Of a stretch of DNA of 44,409 nucleotides, positions 1 through 44,409 are shown piece by piece (the first letter of the stretch is position 1; each line of letters begins with the position of its first letter). The stretch is from Pelagibacterium luteolum. GTDB taxonomy: Bacteria > Pseudomonadota > Alphaproteobacteria > Rhizobiales > Devosiaceae. The DNA is taken from assembly GCF_900100665.1 (NCBI RefSeq), contig NZ_FNCS01000024.1, forward strand, positions 1-44,409. Direction: 5' to 3'. Below the pieces are notes generated by a model. That model was given only the letters and a program-made list of their open reading frames with translations, was not told the origin of the DNA and made no database searches. Position numbers and translations under genes: made by a program.

Positions 1-224
1 AGCAGCGATAGGATCAAAACCTTGCAGGCGTCGATGCGTCCAGATCGACGATCACCTCCCAAGGCCTTGGGAAGAGGCGCTCCCTGATCACGCTGGCGCG
101 CCCTCCAGCGGCTCACACTTGCCGCACTGACACCAAAGCGTTCAGCTGCCTGGCGATGGCTGAGCCCGCTGGCCACGGCGGCAAGAACACGCGTCCGGAG
201 ATCGAGTGACAAAGCTTTCGACAT
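1..224 (-). CDS. IS630-family transposase, N-terminal part (cut by window edge)
   Basis: Reading the minus strand from an ATG at 222-224 gives an open frame that runs off the window. It starts MSKALSLDLRTRVLAAVASG and continues with a helix-turn-helix containing LSHRQAAERFGVSAASVSRW. That opening is characteristic of the DNA-binding half of IS630/Tc1-mariner-type transposases. About 74 residues are visible; the catalytic DDE half lies outside. The element's terminus should fall between its start codon and the ABC-transporter remnant that becomes recognisable near 278, so the insertion probably truncated that gene. Whether the transposase is complete cannot be judged here. Confidence 0.8.
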   Translation of the reverse strand, partial: MSKALSLDLRTRVLAAVASGLSHRQAAERFGVSAASVSRWRARQRDQGAPLPKALGGDRRSGRIDACKVLILSL

Positions 225-274
225 GTCCGCCGGCCTCCTCACCCGGCAAACATGATGAATCAGAAACGCGTTGA

Positions 275-739
275 TTTGGGAACCCGCACCGATTCATTCA
301 GCTCGGGTGCCGCTCTAGCGATATCTATCGCAAACCAGCCACGACCTTCGTCGCTGACTTCATTGGAAAATCCAACATCTTTGACATCACCCCAATACGG
401 GAAAGACAAGGAGAAGCCCGAGTTCGCCTCGAATCCGGCCTTGAACTCATGATCGACAATGAATGCGCACGTGACGGGGAGAGCCGGTTTTGTTGTATCC
501 GTCCCGAGGCCATGAGGTGGTCCGGGAGTCGGATCGAGAGCAACGGATCAACAAATGTCCTCGATGTTTACATCACCAAAATTGTCAATCTTGGCGCCTA
601 TCTTGAGGTGTGGGCAATGCACGCGAGCGGGACCGTCTTTAAAGCGCTGATCAGCGCGGGGCGCGCAACCCATCTCGCCATCGGCGATGCGATCCAACTC
701 ACGGTCGATCCCAAGGCCATCCAGCTGCTGGCTGCGTGA
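275..739 (+). pseudogene. ABC transporter ATPase (PotA-like), 3' remnant
   Basis: The frame ending at the TGA 737-739 reads, from about 320, DIYRKPATTFVADFIGKSNI and later FCCIRPEAMRW and a TOBE-like tail. This is the C-terminal part of spermidine/putrescine- or iron-type ABC transporter ATPases: the end of the nucleotide-binding domain (FVADFIG motif) and the TOBE domain. The Walker A, signature and Walker B regions are missing, and an in-frame stop lies at 272-274. The neighbouring IS630 transposase is the likely cause. It probably belonged to the uptake system of the catabolic island downstream. An internal ATG at 449 could still give a TOBE fragment of 96 residues, but nothing suggests it is functional. 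Confidence 0.75.
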
Positions 740-810
740 CTGATTAATCATCCCAGCACATAAATGTACTCCAATTGATATTGGATAGTCTCATCTGGAT
801 GGGCCTATCC

Positions 811-842
811 TGGCTGTGACCCACCCGCTCGGGTCACAGCCA
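811..842. promoter_or_regulatory. 12-bp perfect inverted repeat abutting the dioxygenase ribosome-binding site
   Basis: TGGCTGTGACCC (811-822) and GGGTCACAGCCA (831-842) are perfect inverted arms around an 8-base spacer. The right arm ends at the Shine-Dalgarno AAGGAG (842-847), which precedes the ATG at 855. It may be an operator for a regulator, or an mRNA hairpin controlling translation of the first gene of the catabolic operon. No promoter hexamers were assigned with confidence. Confidence 0.6.
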
Positions 843-854
843 AGGAGACCAGTA

Positions 855-1721
855 ATGCTTGTCAAAAACCAGATCACCTCGATCCAGCATGCAAGCAATG
901 TTTGCGCTGATGTCGAAGGGTTCGACTTCGAAAACTATACCGCTCAAGATATCGCAAAGGTGCGTGCGCTTTGGTTGCAGCACGGGGTTATACGGTTCCG
1001 GCGCGCCAATATCACGGACGCCCAGCAAGTGGCGTTTTCGGCCCATTTCGGTGAATTCGTTATCCACCCAAAACAGCTTCAAGAAGGCGGCCATCCCACC
1101 CATCCGGAAATTTTGGTGATCAGCAATGCCATGAAGGACGGCAAGCCCAGCGGGGCCATGGGCAACAGTGAGGCTACATGGCACACCGACACGTGGTTTT
1201 ACGAAAAGCCTCCCGCTGGCGCCATCCTGCGGGCTATAGAGGTGCCAGAAAGCGGTGGGGACACCTATTTTCTGTCCACCTACAGCGCTTACGAAACGCT
1301 TCCCCGGCATTTGGAACAGGCAGTCGCCGGGCGGCAGATCTTCTTCCAAAACGTCTATGACAAGACCGGTAAGCTGCGCCTGGGCCAAACCGAACCGTGC
1401 TCCGAAGACTTTCGAGAGTGGAAGGGCATCGTTCATCCCCTTGTGCGCAGCCATGGCGAGACCGGCCGCAAGGCGCTTTATCTCGGCGGAACGTCGCAAG
1501 GGGCTTGGATTGTCGGCATGCCGCTTGATGAAAGCACCGACCTTCTCGCGCAACTGTGGGACCATACGACATCGACCGACGAGGTCTTTGTCCAACAGTG
1601 GAACGTGGGCGACATCATGATGTGGGATAACCGGTGTACCATGCATCGCCGGGATTCATTTGATCCCCAGTCCATCCGCATCATGCACCGCACAACGACA
1701 GCCGGCGAACGCCCGGTCTAA
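855..1721 (+). CDS. TauD/TfdA-family 2-oxoglutarate-dependent dioxygenase
   Basis: A 288-residue protein of the taurine/alpha-ketoglutarate dioxygenase fold (double-stranded beta helix, cytosolic). The facial triad is visible: H110 and D112 in ATWHTDTWF and H264 in CTMHRRD, with the 2-oxoglutarate-binding arginine expected near R279 (IMHRT). These enzymes hydroxylate a substrate next to N, S or O and often cleave the bond, using Fe(II), O2 and 2-oxoglutarate. The ATG at 855 is chosen because AAGGAG lies 7 bases before it. It is the first gene of a plus-strand catabolic operon, ending 16 bases before the RraA-like gene. The substrate is unknown; taurine specificity cannot be claimed. Confidence 0.85.
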   Translation: MLVKNQITSIQHASNVCADVEGFDFENYTAQDIAKVRALWLQHGVIRFRRANITDAQQVAFSAHFGEFVIHPKQLQEGGHPTHPEILVISNAMKDGKPSGAMGNSEATWHTDTWFYEKPPAGAILRAIEVPESGGDTYFLSTYSAYETLPRHLEQAVAGRQIFFQNVYDKTGKLRLGQTEPCSEDFREWKGIVHPLVRSHGETGRKALYLGGTSQGAWIVGMPLDESTDLLAQLWDHTTSTDEVFVQQWNVGDIMMWDNRCTMHRRDSFDPQSIRIMHRTTTAGERPV

Positions 1722-1737
1722 CGTCAGTACACTCATC

Positions 1738-2391
1738 ATGGAAGACTTCTACCGTGTAGCGCGCATGACAGCGCAGCTCGATCCTCATCTTATCGACCGG
1801 CTCGCTGATGTAGAGACGGCGACAATCGGCCACTTTGAGCCCCTTGGATTTCTCGATGCCGCTATTCGGCCAGTGTTCCCAGCAAAGATCGCCGGGCGCG
1901 CCATGACTGTTGCCGCGCCCGGGCGGGATGGCCGCATCATCTATGCCGCGATCGATAGGCTTACCCCAGGCGATGTGTTGGTCATCGCCCGCGTTGATCA
2001 AGACGACATCGCCTGCGTTGGCGGGGGCGTTACCGCGGCCGCCAAGGCAAAAGGGGCCGCAGGCATAATCGTTGACGGTCCGTGCACCGACCCAACAGAG
2101 ATTGTCGAAAACGGCCTGCCAGTCTGGTGCAACGGGGTTTCGGCGAAGACCACGTCACGCACCATAGCGATCGGGGGCGCACTCAATTTCCCTATCGCCT
2201 GTGGGGGAGCGCCTATCCTTGCCGGCTACTGCGTCCTTGCCGATGACAGCGGAATCTTTGTGGCTGAGGCAAGCCATATGGCGGCAGTCACTCAAAAGGC
2301 ACTCAAACGCCAAGAGCTGTCGAAAGCCGTGCGGGCACACCTGGCCGCCGGACGATCCATATTTGATTTCAAGCAGGAGCATGACCAATGA
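1738..2391 (+). CDS. RraA-like protein (aldolase/decarboxylase superfamily)
   Basis: A 217-residue protein matching the RraA/4-hydroxy-4-methyl-2-oxoglutarate aldolase family (class II pyruvate aldolases and oxaloacetate decarboxylases). The diagnostic region is GGGVTAAAKAKGAAGIIVDG followed by PCTD. In characterised aldolases this reads D-G-x-x-R-D, where Arg and Asp bind substrate and metal; here the Arg position is Thr while the Asp is kept. It may therefore catalyse another reaction on a related oxo-acid, or be inactive. The start at 1738 fits family length. Its TGA overlaps the ATG of the next gene (ATGA, 2388-2391), so the two are translationally coupled. Confidence 0.75.
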   Translation: MEDFYRVARMTAQLDPHLIDRLADVETATIGHFEPLGFLDAAIRPVFPAKIAGRAMTVAAPGRDGRIIYAAIDRLTPGDVLVIARVDQDDIACVGGGVTAAAKAKGAAGIIVDGPCTDPTEIVENGLPVWCNGVSAKTTSRTIAIGGALNFPIACGGAPILAGYCVLADDSGIFVAEASHMAAVTQKALKRQELSKAVRAHLAAGRSIFDFKQEHDQ

Positions 2392-3248
2392 AGGTCGCCC
2401 TCATACAGATGAATTCCCAACCCGATCGCGCACATAACCTTGCCCAAGCGATAAACCTTATGAAACAGGCGGTCGTGATCGAGCAGCCCGATCTGATCGT
2501 TTTGCCTGAACATTTCGACTGGTCAGGCGGAACGCCTGAGCAAAAAATAGCGGCGGCAGATCTTATGCCTGGCGGAGAGGCCTATTCCGTCCTCTCAAGT
2601 TTTGCAGCCGCTCATGGCATATCCATCCACGCCGGAAGCATGCTCGAAAAAGTGCCCGGGCAGGACAAAATCTTCAACACCACCGTCGTGTTCAACGATC
2701 AGGGTGCAGAGATCGGTCGGTACAGAAAGCTGCACCTGTTCGATATCACCACCCCATCGGGTAGACGATATGGCGAGTCCGATACCGTCGCTCCGGGACG
2801 GAACCTCCTTGTCTACAATCTGGGCGGTTTCACCATCGGCGCGGCCATCTGCTACGACCTCCGCTTTTCAAACCTGTTCTGGGAACTTTCCAAAAGGCAT
2901 GTCGATGTCATCGTTCTGCCTGCGGCGTTCACAGAGGAAACGGGCAGAGATCACTGGGAGACCTTATGCCGATCGCGGGCAATCGAGTTTCAATCTTATT
3001 TTCTCGCGTGCGGACAATGGGGGCCCTACCCCAGCGTTGATGGGGAAATCCGTAGTTGTTTTGGTCAATCGCTTGTGTGCGATCCTTGGGGCGGCGTTAC
3101 GGTGCGCGCTCCGGACGGTACTGGCTGGGTAACTGCGGTGCTTGATCGCGCCGAAATCGAGAAAGTCCGCGCCAGGATCCCCATGCACCAGCACCGGCGC
3201 GCACTCGCCGAGTGCACGCGATGCGTCGAGGCAAGAGCGCCGATCTAG
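2388..3248 (+). CDS. Carbon-nitrogen hydrolase (nitrilase superfamily amidase)
   Basis: A 286-residue single-domain member of the nitrilase/omega-amidase superfamily. The catalytic triad is readable: E41 (VLPEHFDW), K114 (RYRKLHLFD) and C155 (GAAICYDLRF). The family hydrolyses amides, carbamoyl groups or nitriles to acids and ammonia. The length and the KLHLFD motif are closer to omega-amidase/Nit-type amidases than to true nitrilases. It begins inside the stop codon of the RraA-like gene and is followed after 48 bases by an MmgE/PrpD gene. In this operon it probably releases ammonia from an amide intermediate; the substrate is inferred only from context. Confidence 0.85.
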   Translation: MKVALIQMNSQPDRAHNLAQAINLMKQAVVIEQPDLIVLPEHFDWSGGTPEQKIAAADLMPGGEAYSVLSSFAAAHGISIHAGSMLEKVPGQDKIFNTTVVFNDQGAEIGRYRKLHLFDITTPSGRRYGESDTVAPGRNLLVYNLGGFTIGAAICYDLRFSNLFWELSKRHVDVIVLPAAFTEETGRDHWETLCRSRAIEFQSYFLACGQWGPYPSVDGEIRSCFGQSLVCDPWGGVTVRAPDGTGWVTAVLDRAEIEKVRARIPMHQHRRALAECTRCVEARAPI

Positions 3249-3296
3249 CGTCCCCTTCCGCGACACCTCAACCATATGCGAATGCCGGGGAAAACC

Positions 3297-4664
3297 ATGG
3301 ATTACGCCTCTATCCGTCTTGGTCAATTCGTCTCACGATTAAACAGCAATGATCTGCCCGAAACTGTGAGGGTGAAAGCAAAGCTTTGCCTTCTGGATGC
3401 CGTGGGATGCCTTTTGGGTGGACACCAGACACCAGTGGGCAAAACGATCTCCCACTACGCACAATCCATACGTCCGATGGCGCCGTCAAAAGGTGTCAGA
3501 CGCGGTCATCTCGATCCAGCGACAAGCGCTGCATGTCATGCTCTATTGATCAACGCGCTCGACTACGACGACATTTTTTGGAAGGGCCATCCGGGCGCGA
3601 CAGTTAATGGTGCTGTGCTTTCGGTTGCCCCCATCCTTAAGAGTTCGGGTCAGGACATGATCCAAGCGATTGTTGCTGGCTATGAGGTAAGCGGCCGCGT
3701 GGCCATGTCATTTGGACACACCTCGCCTCGAAAAAGAGTACATGGTCACGGGACCTGGCAGACATTTGGTGCAGCGGCGGCAACGGCAAAACTGCTTGGT
3801 CTTGACCCAACTCAAACGGCCCATGCATTGGTCATCGCCGGTATCAACGCGCCAGTGCCATCGGTGATGAAAACGGTGTACGGCGAAAGCCCAAGTATGG
3901 CGAAAAACAATTTTGCCAGTGCCGCTCACGCGGGCGTTTCCGCAGCGTTCATGGCAAAGGCCGGAATGGAAGGCCCGCTGGACGTTTTTGAGGGCGATAC
4001 CGGGTTCTGGACGATGGCCGGCGCCGAGGAAAACAACGCTAAACGGCTCGCGGGAGCCCTTGGTAGGCATTTCGAAATTACCGACGTCGGCTTTAAGGCG
4101 TTCAGTTGCTGCCGGATCATTCAGGCCTGCGCTCAGGCGGTAAAGGAAGCGTTTGGTGGTCTTGAGAAAAAGACCGCGCTCAGTGACATTGAAATGATCA
4201 TTGCCGCCGTGCCCGAAATTGCGTGTGCGCCACCGTTTTCAACGCCTCGTCCCGAAACGATGTGGGCAGCCCAGTTCAGTGTTCCGCACGCAATCATAGC
4301 CACTTTGCTCAAAATTCCGCCAGGGCCCCAATGGTTCACACCACAAACGTTGGCACGCGCTGCGAACCACCCCCTTACAAACAAAATTCTTCTGCGGCCC
4401 CGGCGCGCGAGCCAATATCACGGGGCGGATATCTCACTCATGCTTGGTGAAAATCTGCTTGGGGGGGCGTCGGTTCTTATCGCTACAGGCGAGGCGGCAG
4501 TCCCACTCTCGACCGAGCTTCTGACCGAAAAGTTTTCGCGTCTCGCAACACCTGTTCTCACCGCCGAACGGACAAATGACGCGGTAAGAGCGATTTTAGG
4601 CCTCGAGCAGGCACCAACTCCCGATGCTCTGGTGGCAGCTATAGGTGACGCGCTCATCTGGTAA
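3297..4664 (+). CDS. MmgE/PrpD family protein (copy 1)
   Basis: A 455-residue protein of the MmgE/PrpD family, which includes 2-methylcitrate dehydratase, cis-aconitate decarboxylase and iminodisuccinate epimerase. Family landmarks are NALDYDDIFWKGHPGATV near residue 90, a GYEVSGR motif, and a histidine-rich HGHGTWQTFGAAAATA segment. An ATG at 3297 preceded by GGGGA is preferred to in-frame ATGs at 3276 and 3282. A second family member, clearly divergent, lies at 5939. Such enzymes abstract a proton alpha to a carboxylate, so dehydration, decarboxylation or epimerisation are all possible. About 208 bases without a recognisable gene separate it from the next gene. Confidence 0.85.
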   Translation: MDYASIRLGQFVSRLNSNDLPETVRVKAKLCLLDAVGCLLGGHQTPVGKTISHYAQSIRPMAPSKGVRRGHLDPATSAACHALLINALDYDDIFWKGHPGATVNGAVLSVAPILKSSGQDMIQAIVAGYEVSGRVAMSFGHTSPRKRVHGHGTWQTFGAAAATAKLLGLDPTQTAHALVIAGINAPVPSVMKTVYGESPSMAKNNFASAAHAGVSAAFMAKAGMEGPLDVFEGDTGFWTMAGAEENNAKRLAGALGRHFEITDVGFKAFSCCRIIQACAQAVKEAFGGLEKKTALSDIEMIIAAVPEIACAPPFSTPRPETMWAAQFSVPHAIIATLLKIPPGPQWFTPQTLARAANHPLTNKILLRPRRASQYHGADISLMLGENLLGGASVLIATGEAAVPLSTELLTEKFSRLATPVLTAERTNDAVRAILGLEQAPTPDALVAAIGDALIW

Positions 4665-4872
4665 CAGCCAGCATGCCGTCCCTAAGCGATAATACCAGGA
4701 GCGCACGCCCAGGCTGCCCACGCATAAGGCACTTCCCTCTGGCCCAATGATGGGGAGATGGTTCAAAGATAAACTTGCACGTCGATCCAGTCGTGCGATT
4801 TCGACAAAGCTTGGCTTTTATCGCTGCCGAACAAGGGTCACCCTGAAGGAGACCCTTCGAGGACGAAACGCC

Positions 4873-5946
4873 ATGCAAGCCAGTCTAGAAGCAGTAGTTC
4901 CGCTCACTATAACAGCAAAAGATATCGCAGAATGGGAGGGCTATCTCGAGCCCCATGACTTGCACGCGATCGCGCGTCAGATGTGGCACGATGTCAGTCG
5001 CGGGCGCACATCCGGGAAAAAATCAGTCCTATACCCACCCCATGACCAGCTGAGGATCAGTCCGCAATACTCAGCCGTGCTTGATAGCCTGGTTGGCGAG
5101 AGACTGGCATGGAAACTCTCCGCGCTCACGGCGGTTGGTCCCAAATATGCAGCGATTAAAATTGTTGGCGCCAATGCACTGAACCGTCATTTGGGCCTAG
5201 AGCGGTCGCAATCGACAATCATGCTGTTTGAAAAATTCTCCATGCGGCCCTTGTGCCTCATGGCAGGATCCCAGATCTCGGCCGCACGCACCGGAACCTA
5301 CGCTTCCATTGTGGCGGAGACGTTTTTTCAAGCCTCGGAGCGCTTTTCGGTTTTCGTGTTCGGCGCGGGGCCAATAGCGAAATGGGTGTGTCTTCAGCTG
5401 GCGGCAATCAAAGGTAGATCAATTGAGCATTTGTTTGTGCGCGCACATTCCTTCACTTCGGCGCAACGCCTGGCAAAAAGCCTAACGCACCTCCCCTTCC
5501 CCATAACGCCCGTTGTGGACACCAATGGATTGGGCACCGCCAAACTTGTTGTCACCGCGACAAACGCCCGATTTCCTGTCTTCGCCCAAGGCGCGCTCAA
5601 TGAACAAGCGGTTGTTTTGCACCTGGGCGGTGATGAAACGCCAACTGGTTGCATTAAGGACATGCTGGAACGCGGCATGCTTGCCTGCGACGACATTGAG
5701 ATGGTCTCAGAGCGGGCGTCATCATCCCTGGCGCAGTTTTGCGCAGATGGACATGGCTCGCTGCAGATGGTGGCAGAACGCTGGGGCGTAAAAGGTCTCG
5801 CTGACCTGATAAAGGACAAAAGCCTCATTGATCGTCCCGCTCACATTACGTGCGTGGGCCTGCCAAGCCTTGATCTCTACGTCGCTCAGCACGTTTATGA
5901 GGCGTTTGTCTCTCGTTGCGGGCCAACGGCGCAGTGCGATGACTGA
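4873..5946 (+). CDS. Ornithine cyclodeaminase/mu-crystallin family protein
   Basis: A 357-residue NAD(P)-binding protein of the ornithine cyclodeaminase/mu-crystallin family. The Rossmann motif GAGPIAKW is at residues 164-171, the conserved AAIKIVGAN lies near 93-101, and the RTGTYASIVA helix near 139 matches the family's RTAA-type motif. Members are amino-acid cyclodeaminases, ketimine reductases or alanine-type dehydrogenases, all acting on imine/amine chemistry. The ATG at 4873 is chosen for length and a GAGGA-type ribosome site upstream; an open frame extends further upstream without family resemblance. The end overlaps the next gene by 8 bases, so the pair is coupled. Confidence 0.8.
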   Translation: MQASLEAVVPLTITAKDIAEWEGYLEPHDLHAIARQMWHDVSRGRTSGKKSVLYPPHDQLRISPQYSAVLDSLVGERLAWKLSALTAVGPKYAAIKIVGANALNRHLGLERSQSTIMLFEKFSMRPLCLMAGSQISAARTGTYASIVAETFFQASERFSVFVFGAGPIAKWVCLQLAAIKGRSIEHLFVRAHSFTSAQRLAKSLTHLPFPITPVVDTNGLGTAKLVVTATNARFPVFAQGALNEQAVVLHLGGDETPTGCIKDMLERGMLACDDIEMVSERASSSLAQFCADGHGSLQMVAERWGVKGLADLIKDKSLIDRPAHITCVGLPSLDLYVAQHVYEAFVSRCGPTAQCDD

Positions 5947-7261
5947 CTCCCTGAGCAATCAGCTCGCCCAATGGGTGCTGACCTATGATGAAAACCATCT
6001 TTCCGATGAGGTAATCGCAAAGGCACTGGACTGTGTCCTCGACAGTGTCGCGTCCGCGCTTGCGGGCCAATCGGCGCTATCTGCAGCGGCCGCACGAGGC
6101 AAGACCGGCGTGCTCTTTGGTCACGGAAAATCGAAAATCTGGTTCAGTGACAAATCTTCAACGCTCGCCGGCGCTGCGTTCTGCAATGCTATGGCAGCGT
6201 CTTCACTGGATCTCGATGACGGTCACAGAAGTGCTCGGGGCCACCCAGGCTCCGCCATAATACCAGCAGTGCTGGCGGTCGCCGAGGGAAGAGGATTAAC
6301 GGATCGCCAAGTGCTCGCTGCGATCGCAATAGGGTACGAAATCTCGGTCCGAATTGCCCGAGCGCAAAATCCAGCAATGATTAAAACGCACCAGTCGGGA
6401 CGGTGGGCTGGATTTGGGGTTGTCGCTGCGTGCGGCCGCTTGCAGCAGCTGACCTTAAATCAATTGGCCAACGCATTTGCGATTGCAGGTGTGTGGGCGC
6501 CCAACCAATTGGCAAATGGAAGCTCGGGGTATGCAAATGAGACCGGGAACTGGGCAAAGGAAGGCATCCCTATCAGCGTCTTCCAGGCAGTGACCGCCAT
6601 TCACTTGGCCAGAGATGGCTTTACCGGGCCGACAGATCTTTTCGATTTTGAGACGCACTACACGAGCGCGGAGCTTTCGTCTGTTCCAGACGCTCCCAAT
6701 GGAATTCTTGCCACCTATTTCAAACGGTATGCGTGTTGTCGCTATATTCATCCCGCCCTTGATGCGTGGCAACGCCAGTTTGGCTCCAGATCCATCGACG
6801 TCGCACAGATCGTGACCATTGAAGTGCAAACCTTTGCATGGGCCCTAAAGCTATCCAACAAGGTCCGGCCTGATAGTTTGGTCGATATCCAGTTTAGTCT
6901 GCCCTACTGCCTGGCCATGCTGATCCTTTTCGGGCCCCAAGCCCTTTTGGAGTTGAAAACGGACATGCTTTTCAATGACCAGGTGTCCGCATTGGCCGGC
7001 AAAATCAACCTGACAGTCCGCCCCGAGCTGGATCGTCAGTTTCCCGCAAAAACACTAGCCCAATTGAGTGTGCGTACCCGGTCAGGCGACAGACTTGCAT
7101 CACCACCAAGCGTTCCGCCAATTGTATTGGAGCGAGGGGAACTTGAAGAGAAATTTTACGCCATTGCGAAGGGCAAAATTTCGCACAAACGCGTCCAGGC
7201 TCTTATTTGCGCTCTAACGGCCGAAAGGACCTCTTTAAGTGTGCTCTACAAATACCTTTAG
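5939..7261 (+). CDS. MmgE/PrpD family protein (copy 2)
   Basis: A 440-residue second MmgE/PrpD member, distant from the copy at 3297. Landmarks are ASSLDLDDGHRSARGHPGSA (family D-D...HPG motif), AIGYEISVR and a late YKYL end. In place of the first copy's HGHGTWQTFG it has HQSGRWAGFGVVAA, so active-site surroundings differ. The ATG at 5939 overlaps the stop of the cyclodeaminase-like gene. It is the last gene of the plus-strand operon and converges on the amidohydrolase across a 166-base gap. The two paralogues probably act on different intermediates, or form a hetero-oligomer; both are inference. Confidence 0.82.
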   Translation: MTDSLSNQLAQWVLTYDENHLSDEVIAKALDCVLDSVASALAGQSALSAAAARGKTGVLFGHGKSKIWFSDKSSTLAGAAFCNAMAASSLDLDDGHRSARGHPGSAIIPAVLAVAEGRGLTDRQVLAAIAIGYEISVRIARAQNPAMIKTHQSGRWAGFGVVAACGRLQQLTLNQLANAFAIAGVWAPNQLANGSSGYANETGNWAKEGIPISVFQAVTAIHLARDGFTGPTDLFDFETHYTSAELSSVPDAPNGILATYFKRYACCRYIHPALDAWQRQFGSRSIDVAQIVTIEVQTFAWALKLSNKVRPDSLVDIQFSLPYCLAMLILFGPQALLELKTDMLFNDQVSALAGKINLTVRPELDRQFPAKTLAQLSVRTRSGDRLASPPSVPPIVLERGELEEKFYAIAKGKISHKRVQALICALTAERTSLSVLYKYL

Positions 7262-7427
7262 CGGTGACACGGGTAACCCTATCGGTGAGCGGTGACGTTA
7301 AGTCAGGACTATCTCCCTCTATGCCAAGGCTTTAGCACAACCGCCTGCACCTCCAGTCGTGCATGACTGTCGGAACGCCGTGAGGGGCGGCACCCTATAG
7401 TCGTAACTCTTCGCCGAGCGTCTGGTG

Positions 7428-8813
7428 TTAGCCAACGACGATACCGTCTCGGACAACAATTTTACCGCCGATGAGCACATGGCGTACGCGTCCCAGGTTC
7501 CTGCTGTCAGCAATGACGACATCGGCCCGCTTTCCTATCGTCAATTGACCTCGGTCGGCAAAATCGGGAAAAAGACGCGCCACGTTTCCGGTCGCAAGCG
7601 CCACGGCCTCAGCCATGGCCATCTGGCCCAATCTGACTATACGGTGGATCGCTTCAAGCAAGCCATCCCAATGCCCGCCCGCATAATCGGTTGAGAGAAT
7701 ATCAACCAGGCCGGCGTTGACCAAAGCATCTAGGTTATCTGCACTGTTTCGCCAGCGCGTCGTGATGGTGTCGAGCGTGCAGGCCTCAATTGCCACCCCC
7801 AGAGATTTGAGTTCAGTTGCAAGTTGAACCGATTCTTGAGGCGTAAAGGATGGATGATTGCAGTGCGCCGCAATCAAGCATGCTTCGGGATATTTTTGAG
7901 CCAGATCGACGACAGCGCGAGCTGAGGGCGCCGCGGTGTGAAGAAGCGCGGGTAGCCCGGTCTTGCTCGACCAGTGTGCAAGTTCCTCAAGCCCTTTCAG
8001 CGCCTTGCCCACGGAGGGCAAGACAGTGCTCGACATGACCGCGGCGATAGAGTGCGCGTCATGGGTTTCAACCAGCCCCAATTGCTCGCACAGCGTGACG
8101 AAATCGCTCCAGGGTGCGCGATCCTTGCCCATGAGATCTCGACCGAAAAGCATGTTTTTTAGCCTGCCTGCCGTATGAGCATCAAGCGAAACACCGGTGT
8201 GTTTCAAGATGGCCGCGGGAATGAATTTGTAGTCCTGGGCACCACCACCCAGTGTTTGGCCGCCTCCCCCCTCCCCTAATCCAACCGCACCCTGTTCGAT
8301 CGCCGTAGTGATGCTCGCGCTCAGGTGCTCGGCTAAAAGTCCCGTCCCATCCACAGCCAGAGCCGCTGCTTTCGAAGCCGGTGTATGTGCACTCGTCCAT
8401 CGCACATCGATAGGATGGGTCCGCTCTGCACGCGATCTGGAAAGGCTAAAGCCGCACACGTTGAGCAACGTTGTGGTGCCGCCCAGAAGGTGCCGGTTTT
8501 TCTGGTACTCGATATCGTGATCTCGAGAGGAGATGGAGCCACTCGGCATGAGCGGACCCGACATGCAACCGTGAGCGTGAGCATTAATAACGCCAGGTAG
8601 TGTCATGGCGCCTTGCGCGTCAAACAGTATGGCCTCGTCGGGAGGGGCATGCTCGTAACGCCCCGAGCCGATTTCGCTTATGTGACCGTCTTTAATCTCG
8701 AGATATCCAAGAGGAAAATGGCTGTGTCCGTCTCCGGTAATAATCGCGCAATTGTCGATGATCAGATGCGAACCGCTTCCAAACCGAGGCCGAGCTGTTC
8801 TGCTAGCGGTCAT
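7428..8813 (-). CDS. Metal-dependent amidohydrolase
   Basis: A 461-residue amidohydrolase-superfamily protein (cytosolic TIM barrel). Metal-ligand motifs are visible in order: HAHG after PGVIN, a DAHTAGR histidine, LLHTA, IAAHCNHPSF and STDYAGGHWDG with the late Asp. The C-terminal ADVVIADSRN and LIGGKIVVRDG segments form the composite beta domain of dihydroorotase/enamidase-type enzymes. Such enzymes open cyclic amides, lactams or imides. The ATG at 8813 overlaps the stop of the regulator gene by 11 bases, so it is preferred to an upstream in-frame start at 8894. It is cotranscribed with the regulator and faces the other catabolic genes. The substrate is unknown. Confidence 0.82.
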   Translation of the reverse strand: MTASRTARPRFGSGSHLIIDNCAIITGDGHSHFPLGYLEIKDGHISEIGSGRYEHAPPDEAILFDAQGAMTLPGVINAHAHGCMSGPLMPSGSISSRDHDIEYQKNRHLLGGTTTLLNVCGFSLSRSRAERTHPIDVRWTSAHTPASKAAALAVDGTGLLAEHLSASITTAIEQGAVGLGEGGGGQTLGGGAQDYKFIPAAILKHTGVSLDAHTAGRLKNMLFGRDLMGKDRAPWSDFVTLCEQLGLVETHDAHSIAAVMSSTVLPSVGKALKGLEELAHWSSKTGLPALLHTAAPSARAVVDLAQKYPEACLIAAHCNHPSFTPQESVQLATELKSLGVAIEACTLDTITTRWRNSADNLDALVNAGLVDILSTDYAGGHWDGLLEAIHRIVRLGQMAMAEAVALATGNVARLFPDFADRGQLTIGKRADVVIADSRNLGRVRHVLIGGKIVVRDGIVVG

Positions 8814-9495
8814 CGAACATATATCCAGCGGAACGCACCGTGCGAATGCGGTCAGGGCCGCCACCGGTGAGCGCGCGGCGCAATCGCCCCACATGAGCGT
8901 TCACCGTTCGCGTGTCGACGAACCGTCCCTCGTCCCAACCAGCGCTGATCAGCGCCTGCCGAGCCACGACCTGCCCCGCATTTTCCATCAAATGGCGTAA
9001 GAGCCTAAATTCAATCGGGCCAAGGTGAATTTCCTTGTCCTGTCGTGTCACACGATGCTGGCGTGGATCGAGAGTGATTTCGCCGGCCCTCAAAAGTGTC
9101 CTGCCATCGCTGGGCGTATACGCATGACCTTTGCGCCGCGCGATCGCTCCAAGAAATCCGATGAGCTTGCTTGGTGACATGGGCCGCACGAACGTTTCGT
9201 CGATACCTGCTTTGATGAGGTCGATGTGCAAATGCTCAGCACCGGGCCCGATCAAAGCGACAGTCAAAATTCCCAAAGGCACAGCTTCTTGCTTTAAGCG
9301 GGTGCAAACCTCGAATGGGAGCACCTCACCAGGCCGACAGTCCAAAAGGATGGCGAGAGGACTGAGTTCGGCGCTAAAGTGCAGGACCTCCTCGGCGCTG
9401 CTTGCAAGTGTGACCCCAAATCCGGACTCCTCCAAAATATGGGAGAGCAGCAAGTAGAAATCAGCGTCAGTTGAGGCGATCAACACCCATGTCAA
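8803..9495 (-). CDS. PhoB/OmpR-type response regulator with atypical receiver
   Basis: A 230-residue protein: receiver domain (about 1-120) and winged-helix DNA-binding domain (about 133-230) with PhoB-like GEITLDPRQHRVTRQDKEIH and VDTRTVNAHVGRLRRAL. The phospho-acceptor Asp is probably D52 (ILLDCRPG), but the acidic pocket is ASTDAD instead of the usual E-D pair, the switch Thr/Ser is not obvious, and the conserved Lys is Arg (R104 in FVRPMSP). It may therefore work without classical phosphorylation. It begins at TTG 9495, 8 bases after GGAGG, and overlaps the amidohydrolase. No histidine kinase is nearby. It is the obvious candidate regulator of the catabolic island. Confidence 0.8.
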   Translation of the reverse strand: MTWVLIASTDADFYLLLSHILEESGFGVTLASSAEEVLHFSAELSPLAILLDCRPGEVLPFEVCTRLKQEAVPLGILTVALIGPGAEHLHIDLIKAGIDETFVRPMSPSKLIGFLGAIARRKGHAYTPSDGRTLLRAGEITLDPRQHRVTRQDKEIHLGPIEFRLLRHLMENAGQVVARQALISAGWDEGRFVDTRTVNAHVGRLRRALTGGGPDRIRTVRSAGYMFDDR

Positions 9496-9700
9496 ACTTG
9501 CTTTCCTCCGCGGTCAGTCCGCCACCAGCAATGTGAGCGTCGCGCAAATATGGGGCGATTGCCACTGGGGAAACCCGAAGCCGTTCAGACAGATTTTTAA
9601 ATGATGACGAAGTCGCTAGCGGCCGAGCTCAGAGCGCGATCATGCACGAAAACGTCGGCGGCTATCACCCTGGAAGGGGACGCTGCCGCGCATCGCGGCT

Positions 9701-9877
9701 CTATTTCGCGCCGTCCCCCCCGTTCGCCTCAAGATAGCCTTTCGCCAAGAGCCAGTCGCGAAGGATGAAGCGCATTGCATCTTGTCGCGTGCCGTTGGTC
9801 TGCGAATTTTCCGCGATAAAGGCTTCAAACCCTTGTGCCAAATCCTCGGGTACGCGAAAGGTGATTTTGGACTGCAT
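9701..9877 (-). CDS. Small ribbon-helix-helix-like protein
   Basis: A 58-residue protein starting MQSKITFRVPEDLAQGFEAF, with a ribosome site AGGAA just before the ATG at 9875-9877. A short beta strand with alternating polar residues (ITFRVP) followed by two predicted helices (DLAQGFEAFI, TRQDAMRFILRDWLLAKG) fits the ribbon-helix-helix pattern of CopG/Arc-type regulators. It lies 60 bases downstream of trbI on the same strand, so it may be the last gene of the trb operon or have its own promoter. Possible roles are plasmid-encoded repressor or relaxosome accessory protein. No family assignment is certain. Confidence 0.6.
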   Translation of the reverse strand: MQSKITFRVPEDLAQGFEAFIAENSQTNGTRQDAMRFILRDWLLAKGYLEANGGDGAK

Positions 9878-9937
9878 AGGAGTTCCTGTGCCTGCGCTAG
9901 ACAGACTTTGAGACGGTGTTCCAAACCATAGGGCGCT

Positions 9938-11254
9938 CTAGGGACCGTAAGGGATTGGAAAGGTGATGTCGCGCTCAACGAAAATGTTGAACCGGTAGCC
10001 CGAGCGTATTTCAAGGGTCGGCGAAACGTCCAGACTACGGGATATCGTTTGCTCGGCCACGCGACCAAAACTGTCGGCAATGTTTGATCGCCCCGTCGAC
10101 CAGAGATCACCGCCTTGACCGGGATCAGGGCGCGGAGACGCAAGATCAAGGCCCGTCCCCAGTAGGGCAGTCAGTGCTGCAGCTCCAAAAGTCTCGAGAT
10201 ATCGATTGTCGACCCGGTCGCTAAAGCCCCTGCGCCCTGCGCCGTCCATCCCGCTCATGTCGCCCAACTCGAGTGTTGTACCGTCTGGAAATACGATATC
10301 AGACCAAACGGCATAAACGCGGGTCTGCCCAAAGCCCACATTTGACTCGTAGCGGCCGACGAGCCTTGACCCCTGCGGAATGAGAAGGTGGTGGCCCGTG
10401 GCACTGTCGTATACATGCTGGCGCACTTGAGCACTGATGGGACCCGGGAGATCTGAATTTATCGCCGAAATGAGAGTGGCTGGGATAACCGAACCTCGCG
10501 CCAACGCGAAGGGTGAAGCATGGGCCGGCACCAGGCTGTCATCGTTTCGGTCATAGACGGTGCCCTGCTCACCTGGCCCTCCATTGAGCGCGCTATCGTG
10601 CAAAAAGTCCATTTGCTGAGCAAGTCTTGCCCTGATCGCCTCGCTTAGGATTGCGGACCCATTTTGAGCTGAAATGCTTGAACCGGCATGGGACAGGAGC
10701 GAACCGGCCTCTGACGCTGTTTGCCGGCCCTCGATCGCGCTCAAATCCACCGATAGCGGGCTGGACGCTGCTGTGTGCTGGGCCTGAAGTGAAGCGAGAT
10801 GTTGGCGGTTTCGCTCTCTGAGCTCGGCCTCTGCGAGCTCGCGCGCTAGAGCGTCCTGCCATCCTTCGTCCCTTTGAGATGTCTGTGAGAAGCCGATCTG
10901 CTCGACCTCTCGTGACCCCTCAAGTTCGGGTGCGCCCTGGAAAGGATTTGAATTGGCAGGCAAGGGTGGCTCAAAAGCCGCCGGCGGCTCAGCCCGCGGC
11001 AGGTCCTGGCGCGGAGCTTCGACAATCCCAGGGCGCACGCCCTCGGTCAAAGCGTCCGCCAGATCGGAAGCCGGCATCCCGGGCGCATTTGACGGGCTCG
11101 AGTTGGCGCGCCCACTCCCCCGGTCAGATAATCCCCAAACAACCACGCTCGAAAACACGATGAAAAGGGCCACAACCACTATAATCGGCAACCGATTGAC
11201 GCGGCGCAGATCTGAACCGTTGGACGCTTGGCTGTTGAGATCGAGTGAACTCAT
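9938..11254 (-). CDS. trbI: Conjugal transfer protein TrbI (VirB10-like)
   Basis: A 438-residue bitopic inner-membrane protein of the type IV secretion core complex, bridging inner and outer membranes. It has a short cytoplasmic N-terminus, one membrane segment at about 22-42 (RLPIIVVVALFIVF), a proline-rich periplasmic linker, and the conserved VirB10/TrbI beta-barrel domain (GSVIPATLISAINSDLPGPI; LLIPQGSRLVGRYES; FGAAALTALL). It is the distal member of the trbBCDEJLFGHI gene order known from Ti plasmids, 12 bases after trbH. Length is normal for the family. Confidence 0.93.
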   Translation of the reverse strand: MSSLDLNSQASNGSDLRRVNRLPIIVVVALFIVFSSVVVWGLSDRGSGRANSSPSNAPGMPASDLADALTEGVRPGIVEAPRQDLPRAEPPAAFEPPLPANSNPFQGAPELEGSREVEQIGFSQTSQRDEGWQDALARELAEAELRERNRQHLASLQAQHTAASSPLSVDLSAIEGRQTASEAGSLLSHAGSSISAQNGSAILSEAIRARLAQQMDFLHDSALNGGPGEQGTVYDRNDDSLVPAHASPFALARGSVIPATLISAINSDLPGPISAQVRQHVYDSATGHHLLIPQGSRLVGRYESNVGFGQTRVYAVWSDIVFPDGTTLELGDMSGMDGAGRRGFSDRVDNRYLETFGAAALTALLGTGLDLASPRPDPGQGGDLWSTGRSNIADSFGRVAEQTISRSLDVSPTLEIRSGYRFNIFVERDITFPIPYGP

Positions 11255-11266
11255 ACGATCCCTCGC

Positions 11267-11725
11267 CTAGCTGGCCGCTCGACGCAGGATCGATATGGGC
11301 GTGATGGGGTCCACCCCAAACGGTGTCACCGCGTAGGCGCGCGCCATTTCGAGCTCGGGTGTTGTGATGCGGACAAATATCTCCTCGCTTTGCCCTGACA
11401 CACTATATGCGATCGCAAAAACATCTTCGCTCGCAATGTTGGACGTGACGGCAAAGCCATGAGCTCGCAAACGGGCGTCTAGAGCAACAGACATAGCCGA
11501 GTTGTCTGTATGCAAAGCGACTGTCGTTGTGCCCGGCCCTAGATTTTGAGCAATTTGGTCCGCCATGTCGCTGGCAATAACCGTCGCGGCGGGCTCGCTG
11601 AGCGCAAGCGCGTCGATACTCGAACCCGCCTCAAAATATCCACCTCCCGTTGACGTACATCCTGCGAGCCCGAGTGTGACAAAGGCCAGCGACAAGAGCG
11701 GTCCTGCCGAATTGAAGATCGCCAC
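11267..11725 (-). CDS. trbH: Conjugal transfer lipoprotein TrbH
   Basis: A 152-residue protein with an N-terminal lipoprotein signal; the lipobox LAGC places the lipidated cysteine at C23. TrbH is found in this position in Ti-type trb operons and probably stabilises the outer-membrane part of the transfer pore, as VirB7 does in other systems. It lies between trbG (2 bases upstream) and trbI. The mature part has no recognisable catalytic motif. Assignment rests on gene order, lipobox and length. Confidence 0.82.
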   Translation of the reverse strand: MAIFNSAGPLLSLAFVTLGLAGCTSTGGGYFEAGSSIDALALSEPAATVIASDMADQIAQNLGPGTTTVALHTDNSAMSVALDARLRAHGFAVTSNIASEDVFAIAYSVSGQSEEIFVRITTPELEMARAYAVTPFGVDPITPISILRRAAS

Positions 11726-11727
11726 GG

Positions 11728-12543
11728 CTAGCTCCTTCGCTCGATTGAAATGCGCTGTTGGTTTGGCCCCACACCGCTCAATAGGATCGCTCGGTCAACG
11801 AGGTAATCAACGATTATCATCGTGCCCTGGAGGCGGTAATTTACGATCTGCTCCTCACCATGGTCTTGGATGAAAAGGACCGGGGCGTCCCCACTTGCAA
11901 GATGGCTCGGGAACTGGATGTAGGTTTTAACGCCGTCGGAATACACGCGGGTTGGTTTCCAGCGGGCAGATCCGGTCACCGAGAAATCAAAATTGAGATG
12001 TTCAGCGGGTAGACCGGCTCCAGGAATGATGCTGTCCCTGAGCCGCTGATTGGCGATGTCTATGCTCTGGCGGATCTCTTCAGGATATGAGAATGCCACT
12101 CTCGCCATATAGTCGCGTTGGCCGGACTTGAGCGCGATGTGGTAGGTCCTGCGTGAGGTGGTGACCACCATAGAGGTCTCGAGCCCAGGCTCTGCGGGCT
12201 TGACCACGAGATGGACGCGTTGCCCTTGGGGCGAGCCTGACGTTGCAACCTCGATCTGCCAACGCACCGTATCTCCCACAAGTACGTCGTTCACAACCTC
12301 GCCGGCCTGAAGTGCGACCTCGCACAGATGGAGCGGCGAGCAGATCAAGATGGGTTGAGACTGGCCATAGAGGTAATTTACCGCACCGTCTGCGCCATGG
12401 GTTACGATGGCAGCCCGATCTTGCCAACGCTCCGAGATATCAATCGCTGTGTGGCCACTTGACCCATCTGCAAAAGCTACACTCGGCATAAGACTTAAAA
12501 GCGCCACGCCCAAATCGCGCAGGTGCAAATGTCTCGCAATCAT
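11728..12543 (-). CDS. trbG: Conjugal transfer protein TrbG (VirB9-like)
   Basis: A 271-residue periplasmic/outer-membrane component of the type IV secretion core. It has a cleavable signal (GVALLSLMPSVAFADG) and the VirB9/TrbG beta-rich fold, with the C-terminal signature WKPTRVYSDGVKTYIQFP, which normally binds the VirB7/TrbH lipoprotein and the VirB10/TrbI pore. The ATG at 12543 is chosen because the signal peptide follows directly; an open frame upstream overlaps trbF and has no family resemblance. It is packed tightly between trbF and trbH. Confidence 0.92.
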   Translation of the reverse strand: MIARHLHLRDLGVALLSLMPSVAFADGSSGHTAIDISERWQDRAAIVTHGADGAVNYLYGQSQPILICSPLHLCEVALQAGEVVNDVLVGDTVRWQIEVATSGSPQGQRVHLVVKPAEPGLETSMVVTTSRRTYHIALKSGQRDYMARVAFSYPEEIRQSIDIANQRLRDSIIPGAGLPAEHLNFDFSVTGSARWKPTRVYSDGVKTYIQFPSHLASGDAPVLFIQDHGEEQIVNYRLQGTMIIVDYLVDRAILLSGVGPNQQRISIERRS

Positions 12544-12565
12544 CACTAGATCTCCGAAATGAGGG

Positions 12566-13225
12566 TCAGAGTTGTGCCGTCCATTCAAAATCGGCCAGAT
12601 AGAGCCCGATCGGGTTAAGCCGGATGATGGCTTCGTCTTGGGGCGGCGAGAGAACAACGGTCGCAATGCCACGCCACCGACGGTTGGCAGCCTCCCGTCC
12701 TGAGCGATCACGTTCGATTTCGGTCCAGTCGATCTGGTAGGTCTCACCGGACAGCGCTACGACGCTGTTGACTTCAACCGAAACTGTCCGTTCGCGCGCA
12801 GCGTCAAATGGGGATTGGTTGCGAAACCAAGCGCTTACCTTCGCCGTGGAGGGGTCCTGGCGGCGAAGCAGGGCGTAGGTGCGATTAATGTAACCCGTCT
12901 GAACAACCGTATCGGGTGTGACCGATCTAAAGTTTGAGACCCATTGGCCCAGCATGGCGCGAACGACGCGTTCGTCGGCATACTCGATTTGCCCGGGAAA
13001 CCCACCGAGGACTGCATTGGCGTGCTGATCGACTTCCACGATGTAAGGTACAAACTTTACTTGGGTCGACTGATAAAGGGCATATCCGAAACCGATGATG
13101 GCCATCCCCATCGCCAACATGGCCACAACTCTCCACGCCTCAGCTGCACGGACATACTGGCCATATCGTTCAGACCATTCCTGGCGCGCCGCGATATATG
13201 GGTTCTCTGGGACGGCCTTTGCCAT
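12566..13225 (-). CDS. trbF: Conjugal transfer protein TrbF (VirB8-like)
   Basis: A 219-residue inner-membrane protein with a single membrane segment at about 32-50 ([19 protein letters not shown]) and a periplasmic NTF2-like domain ([31 protein letters not shown]). TrbF/VirB8 nucleates assembly of the transfer channel. The ATG at 13225 gives [20 protein letters not shown], the usual N-terminus. The longer upstream frame overlaps the intergenic space and trbL, so it is rejected. It lies 34 bases after trbL. Confidence 0.93.
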
Positions 13226-13259
13226 AGTGTGCCCTTGAGTTGGGTGTGTGTAGGAGTGC

Positions 13260-14555
13260 TCAGGTGCTACCGGACGAGCGTATAAAGGTCGGCTGCGCGT
13301 CACGAAGCTTCTGATTGGCCAAACCCAAAGTCGTCCCGCTACGGGCGCCGGGGAGCCCCACCATCTTGTCACCCGCCGCAGAGGCAAGCGAACCGCTCAC
13401 GGCGCTCAAGGCAGCTTTTGATTGGCGCGCCGGCCCTTCCCCTGCTGCCTTTGAGTGTCCAGCGGCTGTGGCTGCGCCCTTCGCAAGGCCGCCAATCCCT
13501 AAGCCGGCCCCTGCCCCTAGCGCGGCAAATGTTGCAAGCTGGGATCCTGAGCGCAGAGCTTCGTGCCCGGTTGATGTCGAAACGCCCTGGACCATGCCCT
13601 GGATAATCGTCGGAACCTGAAGCGCAATCATAAAGACGACGATCGAGATGCCCCCGATCGCGAGGGCCGTCATGATCTGCTCCTCGCCGGTAAAGTCCGC
13701 GTTTTCGGCGAGACCAATCAAAATGTCCGAGCCGATCTTGGCTATCATCACCAACCCCATAAGCTTCATGCCGACCGAGAAGGCATAGACAAGATATCGA
13801 ATGGCAAAGTCTTTGGTGTATGACGAACCGCCCAGCCCCAGCATGATCATCCCGGCAAGCAGCCCGACATACATTTCAGCAAGAACAGATACGAAAAGGG
13901 CTGACACCAACGAAAAGCAGACGACAACGATCGCCATTGCTATGATCGACGCCATGCCTAAAAGGTTGTCTTCCCAAAGACCAAAACGAACGTTCTCACC
14001 GAGCTTTCCAGCAACGCTTATGCCAGCGTTGAAAACTCCAGAGGGCGACGCAGAACCGCGTTCAGAGCCTAGAGCGAACAACGAGTCCACGATCGCCCAT
14101 GCGAAATCGGGACCCGATTGAAGCACGAACAAGAAAAAGCCGATGAACAAAATCCGTCGGACCAATTCGGCAAACCATGCCTCAATGGCTGGTGCCTGTA
14201 TGGCTAACCATACCGCGGCGATCCCAACTTCGATGCTCGCAAGCGTCCAAAAAAGGCTTCTTGCAGCCGAAAGGACCTGAGTTTCCCAGTCTCGCGTCGC
14301 GCTTACGATCTGATCTTCAAGGCTCTCTAACAATCCGCCATCAACTTGCGCAAAACCGACCTGAGGCGCGAGTGCGACACCGAACGAAATGGCAATGAAA
14401 ATCAGGCGGGCGCCCTGCCCCCCTGCCCTCGCGCTGGTTTGGCGGTGGCAAAGCGCAAAATGGCGTGGTTGCACCTTGCGACAGCAGCTTCGCTTGATTG
14501 ATCTGCCCAACGAGCGCGTATCTTGGCCGCTCGTGGGTTTTGCTGTCACCTTCAT
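13260..14555 (-). CDS. trbL: Conjugal transfer protein TrbL (VirB6-like)
   Basis: A 431-residue polytopic inner-membrane protein of the transfer pore with at least five hydrophobic segments and an Ala/Gly-rich cytoplasmic tail. The start at 14555 forms an ATGA overlap with the trbJ stop, arguing for real coupling, but it puts about 50 basic residues ahead of a signal-like helix ([20 protein letters not shown]). An internal non-ATG start is possible. In Ti plasmids a trbK entry-exclusion gene lies between trbJ and trbL; here the two genes overlap and no trbK exists. Confidence 0.88.
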
Positions 14556-15331
14556 CGGCCCAAAATCTGCATTTGGCGCCCCTCAAGCGCGGGGAGCGTT
14601 GCGCTGAAAAACTGGTTGCGGCGCGCTTGGGCGAGGTCTGATTGGGTCTGCTCGGACTGGTACCATGTGCCCATCATTACAGTTTGCTGTGCGATAAGGG
14701 CGCGCAGTTTCTGGATTTGCGCCACCTGCTGGCTGGCGATTGCATGTCCCGTCTGAAGAGCTTGCATTTGGCCGCTCGCAGACGCTGATTGAGCGTGCAG
14801 TTGAGAAAGGGTTTGAGATTCAGACTCGAACTGCTGCGCGGTTAGTCCCGCAGACGCGAGCGTGCCAGCGATCGTGTCGCGATTGGCCTGGGACCAACTG
14901 GCGTACTCACCAGAAAAATCGTGACCGTGGTTCAATCCGGTCTCAAGACTGGCGTAGCTTGGAAAGCGTTGGGCCAATACATCGTCAAGCCCCCCAAGCG
15001 AGAAGGCAATGCCCTCCCCTTGAGCCACTATGCGCTGCAGCAAATTGAGATCACCGACGGCGTTGCCCCAGATGTTTTCTGGTAGCCGTTCTAGATTTTG
15101 AAGCATGACTTTGTACTGATCGAGCTGATTTTCGATCTGGGTCGCCTGATGGGATATTTGTTCAAGATTTTGCGCAACCTGCTCCATATTGGTTCCTGCG
15201 AGCTCGACCAATTGGAGGTTGTTGAGAATTTGGGTCCATTCCGTCGCCCCGCCAACTGCGATGCCGGCGGATCCAGAATGGGTTGAGAGCGCCCAAAAGA
15301 TGACACTCGCCATTGGCGATTTAAGTCGCAT
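14552..15331 (-). CDS. trbJ: Conjugal transfer protein TrbJ (VirB5-like)
   Basis: A 259-residue secreted minor pilus component. It has an N-terminal signal (MRLKSPMASVIFWALSTHSG), the TrbJ signature GATEWTQILNNLQLVEL, and a long alpha-helical, Gln-rich body with coiled-coil character (MEQVAQNLEQISHQATQIEN). The ATG at 15331 overlaps the trbE stop by 11 bases, which supports this start over an upstream frame lying inside trbE. It probably sits at the pilus tip and contributes to recipient contact, by analogy with VirB5. Confidence 0.9.
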   Translation of the reverse strand: MRLKSPMASVIFWALSTHSGSAGIAVGGATEWTQILNNLQLVELAGTNMEQVAQNLEQISHQATQIENQLDQYKVMLQNLERLPENIWGNAVGDLNLLQRIVAQGEGIAFSLGGLDDVLAQRFPSYASLETGLNHGHDFSGEYASWSQANRDTIAGTLASAGLTAQQFESESQTLSQLHAQSASASGQMQALQTGHAIASQQVAQIQKLRALIAQQTVMMGTWYQSEQTQSDLAQARRNQFFSATLPALEGRQMQILGR

Positions 15332-17744
15332 GGCTGACACCCCGGGCGTGGAGCCAATGTGTGGGCCATGCCTCACCGTGCGCCGCCCGCAACGCCGTGA
15401 TTTGTCTGATGTCGGCTTTGCCAGATGCACCGACAAACGCCAGTGCAACCGGTCCCAGCGCCATATTGAAAAGTCGGCGCCCCTGGGGCGATGCGACGTA
15501 ATAATCTTGCTTTGGCGTTGCCGTTGCAATGATCTCTATCTGACGCTCGTTCAATCCCAATCGCTCGTAAAACCTACGGCTATCGCTGTCGCGGGCAGCA
15601 CCGTTCGGAAGGCAAATTTTTGTTGGGCAGCTTTCTTTTATGACGTCCATAATCCCGGAATCGGCGGCGTCCGAGATCGACTGTGTCGCAAGCACCACGG
15701 CACAATTTGCTTTGCGCAACACTTTGAGCCAGTCGCGTATCTTGTCGCGAAATACACCGTGGCCGAGCACCAGCCATGCCTCATCGATAATGATCAGGCT
15801 GGGGCGACCATCCAAGCTTTTTTCTATGCGGCGGAACAAGTAGAGCAGCACCGGGATAAGGCTTCTGTCGCCCATGTTCATGAGCTCTTCAATTTCAAAT
15901 GTTTGGAACGCACTAAGCTCAAGGCCGTCATTTTCGGCGTCAAGCATCAATCCCATGGGGCCGTCTAAAGTGAAAGGCTCAAGTGCTTGTTTTATAGCTT
16001 CTTTTTGAACACCCGACACGAAGTTGGAGAGGGAGCGGTGCCGCGATCGTGTCATCAGCGTGATGTGATGGTGGATAGCATTCCTGGAATCGGGATCAAC
16101 AATGCCGCCTTGTAATCGGATCAAGGTTTCGAGCCATTCCACGGCCCACGCGCGATCCGCACCCGTCTCCAAGTTGGACAGTGGTGCGAATGCGGGCGCT
16201 TCATCACTTCCTAAAGCGTAGTGATGTCCACCCACGGCCGCAGTCAGGCCATATAGTGACATGCCTTTGTCGAACGCAAAGATCTGGGCATTCGCGTAGC
16301 GCCTGAATTGAGCTGCGATAAGCGACAGCAATGTCGACTTACCAGAGCCCGTGGGACCGAAGACCAATGTATGGCCGACGTCGTCAACGTGAAGATTGAG
16401 ACGGAACGGTGTGGATCCCGAGGCCAGTTGGGTCAATGGCGGCGAGTTTGGAGGATAATATGGGCAAGGACACTCCCCCTCCCCGGACCAGACAGCGTTG
16501 AACGGCAACATGTCAGCAAGGTTGCGGGTATGGATTAGGGGTTCGCGAACATTTGCGTACCAATTGCCTGGCAAACTGCCCAGATATGCTTCAGTCGCAT
16601 TGAGGCCCTCTATCCGGGCGCCAAACCCTTCGGCCTGGATCTGTTGACGGATCTGTTCGCAATGGACGTCCAGTCTCGAGCGGTCAGTGTCGAACACGAT
16701 AACGACTGGAGTGTAATAGCCGTATGCAACCAGCTGGGAATTCGCCGAGGCAATTGCGTCTTCACTTTCCGAGACCATAAGGGCCGCATCTTGGTCCAAC
16801 GCCCCAGCATTGGACTGAAAAAGCTGGTCCATGAAGGGTCGCACCTTCTGGATCCATTTTTTTCTGGTCCGCTCGAGCTTTTGACGTGCCTCCAAAGGAT
16901 CAAGAAATATAAAGCGAGAGGACCAGCGATAGGACAGCGCCATCAAGTCCAAGCTGTTTAAAATTCCTGGCCAACTTTGCGCTGGGAAACCGTCGATCGA
17001 TACGACCCCGATGTAGCGTCCATCAACCATCGGTGTGAGCGCATGGTGAAACTCAGCAGTCGCCAGATAGTCGAGATACATAGGAATATCAGGCAGCCGG
17101 ACGGGATGATTTTCGCCCGATATGCAAAAACGCGCGAACTGTAAAAGGTCATCGTACTGAGCAGGACTTGCGCCGGCGCGCTCGCTGACCGCGCGGGTGC
17201 GCATCCTCTCTAACGCGATGAAATTACTGATGTATTGTTCAAACTCGCCAATCGCGCTTTTGAACTTTTCGAGTGTACGGTCAGCGGTAGTCTGATGACG
17301 GGAGTGGTGGTCTGAATAAAGGTAGCGCGTTATCTCCTGTTTTCTCACTTGAGGTTCTCGATACGTCAGTGTGAGCGCATGTTTGCTCTCAAAATGACCA
17401 TCTGCGCGCTCAAAATGTGCGCGTCTTTCCTCTTCGATCAGAGCGCTCACAGGGTCGGGAAAGCTGGAGAGGTCGCGTGCCGGATAGCTCTGTGTCGGCA
17501 TACGTATGGCGTCGACGTGAATCATCCAACCCGAGCCTAACCTCGCCAAAACGGTGTTGAGGAGTCTGGAGACCTCGTTGCGCTCAATGTCGGTCGAACT
17601 TTCGCTGTCGGGACCCGCATAGTACCAGCCAGCCATCAGCGACCCGTCTTTGAGAAGCATGATGCCGTCGTCCACGAGCGCCGCGTAAGGCACAAGTTCG
17701 GCAAATGACGCCTCTCTATGGCGGAAGTGGTTTAAGGCGAGCAC
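15321..17744 (-). CDS. trbE: Conjugal transfer ATPase TrbE (VirB4-like)
   Basis: An 807-residue inner-membrane-associated ATPase that powers pilus biogenesis and substrate transfer. Walker A is at residues 463-471 (GPTGSGKST) and Walker B is LIIIDEAWLVL; the later LATQSISDA segment is the VirB4 C-terminal motif. Length is close to the usual 800-820. It starts with GTG at 17744, just past the trbD stop, so the two are coupled. VirB4 proteins are the most conserved member of conjugation systems, making this a firm marker of an intact pore. Confidence 0.95.
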   Translation of the reverse strand: MLALNHFRHREASFAELVPYAALVDDGIMLLKDGSLMAGWYYAGPDSESSTDIERNEVSRLLNTVLARLGSGWMIHVDAIRMPTQSYPARDLSSFPDPVSALIEEERRAHFERADGHFESKHALTLTYREPQVRKQEITRYLYSDHHSRHQTTADRTLEKFKSAIGEFEQYISNFIALERMRTRAVSERAGASPAQYDDLLQFARFCISGENHPVRLPDIPMYLDYLATAEFHHALTPMVDGRYIGVVSIDGFPAQSWPGILNSLDLMALSYRWSSRFIFLDPLEARQKLERTRKKWIQKVRPFMDQLFQSNAGALDQDAALMVSESEDAIASANSQLVAYGYYTPVVIVFDTDRSRLDVHCEQIRQQIQAEGFGARIEGLNATEAYLGSLPGNWYANVREPLIHTRNLADMLPFNAVWSGEGECPCPYYPPNSPPLTQLASGSTPFRLNLHVDDVGHTLVFGPTGSGKSTLLSLIAAQFRRYANAQIFAFDKGMSLYGLTAAVGGHHYALGSDEAPAFAPLSNLETGADRAWAVEWLETLIRLQGGIVDPDSRNAIHHHITLMTRSRHRSLSNFVSGVQKEAIKQALEPFTLDGPMGLMLDAENDGLELSAFQTFEIEELMNMGDRSLIPVLLYLFRRIEKSLDGRPSLIIIDEAWLVLGHGVFRDKIRDWLKVLRKANCAVVLATQSISDAADSGIMDVIKESCPTKICLPNGAARDSDSRRFYERLGLNERQIEIIATATPKQDYYVASPQGRRLFNMALGPVALAFVGASGKADIRQITALRAAHGEAWPTHWLHARGVSHAT

Positions 17745-17745
17745 A

Positions 17746-18045
17746 CTACCTTCCTCTCCAAGGCGATGACGTTGGCCTGTAATGGTTGCGATAGCGAATG
17801 TGGCGCCCGTAGACGCGACGCATGAAAGGATCTTGTTTGGCCATCATGCGTAGAGCCGCAATGATCCCGATCCAGAGCGCCAATCCCAGAAGTGCCGAGA
17901 GCACTGTGAGGACCACGAAGATCAAGATTACGGTCAATAGGCCGGTTATAAGGACCAGCTCGCGATCTGCCCCAAAAAGGAGATTGGGACGCGAAAGCGC
18001 GCGGTGAAGGTTTGTGCGCACGAGAGCATCGGTTGGATCCGTCAT
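17746..18045 (-). CDS. trbD: Conjugal transfer protein TrbD (VirB3-like)
   Basis: A 99-residue inner-membrane protein with one long hydrophobic region at about 30-64. The N-terminal part (VRTNLHRALSRPNLLFGADR) matches TrbD/VirB3, and the C-terminal MAKQDPFMRRVYGRHIRYR is the usual basic tail. TrbD helps the VirB4-type ATPase engage pilin subunits. It lies between trbC (11 bases upstream) and trbE (adjacent), the invariant position in trb operons. Confidence 0.92.
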   Translation of the reverse strand: MTDPTDALVRTNLHRALSRPNLLFGADRELVLITGLLTVILIFVVLTVLSALLGLALWIGIIAALRMMAKQDPFMRRVYGRHIRYRNHYRPTSSPWRGR

Positions 18046-18056
18046 CGTCCGCCCCC

Positions 18057-18398
18057 CTAGGCGCTGTGGGCATCTGCTGGAAGAGCGACGATTGCAGCGC
18101 CAGACGCACCAAAAAGCGAGACAATCTGTGCCGCACCCAGCAAGACCCCTGCAACCAACACAATAAAGACCAGCCGGCGCGCGAAGTCGTTGAGCTCACC
18201 GCCAAAGATTAGCATCGCACCCGCTATGGCGACTGCTGCTAACGCAATGGCGCCCGCAACCGGTCCGGTTATCGACTGTTGAATTTGCTCAAGCGGCGCT
18301 TCCCAGGGCAGCCCGCCCCCTCCCCCAGCCATTGCGGGCTCGAATGCGACAAATATCGTCGTGGAGACGACTAGAATGGATAGCGTTCTATGCAGCAT
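18057..18398 (-). CDS. trbC: Conjugal transfer pilin TrbC (VirB2-like)
   Basis: A 113-residue precursor of the conjugative pilus subunit. It has a signal region ending near AMAGGGGG and two hydrophobic helices ([37 protein letters not shown]) separated by a short charged loop, as in VirB2/TrbC pilins. It is expected to be processed by the TraF peptidase encoded at 40088 and cyclised. The ATG at 18398 overlaps the trbB stop by 11 bases, so expression is coupled. Confidence 0.92.
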
Positions 18399-19374
18399 GA
18401 TCGGACCTTCGAGATTGTGGGCTAGGCGTGTGACTCAGGGTGCGGGTGTCGAATTGGCCGCTGGCGGCGCCCTGAACTTCGATGATCTCGCTCACGCGGC
18501 GGCCCTCAGGCGCACGCTCGATCGCAATGACAAGATCCACTGCCTCTCCGATCACAGATCGCATCGTTTGGACCGACACTTCTGCAACCAACTGTTCTAG
18601 CCGGATCAAAGCGGTGCGTGCCGAGTTTGCGTGCAGAGTTGTGACGCCGCCTGGGTGACCTGTGTTCCAAGCCTTCAAAAGCGTAAGAGCCGCTCCGTCG
18701 CGGACTTCGCCTACGATAATCCGGTCAGGCCTTAGTCTAAGCGTTGTCTTGAGCAACTGGCTCATATCAACGGTGTCGGTCGTATTCAGGCAGACATGGT
18801 TTTCTGCGGCGGACTGGATTTCAGGAGTATCCTCCAAGATCACGAGGCGATCATGGGGCGCAAGCGCGACAAGTTCCCCAAGAAGCGCGTTGCAAAGCGT
18901 GGTCTTCCCGCTTCCCGTGCCGCCAGCGACCACAATGTTCTGTCGAGCGCGGATGGCCCCACGGAGAATTTCGGCCTGCCGATCGGTCATGATCGCTTGC
19001 TCGACATACCGTGCTAGGCTTATCGCAAAAGGTGCGCGTTTTCGTATGGTGAACGCTGCACGCGCCACGGCCGGAGGGATTAGGCCCTCAAAGCGATGTC
19101 CGCCGATCGGTAGCTTACCTGAAATAATTGGGCGCGCTGTGGTCACGACGCTGGAGAGGAGATGGGCAACGGCGCCGATGACGAGTTCGCTGTTCTCCGC
19201 AGCCATTGTGCCTGCGTAATCCGCGCTCGACCCCATACGTTCGATATAGACGCGGCCATCGGGGTTAACCATAATTTCGACCACCGTTGGATCATCAAGC
19301 GCTGCACAAATTGTGGGGCCGAGGGCAGACCGAACACTTTCGGTTAAGCGATTGAGAGCATCTGGATTTATCAT
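18388..19374 (-). CDS. trbB: Conjugal transfer ATPase TrbB (VirB11-like)
   Basis: A 328-residue hexameric traffic ATPase of the VirB11/PulE family. Walker A is at residues 151-158 (GGTGSGKT), followed by the Asp box VILEDTPE, Walker [14 protein letters not shown], and the His box [10 protein letters not shown]. The ATG at 19374 lies 7 bases after the traI stop and gives [10 protein letters not shown], the usual family N-terminus; a longer frame overlaps traI and is rejected. It is the first trb gene after traI, the order of quorum-controlled Ti-type systems. Confidence 0.94.
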
Positions 19375-19381
19375 GATGCGC

Positions 19382-20002
19382 TCAGGCAGACGCCGAAACA
19401 GAGCCGATTGCTCTAGCATCAAGCGCGGCGGCCTTTATTGGATGCGCTTGCGCGGCCGCGATATCGACCTGACCTACAACTGCCATGGTCTGTTCTATGC
19501 GCCGCGGCCTGCCGAGGCGTTCAAACGGGACATTCAAGCGGCGCAGCAGGCGCTCGATGCCGACATCGGTCACGGTCACAATAGCTTTGTAGCGGTGAAG
19601 GGCCGCCCATCCGATCATCGCCGATATCAGCAAGCCCGTGGCCTTGCGGCCGCTCGCATCACCGCTCTTGAAACGCAGGGCTTCGGTATCGATGCAAAAT
19701 CGGCTGCTTTCGACTGCCGCACGTGTGCAAATCGGCGCGGAACTGTCCAGGAGATCGGCAAAGTGAGATGCGACCATTGTGGACTGTGAGAAATCTAAAA
19801 ATCTCGCGCAGCCAACAACGTGTTTATCGGACGTGACGAGTATGTATCTGGCTTTGAACGTGTCAAACTCGTCTCTTTCGATGCCGTGATCGGCATTTAC
19901 CGACCAGCCGAGACGCTTTGAAAAGATCTTGGCACGCAACTGGTACATTTTGGTGAGCAGTTCAGTGTTTTCGCTCTGGCCCGTGATCACTCTGACTTCC
20001 AT
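19382..20002 (-). CDS. traI: Acyl-homoserine-lactone synthase TraI (LuxI family)
   Basis: A 206-residue LuxI-type autoinducer synthase using S-adenosylmethionine and acyl-ACP. Conserved features are present: YQLRAKIFSKRLGW near residue 20, ERDEFDTFKARYILV with the acidic residues, VGCARFL and ESSRFCID. The ATG at 20002 follows AGGGGA. It heads the trb operon, so signal production and pore genes rise together as positive feedback. An 18-bp TraR-box-like repeat is centred about 65 bases upstream of the ATG. The acyl chain made cannot be read from sequence. Confidence 0.93.
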   Translation of the reverse strand: MEVRVITGQSENTELLTKMYQLRAKIFSKRLGWSVNADHGIERDEFDTFKARYILVTSDKHVVGCARFLDFSQSTMVASHFADLLDSSAPICTRAAVESSRFCIDTEALRFKSGDASGRKATGLLISAMIGWAALHRYKAIVTVTDVGIERLLRRLNVPFERLGRPRRIEQTMAVVGQVDIAAAQAHPIKAAALDARAIGSVSASA

Positions 20003-20057
20003 TTCTAGTCCCCTCAATTACGATTAGGGAAGCTAGCGGCGAATACTTGGGTAGTGT

Positions 20058-20075
20058 ACTTCGGGATTCCGAAGT
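20058..20075. promoter_or_regulatory. Candidate TraR (tra/lux) box upstream of traI-trb
   Basis: ACTTCGGGATTCCGAAGT is an 18-bp inverted repeat with perfect 7-bp arms, the size and symmetry of LuxR/TraR boxes. It sits in the divergent traI-traR space, centred about 65 bases from the traI ATG and 83 from the traR ATG. A related site (14 of 18 identical) occurs at 36227 in the traC-traA divergent region, exactly where Ti plasmids have their other tra box. Confidence 0.75.
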
Positions 20076-20149
20076 GAACATTGGAAGAGAGGTGGGCCTA
20101 TCCTTCGAGGTCGATGCAGTAATCGGTCGGAAACAGTTTGGGGACGAAC

Positions 20150-20878
20150 ATGAGACGAAACGAACGCGAAGGACCGAGTTGGGACGAGCTGCGCGACTGG
20201 CTCAGTGTTGCTTCGGATGACCATGAAACGCGCGCGGCGCTCCGCCGGTTTGCGAGAGGACACGGTTTTCGCTGGTTCACCTATCTTTGGCTGCAGGACA
20301 CAAATATTCGAGGAATTTCCAATTATCCCTCGGATTGGCAACGGCGCTATCTCACCCAGAAGCTCGCGTTGATCGACCCGATCGTGACTCTGGCCCGGCA
20401 CGCCAACAGTGCCTTTAGCTGGTCAAACGGATCGAACGTACTGGCGCATAGTCGCCAGCAGGCCCAGTTTATGCGTGATGCCGGTCAGATCGGCATTCGA
20501 TTTGGCTATACCATCCCAATCAAAGCCGGGTACGGCATGCGTGCCGCCCTAACACTTTCGGGTCCCGATGCGCCAAGTGAGAATGTGCTCACCGCGGACC
20601 AATTTTATGCATTATCCGCCGGTGCATTTCTCCACGGGTACCTCGAGCGCTCGAGCGTCACGGCATTTGACGCGCCAGAATGTCCCCTCACCCACTACCA
20701 GCTCGAATGTCTTTCGTGGTTGGTACAAGGCAAAACCAACAAGGAGATTGGCATAATACGCGGCGTCACCGAACGCGCCGTCGAACTTCAGCTGAGCGCC
20801 GTAAGAGAAAAATTGGGGACCGTATCGACGATCCAGTCGGTAGCAATTGCCGTCGAACGCAAGTGGGTATTGGCATAG
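20150..20878 (+). CDS. traR: LuxR-family quorum-sensing activator TraR
   Basis: A 242-residue protein with an N-terminal autoinducer-binding domain (FTYLWLQD; YPSDWQRRYL; LIDPIVTLAR) and a C-terminal LuxR-type helix-turn-helix (LTHYQLECLSWLVQGKTNKE, then IGIIRGVTERAVELQLSAVR). It should bind the TraI-made signal and activate the tra and trb promoters. The ATG at 20150 is preferred over an upstream TTG at 20138 because GGGGAC precedes it by 5 bases. No traM anti-activator gene was found nearby, unlike Ti plasmids. Confidence 0.9.
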   Translation: MRRNEREGPSWDELRDWLSVASDDHETRAALRRFARGHGFRWFTYLWLQDTNIRGISNYPSDWQRRYLTQKLALIDPIVTLARHANSAFSWSNGSNVLAHSRQQAQFMRDAGQIGIRFGYTIPIKAGYGMRAALTLSGPDAPSENVLTADQFYALSAGAFLHGYLERSSVTAFDAPECPLTHYQLECLSWLVQGKTNKEIGIIRGVTERAVELQLSAVREKLGTVSTIQSVAIAVERKWVLA

Positions 20879-20983
20879 CGCCCGTTCGCTCTGAACCCCA
20901 AAGGTCACGTGACAGGCAGCAGAGGACGGTCGGTAGATTCGCTGAGATATGTCGGGAAGGCGCCGATCACCAAGGAGCACTAC

Positions 20984-21034
20984 ATGCAGGTATTGCCCGG
21001 TCCGCACATTCTTGTCAGCCGACAAAAACGGTAA
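20984..21034 (+). CDS. Possible 16-residue micro-ORF (repD-like position)
   Basis: An ATG at 20984 with a strong ribosome site (AAGGAG, 6 bases before) opens a frame of only 16 codons, MQVLPGPHILVSRQKR, ending in TAA. It spans the parS-like site at 21012-21025. Some repABC plasmids of the Ti group have a small repD gene between the quorum genes and repA that also holds partition sites. The position fits, but the length is far shorter, so this may be a leader peptide or chance. Confidence 0.35.
   Translation: MQVLPGPHILVSRQKR
21012..21025. other. parS-like centromere site upstream of repA
   Basis: TTGTCAGCCGACAA differs by one base from the perfect palindrome at 22423 and lies about 190 bases before repA. 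repABC plasmids carry such RepB-binding palindromes near repA. It is inferred to be a second partition site. Confidence 0.6.
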
Positions 21035-21211
21035 AAATGACAGTCAAATCAATACCGTAGCGCGCGTTCTAACGCGGTGGCGGTTCAAGCCGCGGATTTG
21101 GGATTAACGGTGCATTAACACAAAAATCATTGTGGCCCTTCTAGAATCGGGCATAATCACGGTTGGAGCAGCAGATATGGTCGAAAACCGATATTTGGAG
21201 CCTGCCGGGGA

Positions 21212-22420
21212 ATGAACGTGATTGCCAAGCTCGAAGCCGAAAATCTGTTGCACTTCGAAAAACTGATCCTGGAGCAGGGTGATCAGATATCGAAGAAATT
21301 GCAACTTCTGAGCGTTCAGCGATACCCGCCGAACGCCAAGAAAGGCTTGCGTTCGTTTAATCTTGGTGAAGTCGCCAACTATCTTGGGGTATCTCAAAGC
21401 CATCTCAAGAAACTTCATCTCGAAGGGAAGGGGCCTGTTCCAGAAACTTCGCCTTCGGGTCGCAGGACCTATACCGCTGATCAAATGCTTGAGCTTCGCC
21501 AGTATCTCGATCGGTATGGCCGCTCAGACGTCAAGATGTACGTGCCGCACAGAAGGGCAGGGGACAAGCTCCAGATCATTACGGTCGTCAACTTCAAGGG
21601 CGGCTCGGGCAAGACAACGACAGCGGCGCATTTGGCTCAGCATCTGGCCCTGACGGGCCATCGCGTTTTGGCACTTGATCTTGACCCGCAGGCCTCTCTG
21701 TCAGCTTTGCATGGGTTCCAGGCCGAATTTGATCAAGCCAGCTCGATCTATGATGCCATTCGTTACGATTCCAAGCGCGTACCCTTGTCTCAGGTGATCC
21801 AACCCACAAATTTTCCAGGGCTCGATATCGTGCCTGCAAACCTTGAACTTCAAGAGTTTGAGTACGATACGCCGCTTGCAATGGCGGATCGAACGTCGAA
21901 TGCCGGAAAGTCGTTTTTCACTCGTATCGCCAGCGCGCTTGAAGAGGTCAACGATCGCTATGACGTCGTGATCGTCGATTGCCCCCCTCAGCTGGGCTAT
22001 CTCACAATTACGGCGCTGGTCGCTGCAACTTCCGTTCTTATAACGATCCATCCTCAGATGCTTGATGTGATGTCCATGGGGCAGTTCTTGTTGATGCTCG
22101 GTGGCATCCTCGAGCCAATCCGCAGCGCGGGCGCGGAGGTCAATCTCGAATGGTTTCGTTACCTCATCACGCGATATGAACCCACAGATCAACCCCAAGC
22201 GCAGATGGTTGGGTTTCTTCAGACCCTGTTCGGTGGGTTTATTTTGAAAAGCCAGATGGTCAAATCGACAGCGATCTCGGACGCGGGGATCACAAAGCAG
22301 ACGCTCTATGAAGTCGAAAAGAGCGCTATGACCCGCTCAACATATGAGCGTGCCATTGAATCGCTGGACCAAGTGAACAGCGAAATCACCGGGTTGATCC
22401 ATAAATCATGGGGGCGGTGA
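21212..22420 (+). CDS. repA: Plasmid partition ATPase RepA (ParA family)
   Basis: A 402-residue RepABC-type ParA ATPase. The N-terminal part carries a MerR/HTH-like DNA-binding region (FNLGEVANYLGVSQSHLKKL) used for autorepression, and the deviant Walker A KGGSGKTT is at residues 129-136, followed by VIVDCPPQLGYL. It drives active segregation with RepB on parS and represses the repABC promoter. It is followed by a parS palindrome and repB, the standard repABC order. Start ATG 21212 (GGAG 11 bases upstream); an in-frame GTG two codons later is an alternative. Confidence 0.95.
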   Translation: MNVIAKLEAENLLHFEKLILEQGDQISKKLQLLSVQRYPPNAKKGLRSFNLGEVANYLGVSQSHLKKLHLEGKGPVPETSPSGRRTYTADQMLELRQYLDRYGRSDVKMYVPHRRAGDKLQIITVVNFKGGSGKTTTAAHLAQHLALTGHRVLALDLDPQASLSALHGFQAEFDQASSIYDAIRYDSKRVPLSQVIQPTNFPGLDIVPANLELQEFEYDTPLAMADRTSNAGKSFFTRIASALEEVNDRYDVVIVDCPPQLGYLTITALVAATSVLITIHPQMLDVMSMGQFLLMLGGILEPIRSAGAEVNLEWFRYLITRYEPTDQPQAQMVGFLQTLFGGFILKSQMVKSTAISDAGITKQTLYEVEKSAMTRSTYERAIESLDQVNSEITGLIHKSWGR

Positions 22421-22422
22421 AC

Positions 22423-22436
22423 TTGTCAGCTGACAA
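22423..22436. other. parS centromere palindrome between repA and repB
   Basis: TTGTCAGCTGACAA is a perfect 14-bp palindrome immediately after the repA stop. Several repABC plasmids have RepB-binding parS sites in this gap, and a one-mismatch copy lies upstream of repA at 21012. The exact extent of the binding site cannot be fixed by eye. Confidence 0.75.
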
Positions 22437-22491
22437 AATCACTGTTTTTGGACGCAAACTCAATAGGTTGGCACAGAGCTAGTAGGCGAAA

Positions 22492-23469
22492 ATGGCACGA
22501 AAAAACTTACTTGCCGGATTGGTCGGTGCTGATGAGCCAAACGAGGCGGCTAGACCAGCATCCTATCCAACACGCGGCGCAGCAAAGTCGATGATACGCT
22601 CTGTTGGCGACCTAGCTCGGCAGGCGGACGCCTACCTAGAGGGCGAGAACATAGTTGAGGTCGATCCAGCAGATATCGATCGCTCGTTTGTTGCTGATCG
22701 TATCGGCGATGACAGGGAAGAATATGTCGTTCTGAGAGAAGCGATAAAAGAAGGCGGTCAGAATACGCCCGTGCTTTTACGGCCTCATCCGACTGAGAGC
22801 GGCCGGTTTATGATCGTCTTTGGTCACAGGCGCGTAAGAGTTGCCCGAGAACTTGGCCGGCGCGTACGCGCTGTGGTCAAACAAATGTCCAATGAAGCGC
22901 ACGTAAAGGCGCAGGGCCACGAAAACTCAGCACGCGCCAATCTGACTTTTATCGAAAAGGCGAGCTTTGCAAAGCAGCTCGAGGAACTGGGGTATGGGCG
23001 CGATCTTATTGTGTCCTCGCTCGGGTCGAACGAGGCGAGCGTTTCCAAGATGATTTCCGTCGCTCGTCGCATCCCAAGTGACGTCATTGAAAAGATCGGC
23101 GCAGCGCCAAGTGCCGGACGAGAGCGATGGGTCGAGCTTTCCTTGCTCGTGGGCAAAAAGAGCGATGTCACAGCGCAGTTTCTAAGCGATCCAGACGTTG
23201 AGCAGATGTCGAGCGACCTGCGGTTTGAGAGCCTGTTGGGGCTCCTCAACACGTCCGGTCGGAAAATGCGCAAAGGGCTGCCGAAACAAGAGCACAAATG
23301 GTCAGCGCCCGATGATGCGCTCCAGGCGACCTTCAAACAGTCTGGGAAAAAGACAACGCTTGCCCTTGAGGATCCAAGCGGCGCCGGCTTCGGCGGCTGG
23401 ATAACCGAAAATCTGGACGCTCTCTATGAGCAGTTTCAGAAAACACGATCGACAAAAAACGGAGACTGA
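22492..23469 (+). CDS. repB: Plasmid partition protein RepB (ParB family)
   Basis: A 325-residue ParB-type centromere-binding protein. The N-terminal MARKNLLAGL is typical of RepB; the ParB nuclease-like/CTPase region contains FGHRRVRVARELGRRVRAV, followed by the helix-turn-helix around SSLGSNEASVSKMISVARRI. It should bind the parS palindromes at 22423 and 21012 and recruit RepA. It is the middle gene of repABC and precedes the counter-transcribed RNA region. Confidence 0.95.
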   Translation: MARKNLLAGLVGADEPNEAARPASYPTRGAAKSMIRSVGDLARQADAYLEGENIVEVDPADIDRSFVADRIGDDREEYVVLREAIKEGGQNTPVLLRPHPTESGRFMIVFGHRRVRVARELGRRVRAVVKQMSNEAHVKAQGHENSARANLTFIEKASFAKQLEELGYGRDLIVSSLGSNEASVSKMISVARRIPSDVIEKIGAAPSAGRERWVELSLLVGKKSDVTAQFLSDPDVEQMSSDLRFESLLGLLNTSGRKMRKGLPKQEHKWSAPDDALQATFKQSGKKTTLALEDPSGAGFGGWITENLDALYEQFQKTRSTKNGD

Positions 23470-23473
23470 ACGC

Positions 23474-23513
23474 AAAAGAAAAAGGCCCCCCAACGTTACC
23501 GCTGCGGAAGCCC
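23474..23513 (-). terminator. Rho-independent terminator of the counter-transcribed RNA
   Basis: On the minus strand a G-rich imperfect stem-loop (arms at about 23503-23513 and 23484-23494) is followed by a U tract from the A-rich run 23474-23483. This GC hairpin plus U tract is the conserved hallmark of the repB-repC gap in repABC plasmids. Confidence 0.7.
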
Positions 23514-23528
23514 TTCTCATCGTCTAGC
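23476..23528 (-). ncRNA. Counter-transcribed antisense RNA of the repABC cassette
   Basis: The 150-base repB-repC gap has, on the minus strand, a clear promoter (23535-23563) and a terminator (23474-23513), giving a transcript of about 50 nucleotides complementary to the repC leader. In repABC plasmids this RNA limits copy number and confers incompatibility by altering folding of the repC mRNA. The start point is inferred from the -10 position. Confidence 0.75.
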
Positions 23529-23534
23529 AACCTG

Positions 23535-23563
23535 AGAATCGCAAATCCGCGAATCGCTGTCAA
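23535..23563 (-). promoter_or_regulatory. Promoter of the counter-transcribed RNA
   Basis: On the minus strand an exact TTGACA (-35, 23558-23563) is separated by 17 bases from GATTCT (-10, 23535-23540). Spacing and position match the strong constitutive antisense promoters of repABC plasmids. Confidence 0.75.
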
Positions 23564-23619
23564 GTGTAGTGGTGCCTTTAGGGCGCGCCGGGACGCTTTT
23601 GCCTGAACGGTGAAAGAAG

Positions 23620-24930
23620 ATGATGCGGATACACAATACAACGACGCCCTTTGGGCGGCGGACGATGACGCTTGACCATGTCGCAGCTCAAATGGACGCT
23701 GAGGGCCTTCACGATAAGCCCCCCGTCGATAAATGGCGGACATTTCAGGACATAAGGGAAGCACGAGAGAAGATCGGTGCGACCGATCGTTCACTCGCGA
23801 TCCTCAATGCCCTACTATCATTTTATCCCGAAACAGTGCTGTCGGCGCAAGAAGGGTTGATTGTCTGGCCCTCCAATGAGCAGCTGATTGCAAGATCGAA
23901 TGGAATGTCGCCGGCAACATTGCGCCGCCATCTTGCCGTCCTGGTCCATTGCGGACTGATTATTCGACGCGATAGTCCTAACGGCAAACGCTTTGCTCGT
24001 AAGGGTTGGGATGGACAGCTCGACCAGGCCTACGGCTTTGATCTGTCGCCCGTTGTCGCCAGGGCGAGGGCCTTTGCGCAAATGGCTGAGGATATCCGGG
24101 CTGAGCGCCGGGCCTTGCGCGTCGCCCGAGAGCGGGTCACGCTCCTGCGCCGTGATATTGCAAAGACGATCGAAACAGGCATCCATGAAGGCGTGCCGGG
24201 AAACTGGGGTGCGGCGCAAACCCGGTACGTTGAGATTATGGCGCGGCTTCCACGCCAAGCGGACCGCACCCTGGTCGGTGAAATCGGCGATGAACTCGAG
24301 GCGTTATACGCCGAACTGCGTCAAGCATTGGAATCGTTCGTTAATTCTCTAAAAATGAACGCCAATGAGTCTCATAATGAGCAGCACATACATAATTCAA
24401 ACCCAGACTCCCATAAAGAATCTGAAGATCGCTCTAGAAACCAAGAAGAAGAACCAAGCAGCGTTGAGAACGACCGCAAGGTGGAGAGTCTGCCGAAGCG
24501 GGATCTGCCTTTGGGCATTGTGCTAGACGCATGCCCGGGCTTGATCGAACTCAATGGCGGGCGCGCCATCGTTAACTGGCGCGATTTCGTGGCGGCAGCT
24601 GAGTTTGCGCGGCCGATGCTGGGCATTAGCACCAGTGCCTGGGCCGAAGCGCTTGCCGTTCTCGGGGCGAGGGAAGCGGCAATAACGCTGGCCGCCATCT
24701 ATCAAAAAGGCGAAGCGGTCAAATCTGCGGGGGGCTATTTGCGATCGCTTGTGGATCGGGCCAAAGACAACAAATTCTCGACGTGGCCGATGATCATGGC
24801 GTTGCTGAGGGCAAAGCTCGACGCTGAGGAGCCCCCGAGGACACAAGGGCCTGAACACTCCGATGGCAATCGTAAAGCTGGCATTTCGGTTTCGCCGTCC
24901 TTGCTCCAAAACCTCGCCAAACCTCGATAG
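23620..24930 (+). CDS. repC: Replication initiator RepC
   Basis: A 436-residue RepC, the only replication initiator of repABC plasmids; it acts at an origin within its own gene. The N-terminal TTPFGRRTMTLDHVAAQM and the winged-helix region (GLIVWPSNEQLIARSNGMSP, LRRHLAVLVHCGLIIRRD) are diagnostic. A linker at about residues 240-290 (Asn/Glu/Ser-rich) is encoded by an A+T-rich stretch near 24340-24470, where the family's origin is expected. Two ATGs (23620, 23623) are equivalent starts. Its leader is the target of the antisense RNA. Confidence 0.95.
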   Translation: MMRIHNTTTPFGRRTMTLDHVAAQMDAEGLHDKPPVDKWRTFQDIREAREKIGATDRSLAILNALLSFYPETVLSAQEGLIVWPSNEQLIARSNGMSPATLRRHLAVLVHCGLIIRRDSPNGKRFARKGWDGQLDQAYGFDLSPVVARARAFAQMAEDIRAERRALRVARERVTLLRRDIAKTIETGIHEGVPGNWGAAQTRYVEIMARLPRQADRTLVGEIGDELEALYAELRQALESFVNSLKMNANESHNEQHIHNSNPDSHKESEDRSRNQEEEPSSVENDRKVESLPKRDLPLGIVLDACPGLIELNGGRAIVNWRDFVAAAEFARPMLGISTSAWAEALAVLGAREAAITLAAIYQKGEAVKSAGGYLRSLVDRAKDNKFSTWPMIMALLRAKLDAEEPPRTQGPEHSDGNRKAGISVSPSLLQNLAKPR

Positions 24931-25141
24931 GGCAGGGGAGTAGGACGCGTGATTGGTAGAGTGGCACTTAGGTATAGGAGGCGACGGTCACCAATGCAGG
25001 CCATCGACGCGCAGCCTCGGCGCGATAGGGGGGACGCTCAATGCATCACTCGTCTAGAAAGAGAACAACGTGCAGCTTGTTCTGAGCGCATCGTGAGCGC
25101 AAATTGATCATTTGGTCTTCAAGAGCTGTCCGGAGTGTAAT

Positions 25142-25513
25142 ATGCAGCCCCACGTTTCAGACGTTGAAGCCTTCCGATTTGGTGACGGCGAGATCGTCTT
25201 TCTATCCTCGAGCCACCTCGCCACACAACTGGGGATAACACAGTCTGAACTCGCCAAACTGGCAGGACTCGCTCGGAACACTCTGAGCGCCAAGTCAGCG
25301 ACCCGCAAAGTTGACTTAGCTCTTAGTCCGATTGTGCGTATCCTAACTTTGGCCGCTGACATGGCGGGGGACGAGAAACGTGCTGTTATCTGGTTCAAGC
25401 ATCAACCACTGCCCGGCTGGGCGGGAAAAACAGCTTATGATTTGGTGAGCGAGAGCAAATCGGCCGAGGTTTTGTCGTATTTGGAGGCAGTACGCGCAGG
25501 CGTTTATGCCTGA
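25142..25513 (+). CDS. DUF2384 (MbcA/ParS/Xre) antitoxin
   Basis: A 123-residue protein with an Xre-like helix-turn-helix (LATQLGITQSELAKLAGLAR) and a C-terminal toxin-binding DUF2384 segment (WFKHQPLPGWAGKTAYDLVS, SYLEAVRAGVYA). Family members neutralise and co-repress RES-domain toxins that degrade NAD+. The ATG at 25142 follows GGAG by 7 bases. Its TGA overlaps the ATG of the next frame (25506), the normal overlap of this toxin-antitoxin type, but that toxin gene is broken. The antitoxin itself looks intact. Confidence 0.85.
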   Translation: MQPHVSDVEAFRFGDGEIVFLSSSHLATQLGITQSELAKLAGLARNTLSAKSATRKVDLALSPIVRILTLAADMAGDEKRAVIWFKHQPLPGWAGKTAYDLVSESKSAEVLSYLEAVRAGVYA

Positions 25514-25857
25514 CGAAGGCGGCTCGCTGGTTATATGGCGCGCATAAGACCCGAATTGCTTGCACTTGCTATCAGCAGGGGAGGACGCTTGTGGGCGCTG
25601 GAACCCGCAAAGCGTACCAACGATATACGCCGCTCTTAAACTATCGAGGGCTTGGGTTGAATATGATCAGGGCATATCTGCTCTACAAACGCCTCAACAC
25701 AGCTGTCTATGATGGAGGTGTCTATCCTTCATTCGTGTCACAAGGTGGACATTGCGTTGCTTTATGGCATTGGAATGAACCAAATGGCCCAGTCATTCGC
25801 GCGGTCGACCCCGATAGCAGGTTGCCAAATTCCCCAAGTTCTTGGTCGCAGCGTTGA
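25506..25857 (+). pseudogene. RES-domain toxin, decayed
   Basis: The frame overlapping the antitoxin stop begins MPDEGGSLVIWRA and hits TAA at 25545, where RES toxins continue after their WR motif. Shifted by one base, the frame ending at 25857 carries GVYPSFVSQGGHCVALWHWN and AVDPDSRLPNSPSSW, like the C-terminal end of RES proteins. The total span (about 117 codons) is short for the family, so an internal deletion is likely as well as the frameshift. No active NAD+-degrading toxin should be made. The assignment of the middle part is uncertain. Confidence 0.5.
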
Positions 25858-25889
25858 GCGAACAGCGCGTGAGTTGTGTTTTGCTCAGC

Positions 25890-26981
25890 CTAAAGGCCTG
25901 CAGCTTTAGTCAAATTTACGCGGAACCGGTCCCGGCGCCGCTGGTAGCGACGCGTCATCTCGGCGGAGGCGTGGCCCAACTGCTTTTGTACATGGCGTTC
26001 TTCGACCTCGGCCGAAGACGCCAGGCCAGCGCGCAATGAATGGCCTGAAAACAGCCTTAAACGCCGATCTTCCGGTAAATCGCCGCGAATACCCGCCGCG
26101 AGCGCTGTCCGCTTTACAAGGCGTGCAACCTCCTGGCCATTGAGGCGCTCGGATCCGACTTTTTTGCCCTCGCCAGTGACCCGGCGAAACAGAGGGCCAT
26201 GCGCCACACGCCCAAATTTCTGCCAGGTTTCGAGCGCTTGCACTGGACACGTCGCGCTGGAGGATCCGCGGCCAATCTCGGCCTCACGCCATCCGGTCTT
26301 ACCCCTAAGGGTGACCAAGATACCTTTGTCGAAGCTTTCGATCCATCCGCGACTGTCCGTCGTTTGGTCGCGACCACAATCGAGACCCACAATCTCAGAC
26401 CGGCGCAATCCCCCGGCAAATCCAACAAGCAATATGGCGCGGTCACGCATCCCACGCAAAGACCCAGGGTCTAACGTGCCAACCATTGCAATCAGGTCTT
26501 CAGGCAAGATTGCTTCCTTCTGGCGGGCAGGGGCGCCATGGGTGTTGCGAATTCCCGCCATCACCGTAGCTATGTGGCGATCCTTACGATCTAAAGAGTG
26601 GCCGCGTTGGCGATAGTTCCAGCTCAGTGATGATAAGCGCCGCGCAATTGTCGCGACCGAGCTGGGTTTTTTATCTCTCGTCACCGCTCCTGATGCACAC
26701 GCGGTGATATAGAGCCCAACCACCTGCGGGTCAGGAGTGAGAGCGTCTAAGCCTTTTCTCCTGCACCAGCTGGCAAAGTGCTTCCAATCAGAGGCGTAAG
26801 CGCGGCGCGTATTGGGAGAACTCGCTGCCTCCACATACTCTCGAGCCCGGTCGGCGAGACCTGTCATATGAGAGGGCAGGGAGGGAGCTGTGGTCTCTTG
26901 TTCCGGCGCTGCGTTCACCACAGCCTCGGCATGGCCGATTAAGGGTAGCTGCGCCGGCGTTTTTGCGTCTTGAGAGCTCAT
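25890..26981 (-). CDS. Tyrosine recombinase/integrase
   Basis: A 363-residue site-specific recombinase. An N-terminal SAM-like arm-binding domain (about 40-150, YVEAASSPNTRRAYASDWKH) precedes the catalytic domain with all expected residues: R193 (GGLRRSE), K228 (RGKTG), H314 and R317 (GHSLRAGL), H337 (QLGHAS) and the nucleophile Y346 (TRRYQRR). It is divergent from the DUF1403-ScpB-like pair across a 205-base gap containing a 7-bp-arm inverted repeat. It may resolve plasmid multimers, as XerC/D-like enzymes do, rather than integrate DNA; no att sites were identified. Confidence 0.92.
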   Translation of the reverse strand: MSSQDAKTPAQLPLIGHAEAVVNAAPEQETTAPSLPSHMTGLADRAREYVEAASSPNTRRAYASDWKHFASWCRRKGLDALTPDPQVVGLYITACASGAVTRDKKPSSVATIARRLSSLSWNYRQRGHSLDRKDRHIATVMAGIRNTHGAPARQKEAILPEDLIAMVGTLDPGSLRGMRDRAILLVGFAGGLRRSEIVGLDCGRDQTTDSRGWIESFDKGILVTLRGKTGWREAEIGRGSSSATCPVQALETWQKFGRVAHGPLFRRVTGEGKKVGSERLNGQEVARLVKRTALAAGIRGDLPEDRRLRLFSGHSLRAGLASSAEVEERHVQKQLGHASAEMTRRYQRRRDRFRVNLTKAAGL

Positions 26982-27087
26982 AAACCACTTTTATCCAAGC
27001 CCTGTGGACGCGCGGAGCGCCCTGGAGCACGATGGTTGAGGATTTGCTCGACGAGAGCGTCAAATTCGAAGCTACTAACTAACGAAC

Positions 27088-27104
27088 GATAATGCAACAT
27101 TATC
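27088..27104. promoter_or_regulatory. Inverted repeat in the recombinase/DUF1403 divergent region
   Basis: GATAATG-CAA-CATTATC is a perfect 7-3-7 inverted repeat in an A+T-rich stretch, 107 bases upstream of the integrase start and 83 upstream of the DUF1403 gene. It could be an operator shared by both promoters, or a core site for the recombinase; a plausible -10 (TATAAA) lies just downstream, near 27155. Confidence 0.45.
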
Positions 27105-27186
27105 ATTCATTTTACATCGTCGACAGGCAGGGCGGTTTATGGTAATTTTATTGTTATAAAGCGCCGCGGCGTGGTAGCGTCCGACT

Positions 27187-28140
27187 ATGAATTTTTTAGG
27201 TGACGTCTCGATATCGGACATGCGGGTGGTGCCTAGGGTACCGGCGTGGGCGCGGCCACGCAGCGAAGCACAATCCGATGCCGACGCTGCCTATCTCGCC
27301 GGCGCAGCCTTGATTTCTCTTGATTATCTCGTGCGGGAAGCTCCGGCTTGGGCAGGCGTGTGGCGCATGCGGCTCGCCCTTAAATCGGTCGTAGCTGCAA
27401 GCCGACTGCTCAGGCGCGCAGATGCGGAAACCGATCTGCGCGATGCGCATGTGTTCCGGTCAGTTGGCGCTGACCCGGGACCTGCGGGAAAAGTGCTTTT
27501 GGCATGGCGGCGTCTCGCCAGTCGATCAGCGACACTGGACGAGGATGTGGTGCGTTCCATCGCCGAGCTGCTTGATCTGAAATGGGATGGCGCGCTCGCC
27601 GAAGTCCTCGCCAATGCTCAGGAAATGTATGGTTCTCAACGGTCGGCACCGACAATTGCCGCTGAGCTCGCAGCAAGTGCCTACAGGGCGCGACCCGATG
27701 CCGAACTCCTTGCGTATTGGTTGGCCGATGCGGTGCTAGCTCAGAAATTCCACTGGCCAGTGCCGATCCCTTTGCTGGCCGGACAGATTTTGTCGCCGGT
27801 ATTGCGGACTGGCAAATTGGGAAATCGAATTCGGCCGGGCGAAACGGGTTGGGGCAGGGCGGTGTTTACGGCCTACGCCCAAGCGGCGGCCGACGCGTGT
27901 GACCTGGGTATTGATCTCGACAAGCGGGCAGGGCGCCTTCTTGAAGTCGCACCACGCCTGCGAGCTAAGGGGTCGGCCCAGGTTGTGAAATTGTTACTTG
28001 AAGAGGATGGACTGCCGGCGTCCTGGTCTAGCGCAAAGCTTTCGGCCCGTGGCGCTCGGCGCCTCTTTGAACGCCTAGAGGAGTTGGGTGCGGTGCGCGA
28101 ACTCAGCGGCCGACCCACTTTCCGCATTTACGGGTTGTAG
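27187..28140 (+). CDS. DUF1403 family protein
   Basis: A 317-residue protein of the uncharacterised DUF1403 family, found mainly on rhizobial plasmids. It is soluble and mostly helical; recognisable are GAALISLDYLVREAPAWAGV, the DPGPAGKVLLAWRRLASR segment near residue 95, and the C-terminal winged-helix-like ARRLFERLEELGAVREL followed by RPTFRIYGL, which resembles Fic-associated DNA-binding tails. Two bases separate it from the ScpB-like gene, so the two are one operon. Function is unknown; context suggests a DNA-associated role in plasmid maintenance. Confidence 0.85.
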   Translation: MNFLGDVSISDMRVVPRVPAWARPRSEAQSDADAAYLAGAALISLDYLVREAPAWAGVWRMRLALKSVVAASRLLRRADAETDLRDAHVFRSVGADPGPAGKVLLAWRRLASRSATLDEDVVRSIAELLDLKWDGALAEVLANAQEMYGSQRSAPTIAAELAASAYRARPDAELLAYWLADAVLAQKFHWPVPIPLLAGQILSPVLRTGKLGNRIRPGETGWGRAVFTAYAQAAADACDLGIDLDKRAGRLLEVAPRLRAKGSAQVVKLLLEEDGLPASWSSAKLSARGARRLFERLEELGAVRELSGRPTFRIYGL

Positions 28141-28142
28141 TC

Positions 28143-28829
28143 ATGGCGAAACGCGCCAAGGGCGCTCATAGCGGTGCCTTTGATCCCGAACTCGCTGATC
28201 TGCCGCCCGAGGCTAGATGGCGGGAGTGGATGAACCGCGTTGAGGCTGTTCTGTTCGCCGCACCCCAACCCGTCGAGCGGTCGGCTCTGGTCCGCATAGT
28301 TGGCCGTAGCGCCAGCATAGACCTGCTCATCGATGATATTCGCGCCGAACTTGTCGGTAGACCGTACGATCTGGTCAATGTGGCCGGAGGCTGGCAGATG
28401 CGCACTCGGTCAGCGTATGCCGACGCTATAAAGGCATCAATGGCTTTACCTGAGCGCACGGTGGCTTTCACGCAAACCGAGCTTGTCGCGCTTGTGACGA
28501 TCGCCTATCACCAGCCCGTAACCAGGGCAGGCGTTTCTGAAATTCTCGGGTACGAAACGTCGCGCGATATCATAGGGGCACTGCGCGACAAGGACATGAT
28601 TACGGCGGGACCGCGCAGCCCGACGCCCGGCGCGCCGTTCACCTACGTGACGACCAAACGGTTCATGGAGCATTTCGGGCTCAACACGTTGCGAGACCTT
28701 CCTGACGTGGAAACGTTGGAAGATGCAGAGTTGCTAGGTTCTTCCAGCAAAACCGCAGCAGCAATGCCGATCGGATCAACGTCGCACTCCGATCTTTACG
28801 GACAGGACGAAGACGAAAGAATGTCATAG
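28143..28829 (+). CDS. ScpB-like (segregation and condensation) protein
   Basis: A 228-residue protein resembling ScpB, the winged-helix kleisin partner of SMC complexes. It has ADLPPEARWREWMNRVEAVL, AAPQPVERSALVRIVG, VAGGWQMRTR and ITAGPRSPTPGAPFTYVTTK, matching the tandem winged helices. No smc or scpA is present here, so it would work with the chromosomal complex or independently with DUF1403. The acidic C-terminal tail (GQDEDERMS) is unconserved. It begins 2 bases after the DUF1403 stop. Confidence 0.85.
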   Translation: MAKRAKGAHSGAFDPELADLPPEARWREWMNRVEAVLFAAPQPVERSALVRIVGRSASIDLLIDDIRAELVGRPYDLVNVAGGWQMRTRSAYADAIKASMALPERTVAFTQTELVALVTIAYHQPVTRAGVSEILGYETSRDIIGALRDKDMITAGPRSPTPGAPFTYVTTKRFMEHFGLNTLRDLPDVETLEDAELLGSSSKTAAAMPIGSTSHSDLYGQDEDERMS

Positions 28830-29266
28830 CGAAGGACTTATGATCGCGCAGGCAATCTAGCGTCACACAGACGAGATTATAAAAAGACTTTGGCATGGCG
28901 CTTCGCCCCTTAGAGTCGCGCTGATCTCAACTATGGCTTCTGGATCGACCCCGTGTTCCCAACCCCCATCGTTGCCAGCGTCGTGGCCGTTAAGTCTCCC
29001 GCCGTCCAGAAGCACTTTGACCCACCGTGATTGTGCGAGTGCCAGCTACTCTGCCCCAGCGTCGGGATTGGACTATGCAGCATTCGTGAGGCGATGCGAG
29101 TGCTCATCGATTTTTGGGACCTGCATAGAGCGCCAGAACTGATGCGCAGCCCCGCGATGGAGAGGGCTCTCGCTTTACGATCTGCCCACATCGCTTTTAT
29201 GACCCATTATGATGGGTTGTTTAAATGGGATGTCATTGCTATTGTGCCTGTATAAGGGGGCAATAG
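28830..29266. other. Intergenic region with hipA promoter/operator candidate
   Basis: No recognisable gene; short open frames show no family resemblance. Near the end, ACCCAT-TATG-ATGGGT (29203-29218) is a perfect 6-bp-arm inverted repeat, with a further ATGGGAT half-like copy at 29225, just before hipA. This arrangement suggests an autoregulatory operator for the HipA-HipB pair. Possible promoter hexamers are TTGTTT (about 29218) and TATTGT 17 bases later. Confidence 0.4.
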
Positions 29267-30607
29267 ATGAATCTGGATATCGAAATTTTCCTTGCCGATG
29301 AGTGGCATAGAGCTGCCAATCTCTTTGTCCATGAGCCCGCACTAGGGTATCGCGGGCCGGTGACGCTTGACTACGATCCGCAATATTTCTTGGACCATGC
29401 GTCGATCGATTACTCCCAAGGACATCCCGCCCGAGACATACGCGCGCTCTCAGTTCGTCTGCCCGTCGATCTAGCATCCCGTTATACCCAAAAATGGCCT
29501 CCGTTTCTGCTTGATCTCATTCCGCAGGGCCATGCTCGCAGGCAGCTGGCATTGGCGATGGGTTTGGAGGAAAACAGTAGAGCCGCGGATCTGCCGCTGC
29601 TGCTGCGTGCGAGCGGAAACACGATTGGAAATATCCGCATCGCCCAGGCAGAACAAGAAGAGCGGCAGCGGCTCGCTTCGTCGACACCGGTGGGCGTGAC
29701 TTGGGGCGAGATGCTGGAGCGAAGCGAGCGGTTCATGGAGGTGTTTGACCGCTTTATGATGATCGCCTCTGGATCAAGCGGCTTGCAAGGAGAGTGGCCA
29801 AAGGTGGCCATGACCCAATCGGCGGACGGGCTCTACTATCCAGACCCGATCGTGGCCGACGACCAGGCGATGGACCACGTTATCGTCAAACTGCTCCGTA
29901 GCGATAAGGCGACCGACCGCGACATTTTAAGACTTGAAGGATTGTATTCCTCCATTGCCGCTCAGATTGGGCTTAACGTAAAAAAAGCCGGTACTTATGC
30001 GCCGGGCGTTCTAATCGTGCCCAGATTTGACCGGAAAATCGTGAACGGTCGGACGATCCGTTTCGGTCAGGAGAGCATCGTTTCTGCTCTAGGTGTATCC
30101 GAATTTGGCTATGTCGGGACTCATGAGAGCTACATTGAGGTCATAAAGAGCGTTTCGACCGATCCTGACGCCGATGTCATCGAATACGTCTTACGCGATA
30201 TTGCTAATCTGGCTATGGGAAACACCGATAACCATGGTCGGAATACGGCCATCGAGAAGTATACGGATGGCACTGTGCGCTTGGCGCCCGTGTTTGACTT
30301 TGCGCCCATGCGTCTGGCTGACGAAACCATTGTCAGATCGACCAGGTGGGAGTGCATGAAATCAAGAGGGGGCGACACTTTACCGAACTGGCAAGTTGTG
30401 TGCGATGCTGTCTATCCCAACGACAAAGATCGTGCGGGCAAGCTGCTGGCGTCGCTAGTGGCATTCGGCGAGCGCCTCAATGAGGTGCCCAAACTTGTTG
30501 CATCGGAAACACGCGACATCGAGCCCAGCATTAGTCGAGCTTTGTCCAGGTTCGACGAGATCAGAAAGAGCCTGACTGTGAATTTGCCAACGCTGGTGAA
30601 AAGGTAA
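29267..30607 (+). CDS. HipA-type serine/threonine kinase toxin
   Basis: A 446-residue HipA-family kinase. It has the N-terminal HipA barrel (about 1-120), a SGSSGLQGEWPKV segment (168-180) corresponding to the flexible phosphorylation/P-loop region, a catalytic loop GNTDNHGRN (318-326) and the metal-binding Asp in APVFDFAPM (D344). HipA kinases inactivate aminoacyl-tRNA synthetases and induce dormancy. Both catalytic Asp positions are intact. Unlike classical hipBA, the toxin gene comes first and the antitoxin follows after 3 bases. The target cannot be predicted. Confidence 0.85.
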   Translation: MNLDIEIFLADEWHRAANLFVHEPALGYRGPVTLDYDPQYFLDHASIDYSQGHPARDIRALSVRLPVDLASRYTQKWPPFLLDLIPQGHARRQLALAMGLEENSRAADLPLLLRASGNTIGNIRIAQAEQEERQRLASSTPVGVTWGEMLERSERFMEVFDRFMMIASGSSGLQGEWPKVAMTQSADGLYYPDPIVADDQAMDHVIVKLLRSDKATDRDILRLEGLYSSIAAQIGLNVKKAGTYAPGVLIVPRFDRKIVNGRTIRFGQESIVSALGVSEFGYVGTHESYIEVIKSVSTDPDADVIEYVLRDIANLAMGNTDNHGRNTAIEKYTDGTVRLAPVFDFAPMRLADETIVRSTRWECMKSRGGDTLPNWQVVCDAVYPNDKDRAGKLLASLVAFGERLNEVPKLVASETRDIEPSISRALSRFDEIRKSLTVNLPTLVKR

Positions 30608-30610
30608 ATT

Positions 30611-30916
30611 ATGCCACGCTGGAAGATGCCCACCAAGGAAGAGACGCGCACGCTGCGCAGGGAGCTAGCGACACGTGCGCGCTCCGGCACGCTGCGCTTT
30701 CCCGATGCCGTGGGCGAGATCCGAAAGTCACTCGGGATGACCCAAGAACAATTCGGGACCATGCTGGGCATGAGCCGGCGCCAAGTTGCGGAAATCGAGA
30801 GTGGTCGCGCAAACCCGACATTGGAGACACTTTTGAAGATCGGAAAGCTGTTCGGCTTTACGGTCGGATATATCCCGGAAGAGGCAGCCGACGAGCATTC
30901 CGTTGCCAAGCAATAG
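30611..30916 (+). CDS. HipB-like XRE antitoxin/repressor
   Basis: A 101-residue protein with a central Xre/HTH_3 domain (IRKSLGMTQEQFGTMLGMSR, then RQVAEIESGRANPTLETLLK). It lies 3 bases after the HipA-type kinase and should neutralise it and repress the pair at the inverted repeat near 29203. The ATG gives MPRWKMPTKEETRTLRREL, an N-terminal extension longer than in E. coli HipB. The order kinase then antitoxin is inverted relative to E. coli. Confidence 0.8.
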   Translation: MPRWKMPTKEETRTLRRELATRARSGTLRFPDAVGEIRKSLGMTQEQFGTMLGMSRRQVAEIESGRANPTLETLLKIGKLFGFTVGYIPEEAADEHSVAKQ

Positions 30917-31654
30917 CTGTGAGCTGACAGGATATCGCGAGAGTTTCGACGACTATATGTTGGGTCGACCTCCGAAAGACGATGCGCTCACGCTTGCCCG
31001 CCGAAACAGTGGCCGCATGGGCTTTCTAGGTTCCGTTCCAGCATGACATTGCAAATGCGCCACCCACGCACTGCGATAAAATGGGGCGGCAGAGGCAATA
31101 GGCAGCGTCGTTCGATCGCGGCGCCTCCTCACTAACCTTCTTAGGTAAGCCGGACCAGTTCCCCCAAAGTCTAATGTAGGCCGATTAAGATACACCTGTT
31201 CTGCGGTCGTCACGCGTGCTTGATCGAATGAATTCGTATGCGCCTTTCCATGAGGCAGCAGTCACTTTTGCCTGCATCCTTTTGAGCAAGAGCTGACGCG
31301 GCGTTCGCGGACCGATTGTTGCATCATGTGGCGCGTCACCGGTCATCTCGGGCACCCGCGCCGTCGTGGAGCTGGGATGGAAAACCACGGCTCCACACCT
31401 TCACTTCGACCTCGTCCACGGCTCGCTTAACGAGAGGTCTTTGTAATTGTGTTGCTCAAATCCAGCGATCCCTTTGTTGGCATTATCGGTGACTTTGCAT
31501 CACCAGCCAGCGGGGGAACGGCATTTAGGCAGGCACCTCTTCCTTGAAATCTGCCAGCTCTCTTTTGGCCCCGTTTCCAGCACTTCGGAGATCCACAGTG
31601 TCGCATCCGAATTCGGTTTGATCCTTTTGGTGCTTTAGCCAAAGGAGCGTGTAA
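30917..31654. other. Long intergenic region
   Basis: About 740 bases without a recognisable gene on either strand; the open frames present are short and unconserved. The beginning holds an imperfect parS-like palindrome (30917-30930, about 11 of 14 bases matching the site at 22423). The end holds the AAAGGAG ribosome site of the DUF736 gene. It may contain remains of lost genes. Confidence 0.5.
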
Positions 31655-31996
31655 ATGACCAGCCGCACAAATTTTGTTCAGATCGATGCTAAGGGCCTGA
31701 CCGGAAATATCGCTTCAATTGCTTTCGATATCGATATCGTGGGAGAACCCGTCAGCAGCGAAAACGAAAACGCACCACGCTATAGACTTTTCACCCAAAG
31801 CCCTCGCGGTCGCCAAGTCGAGATCGGCGCCATTTGGGAGCGGCTCAATAGAGATGGGAAACCCTATTTTGCTCTCAATATCACGACAGGGCATGCCCGG
31901 TTTCACGCCAATTTGGGTCGCTATCCGGGCCAAGACGATGAAATGCTATACGCGGTGATCCCCAACGACCATTTCAACTTTGATCGCCGGACCTGA
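31655..31996 (+). CDS. DUF736 family protein
   Basis: A 113-residue protein of the DUF736 family, small single-domain proteins common on alphaproteobacterial plasmids and genomic islands, usually near conjugation genes. Typical features are GLTGNIASIAFDIDI, ENAPRYRLFTQSPRGRQVEI and GAIWERLNRDGKPYFALNI, followed by a NLGRYPGQDDEML tail. The ribosome site AAAGGAG precedes the ATG by 7 bases. Function is unknown; context near ardC and the tra genes suggests a leading-region role during plasmid entry. Confidence 0.8.
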   Translation: MTSRTNFVQIDAKGLTGNIASIAFDIDIVGEPVSSENENAPRYRLFTQSPRGRQVEIGAIWERLNRDGKPYFALNITTGHARFHANLGRYPGQDDEMLYAVIPNDHFNFDRRT

Positions 31997-32154
31997 GCAT
32001 TGAATCCGGGGGGCTACGACCCGTTCGTGGCCACGTTTTCTACCTAAAGCACGGACATGCCACGGTCTTGCCCAGCTAGGGCACGCTCGTTTCTTGGCTT
32101 TATGGCCGATGGACGAGCCTATCGGTCCCTATCCCTTCTGAAGGAAGAAATGTC

Positions 32155-32168
32155 AGCCCGTCCGGGCT
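32155..32168. terminator. GC-rich hairpin downstream of DUF736, possible terminator
   Basis: AGCCC-GTCC-GGGCT forms a 5-bp stem with a tetraloop, followed after three bases by TTTT on the plus strand. It is weak as a terminator because of the short stem, but it lies between DUF736 and the ardC leader and may end the DUF736 transcript. Confidence 0.35.
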
Positions 32169-32208
32169 GTCGTTTTCCGCTTTAAGTGGGGCCTGGCGTC
32201 CCCGTCCT

Positions 32209-32313
32209 CCGTCAAGACCAAGCCCTCCGGGCGCAGTCAGCGGTATCCCCGTCCTTCCGCACTCTGTTTGTGCAGGACGGGTGATCCCCCTCCGCTGACT
32301 GCGGTCTTGACGG
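32209..32313. repeat. Nested inverted repeat (105 bp) upstream of ardC
   Basis: Three successive complementary arm pairs fold onto one axis: CCGTCAAGACC (32209-32219) with GGTCTTGACGG (32303-32313); GCAGTCAGCGG (32233-32243) with CCGCTGACTGC (32292-32302); and CCCGTCCT (32248-32255) with AGGACGGG (32274-32281). An inner GCAC/GTGC pair closes the loop. A side hairpin GCCC-TCC-GGGC (32222-32232) interrupts the left strand. It ends 73 bases before the ardC start. Such a structure could be an RNA element or, in single-stranded DNA, a folded promoter or primosome site. Confidence 0.7.
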
Positions 32314-32386
32314 CGTCCCCCCGCTCATTGGCGCGGGCCTAGTCCGGTTGCATGCGCAACCGATTTCAAGACTGGGAGACAAGCCA

Positions 32387-33295
32387 ATGAACCCCGATAT
32401 CTACACACAAGTCACTGAACGGATCATCGCCGATCTCGAGCAAGGGCAACTGACATGGCAAAAGCCGTGGTCGGTTGGACACCGTGATAGCACCACCATG
32501 CGTCCGCTTCGCCATAACGGCACGTCCTATGGGGGCATCAATGTGCTGATGCTCTGGAGTGCGGCGATTAGGGGCGGGTATCAGTCCCCCTTCTGGATGA
32601 CGTTTAAACAGGCCCAGGATCTCGGTGGGCATGTGCGTCGGGGAGAGCGGGGGAGCCCAGTGGTTTATGCCAATACGATAACCAAATCTGAGCGGGGCGA
32701 GGATGGCGCAGAGCAAGAAAAGCGCTTTGGGTTTATGAAAGCCTACACCGTTTTCAATTGCGACCAGATAGAGGGACTCGATACTGACTTCTATGTTGGC
32801 ACCGAGCCAATTGGGCGTTCCAATAATGCTATTGCGCATGCCGACACTTTTATAAGCCAAACCGGTGCTAAAGTTTTCCATGGCGGCACGCGCGCATACT
32901 ATTGCAGCGCGACCGACCATATCCAGGTGCCCTATCGGGGGGCTTTTCGCTCTTCAGAAACCTATTATGCAACCCTGGCTCATGAACTGGTTCACTGGAC
33001 CAAACACCGCTCCCGGCTGGACAGAAATTTTGGCCAGACACGCAGGGGCGACCAGGCCTATGCCCGCGAGGAACTGGTTGCTGAACTCGGCGCTGCCTTT
33101 GTGTGTGCCGATCTTGGCCTCAACCCCCATCGCGACATCAACCATGCCGCATATATCCAGGCCTGGCTCAAGATTTTAAAACATGACAGGCGTGCTATCT
33201 TTACCGCTGCCGCTCACGCCCATCGCGCCGTTCAATATCTCCATGAGCAGGCACAAAAAGCGCCGTGCCATGGGCCAAGCTCCCCAGTCGCGTGA
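32387..33295 (+). CDS. ArdC-like antirestriction protein
   Basis: A 302-residue protein with an N-terminal ArdC single-stranded-DNA-binding domain (IYTQVTERIIADLEQGQLTW, GINVLMLWSAAIRGGYQSPF) and a C-terminal zincin-like metallopeptidase domain with HELVHW at residues 199-204 and a further acidic motif (EELVAELGAAF). ArdC proteins protect incoming plasmid DNA from host restriction. The ATG at 32387 is chosen after GGGAGA. Its neighbours (DUF736, tra genes, oriT) place it in what may be a leading region for transfer. Confidence 0.88.
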   Translation: MNPDIYTQVTERIIADLEQGQLTWQKPWSVGHRDSTTMRPLRHNGTSYGGINVLMLWSAAIRGGYQSPFWMTFKQAQDLGGHVRRGERGSPVVYANTITKSERGEDGAEQEKRFGFMKAYTVFNCDQIEGLDTDFYVGTEPIGRSNNAIAHADTFISQTGAKVFHGGTRAYYCSATDHIQVPYRGAFRSSETYYATLAHELVHWTKHRSRLDRNFGQTRRGDQAYAREELVAELGAAFVCADLGLNPHRDINHAAYIQAWLKILKHDRRAIFTAAAHAHRAVQYLHEQAQKAPCHGPSSPVA

Positions 33296-33406
33296 GACGT
33301 CGCGCGTAGGGTCCAATCGCGAGCAGACGTCGCACGGCTTACCGGGCCGCCACAGCGCAAAGCTGGGCGGCGCGGGTCAAATGGCCGCTCTAAGAGCAGA
33401 TCGCTT

Positions 33407-33649
33407 TCAATGCGGGACATATCCACGACCCATTTTCTTGCGTGCGAGAGAGGTGGAAAAAGCAAGGGCCGCAGACGGCTGATCAAAACATTGGCGTATT
33501 ATCCGACCCCTAGCGCCGATCCGTCCCCAGCGCCGCACAACGCAAAGATCGCCAAACATCGTGCGTTCAATCGATACAGCGTAGTACCGGGCGATGTTGC
33601 GCCCAGGCTCGCAACGTTCGGCGTAAAATGAATATGCGTGTGGCTCCAT
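33407..33649 (-). CDS. WGR domain protein
   Basis: An 80-residue protein consisting almost only of a WGR domain; the signature VVRRWGRIGARGR is central, followed by FDQPSAALAFSTSLARKKMG and ending GYVPH. WGR domains bind nucleic acids or mediate DNA-dependent interactions, as in PARPs. Such small WGR proteins often accompany traG on rhizobial plasmids. The ATG at 33649 is chosen by domain length; a 34-bp palindrome lies 43 bases upstream and may regulate it. Confidence 0.8.
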   Translation of the reverse strand: MEPHAYSFYAERCEPGRNIARYYAVSIERTMFGDLCVVRRWGRIGARGRIIRQCFDQPSAALAFSTSLARKKMGRGYVPH

Positions 33650-33691
33650 GGCCCTAAGAGTCGCGCCGGTACGCGTGTTCGTCCAACGACA

Positions 33692-33725
33692 AATGTGAAT
33701 CGTACCCACGGGTTCGATTCACATT
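33692..33725. promoter_or_regulatory. 34-bp near-perfect palindrome between traG and the WGR gene
   Basis: AATGTGAATCG (33692-33702) pairs with CGATTCACATT (33715-33725); inside, ACCC pairs with GGGT around a central AC, with single T:T mismatches flanking. It follows the traG stop and precedes the WGR start on the minus strand. No U tract follows, so an operator or folded transcript signal is likelier than a classic terminator. Confidence 0.6.
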
Positions 33726-33777
33726 GGTGATGATGGTCCCCTAAGCTCGAGGATCCAGTTTCCTTGGATCGCGTCCA

Positions 33778-35715
33778 TCACTTGCGGGGGGAGGCGCTGG
33801 CCGCGAACCGATTTTCACCGACAAGAGCCCTCATCTCTGGGCGCCGGAAATAGAGCGCCCGGCCGCAGCGCAGGGGCGCGTTTCCGCTGGTGAAAACGAT
33901 CTGCTCATCGGCACGCATGAGAGTGACTTCGTGGCTCAGTATGAGAGGGCGCTGGGAGAGCTGTTTCGAACGTGTCCGCGATGCGCCCATGTCTTTCGAC
34001 GTACTGGAAATCTGCGTAACCTCCACCGTCGTTGTGCCGCACCGCTTCGATATGTATTGAGCCGTATCAGTGTCGTTGATCGCCGAAAACGACACCCACG
34101 AGGCGGACTCGAACCATTTGCTGGTGGCGTCAGCTCCACCAAACGCCTCTCGCATCTGGCCCAGTGACTGAAACAGCATCACTAACGTAATGCCATATTT
34201 CCGTCCAGCGTCGCGGGCGGTTTCTAAAATGCGCATATAGCCCAGCCGCGCGGCCTCATCGAAAACGAACAAAGCCCGTTCCGACATTTCCCCTTTGCGA
34301 TTATAGACTGCCATGAGCAAGGCGCCGACAATCACCCGTGCCATGCCGGGGTGGTTTTCAAGCGTGAACAGGTCGATATTGATAAAGACGGTGCAAGCAC
34401 CATCAGCGATCTCATCGGTCCTAAAACTGTTTCCAGACACGAGCGAAGCGTAGTTTTCGTAAGACAGCCAGTGCGTCTCCTTCGCCGCTGTCCCATAAAC
34501 CCCGGAAAACGTTTGTGGCGTCATGTTCACAAAGGGCGCGACAATCTCGCGGACAAACCGCGATGTTGTTTCCTCGTGTAACTCACCTAGGGTCTTCTTG
34601 AGCGTCTCTTCCGGCTGCGCAAGGACCTGCCGCACGGTGCGCAAGCTGCGCTCGTTTGGTCGAGCGTCATCGTCAGTTTTTGAAGGCGCCCGCAATACAA
34701 CGTAGGCGATTATAGCGGTGATGAGTTGTTGGGCCGATGTTCTAAAGAACTCGTCTGATCCAGACGCCAATTGCGGGCGCTCGCTCATAATCCAGGCAGC
34801 GACCGATGCAATGTCCTGTTCTGGCGTGTTGCCATTCAGGCCGATCCAATCAAGGACATTAAAGCCAATCCGAGGCGCATTGGGATCGAGCGTAAAGACG
34901 GTCTGGCCATGCTTTTGACGGTGGGCGCTGACCATCGGCGCCACTTCAGTCGACGGGTCAAGGACCACAAGCGTGCCCTTGAACTTGAGTGCAGTGGGGA
35001 TGACGGTAGAGGTCGTTTTAAAGCCGCCCGATCCTGCAAAGACCAGACCGTGCGTCGACCCAAAGCTTGCGTCAAAACACAAAAGTGACGCCCGCCCGCC
35101 CCGGCCCCAGGTATGCTTGCGGCGAGGATCGAATTTGACGTCACCGATAAGCTCTTGATCGGGCCGAGATGCTTCACCGATTACAATTCCGCCGGTTTGC
35201 GGGAACAAGGCACGAGCAGCCGTTTTGCTCATCCATGTACTTTCACCGTGAACCGCCCTACGTCCTGTCAACCGGGTCGGCCCGATCGTCCCGAACCCTC
35301 CATTTCCAAGGACAACAATGCGTAGCGCCAACAGTGCAACCAAGAGGGTGATAATCATCCCGACGCGCGCACCGCCGTCCTGACGCACCAGTGCCGGGGG
35401 AACGACTGCCTGAACGATTGCAGGCTGCCACAGCGCAAGGACGATCGAAACGATCAGCGGTGCTAAAGTCCCCAACATGACACCTCCCGCGATCCGTCTG
35501 ACGTTTGGCGAACCTTTAGATCCGAACAAGACGATCAGACCCAATGCCGCCGTGCCAAGGTGGGGCAGGGCGCCCGGCAATAGGGCCCAACCCGGGTGAG
35601 CGAAGAGGTGCGGAGCGAGCGCCGCAAGCTTTGGTGCGTTACTCGCCAGGGTCAGAAAAGCGCCCAGTAAGAGAGCGCTAATCGCCCCGATCAGCACGTA
35701 GCCTTTTCGTGTCAT
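33778..35715 (-). CDS. traG: Conjugal transfer coupling protein TraG (VirD4-like)
   Basis: A 645-residue type IV coupling protein that delivers the relaxase-DNA complex to the Trb channel. It has N-terminal membrane segments (about 5-25, 55-65, 75-95, 118-137), a Walker A variant AGSGGFKTTS near residues 227-236, and Walker B ALFVFDEAARLGYM. The ATG at 35715 gives MTRKGYVLIGAISALL, the expected N-terminus; the frame runs further upstream through traD. It overlaps traD by 38 bases, as in Ti plasmids' traCDG operon. Confidence 0.95.
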   Translation of the reverse strand: MTRKGYVLIGAISALLLGAFLTLASNAPKLAALAPHLFAHPGWALLPGALPHLGTAALGLIVLFGSKGSPNVRRIAGGVMLGTLAPLIVSIVLALWQPAIVQAVVPPALVRQDGGARVGMIITLLVALLALRIVVLGNGGFGTIGPTRLTGRRAVHGESTWMSKTAARALFPQTGGIVIGEASRPDQELIGDVKFDPRRKHTWGRGGRASLLCFDASFGSTHGLVFAGSGGFKTTSTVIPTALKFKGTLVVLDPSTEVAPMVSAHRQKHGQTVFTLDPNAPRIGFNVLDWIGLNGNTPEQDIASVAAWIMSERPQLASGSDEFFRTSAQQLITAIIAYVVLRAPSKTDDDARPNERSLRTVRQVLAQPEETLKKTLGELHEETTSRFVREIVAPFVNMTPQTFSGVYGTAAKETHWLSYENYASLVSGNSFRTDEIADGACTVFINIDLFTLENHPGMARVIVGALLMAVYNRKGEMSERALFVFDEAARLGYMRILETARDAGRKYGITLVMLFQSLGQMREAFGGADATSKWFESASWVSFSAINDTDTAQYISKRCGTTTVEVTQISSTSKDMGASRTRSKQLSQRPLILSHEVTLMRADEQIVFTSGNAPLRCGRALYFRRPEMRALVGENRFAASASPRK

Positions 35716-35926
35716 CGTCAAAGATCGCTTTCCCGCGACGCCTGTATCGCGCACGTGTTTCATCATGGCCAAGCGCGTCAAAACCCTCCGAGAGCAGACC
35801 GAGCAGCACGGCCGGATCTTCATGACCAAGACCCGCTTTCACGATGAGCCCACCGAGCTGAATTTTTGAACGCGCATCACGTTTCCGATCGCGCGCGCGC
35901 TGAGCGCGATACTGCCGCTCAACCAT
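35678..35926 (-). CDS. traD: Conjugal transfer protein TraD
   Basis: An 82-residue, highly charged small protein with the TraD signature RSKIQLGGLIVKAGL near residue 20. TraD of the Ti-type systems is an accessory of the relaxosome/coupling complex. It overlaps traC (8 bases) and traG (38 bases), so the three are translated as a coupled set. Note the name: this is the short rhizobial TraD, not the F-plasmid coupling ATPase. Confidence 0.88.
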   Translation of the reverse strand: MVERQYRAQRARDRKRDARSKIQLGGLIVKAGLGHEDPAVLLGLLSEGFDALGHDETRARYRRRGKAIFDDDTKRLRADRGD

Positions 35927-36164
35927 CGCCAGTCTCTGCTTTGTCCGAATGTGCGGTCGGTGCCGTCCCGGATTGAAACTGGTGCGCGAGATCGCGCAGC
36001 CCTTTTAAGAGTGTACGGTCTGAGGCCTTCACTTCATGAAGCCCGGCTTTGACAGCCAGATGGCCGAGCCGTTCCGCCTCACGTGCTTCGGCGTGTCTCA
36101 GCTGTTCGTGGAGCTTGGAAATCTCATTTTTGATGTGTTCGGTTGATCGAGGAAGCCTGGTCAT
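35919..36164 (-). CDS. traC: Conjugal transfer protein TraC
   Basis: An 81-residue protein with a predicted coiled coil (IKNEISKLHEQLRHAEAREA) followed by RLGHLAVKAGLHEV, the TraC motif. It is an oriT-associated accessory factor in Ti-type transfer systems. The ATG at 36164 is preferred to upstream in-frame starts that would run through the oriT region. It is the first gene of the traCDG operon, divergent from traA, with the TraR-box candidate centred 71 bases upstream. Confidence 0.85.
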   Translation of the reverse strand: MTRLPRSTEHIKNEISKLHEQLRHAEAREAERLGHLAVKAGLHEVKASDRTLLKGLRDLAHQFQSGTAPTAHSDKAETGDG

Positions 36165-36226
36165 AGCGCCTTCGCGGTATGTGTGGATTTCGGTCCAGAT
36201 CATCGACGCTGATTGTCGCTTTCGCC

Positions 36227-36244
36227 ACTGCGGCTTCCCGAAGT
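36227..36244. promoter_or_regulatory. Second candidate TraR box, in the traC-traA divergent region
   Basis: ACTGCGGCTTCCCGAAGT is an 18-bp inverted repeat (one mismatched pair) flanked by CC and GG that extend the symmetry. It matches the traI-proximal site at 20058 in 14 of 18 positions, and the centred symmetry is the same. Ti plasmids have a tra box in exactly this traC-traA space controlling both operons. Confidence 0.7.
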
Positions 36245-36326
36245 GGCTGGTCGTTTTCCGACCAGCCATAGTCCCGGCATTTGGAAAATGCATCTGAGGG
36301 CGCGCTTATACGTCGCTGCGCGACGT
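36244..36326. other. oriT: Origin of transfer (oriT) region with three hairpins
   Basis: Between divergent traC and traA lie three perfect hairpins: TGGCTGGTCG/CGACCAGCCA (36244-36268), GCATTT/AAATGC (36277-36291) and ACGTCGC/GCGACGT (36310-36326). The stretch 36297-36310 reads on the minus strand TATAAGCGCGCCCT, matching the nic-region core of RSF1010/Ti-type (MobQ) oriTs (TAAGTGCGCCCT), with one base different. The exact nick is not asserted. Confidence 0.8.
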
Positions 36327-36404
36327 AGCCCGGAAGGCTTTGGTGACCGGACCCCGAAATTGTCTTTGCCAGTCTGGATGCGCTTTCGCGCCGGGGTGGC
36401 TCTA

Positions 36405-39400
36405 GTGGCGATCTATCACTTCGAAAGCCAGATCATCAGCCGCGGCGCCGGCCGCAGCGCTGTGGCGGCTGCCGCCTATCGCCATGCAGCCAAAATGGCG
36501 TTCGAGCGTGAAGGGCAGGTGGCCGACTTTTCCAACAAGACAAATGTCGCCTATGCCGAGTTCATGATGCCCGAAGATGCGCCTGGCTGGGTGACTGCCA
36601 TGATGGCGGATCGCAGCCCATCACAGATCGCCGAAGCGTTCTGGAACAAGCTCGAGAATTTTGAGGTTCGGGCCGATGCGCAGCTCGCCAAAGAGTTCGT
36701 TCTGGCTTTGCCCAAGGAGCTGACGAGGGCTCAGAACATCGCTCTGGTGCGCGATTTTATTGCCGCCCAGATGCTCTCGCGCGGCATGGTCGCCGACTGG
36801 GTCTATCACGATATCGACGCCAACCCGCATGTGCACATCATGACCAGTTTGCGCCCGCTGACCCATGACGGGTTTGGCGCCAAGAAGGTCGCGGTTGTCG
36901 ATCAAAACGGAGATCGGGTCCGCGGCAAAGACGGCAAGATTGTCTATGGGCTTTGGGCCGGAGACAAGGCAGTCCTCAATCAAATGCGCGAAGCCTGGGC
37001 GGCAGTTCAAAATGTCCATCTTGCAAAACACGGCATCGATGCACGGGTCGATCATCGCTCCTATGAGGCGCAGGGGATCGATCTGACCCCGCAGGGCAAG
37101 GTCGGAGTGCAAACGCGCAATATCGCCGAGAGGGCCAAAGCCGAAGGGCGCGGTATCGATCTTGACCGCATGGCGCTGCACGAACAGCTGCGGCGCGAAA
37201 ACGCTGCCCGCATTGCCCGGCGTCCCGAGATCGTCATCGATGCGATCTCAAACGAAAAGAGTGTCTTTAATCACCGCGATATCGCCAGACACCTCCATCG
37301 CTGGATCGATAATGGGGCGCAGTTTCAAAATCTCTTTGCCCGCATCATGGCCAGTTCCGAACTGGTCATGCTGGCGGCCCAGGGCGTTGATCCCGATACC
37401 GGGAAAGTGACACCCAGCCAGTTTGCCACCCGCGCGATGGTGCGGGTTGAAGAGACAATGGCCAAACAGGCGCGCCATCTCTCAACCCATGGTGGGTTCG
37501 GTGCAGATGGTCGTGTTCGCGATCACGTGCTGGCGTCCCATACTCAGCTCTCCGATGAACAGCGCAACGCCATAGCGCATGTGACCGGTGATGCCCGTTT
37601 GGCGCTGATCGTTGGTCGGGCTGGTGCGGGCAAAACGACAATGATGCGCGCCGCGCGGGAAATCTGGGAAGCGTCGGGCTATCGTGTTGTCGGCGGTGCG
37701 TTGGCCGGCAAGGCAGCCGATGGTTTGCAGACTGAGGCGGGGATTGAAAGCCGCACGCTCGCCTCCTGGGCGCTGCAATGGGAGCGGGGACGCTTAAAGC
37801 TCAATAACCGGACCGTCTTCGTTCTCGATGAAGCGGGCATGGTCTCTTCACGCCAGATGGCTGACTTCGTTTCCGCTGTTGCCTACGCTGGCGCAAAGAT
37901 CGTCCTTGTCGGTGATCCCGATCAGCTGCAACCGATCGCAGCGGGCGGTGCGTTCAGGGCGCTGTCGGAAGAGGTCGGGTTTGCCGAGCTCTCGACCATC
38001 TATCGCCAGCGCGAAGCGTGGATGCGCGACGCCTCAATGGCGCTGGCACAGGGCAGGGTGGATCAAGCTCTCTCTGCCTATCATCAACGTGGCCACATTA
38101 TCGAAAGGGCGACAAAGGACGAGGCGATTGCGTCCATGGTGGCCGATTGGGTCGCCGACTACGATCCCCAAAATAGCCCGACCCTGATGCTCGCCTTTAT
38201 GCGCAAGGATGTGGCCCAGCTCAATGCGCTGGCGCGGGAAGCGCTGTGCGAGAAGGAGATGATCGCAGAGGGCGAGCCGTTCCGGACCATCAACGGTCAG
38301 CGCAAGTTTGCGGCCGGCGACAGGGTGGTGTTTTTACAAAACGAGGCCTCCCTTGGCGTCAAGAACGGCATGCTGGGGCGCGTGGTTGCAGCCGAGCGCG
38401 GCAAGATAACTGTCGATATCGGAGACGGGCAGGGCGCACATCAGGTCACAATCGAACAGCATTTTTATGCCCAGATCGATCATGGCTATGCCACGACCAT
38501 TCACAAAAGCCAGGGCGTCACTGTCGACCGGGTCAAGGTGTTGGCGTCTTCTCTCTTTGACCGGCATTTGAGCTATGTGGCGCTGACCCGCCACCGGGAT
38601 GGTGTGCAGCTTTATGCCGGCGCCGATGAATTCAAACGCGCCGTGCGGACTGATCACGCCCAAGGGGTCAGGGGCGTGATGGTTGCGACCGGACAGGCAA
38701 AATTCCGGGAGGGTGACGATGGAAAACCCACCCCGTATGTCGATCTGCGCGATAGCTCAGGTAAGACGCATCGGCTGTGGGGCGTGACGCTGCCCGAGAC
38801 GCTCAAAAGGGCAGGGGCGAGGGTAGGGGACACTGTTACCCTCACGAGGAAAGGCACAGAGGACGTGACCGTCAAGGTGCCGGTCACGGATCCCTTAAGC
38901 GGGGTAAACCGGTTCGAGGACAAGACTGTCGAACGCAATGTCTGGGTCGCGACCCGGCACGACATCTCTCACCAGGATCGCACGCAGGTCACCGAACAGT
39001 CGGCGCAGCCTTCAGCCCTGTTTCACCAGCTCGTTGCCAGCCTGTCGCGGTCGCGGGCCAAGGCGACAAGCCGCGACTTTGCCGGCTCCGCCCTTCACGC
39101 TGACGCCGTCGCCTATGCCACACGGCGCGGGCTGGATGGGGCCAGGGTGATTACGGCGGCCCTCCGCAATCAGGCCAACTGGCTCACCCAACAGCGCGAG
39201 CGGTTGGCCCATGCGGGCGAGAAACTCGGCGCTCTTGTCGCGCACTTCGGATTTCACAAGGTCACCGCTGAGGCAAAATCTGCTCAGCCTGGCGGCGACG
39301 GCCATTGGTTGGGTGGCCGGACGACCTGGACCCACACCATCGCACAGTCCGTGGAGACCGCATTGCACGCAGACGCCCAGCTCACCGTTTTATGGTCAGA

Positions 39401-40091
39401 GCTCAAGGAGCGCTTTGGCTTTGTCTATGAGGCGCCGCACGCGGCGATCGCGGCCATGAAGATAGAAAAGACGCTTGAGAGTGACAGGGCCGCCTTAAAG
39501 AGTATCGCCGACCAGCTCACCCGCGATCCGGAAGCCTTTGGCGCGCTGCGCGGCAAAACGGGACTGTTCGCATCGCGCGCGGACAAGGCTGAGCGCAACA
39601 TGGCGCTCAACAATGTCCCGGCGCTGCGCCGCGAGATCGCCAATTATTGTCGGCTCCGCGACGAGACCATCGGCCATCTCACAGCCGACCTGTCACGCGC
39701 GCGGGAGCTTCAGAGCATCGATGTGCCAAAGGTATCGGCAGAAGCACAACGCGTCCTTGAGCGCATCGCCGCTGCGAAGACAAATGCCGACCTTAACGCC
39801 CGCATCGCGCACGAACTCAGTGACAAGCAGCTCAGAAGCGAGATCGCGCGCCTCAATGCCGCCCTCAAGCAAAAGTTTGGCGAACGAGCTTTTGCGTCAC
39901 GCGAGCCTATGGGCCCGGACTTCGAAGCTGTGGCCGAAGGGATATCTGAGGGAGAGCGATCAAACCTGACCCGAGCATGGACGGTGTTACGCGCCGCCCG
40001 GACGATTGCCGCCCATGAAAAACGAGTGGAGCACGATCGTGATCTGGGCAGACAAAAAATGAGGGTACATGGTCAGGGGCTTGTAAGATGA
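36405..40091 (+). CDS. traA: Conjugal transfer relaxase/helicase TraA
   Basis: A 1228-residue bifunctional relaxase. The N-terminal MobQ relaxase domain (MobA/MobL) has a candidate nucleophile Y25 (AAYRHAAK) and the metal-binding histidines H135, H142 and H144 in YHDIDANPHVHIM. A RecD-like helicase follows, with Walker A GRAGAGKTT near residue 404 and Walker B VLDEAGMV near 473, ending in a long helical tail. The start is GTG at 36405, giving VAIYHFESQIISRG like other TraA proteins; the frame is open further upstream into oriT but is unconserved there. It overlaps traF by 4 bases. Confidence 0.93.
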   Translation: MAIYHFESQIISRGAGRSAVAAAAYRHAAKMAFEREGQVADFSNKTNVAYAEFMMPEDAPGWVTAMMADRSPSQIAEAFWNKLENFEVRADAQLAKEFVLALPKELTRAQNIALVRDFIAAQMLSRGMVADWVYHDIDANPHVHIMTSLRPLTHDGFGAKKVAVVDQNGDRVRGKDGKIVYGLWAGDKAVLNQMREAWAAVQNVHLAKHGIDARVDHRSYEAQGIDLTPQGKVGVQTRNIAERAKAEGRGIDLDRMALHEQLRRENAARIARRPEIVIDAISNEKSVFNHRDIARHLHRWIDNGAQFQNLFARIMASSELVMLAAQGVDPDTGKVTPSQFATRAMVRVEETMAKQARHLSTHGGFGADGRVRDHVLASHTQLSDEQRNAIAHVTGDARLALIVGRAGAGKTTMMRAAREIWEASGYRVVGGALAGKAADGLQTEAGIESRTLASWALQWERGRLKLNNRTVFVLDEAGMVSSRQMADFVSAVAYAGAKIVLVGDPDQLQPIAAGGAFRALSEEVGFAELSTIYRQREAWMRDASMALAQGRVDQALSAYHQRGHIIERATKDEAIASMVADWVADYDPQNSPTLMLAFMRKDVAQLNALAREALCEKEMIAEGEPFRTINGQRKFAAGDRVVFLQNEASLGVKNGMLGRVVAAERGKITVDIGDGQGAHQVTIEQHFYAQIDHGYATTIHKSQGVTVDRVKVLASSLFDRHLSYVALTRHRDGVQLYAGADEFKRAVRTDHAQGVRGVMVATGQAKFREGDDGKPTPYVDLRDSSGKTHRLWGVTLPETLKRAGARVGDTVTLTRKGTEDVTVKVPVTDPLSGVNRFEDKTVERNVWVATRHDISHQDRTQVTEQSAQPSALFHQLVASLSRSRAKATSRDFAGSALHADAVAYATRRGLDGARVITAALRNQANWLTQQRERLAHAGEKLGALVAHFGFHKVTAEAKSAQPGGDGHWLGGRTTWTHTIAQSVETALHADAQLTVLWSELKERFGFVYEAPHAAIAAMKIEKTLESDRAALKSIADQLTRDPEAFGALRGKTGLFASRADKAERNMALNNVPALRREIANYCRLRDETIGHLTADLSRARELQSIDVPKVSAEAQRVLERIAAAKTNADLNARIAHELSDKQLRSEIARLNAALKQKFGERAFASREPMGPDFEAVAEGISEGERSNLTRAWTVLRAARTIAAHEKRVEHDRDLGRQKMRVHGQGLVR

Positions 40092-40615
40092 CAAAGCGTT
40101 CGACGACGTTTCTGATCGCGCTTTGCGCATCGCTTCTAGCAGGTCTGGCCACACTTGCCTTGGGCAACTATCGGCTCAATTTCAGTCCGAGTAGCGCTTA
40201 TGGTCTTTGGCAAATCGAACCGCTCGTGCGAGCTGTCCGTGTGGGAGATCGCCTTTTTGTTTGTCCGCCAACGGGCGAGATAACTCAGTTAGGACGGGAA
40301 AGGGGGTATCTGGCAAATGGGCTCTGCCCGTTAAACGTCGGCCCCTTGATAAAAACCGTTGCTGCTCTGCCGGGCCAGTCGATCGAGGTCGGCGACCAAG
40401 TTGTTATCGATGGCAATGCGCTGACGAACTCGACCCCTCTGGAGGTCGACGCTCGAGGGCGTGTCATGGGACGGTATGGTGGCGGCAGAGTACCCAAGGG
40501 CACGGTTTTTCTGCATTCTGAATTTTTTGGCTCTTACGACTCCCGCTACTTCGGCCCAGTCCCCACCGAGGGGGTTCTCGGATTGGCGCGGGAGGTGGTC
40601 ACCTTTGCTCCGTGA
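40088..40615 (+). CDS. traF: Conjugal transfer peptidase TraF (S26 family)
   Basis: A 175-residue signal-peptidase-like protein anchored by an N-terminal membrane helix (FLIALCASLLAGLATLAL). The catalytic dyad is Ser35 or Ser36 in SPSSAYGLW and Lys89 in LIKTVAALPGQ. The C-terminal HSEFFGSYDSRYFGPV is typical of TraF. TraF matures the TrbC pilin (18057-18398). ATGA overlap couples it to traA, and its end overlaps traB by 11 bases. Confidence 0.9.
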   Translation: MTKRSTTFLIALCASLLAGLATLALGNYRLNFSPSSAYGLWQIEPLVRAVRVGDRLFVCPPTGEITQLGRERGYLANGLCPLNVGPLIKTVAALPGQSIEVGDQVVIDGNALTNSTPLEVDARGRVMGRYGGGRVPKGTVFLHSEFFGSYDSRYFGPVPTEGVLGLAREVVTFAP

Positions 40616-41774
40616 CCAGTGGTGGTACTCTCTTGGTTTGATTGCAGCGAGCGGGGTGTCAGGAGCCATCGGGTGGAGCGGATCTGCGCTGACCCTGCCA
40701 GCAAGTTGCGTCTTTCCAACACTTTGGGCTTTCGCACCCAATCGCCTTATCGCGGCACTCGTGACGCTCGCCTATTTTCTCTCGGCATCACGCGGCCTCC
40801 CCGTTGGAGCTGCAAACTTTTTTGGTGCGAGCATGCTGATGGGGATCGCGCTCTGGATCGCCGCGTCGCTTGTATTTGTGAGCGTTTATTTTGTGCTTTG
40901 GTCCTCAAGGAGCGGATGGTCGCGAGCCGTACGCTACGTGGTGGCGTCGGCGCTAATGAGTGTTCCGCCATTGGGCATTTTAGGCTGGGCAAACCCTATT
41001 ACGGCCGCCGGGATCCTTTTTCCAGGCTGGGGATGGTGGGGGCTCGCAGCCATGGTCATTGGCTTGATGACCATGACTACCAGGTTATGGCCGGTCTTCG
41101 CACTGTTTGCGATGTCGGTCACCACACTAGCATCCAGCGCGTCAGTAGCCGACTTCCCGGAAGGATGGCGGGCTCTAGACACTAGGTTTTCAACGACTGC
41201 GGCATCTCAAACGACCGGTTATGAACAGCAGCTTGCGACGATTAGATTGGTGAAAGCGGCCGTGCGCAGCGGGGCTAATACAATCATTTTACCTGAGAGT
41301 GCCCTTGGCATTTGGACTGCGACGACCGAGGCGCTCTGGGCTCGGGAACTAAAAGGGTCCGACGTCGTGGTCAATGGGGGCGCAATTGTGATCGACGAAG
41401 ATGGGTATGACAACGTCATGGTCCAGGTGAGCTCTGATGGTGGGAAGCCTATATATCGCCAACGGATGCCAGTTCCTGTCTCAATGTGGCATCCCTGGGC
41501 AGCAGGTGGCGCAAAAGCGCGTTTTCTCGAAAATCCTATTACAGTGCTTAGAGATCATCAGATCGCGCCGCTCATTTGCTATGAGCTGCTCCTCGTATGG
41601 CCGGTTTTGCAATCAATGCTGTTTGACCCACAGGTCCTTGTTGCCACCGGGAACGGATGGTGGACTGAAGGTACAAATATCGTGGCGATACAAACGGTGA
41701 GTGCCAATGCCTGGGCTCAACTATTTAATCTGCCCGTTTTCATCGCCGTAAACCAACCACGAGGCGAACTCTAG
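40605..41774 (+). CDS. traB: Conjugal transfer protein TraB
   Basis: A 389-residue polytopic membrane protein with several N-terminal membrane segments and a C-terminal nitrilase-like domain resembling apolipoprotein N-acyltransferase. The catalytic Glu (ILPESALG) and Cys (PLICYELLL) are present; the region normally holding the catalytic Lys reads YRQRMPVPV. The start TTG at 40605 is supported by GGAGGT 8 bases before and by overlap with traF. It ends the traAFB operon; no traH follows, though Ti plasmids have one. Confidence 0.85.
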   Translation: MLRDQWWYSLGLIAASGVSGAIGWSGSALTLPASCVFPTLWAFAPNRLIAALVTLAYFLSASRGLPVGAANFFGASMLMGIALWIAASLVFVSVYFVLWSSRSGWSRAVRYVVASALMSVPPLGILGWANPITAAGILFPGWGWWGLAAMVIGLMTMTTRLWPVFALFAMSVTTLASSASVADFPEGWRALDTRFSTTAASQTTGYEQQLATIRLVKAAVRSGANTIILPESALGIWTATTEALWARELKGSDVVVNGGAIVIDEDGYDNVMVQVSSDGGKPIYRQRMPVPVSMWHPWAAGGAKARFLENPITVLRDHQIAPLICYELLLVWPVLQSMLFDPQVLVATGNGWWTEGTNIVAIQTVSANAWAQLFNLPVFIAVNQPRGEL

Positions 41775-42247
41775 ACGAGATGTTCAGCTAGCCTCCGCAC
41801 GAAATAGCACGGTGGGAAGCCTGTATGCCGAGGGCCTCGCCATCGTCCGTTCGGTCGAGGGCCTAGTTTCGCTCTGTCTGAGACAGCCTCACTCTGTGGG
41901 CGAATAGTCCTTAAGTTTTAGAGTTGGCGGTGGGGAGCCATAGCGGCAAGTTCGCCATTGCGATTACCGTCAGGCAGTGCACTTCACGACGGGTGTCGAT
42001 GCGGTTCCCTTTGAGGCGATCACCCAGAGCATGTGAGTTCTCCTACTTCCATAAAAGGCGGTTTGCAGAATGTGTTTAGGGTAGGACGTCAGCTCGCGCT
42101 CAGTTGACCGGGGCGCTGGGCAAGTGATCCTAAAACAGATCATCGCGATCGCGCTTATGTACGCAAACGTATCACGTCCGTTGAGCATTCGGCAGAAGAT
42201 ATCTATACGTATCAGATCTTGAAGTCATCAACTGAAAGGTAACATGA
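41775..42247. other. Intergenic region after traB
   Basis: No recognisable gene on either strand; the traH gene expected from Ti plasmids is absent. The last 70 bases contain the promoter and operator of the XRE gene. Two short direct copies of GAGGGCCT near 41829 and 41857 are the only other pattern seen. Confidence 0.5.
42181..42213 (+). promoter_or_regulatory. Promoter and operator-like repeat of the XRE gene
   Basis: TTGAGC (42181-42186) and TATACG (42204-42209) are spaced by 17 bases. Overlapping the -10, GATA-N8-TATC (42198-42213) is a hip-like operator spacing, and ACGTATCA occurs here and again about 40 bases upstream. Autorepression by the XRE protein is inferred. Confidence 0.5.
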
Positions 42248-42568
42248 ATGTCTGCCGGCTCTATTGCGCTGCACGAGATTGGTGCCGAGCTCAAGCAGGC
42301 GCGGATTGCTGCGGCTCTGACTCAGGAGCAAGTCGCCGAACGCGCTGGCATCTCACGGCCCCGCTATCGCGATATTGAAACGGGCGTTGCTGCAGCGCGG
42401 GCGACAACTCTTATCAATATCGCTCGTGCGGTCGGCCTGGAGGTCATGTTGATCCCACACGTTATGGTTCCTGCGGTCAATGCCCTGTTGCGACCCTACG
42501 ATGACGAAAGCGATCTTCCTGCCTTTGTCTCACAACCTGATGAGGTCGATAGTGGCCCCAAACGATAG
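42248..42568 (+). CDS. XRE-family regulator (HipB-like)
   Basis: A 106-residue protein with an Xre helix-turn-helix (LTQEQVAERAGISRPRYRDI) and a C-terminal tail EVMLIPHVMVPAVNALLRPY ending in a DESDLPAFV segment that recalls HipB-type antitoxins. The ATG at 42248 is 7 bases after AAAGGT; an earlier ATG at 42244 is in another frame. No kinase gene follows; only a degenerate stretch (42584-42683) vaguely recalls the HipA N-terminus. It may be an orphan antitoxin or a stand-alone repressor. Confidence 0.75.
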   Translation: MSAGSIALHEIGAELKQARIAAALTQEQVAERAGISRPRYRDIETGVAAARATTLINIARAVGLEVMLIPHVMVPAVNALLRPYDDESDLPAFVSQPDEVDSGPKR

Positions 42569-43249
42569 GCACCCTGGTGGATCTGGTCGCTTGAGGTATT
42601 GCTGGGCGATGTTAAGTTTGTAAGGATCGTCAGGACCCCGAATGCCACATTTTCCAGTAGTTCCCGCCAGCGATTTTCTCTCTAGTTTAACAAGTACCAT
42701 GGTGAAGCGATCAGAGCGGGAGTGATCAATGGCACCAGCCATGGGCGCGTTGTCGGGGCATATCTTTCCCGGACCGAGCTCGAGTACTTCGAGCGCCTTA
42801 AGAAAAGAGGCGTGAAGTGCTCAAGGTGGGGAAACTCGATGACCAAACGCTTTCTGCGATCGAAACGGCCCAGTATGGGGCTGAGACGTGTAAGTAACCC
42901 GACACCGAAGCCAGGTCTCGTTGCTGGTGCTCTCGAGGGAAAAAAAGGGTTGCCCTTGCAGTTGTAGTTACACAGCCTTCCAGCGTTAGCGGACAGGTCC
43001 GAACGATGGTGGTACCGATCACCCATACCGCGCCCCATGACCCCAGCACTTCACCAAAAACCCGACGAATGTTTGCCAGAACCTGCGGCTGGACGATGAG
43101 CGCCGCTGCCTATGGTCTGCGACCGAAAGCAGGCGGTGGCACGAGGCAATTAGGCGGCATCATTCCGTGATGGCCCAATGAAATGAAAGACCGAGTTCCA
43201 TAAGATACATTATGCGAATCCGATATGTAGCATGGCACATTCTATTCTG
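42569..43249. other. Intergenic region before IS30 element
   Basis: About 680 bases without a supported gene. A frame at 42584-42683 reads SLEVLLGDVKFVRIVRTPNA before a stop, weakly like a HipA N-terminus, and would fit the upstream HipB-like gene if the toxin had decayed. The remainder shows no recognisable coding or structural signal. Confidence 0.3.
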
Positions 43250-44394
43250 AAATGCAACGCAGGCGTTATCATGCCTGTTTTTTCAGGAGAATGTTTTGGC
43301 CAGAAGCTTCACACAATTGAGCCTGCAAGAGCGCCGCACGATAGCCAGGTTGCAGGAACAGAAAATTCGCCAGTCCGAAATTGCGCGGCACCTCGGTCGT
43401 GACCGCGCTACGATCTGCCGTGAGATCAGGCGCAATTACTGGCATGACCGCGAATTGCCTGAAGCCACGGGCTATTGGGCCATAGCGGCCAACGAGATGG
43501 CCAGAGATAGACGGAGACGCGTCGGCAAGCTTTACCGCTGCGATGATTTGCGGATGAGTGTGATCAATAGGCTCAAGGAAGGCTGGTCGCCAGAGCAGAT
43601 TGCTGGAAGGTTGAAGGTTGAACCTGGGATGACTGTGCGGCTGTGTCATGAAACGATCTACCGGTACGTCTATTCTCCTGAGGGTCAGCATCAACGCCTC
43701 GCGCAATATCTCCCTGAACGGCGCAGGAGGCGACGCCCATGGTACGGACGCAAGCCTCAAAGCCCCGTATTCCCCCCTGATCGGAGCATTAGGCACCGCC
43801 CTGAGCTTATCAACCAGCGCCAGCAATTTGGGCATTGGGAAGCAGATCTGATGATTTTTCGGCGGGAGCACGGTGAAGCTAATGTGGCCACTGTAATCGA
43901 ACGGAAAAGCCGATTTACGCTTCTGTTCTGCAATAACGACAGGCAGTCCAGGCCGATTATGGACCGCTTGATAAAAGAGTTTAGCCCCCTGCCCTTGCCG
44001 GCGCGTCAAAGCCTTACGTTTGATCGCGGCTTTGAGTTCGTTTCCTGGCGTCGATTGGTAGATGGCATGGGAACGACAGCGTGGTTCTGCGATCCTTCCG
44101 CGCCCTGGCAAAAGGGTTCGGTGGAGAACATGAACCGCCGAGTTCGACGCTATCTCCCTCGAGAGACGGTAATCCTGTCCCTACCGCGAACGTATCTGCG
44201 CCAGCTATGCGACCGGATTAATGGGACTCCGAGAAAATGCCTGAGCTATCGAACACCGGCAGAAGCCTTCCGCGATGAAATGCTAAATTTGAAGTTCACC
44301 AACCCGCCCCCGGTCAGCCCTTGCAACCCTGACCAGCCGGTCTGACCGGGGGCTACTGCTCTGCCAAGCGTCCCTCGAATGGAGCGTTGCATTT
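43250..44394 (+). mobile_element. IS30-family insertion sequence
   Basis: One transposase gene is flanked by inverted 11-bp cores: AAATGCAACGC at 43250-43260 and GCGTTGCATTT at 44384-44394. The terminal repeats may extend outwards by some bases but are not clearly similar there, and the right side is close to the window end. No target duplication could be seen. Confidence 0.7.
43296..44345 (+). CDS. IS30-family transposase
   Basis: A 349-residue DDE transposase. The N-terminal helix-turn-helix (LSLQERRTIARLQEQKIRQS then EIARHLGRDRATICREIRRN) is diagnostic of IS30. The catalytic Asp positions are in GHWEADLMIF and LTFDRGFEF, with the Glu in GSVENMNRRVRRYLP. The start TTG at 43296 is preceded by AGGAGA; an ATG 5 bases upstream is in another frame. 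The gene appears intact, so the element may be active. Confidence 0.9.
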   Translation: MARSFTQLSLQERRTIARLQEQKIRQSEIARHLGRDRATICREIRRNYWHDRELPEATGYWAIAANEMARDRRRRVGKLYRCDDLRMSVINRLKEGWSPEQIAGRLKVEPGMTVRLCHETIYRYVYSPEGQHQRLAQYLPERRRRRRPWYGRKPQSPVFPPDRSIRHRPELINQRQQFGHWEADLMIFRREHGEANVATVIERKSRFTLLFCNNDRQSRPIMDRLIKEFSPLPLPARQSLTFDRGFEFVSWRRLVDGMGTTAWFCDPSAPWQKGSVENMNRRVRRYLPRETVILSLPRTYLRQLCDRINGTPRKCLSYRTPAEAFRDEMLNLKFTNPPPVSPCNPDQPV

Positions 44395-44409
44395 ACATTC
44401 GAAGTCACA

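Follow-up and report, generated by a model that had tools for sequence, protein, structure and literature searches.

A tyrosine recombinase, DUF1403 and an ScpB paralogue as a candidate multimer-resolution module of repABC-type plasmids

Beside the repABC genes of Pelagibacterium luteolum, a tyrosine recombinase (TyrR), a DUF1403 protein and a paralogue of the segregation and condensation protein ScpB probably form a plasmid multimer-resolution system: TyrR would recombine a core site, while DUF1403, probably together with ScpB, would act on a second inverted repeat, IR2, as an accessory factor and/or autoregulator. We put the probability of this reading, drawn from sequence comparison, at roughly two in three. 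The window – the whole stretch of 44,409 nucleotides that was analysed – holds the three reading frames where the first-pass annotation had placed them, with the divergent starts of TyrR and DUF1403 lying 205 bp apart and a gap of 2 bp between the DUF1403 stop and the ScpB start, as it had also described:

21212 to 24930, forward strand: repA, repB and repC, the adjoining context (Pfam AAA_31, RepB and RP-C)
25890 to 26981, reverse strand: TyrR, plasmid tyrosine recombinase, 363 aa (PF00589 and PF02899; full R-K-H-R-H-Y set)
27187 to 28140, forward strand: DUF1403 protein, 317 aa (Pfam match to PF07183; HTH-like C-terminal tail)
28143 to 28829, forward strand: ScpB paralogue of plasmid type, 228 aa (PF04079, ScpB relatives in the PDB, position in the tree)

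By its catalytic set and both of its Pfam domains, TyrR is a tyrosine recombinase. It scores 46.4 bits against Pfam Phage_integrase (cut-off 27.1), and the catalytic set proposed for it – R193, K228, H314, R317, H337 and Y346 – is borne out by family conservation: the first four residues are invariant in 64/64 aligned sequences, H337 is kept in 63/64, and Y346 in all but one of the 63 with this column. It falls below the NCBIfam equivalog cut-offs for the Xer proteins, both for XerD (47.6 against 329.6 bits) and for XerC (45.6 against 335.15).

The DUF1403 protein, which matches its Pfam family at 338.6 bits (cut-off 31.8), carries at its C-terminus 66–68 residues that resemble HTH_13 (PF11972) in six of six members tried (E 0.0006–0.058), with scores of 13.9–20.2 bits that all lie below the curated cut-off of 26.1. 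A PDB search with the DUF1403 profile returned chance-level matches only. The window's DUF1403 sequence alone yielded nothing confirmed in a search of genome contigs, and a 16-row alignment retrieved at least 569 relatives, the best 80 of which were kept and are mostly from Rhizobiales. Within the class sample, DUF1403 was found in 4/385 genomes, three of them over the cut-off and the window's own genome included, so the family is uncommon.

The neighbourhood search upheld the proposal: the three genes recur together as a conserved unit on alphaproteobacterial plasmids, often adjoining repABC. Among 95 loci – the 98 listed, less L001, L020 and L076 as duplicates or a fragment – an ScpB match lies 3′ of DUF1403 in all 95, or in 93 by a stricter count that excludes an interrupted DUF1403 (L033) and a short ScpB frame (L064), and the two genes usually either overlap by 4 bp or stand 2 bp apart. 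A divergent TyrR stands upstream of DUF1403 in 69/95 loci, five of the other 26 having less than 6 kb of upstream sequence, and a RepC match falls within the available flanks of 50/95. When the proteins were counted separately across the 72,556 records of PLSDB, DUF1403 matched 712 times (E 1e-5), TyrR 698 times (1e-60) and ScpB 701 times (1e-20), with nearly identical leading genera. The same kit seems to be present on many of the large plasmids found in alphaproteobacteria from soil and sea. Plasmid pTiBo542 is one of the approximately 700 plasmids with a TyrR-family recombinase.

Between the two divergent genes lie the DNA elements on which the proposed system would operate:

27082 to 27110, forward strand: core site, dif-like, 29 bp (11+7+11), ACGAACGATAA TGCAACA TTATCATTCAT
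27121 to 27128, forward strand: conserved CGACAGGC box in the core–IR2 interval (from column counts, positions 40–47 from the core start)
27130 to 27166, forward strand: IR2 inverted repeat, GGGCGGTTTAT (27130–27140) and ATAAAGCGCCG (27156–27166), 9/11 pairs, the presumed DUF1403 site
27175 to 27180, forward strand: TAnnCT, possibly the −10 element of the DUF1403 promoter (the window reads TAGCGT)

The 7-bp inverted repeat at 27088 that the first-pass annotation had seen is real but was given too short a length, being the middle of the 29-bp core; the full core, IR2 and the division of labour between two sites had escaped it. The inverted repeat around the core has 14-nt arms that are 86% complementary (27081–27094 and 27098–27111). 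The 29-bp consensus occurs at one place in the 44-kb window (on both strands, as it is palindromic), with none expected from 100 shuffles; the shorter pattern CGATAAN7TTATCR has a single match in the whole 4.3-Mb genome (reversed control, 0), and in 15 complete plasmids, which add up to 3.7 Mb, the core was found exactly once per plasmid (control, 0). Across the family, arm complementarity is retained at 181/260 variable positions, against 126 ± 8.2 after shuffling. The core lies beside 62/63 intact TyrR genes, and L061 combines an intact TyrR with core arms around a shorter spacer. In L051 and L058, TyrR has in-frame stops and the core is missing; L017 and L019 were scored as having a broken TyrR because both loci end inside the gene. 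Elsewhere, a core is kept beside a fragmented TyrR (L137) and beside an unannotated, divergent one (L143). One core per plasmid next to its recombinase, together with the association and the covariation described below, is what a tyrosine-recombinase multimer-resolution system would have.

The core lies 103–108 bp ahead of the DUF1403 start in 75/76 core-bearing loci; in L016 the script's start call puts this distance at 199 bp, yet an ATG is present at the usual place. In 75/76 loci the spacing from core to IR2 is exactly the same. The best pairings of the IR2 arms are centred on a common dyad axis in at least 49/76 loci, a figure counted without a chance control. Ten further plasmids chosen by their TyrR all have the core and a GCG at the IR2 position. 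A sigma-70 consensus scan of the TyrR–DUF1403 intergenic region found no match; the TAnnCT columns are conserved, with T at position 94 in 73/76 loci, A at 95 in 74/76 and T at 99 in 75/76.

Covariation supports the assignment of each DNA site to its own protein, the core to TyrR and IR2 to DUF1403. Core arm position 4 follows TyrR residue 283: A goes with Q in 30/31 cases, T with K or R in 27/27 and C with K or R in 3/4. Changes on the tree coincide in 6/6 instances when the base is taken from the right arm (p = 1.1e-7) and in 6/10 when it is taken from the left (p = 2.1e-5), residue 283 being the top of 658 columns each time. IR2 base 50 (27131) pairs in the same way with DUF1403 residue 287 – T with R in 42/42, G or C with A, D or E in 20/20 – with 3/3 tree changes coinciding (p = 1.4e-5, again the top of 658 columns), a signal that depends on these three changes. 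Residue 287 sits in the candidate recognition helix of the HTH-like tail. Other IR2 bases weigh against this pairing. For the right-arm bases 84–85 of IR2, DUF1403 G223 ranks first, with A287 behind it. The top covarying columns for base 54 and for the whole IR2 left arm are in ScpB; base 54 and core positions 5 and 6 have no clear covarying partner among the 658 columns.

Transposons may leave a further mark of the site. A survey found seven core-bearing loci with a Tn5053-like tni module upstream of the core. In three of them (L019, L032 and L091) matched terminal repeats place the end of the module at exactly −27 relative to the core, and in a fourth, L017, the same end was placed by eye; Tn5053-type elements would be expected to end repeatedly at one spot close to a resolution site. 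The remaining modules end at −61, perhaps at −165, and inside TyrR. The insertion in L032 has CGGGC on either side, as a 5-bp target duplication would give; L019 and L091 lack identical 5-mers.

Tyrosine recombinases recombine their core sites. In the system proposed here, a module typical of repABC-type plasmids, TyrR would bind the arms of the 29-bp core, as the covariation indicates, and would recombine the two core copies of a plasmid dimer into monomers. DUF1403 would bind the neighbouring IR2 through its HTH-like tail, again in keeping with the covariation, most likely as a complex with ScpB, whose translation is coupled to that of DUF1403. The distance from the core would be fixed, at approximately five helical turns. 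In this position the complex would serve as an accessory that promotes resolution rather than fusion, and/or as a repressor of its own promoter, which appears to overlap IR2; autoregulation by itself would suffice to explain IR2.

The likeliest of the alternatives divides the locus into two independent neighbours. TyrR and the core could be a stand-alone, Cre-like dimer-resolution system, with DUF1403–ScpB an independent, autoregulated operon that has IR2 as its operator only and another plasmid function, for example condensin-like handling; we consider this rather unlikely, although the two halves do separate, which qualifies the earlier claim of a conserved unit. In the DUF1403 tree, two clades and three single loci have no linked TyrR and were scored core-less. 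One of these single loci, L098, was so scored owing to a start call placed too far downstream, and it has a core-like site at 7774; a core is present in 6/21 TyrR-less loci with more than 6 kb of upstream sequence, or in seven if L098 is counted. DUF1403–scpB and IR2 can thus persist without a linked TyrR and core: the left arm of IR2 is kept in 12/14 TyrR-less loci looked at, so that, by sequence, IR2 mostly remains with DUF1403–scpB where TyrR is lost, and this survival implies some role without a linked core. Conversely, TyrR, core and IR2 survive without intact DUF1403–ScpB in L141 and L145, and both proteins are annotated in 6/10 of the plasmids chosen by TyrR. Pairwise distances are also discordant, correlating at 0.56 between TyrR and DUF1403 against 0.86 between DUF1403 and ScpB, so the halves frequently change partners, and the case for an obligate partnership is the weaker for it. 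Against independence stands the core–IR2 spacing, which two unrelated sites would have no need to keep to the base pair. Moreover, a TyrR match occurs elsewhere in 15/15 genomes searched among those with a TyrR-less, core-less-scored locus (16 such loci, L098 left out); in the L035 genome, all three such matches are broken or partial.

A condensin-like module, in which DUF1403 takes the place of ScpA and with ScpB brings host SMC to IR2 while TyrR works alongside, is improbable. The gene order speaks for it, with DUF1403 directly 5′ of scpB much as chromosomal scpA has scpB nearby (an ScpB frame in 30/30 fetched ScpA loci), and the ScpB domain itself is present, scoring 119.1 bits against SMC_ScpB (PF04079; cut-off 27.4) and 86.7 against the equivalog TIGR00281, slightly under its cut-off of 89.2. 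The operon, however, has no ScpA-type kleisin; DUF1403 and ScpA profiles are dissimilar (hhalign probability 0.5%), so DUF1403 finds no support in sequence as an ScpA-like kleisin, and a midpoint-rooted tree sets plasmid ScpB apart from chromosomal ScpB, from which it has far diverged. ScpA was rightly reported absent from the window: the single match in the genome lies on another contig, and a second ScpB is likewise on another contig. The earlier idea that the genes resolve or compact the plasmid is best kept in its first half, which the dif-like core, the TyrR covariation and the position-specific insertions fit, whereas compaction has against it the lack of ScpA in the module and the 0.5% hhalign result.

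That TyrR is just an integrase belonging to a phage or an island, with the palindrome as its attachment site, is very improbable: many records label it a site-specific integrase and it also scores with phage integrase families, but 15/15 plasmids have a single core and no flanking pair, its position beside DUF1403–scpB, often with repABC, is near-constant, and the DUF1403 alignment had no relative confirmed in viral contigs. A defence system was considered as well and dropped, as a PADLOC search with the three proteins gave zero matches.

More speculatively, and with a modest chance at best, DUF1403 and plasmid ScpB might form a sequence-addressed, ScpA-free complex on IR2 that links the TyrR synapse to segregation, perhaps recruiting host SMC to the resolution site, and the core might also be a natural crossover at which plasmids swap their repABC/TyrR and DUF1403–scpB sides. 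Under the preferred multimer-resolution reading, DUF1403 – a family of unknown function – gains a concrete candidate job as a sequence-specific DNA-binding protein, a second ScpB lineage gains a possible role beyond the known SMC–ScpAB operon, and the location of the core is predicted for the TyrR-type plasmids at large, pTiBo542 included.

Plasmid dimers are resolved by tyrosine recombinases in several known systems: Xer at cer and psi, Cre–lox and ResD–rfsF. With these the present module shares a tyrosine recombinase, one core per plasmid, inverted 11-bp arms and a short spacer; with dif, the inner ATAA/TTAT of the core; and with cer-type systems, a possible accessory site (IR2) at a fixed distance. 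It differs in having its own recombinase, a 7-bp spacer and DUF1403–ScpB as the accessory candidate instead of ArgR/PepA. The SMC–ScpA–ScpB condensin likewise has an ScpB family gene behind a partner gene, but here ScpA is absent, DUF1403 is unrelated to it by profile, and ScpB forms a separate clade. Open-access PMC literature yielded no article on DUF1403, and none joining repABC with ScpB, ScpB with plasmid and tyrosine-type recombinase, or segregation and condensation protein with rhizobium plasmid integrase and repC. The one proposal found there, as given in the sections consulted of PMC10194956, concerns the recombinase alone: Sinorhizobium and other rhizobial plasmids carry behind repABC an XerD/Cre-like recombinase, tied to dimer resolution, and toxin–antitoxin genes. 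That enzyme, a tyrosine recombinase near repABC, is like TyrR by description only; ScpB and DUF1403 do not appear in the main text, and its dimer-resolution section names no core site. The same source describes RinQ of Rhizobium etli, which has a part in plasmid incompatibility; its gene too lies near repABC and encodes a site-specific recombinase, though one that, unlike TyrR, belongs to the invertase/resolvase family. Finally, tni elements of the Tn5053/Tn402 type, as portrayed in parts of PMC7765201 and PMC11406308, also insert close to plasmid resolution sites, there the res sites of resolvases, here a tyrosine-recombinase core at −27, which suggests that Tn5053-like transposons may target tyrosine-recombinase sites besides resolvase ones.

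The three genes of the module – a tyrosine recombinase (TyrR), a divergently transcribed DUF1403 gene and, directly behind the latter, a plasmid paralogue of scpB – all lie where the first-pass annotation had placed them. With their neighbours, they are arranged in the window as follows:

21212-24930, repABC
25112-25513, Xre/MbcA/ParS-type antitoxin gene
25890-26981 (-), TyrR
27082-27110, core, a 29-bp dif-like site (11-bp arms, 7-bp spacer)
27130-27140 and 27156-27166, arms of IR2, a second inverted repeat
27187-28140 (+), DUF1403
28143-28829 (+), scpB
29267-30916, HipA-like gene and, after it, an XRE/HTH gene, immediately downstream of scpB

Both integrase domains are present in TyrR, the DUF1403 family match spans almost the whole protein, and the third gene encodes an SMC_ScpB protein whose score falls just short of the NCBI ScpB equivalog cut-off. 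The window (contig C34 of a 4.3-Mb genome) thus carries a second ScpB copy, as contig C33 holds another, adjoining the genome's only ScpA match. Plasmid and chromosomal ScpB proteins (92 and 30, the latter from the window's relatives) separate on a midpoint-rooted tree with long branches, where the chromosomal group has a support of 1.0. DUF1403 occupies scpA's place in the gene order; a profile comparison of DUF1403 with ScpA found no similarity, and if DUF1403 is a kleisin it would be a very diverged one. The HipA-like and XRE/HTH genes probably form a toxin–antitoxin pair, and an HTH–HipA pair in the reverse order is found near the module of pTiBo542 (L008; L-numbers denote individual plasmid or contig loci). 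The antitoxin at 25112-25513 seems orphaned: L005 and other relatives have both this antitoxin and a RES toxin, to which the window has no match.

The trio had been proposed to be a conserved unit, and a neighbourhood search bears this out. DUF1403 is present in 712 of 72,556 PLSDB plasmids; among 16 plasmids picked for variety from 60 listed matches, ScpB directly follows DUF1403 in all 16 and a divergent TyrR is found in 15, the exception (L020) having only a DUF1403 fragment and no TyrR within 6 kb upstream. A broader set of 95 loci comprised 15 plasmids, 79 contigs and the window (L001, L020 and L076 were dropped, L002-L004 unused); as its contigs come from the best 80 of 569 DUF1403 matches, it samples remote members poorly outside the plasmids. 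Within this best-match set, ScpB follows DUF1403 in 95/95 loci, TyrR lies upstream in 69/95 and RepC is matched within the examined flanks in 50/95. DUF1403 and scpB mostly overlap by 4 bp or are 2 bp apart; DUF1403 is interrupted in L033 and the ScpB frame is short in L064. Two contigs labelled as a cyanobacterial MAG (Kaiparowitsia, L025) and Marinicella (L093) carry DUF1403 sequences that cluster with alphaproteobacterial ones, and are likely mis-binned or misnamed.

Among 10 of the 698 PLSDB records with TyrR, six carry annotations for both DUF1403 and ScpB (L136, L138, L139, L140, L142, L144). All three genes are in pieces in L137; in L145, DUF1403 is damaged and ScpB finds no match; in L143, ScpB is likewise unmatched, DUF1403 survives as a remnant, and TyrR is unannotated and divergent; and L141 has an annotated TyrR, with DUF1403 and ScpB both absent. 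Of the three proteins, TyrR is the best conserved (mean pairwise identity over 62 loci 0.76, against 0.60 for ScpB and 0.51 for DUF1403). TyrR and DUF1403 can be separated by insertions – a transposon in L017 and L019, toxin–antitoxin genes in L005 and L007, a nucleotidyltransferase gene in L006. Phd/VapC-type toxin–antitoxin genes (also in L024, L063, L095 and others) or the nucleotidyltransferase often lie between TyrR and the core, and the core-to-DUF1403 distance is unchanged despite them.

The 7-bp repeat reported at 27088 is real, and proves to be the centre of the 29-bp core, which recurs in 76 of the 95 loci (contigs again from the best 80 of 569), 103-108 bp from the DUF1403 start in 75; in L016 the distance to the called start is 199 bp, yet an ATG stands at the usual position. 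The inner ATAA and TTA are nearly invariant, and the outer arm positions vary yet remain complementary (181/260, versus 126 ± 8.2 in shuffles). As the spacer – mainly TGCAAGA or TGCAACA – is asymmetric, the core would have a direction. Each of 15 complete plasmids (3.7 Mb in total) has one copy, and a reversed control pattern gave none.

Judged from these sequences, the core accompanies a working recombinase: it is present with 62 of 63 intact TyrR genes, only its right half is recognisable in L051 and L058, where TyrR has an in-frame stop, and remnants persist in some TyrR-less loci (L035, L036, L037, L094). The rule is not strict: L137 (broken TyrR) and L143 (divergent TyrR) still have a good core, and it is kept in 6 of 21 TyrR-less loci, L098 probably being a seventh. 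In L061, TyrR is intact and the core, about 100 bp upstream of DUF1403, has a shortened spacer.

After the core come CGACAGGC and then IR2, with the pattern GYGCGGTTT ... AAACCGCRC. Its GCG occupies core positions 51-53 (counted from the core start) in 75/76 loci and lies one base later in the other, so the core–IR2 distance is constant to the base pair; centre to centre it would be about 52 bp, near five turns of B-DNA. The best arm pairing varies from 7 to 11 of 11, and the dyad axis is common to at least 49 of the 76 placements, as a raw count. The left arm lies 54-59 bp before DUF1403 in 12 of 14 TyrR-less loci inspected, the exceptions being L042 (DUF1403 start uncertain) and L062 (a transposon there). 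IR2 also lies across the probable DUF1403 promoter and may therefore serve as an operator.

Covariation between protein columns and site bases, across 62 loci with TyrR, core, DUF1403 and ScpB, suggests which protein goes with which site. Core arm position 4 is matched best, out of 658 columns, by TyrR 283: A goes with Q (30/31), T with K or R (27/27) and C (4 loci) with K or R (3/4). Tree changes coincide with those at residue 283 for 6/6 right-arm changes (p = 1.1e-7) and 6/10 left-arm changes (p = 2.1e-5), these values – obtained by Fitch parsimony on a single tree with a hypergeometric test – being approximate and uncorrected for the 658 columns. The segment around residue 283 presumably corresponds to helix J, which contacts DNA in Xer and Cre recombinases. 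Core positions 5 and 6 had no clear partner column in the three proteins over the 62 loci.

IR2 base 50 is matched best by DUF1403 287, where R goes with T (42/42) and A, D or E with G or C (20/20), and 3/3 tree changes coincide (p = 1.4e-5, likewise approximate). Changes at residue 288 are confined to branches with an IR2 left-arm change (4/4), and both residues fall in a C-terminal stretch weakly similar to HTH_13 (6/6 fragments tried). Bases 84-85 of the right arm have DUF1403 223 as top column and 287 as second; base 54 and the left arm taken as a whole have their top columns in ScpB.

The two halves of the module seem, from sequence distances, to have been exchanged between loci. Pairwise distances agree at 0.86 for DUF1403 and ScpB, 0.56 for TyrR and DUF1403 and 0.46 for TyrR and ScpB, with split-half self-agreements of 0.89, 0.95 and 0.90 for the individual proteins (for TyrR, 0.75 when closer pairs are taken). 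Between L056 and L060, TyrR differs by 10% and DUF1403 by 53%; between L065 and L067, the figures are 34% and 19%. Because core bases track TyrR and IR2 bases track DUF1403, the break may fall within the core or in the stretch that separates it from IR2. An exchange of halves would follow from site-specific recombination at the core, and from homologous recombination as well.

Modules of transposition (tni) genes, searched for with the tni proteins of L010, L015, L017 and L019, occur in 13 of the 95 loci (contigs from the best 80 of 569). Seven modules (L017, L019, L032, L066, L078, L080, L091) lie upstream of a core in the same orientation, either between core and TyrR or where TyrR is no longer in the locus; others lie before DUF1403 (L062, no core), just behind scpB (L010, L015, L057) or 5-7 kb downstream (L056, L065). 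In a search limited to TGTC...GACA ends, matched terminal repeats place the near end at -27 bp from the core for L019, L032 and L091, and L017 shows this boundary by eye; the L032 insertion is flanked by a 5-bp duplication, CGGGC. These four are Tn5053-like and form one family (TniB 61-89% identical), to which TniB of L066, L078 and L080 is 41-48% identical; ends were placed at -61 in L080, perhaps at -165 in L066 (weak) and inside TyrR in L078. The elements at the scpB end are a different family, TniB of L010 and L057 being 27-31% identical to the core-upstream ones. Tn5053-family elements are described in PMC7765201 and PMC11406308 as targeting plasmid resolution sites together with the target's resolvase, and the insertions near the core fit, and so support without proving, a resolution complex on it.

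The functions we infer for TyrR, DUF1403, ScpB, core and IR2 are read from sequence comparisons, and may have a precedent in part. The paper on Sinorhizobium meliloti pSmeLPU88b (PMC10194956) describes, behind repABC on several rhizobial plasmids, a XerD/Cre-like recombinase with toxin–antitoxin genes, and links such recombinases to plasmid dimer resolution; its main text does not mention ScpB or DUF1403, and its section on the recombinase names no core site. The module would extend such a dimer-resolution function with a core, a second DNA-binding protein with its own site, and a wider range.
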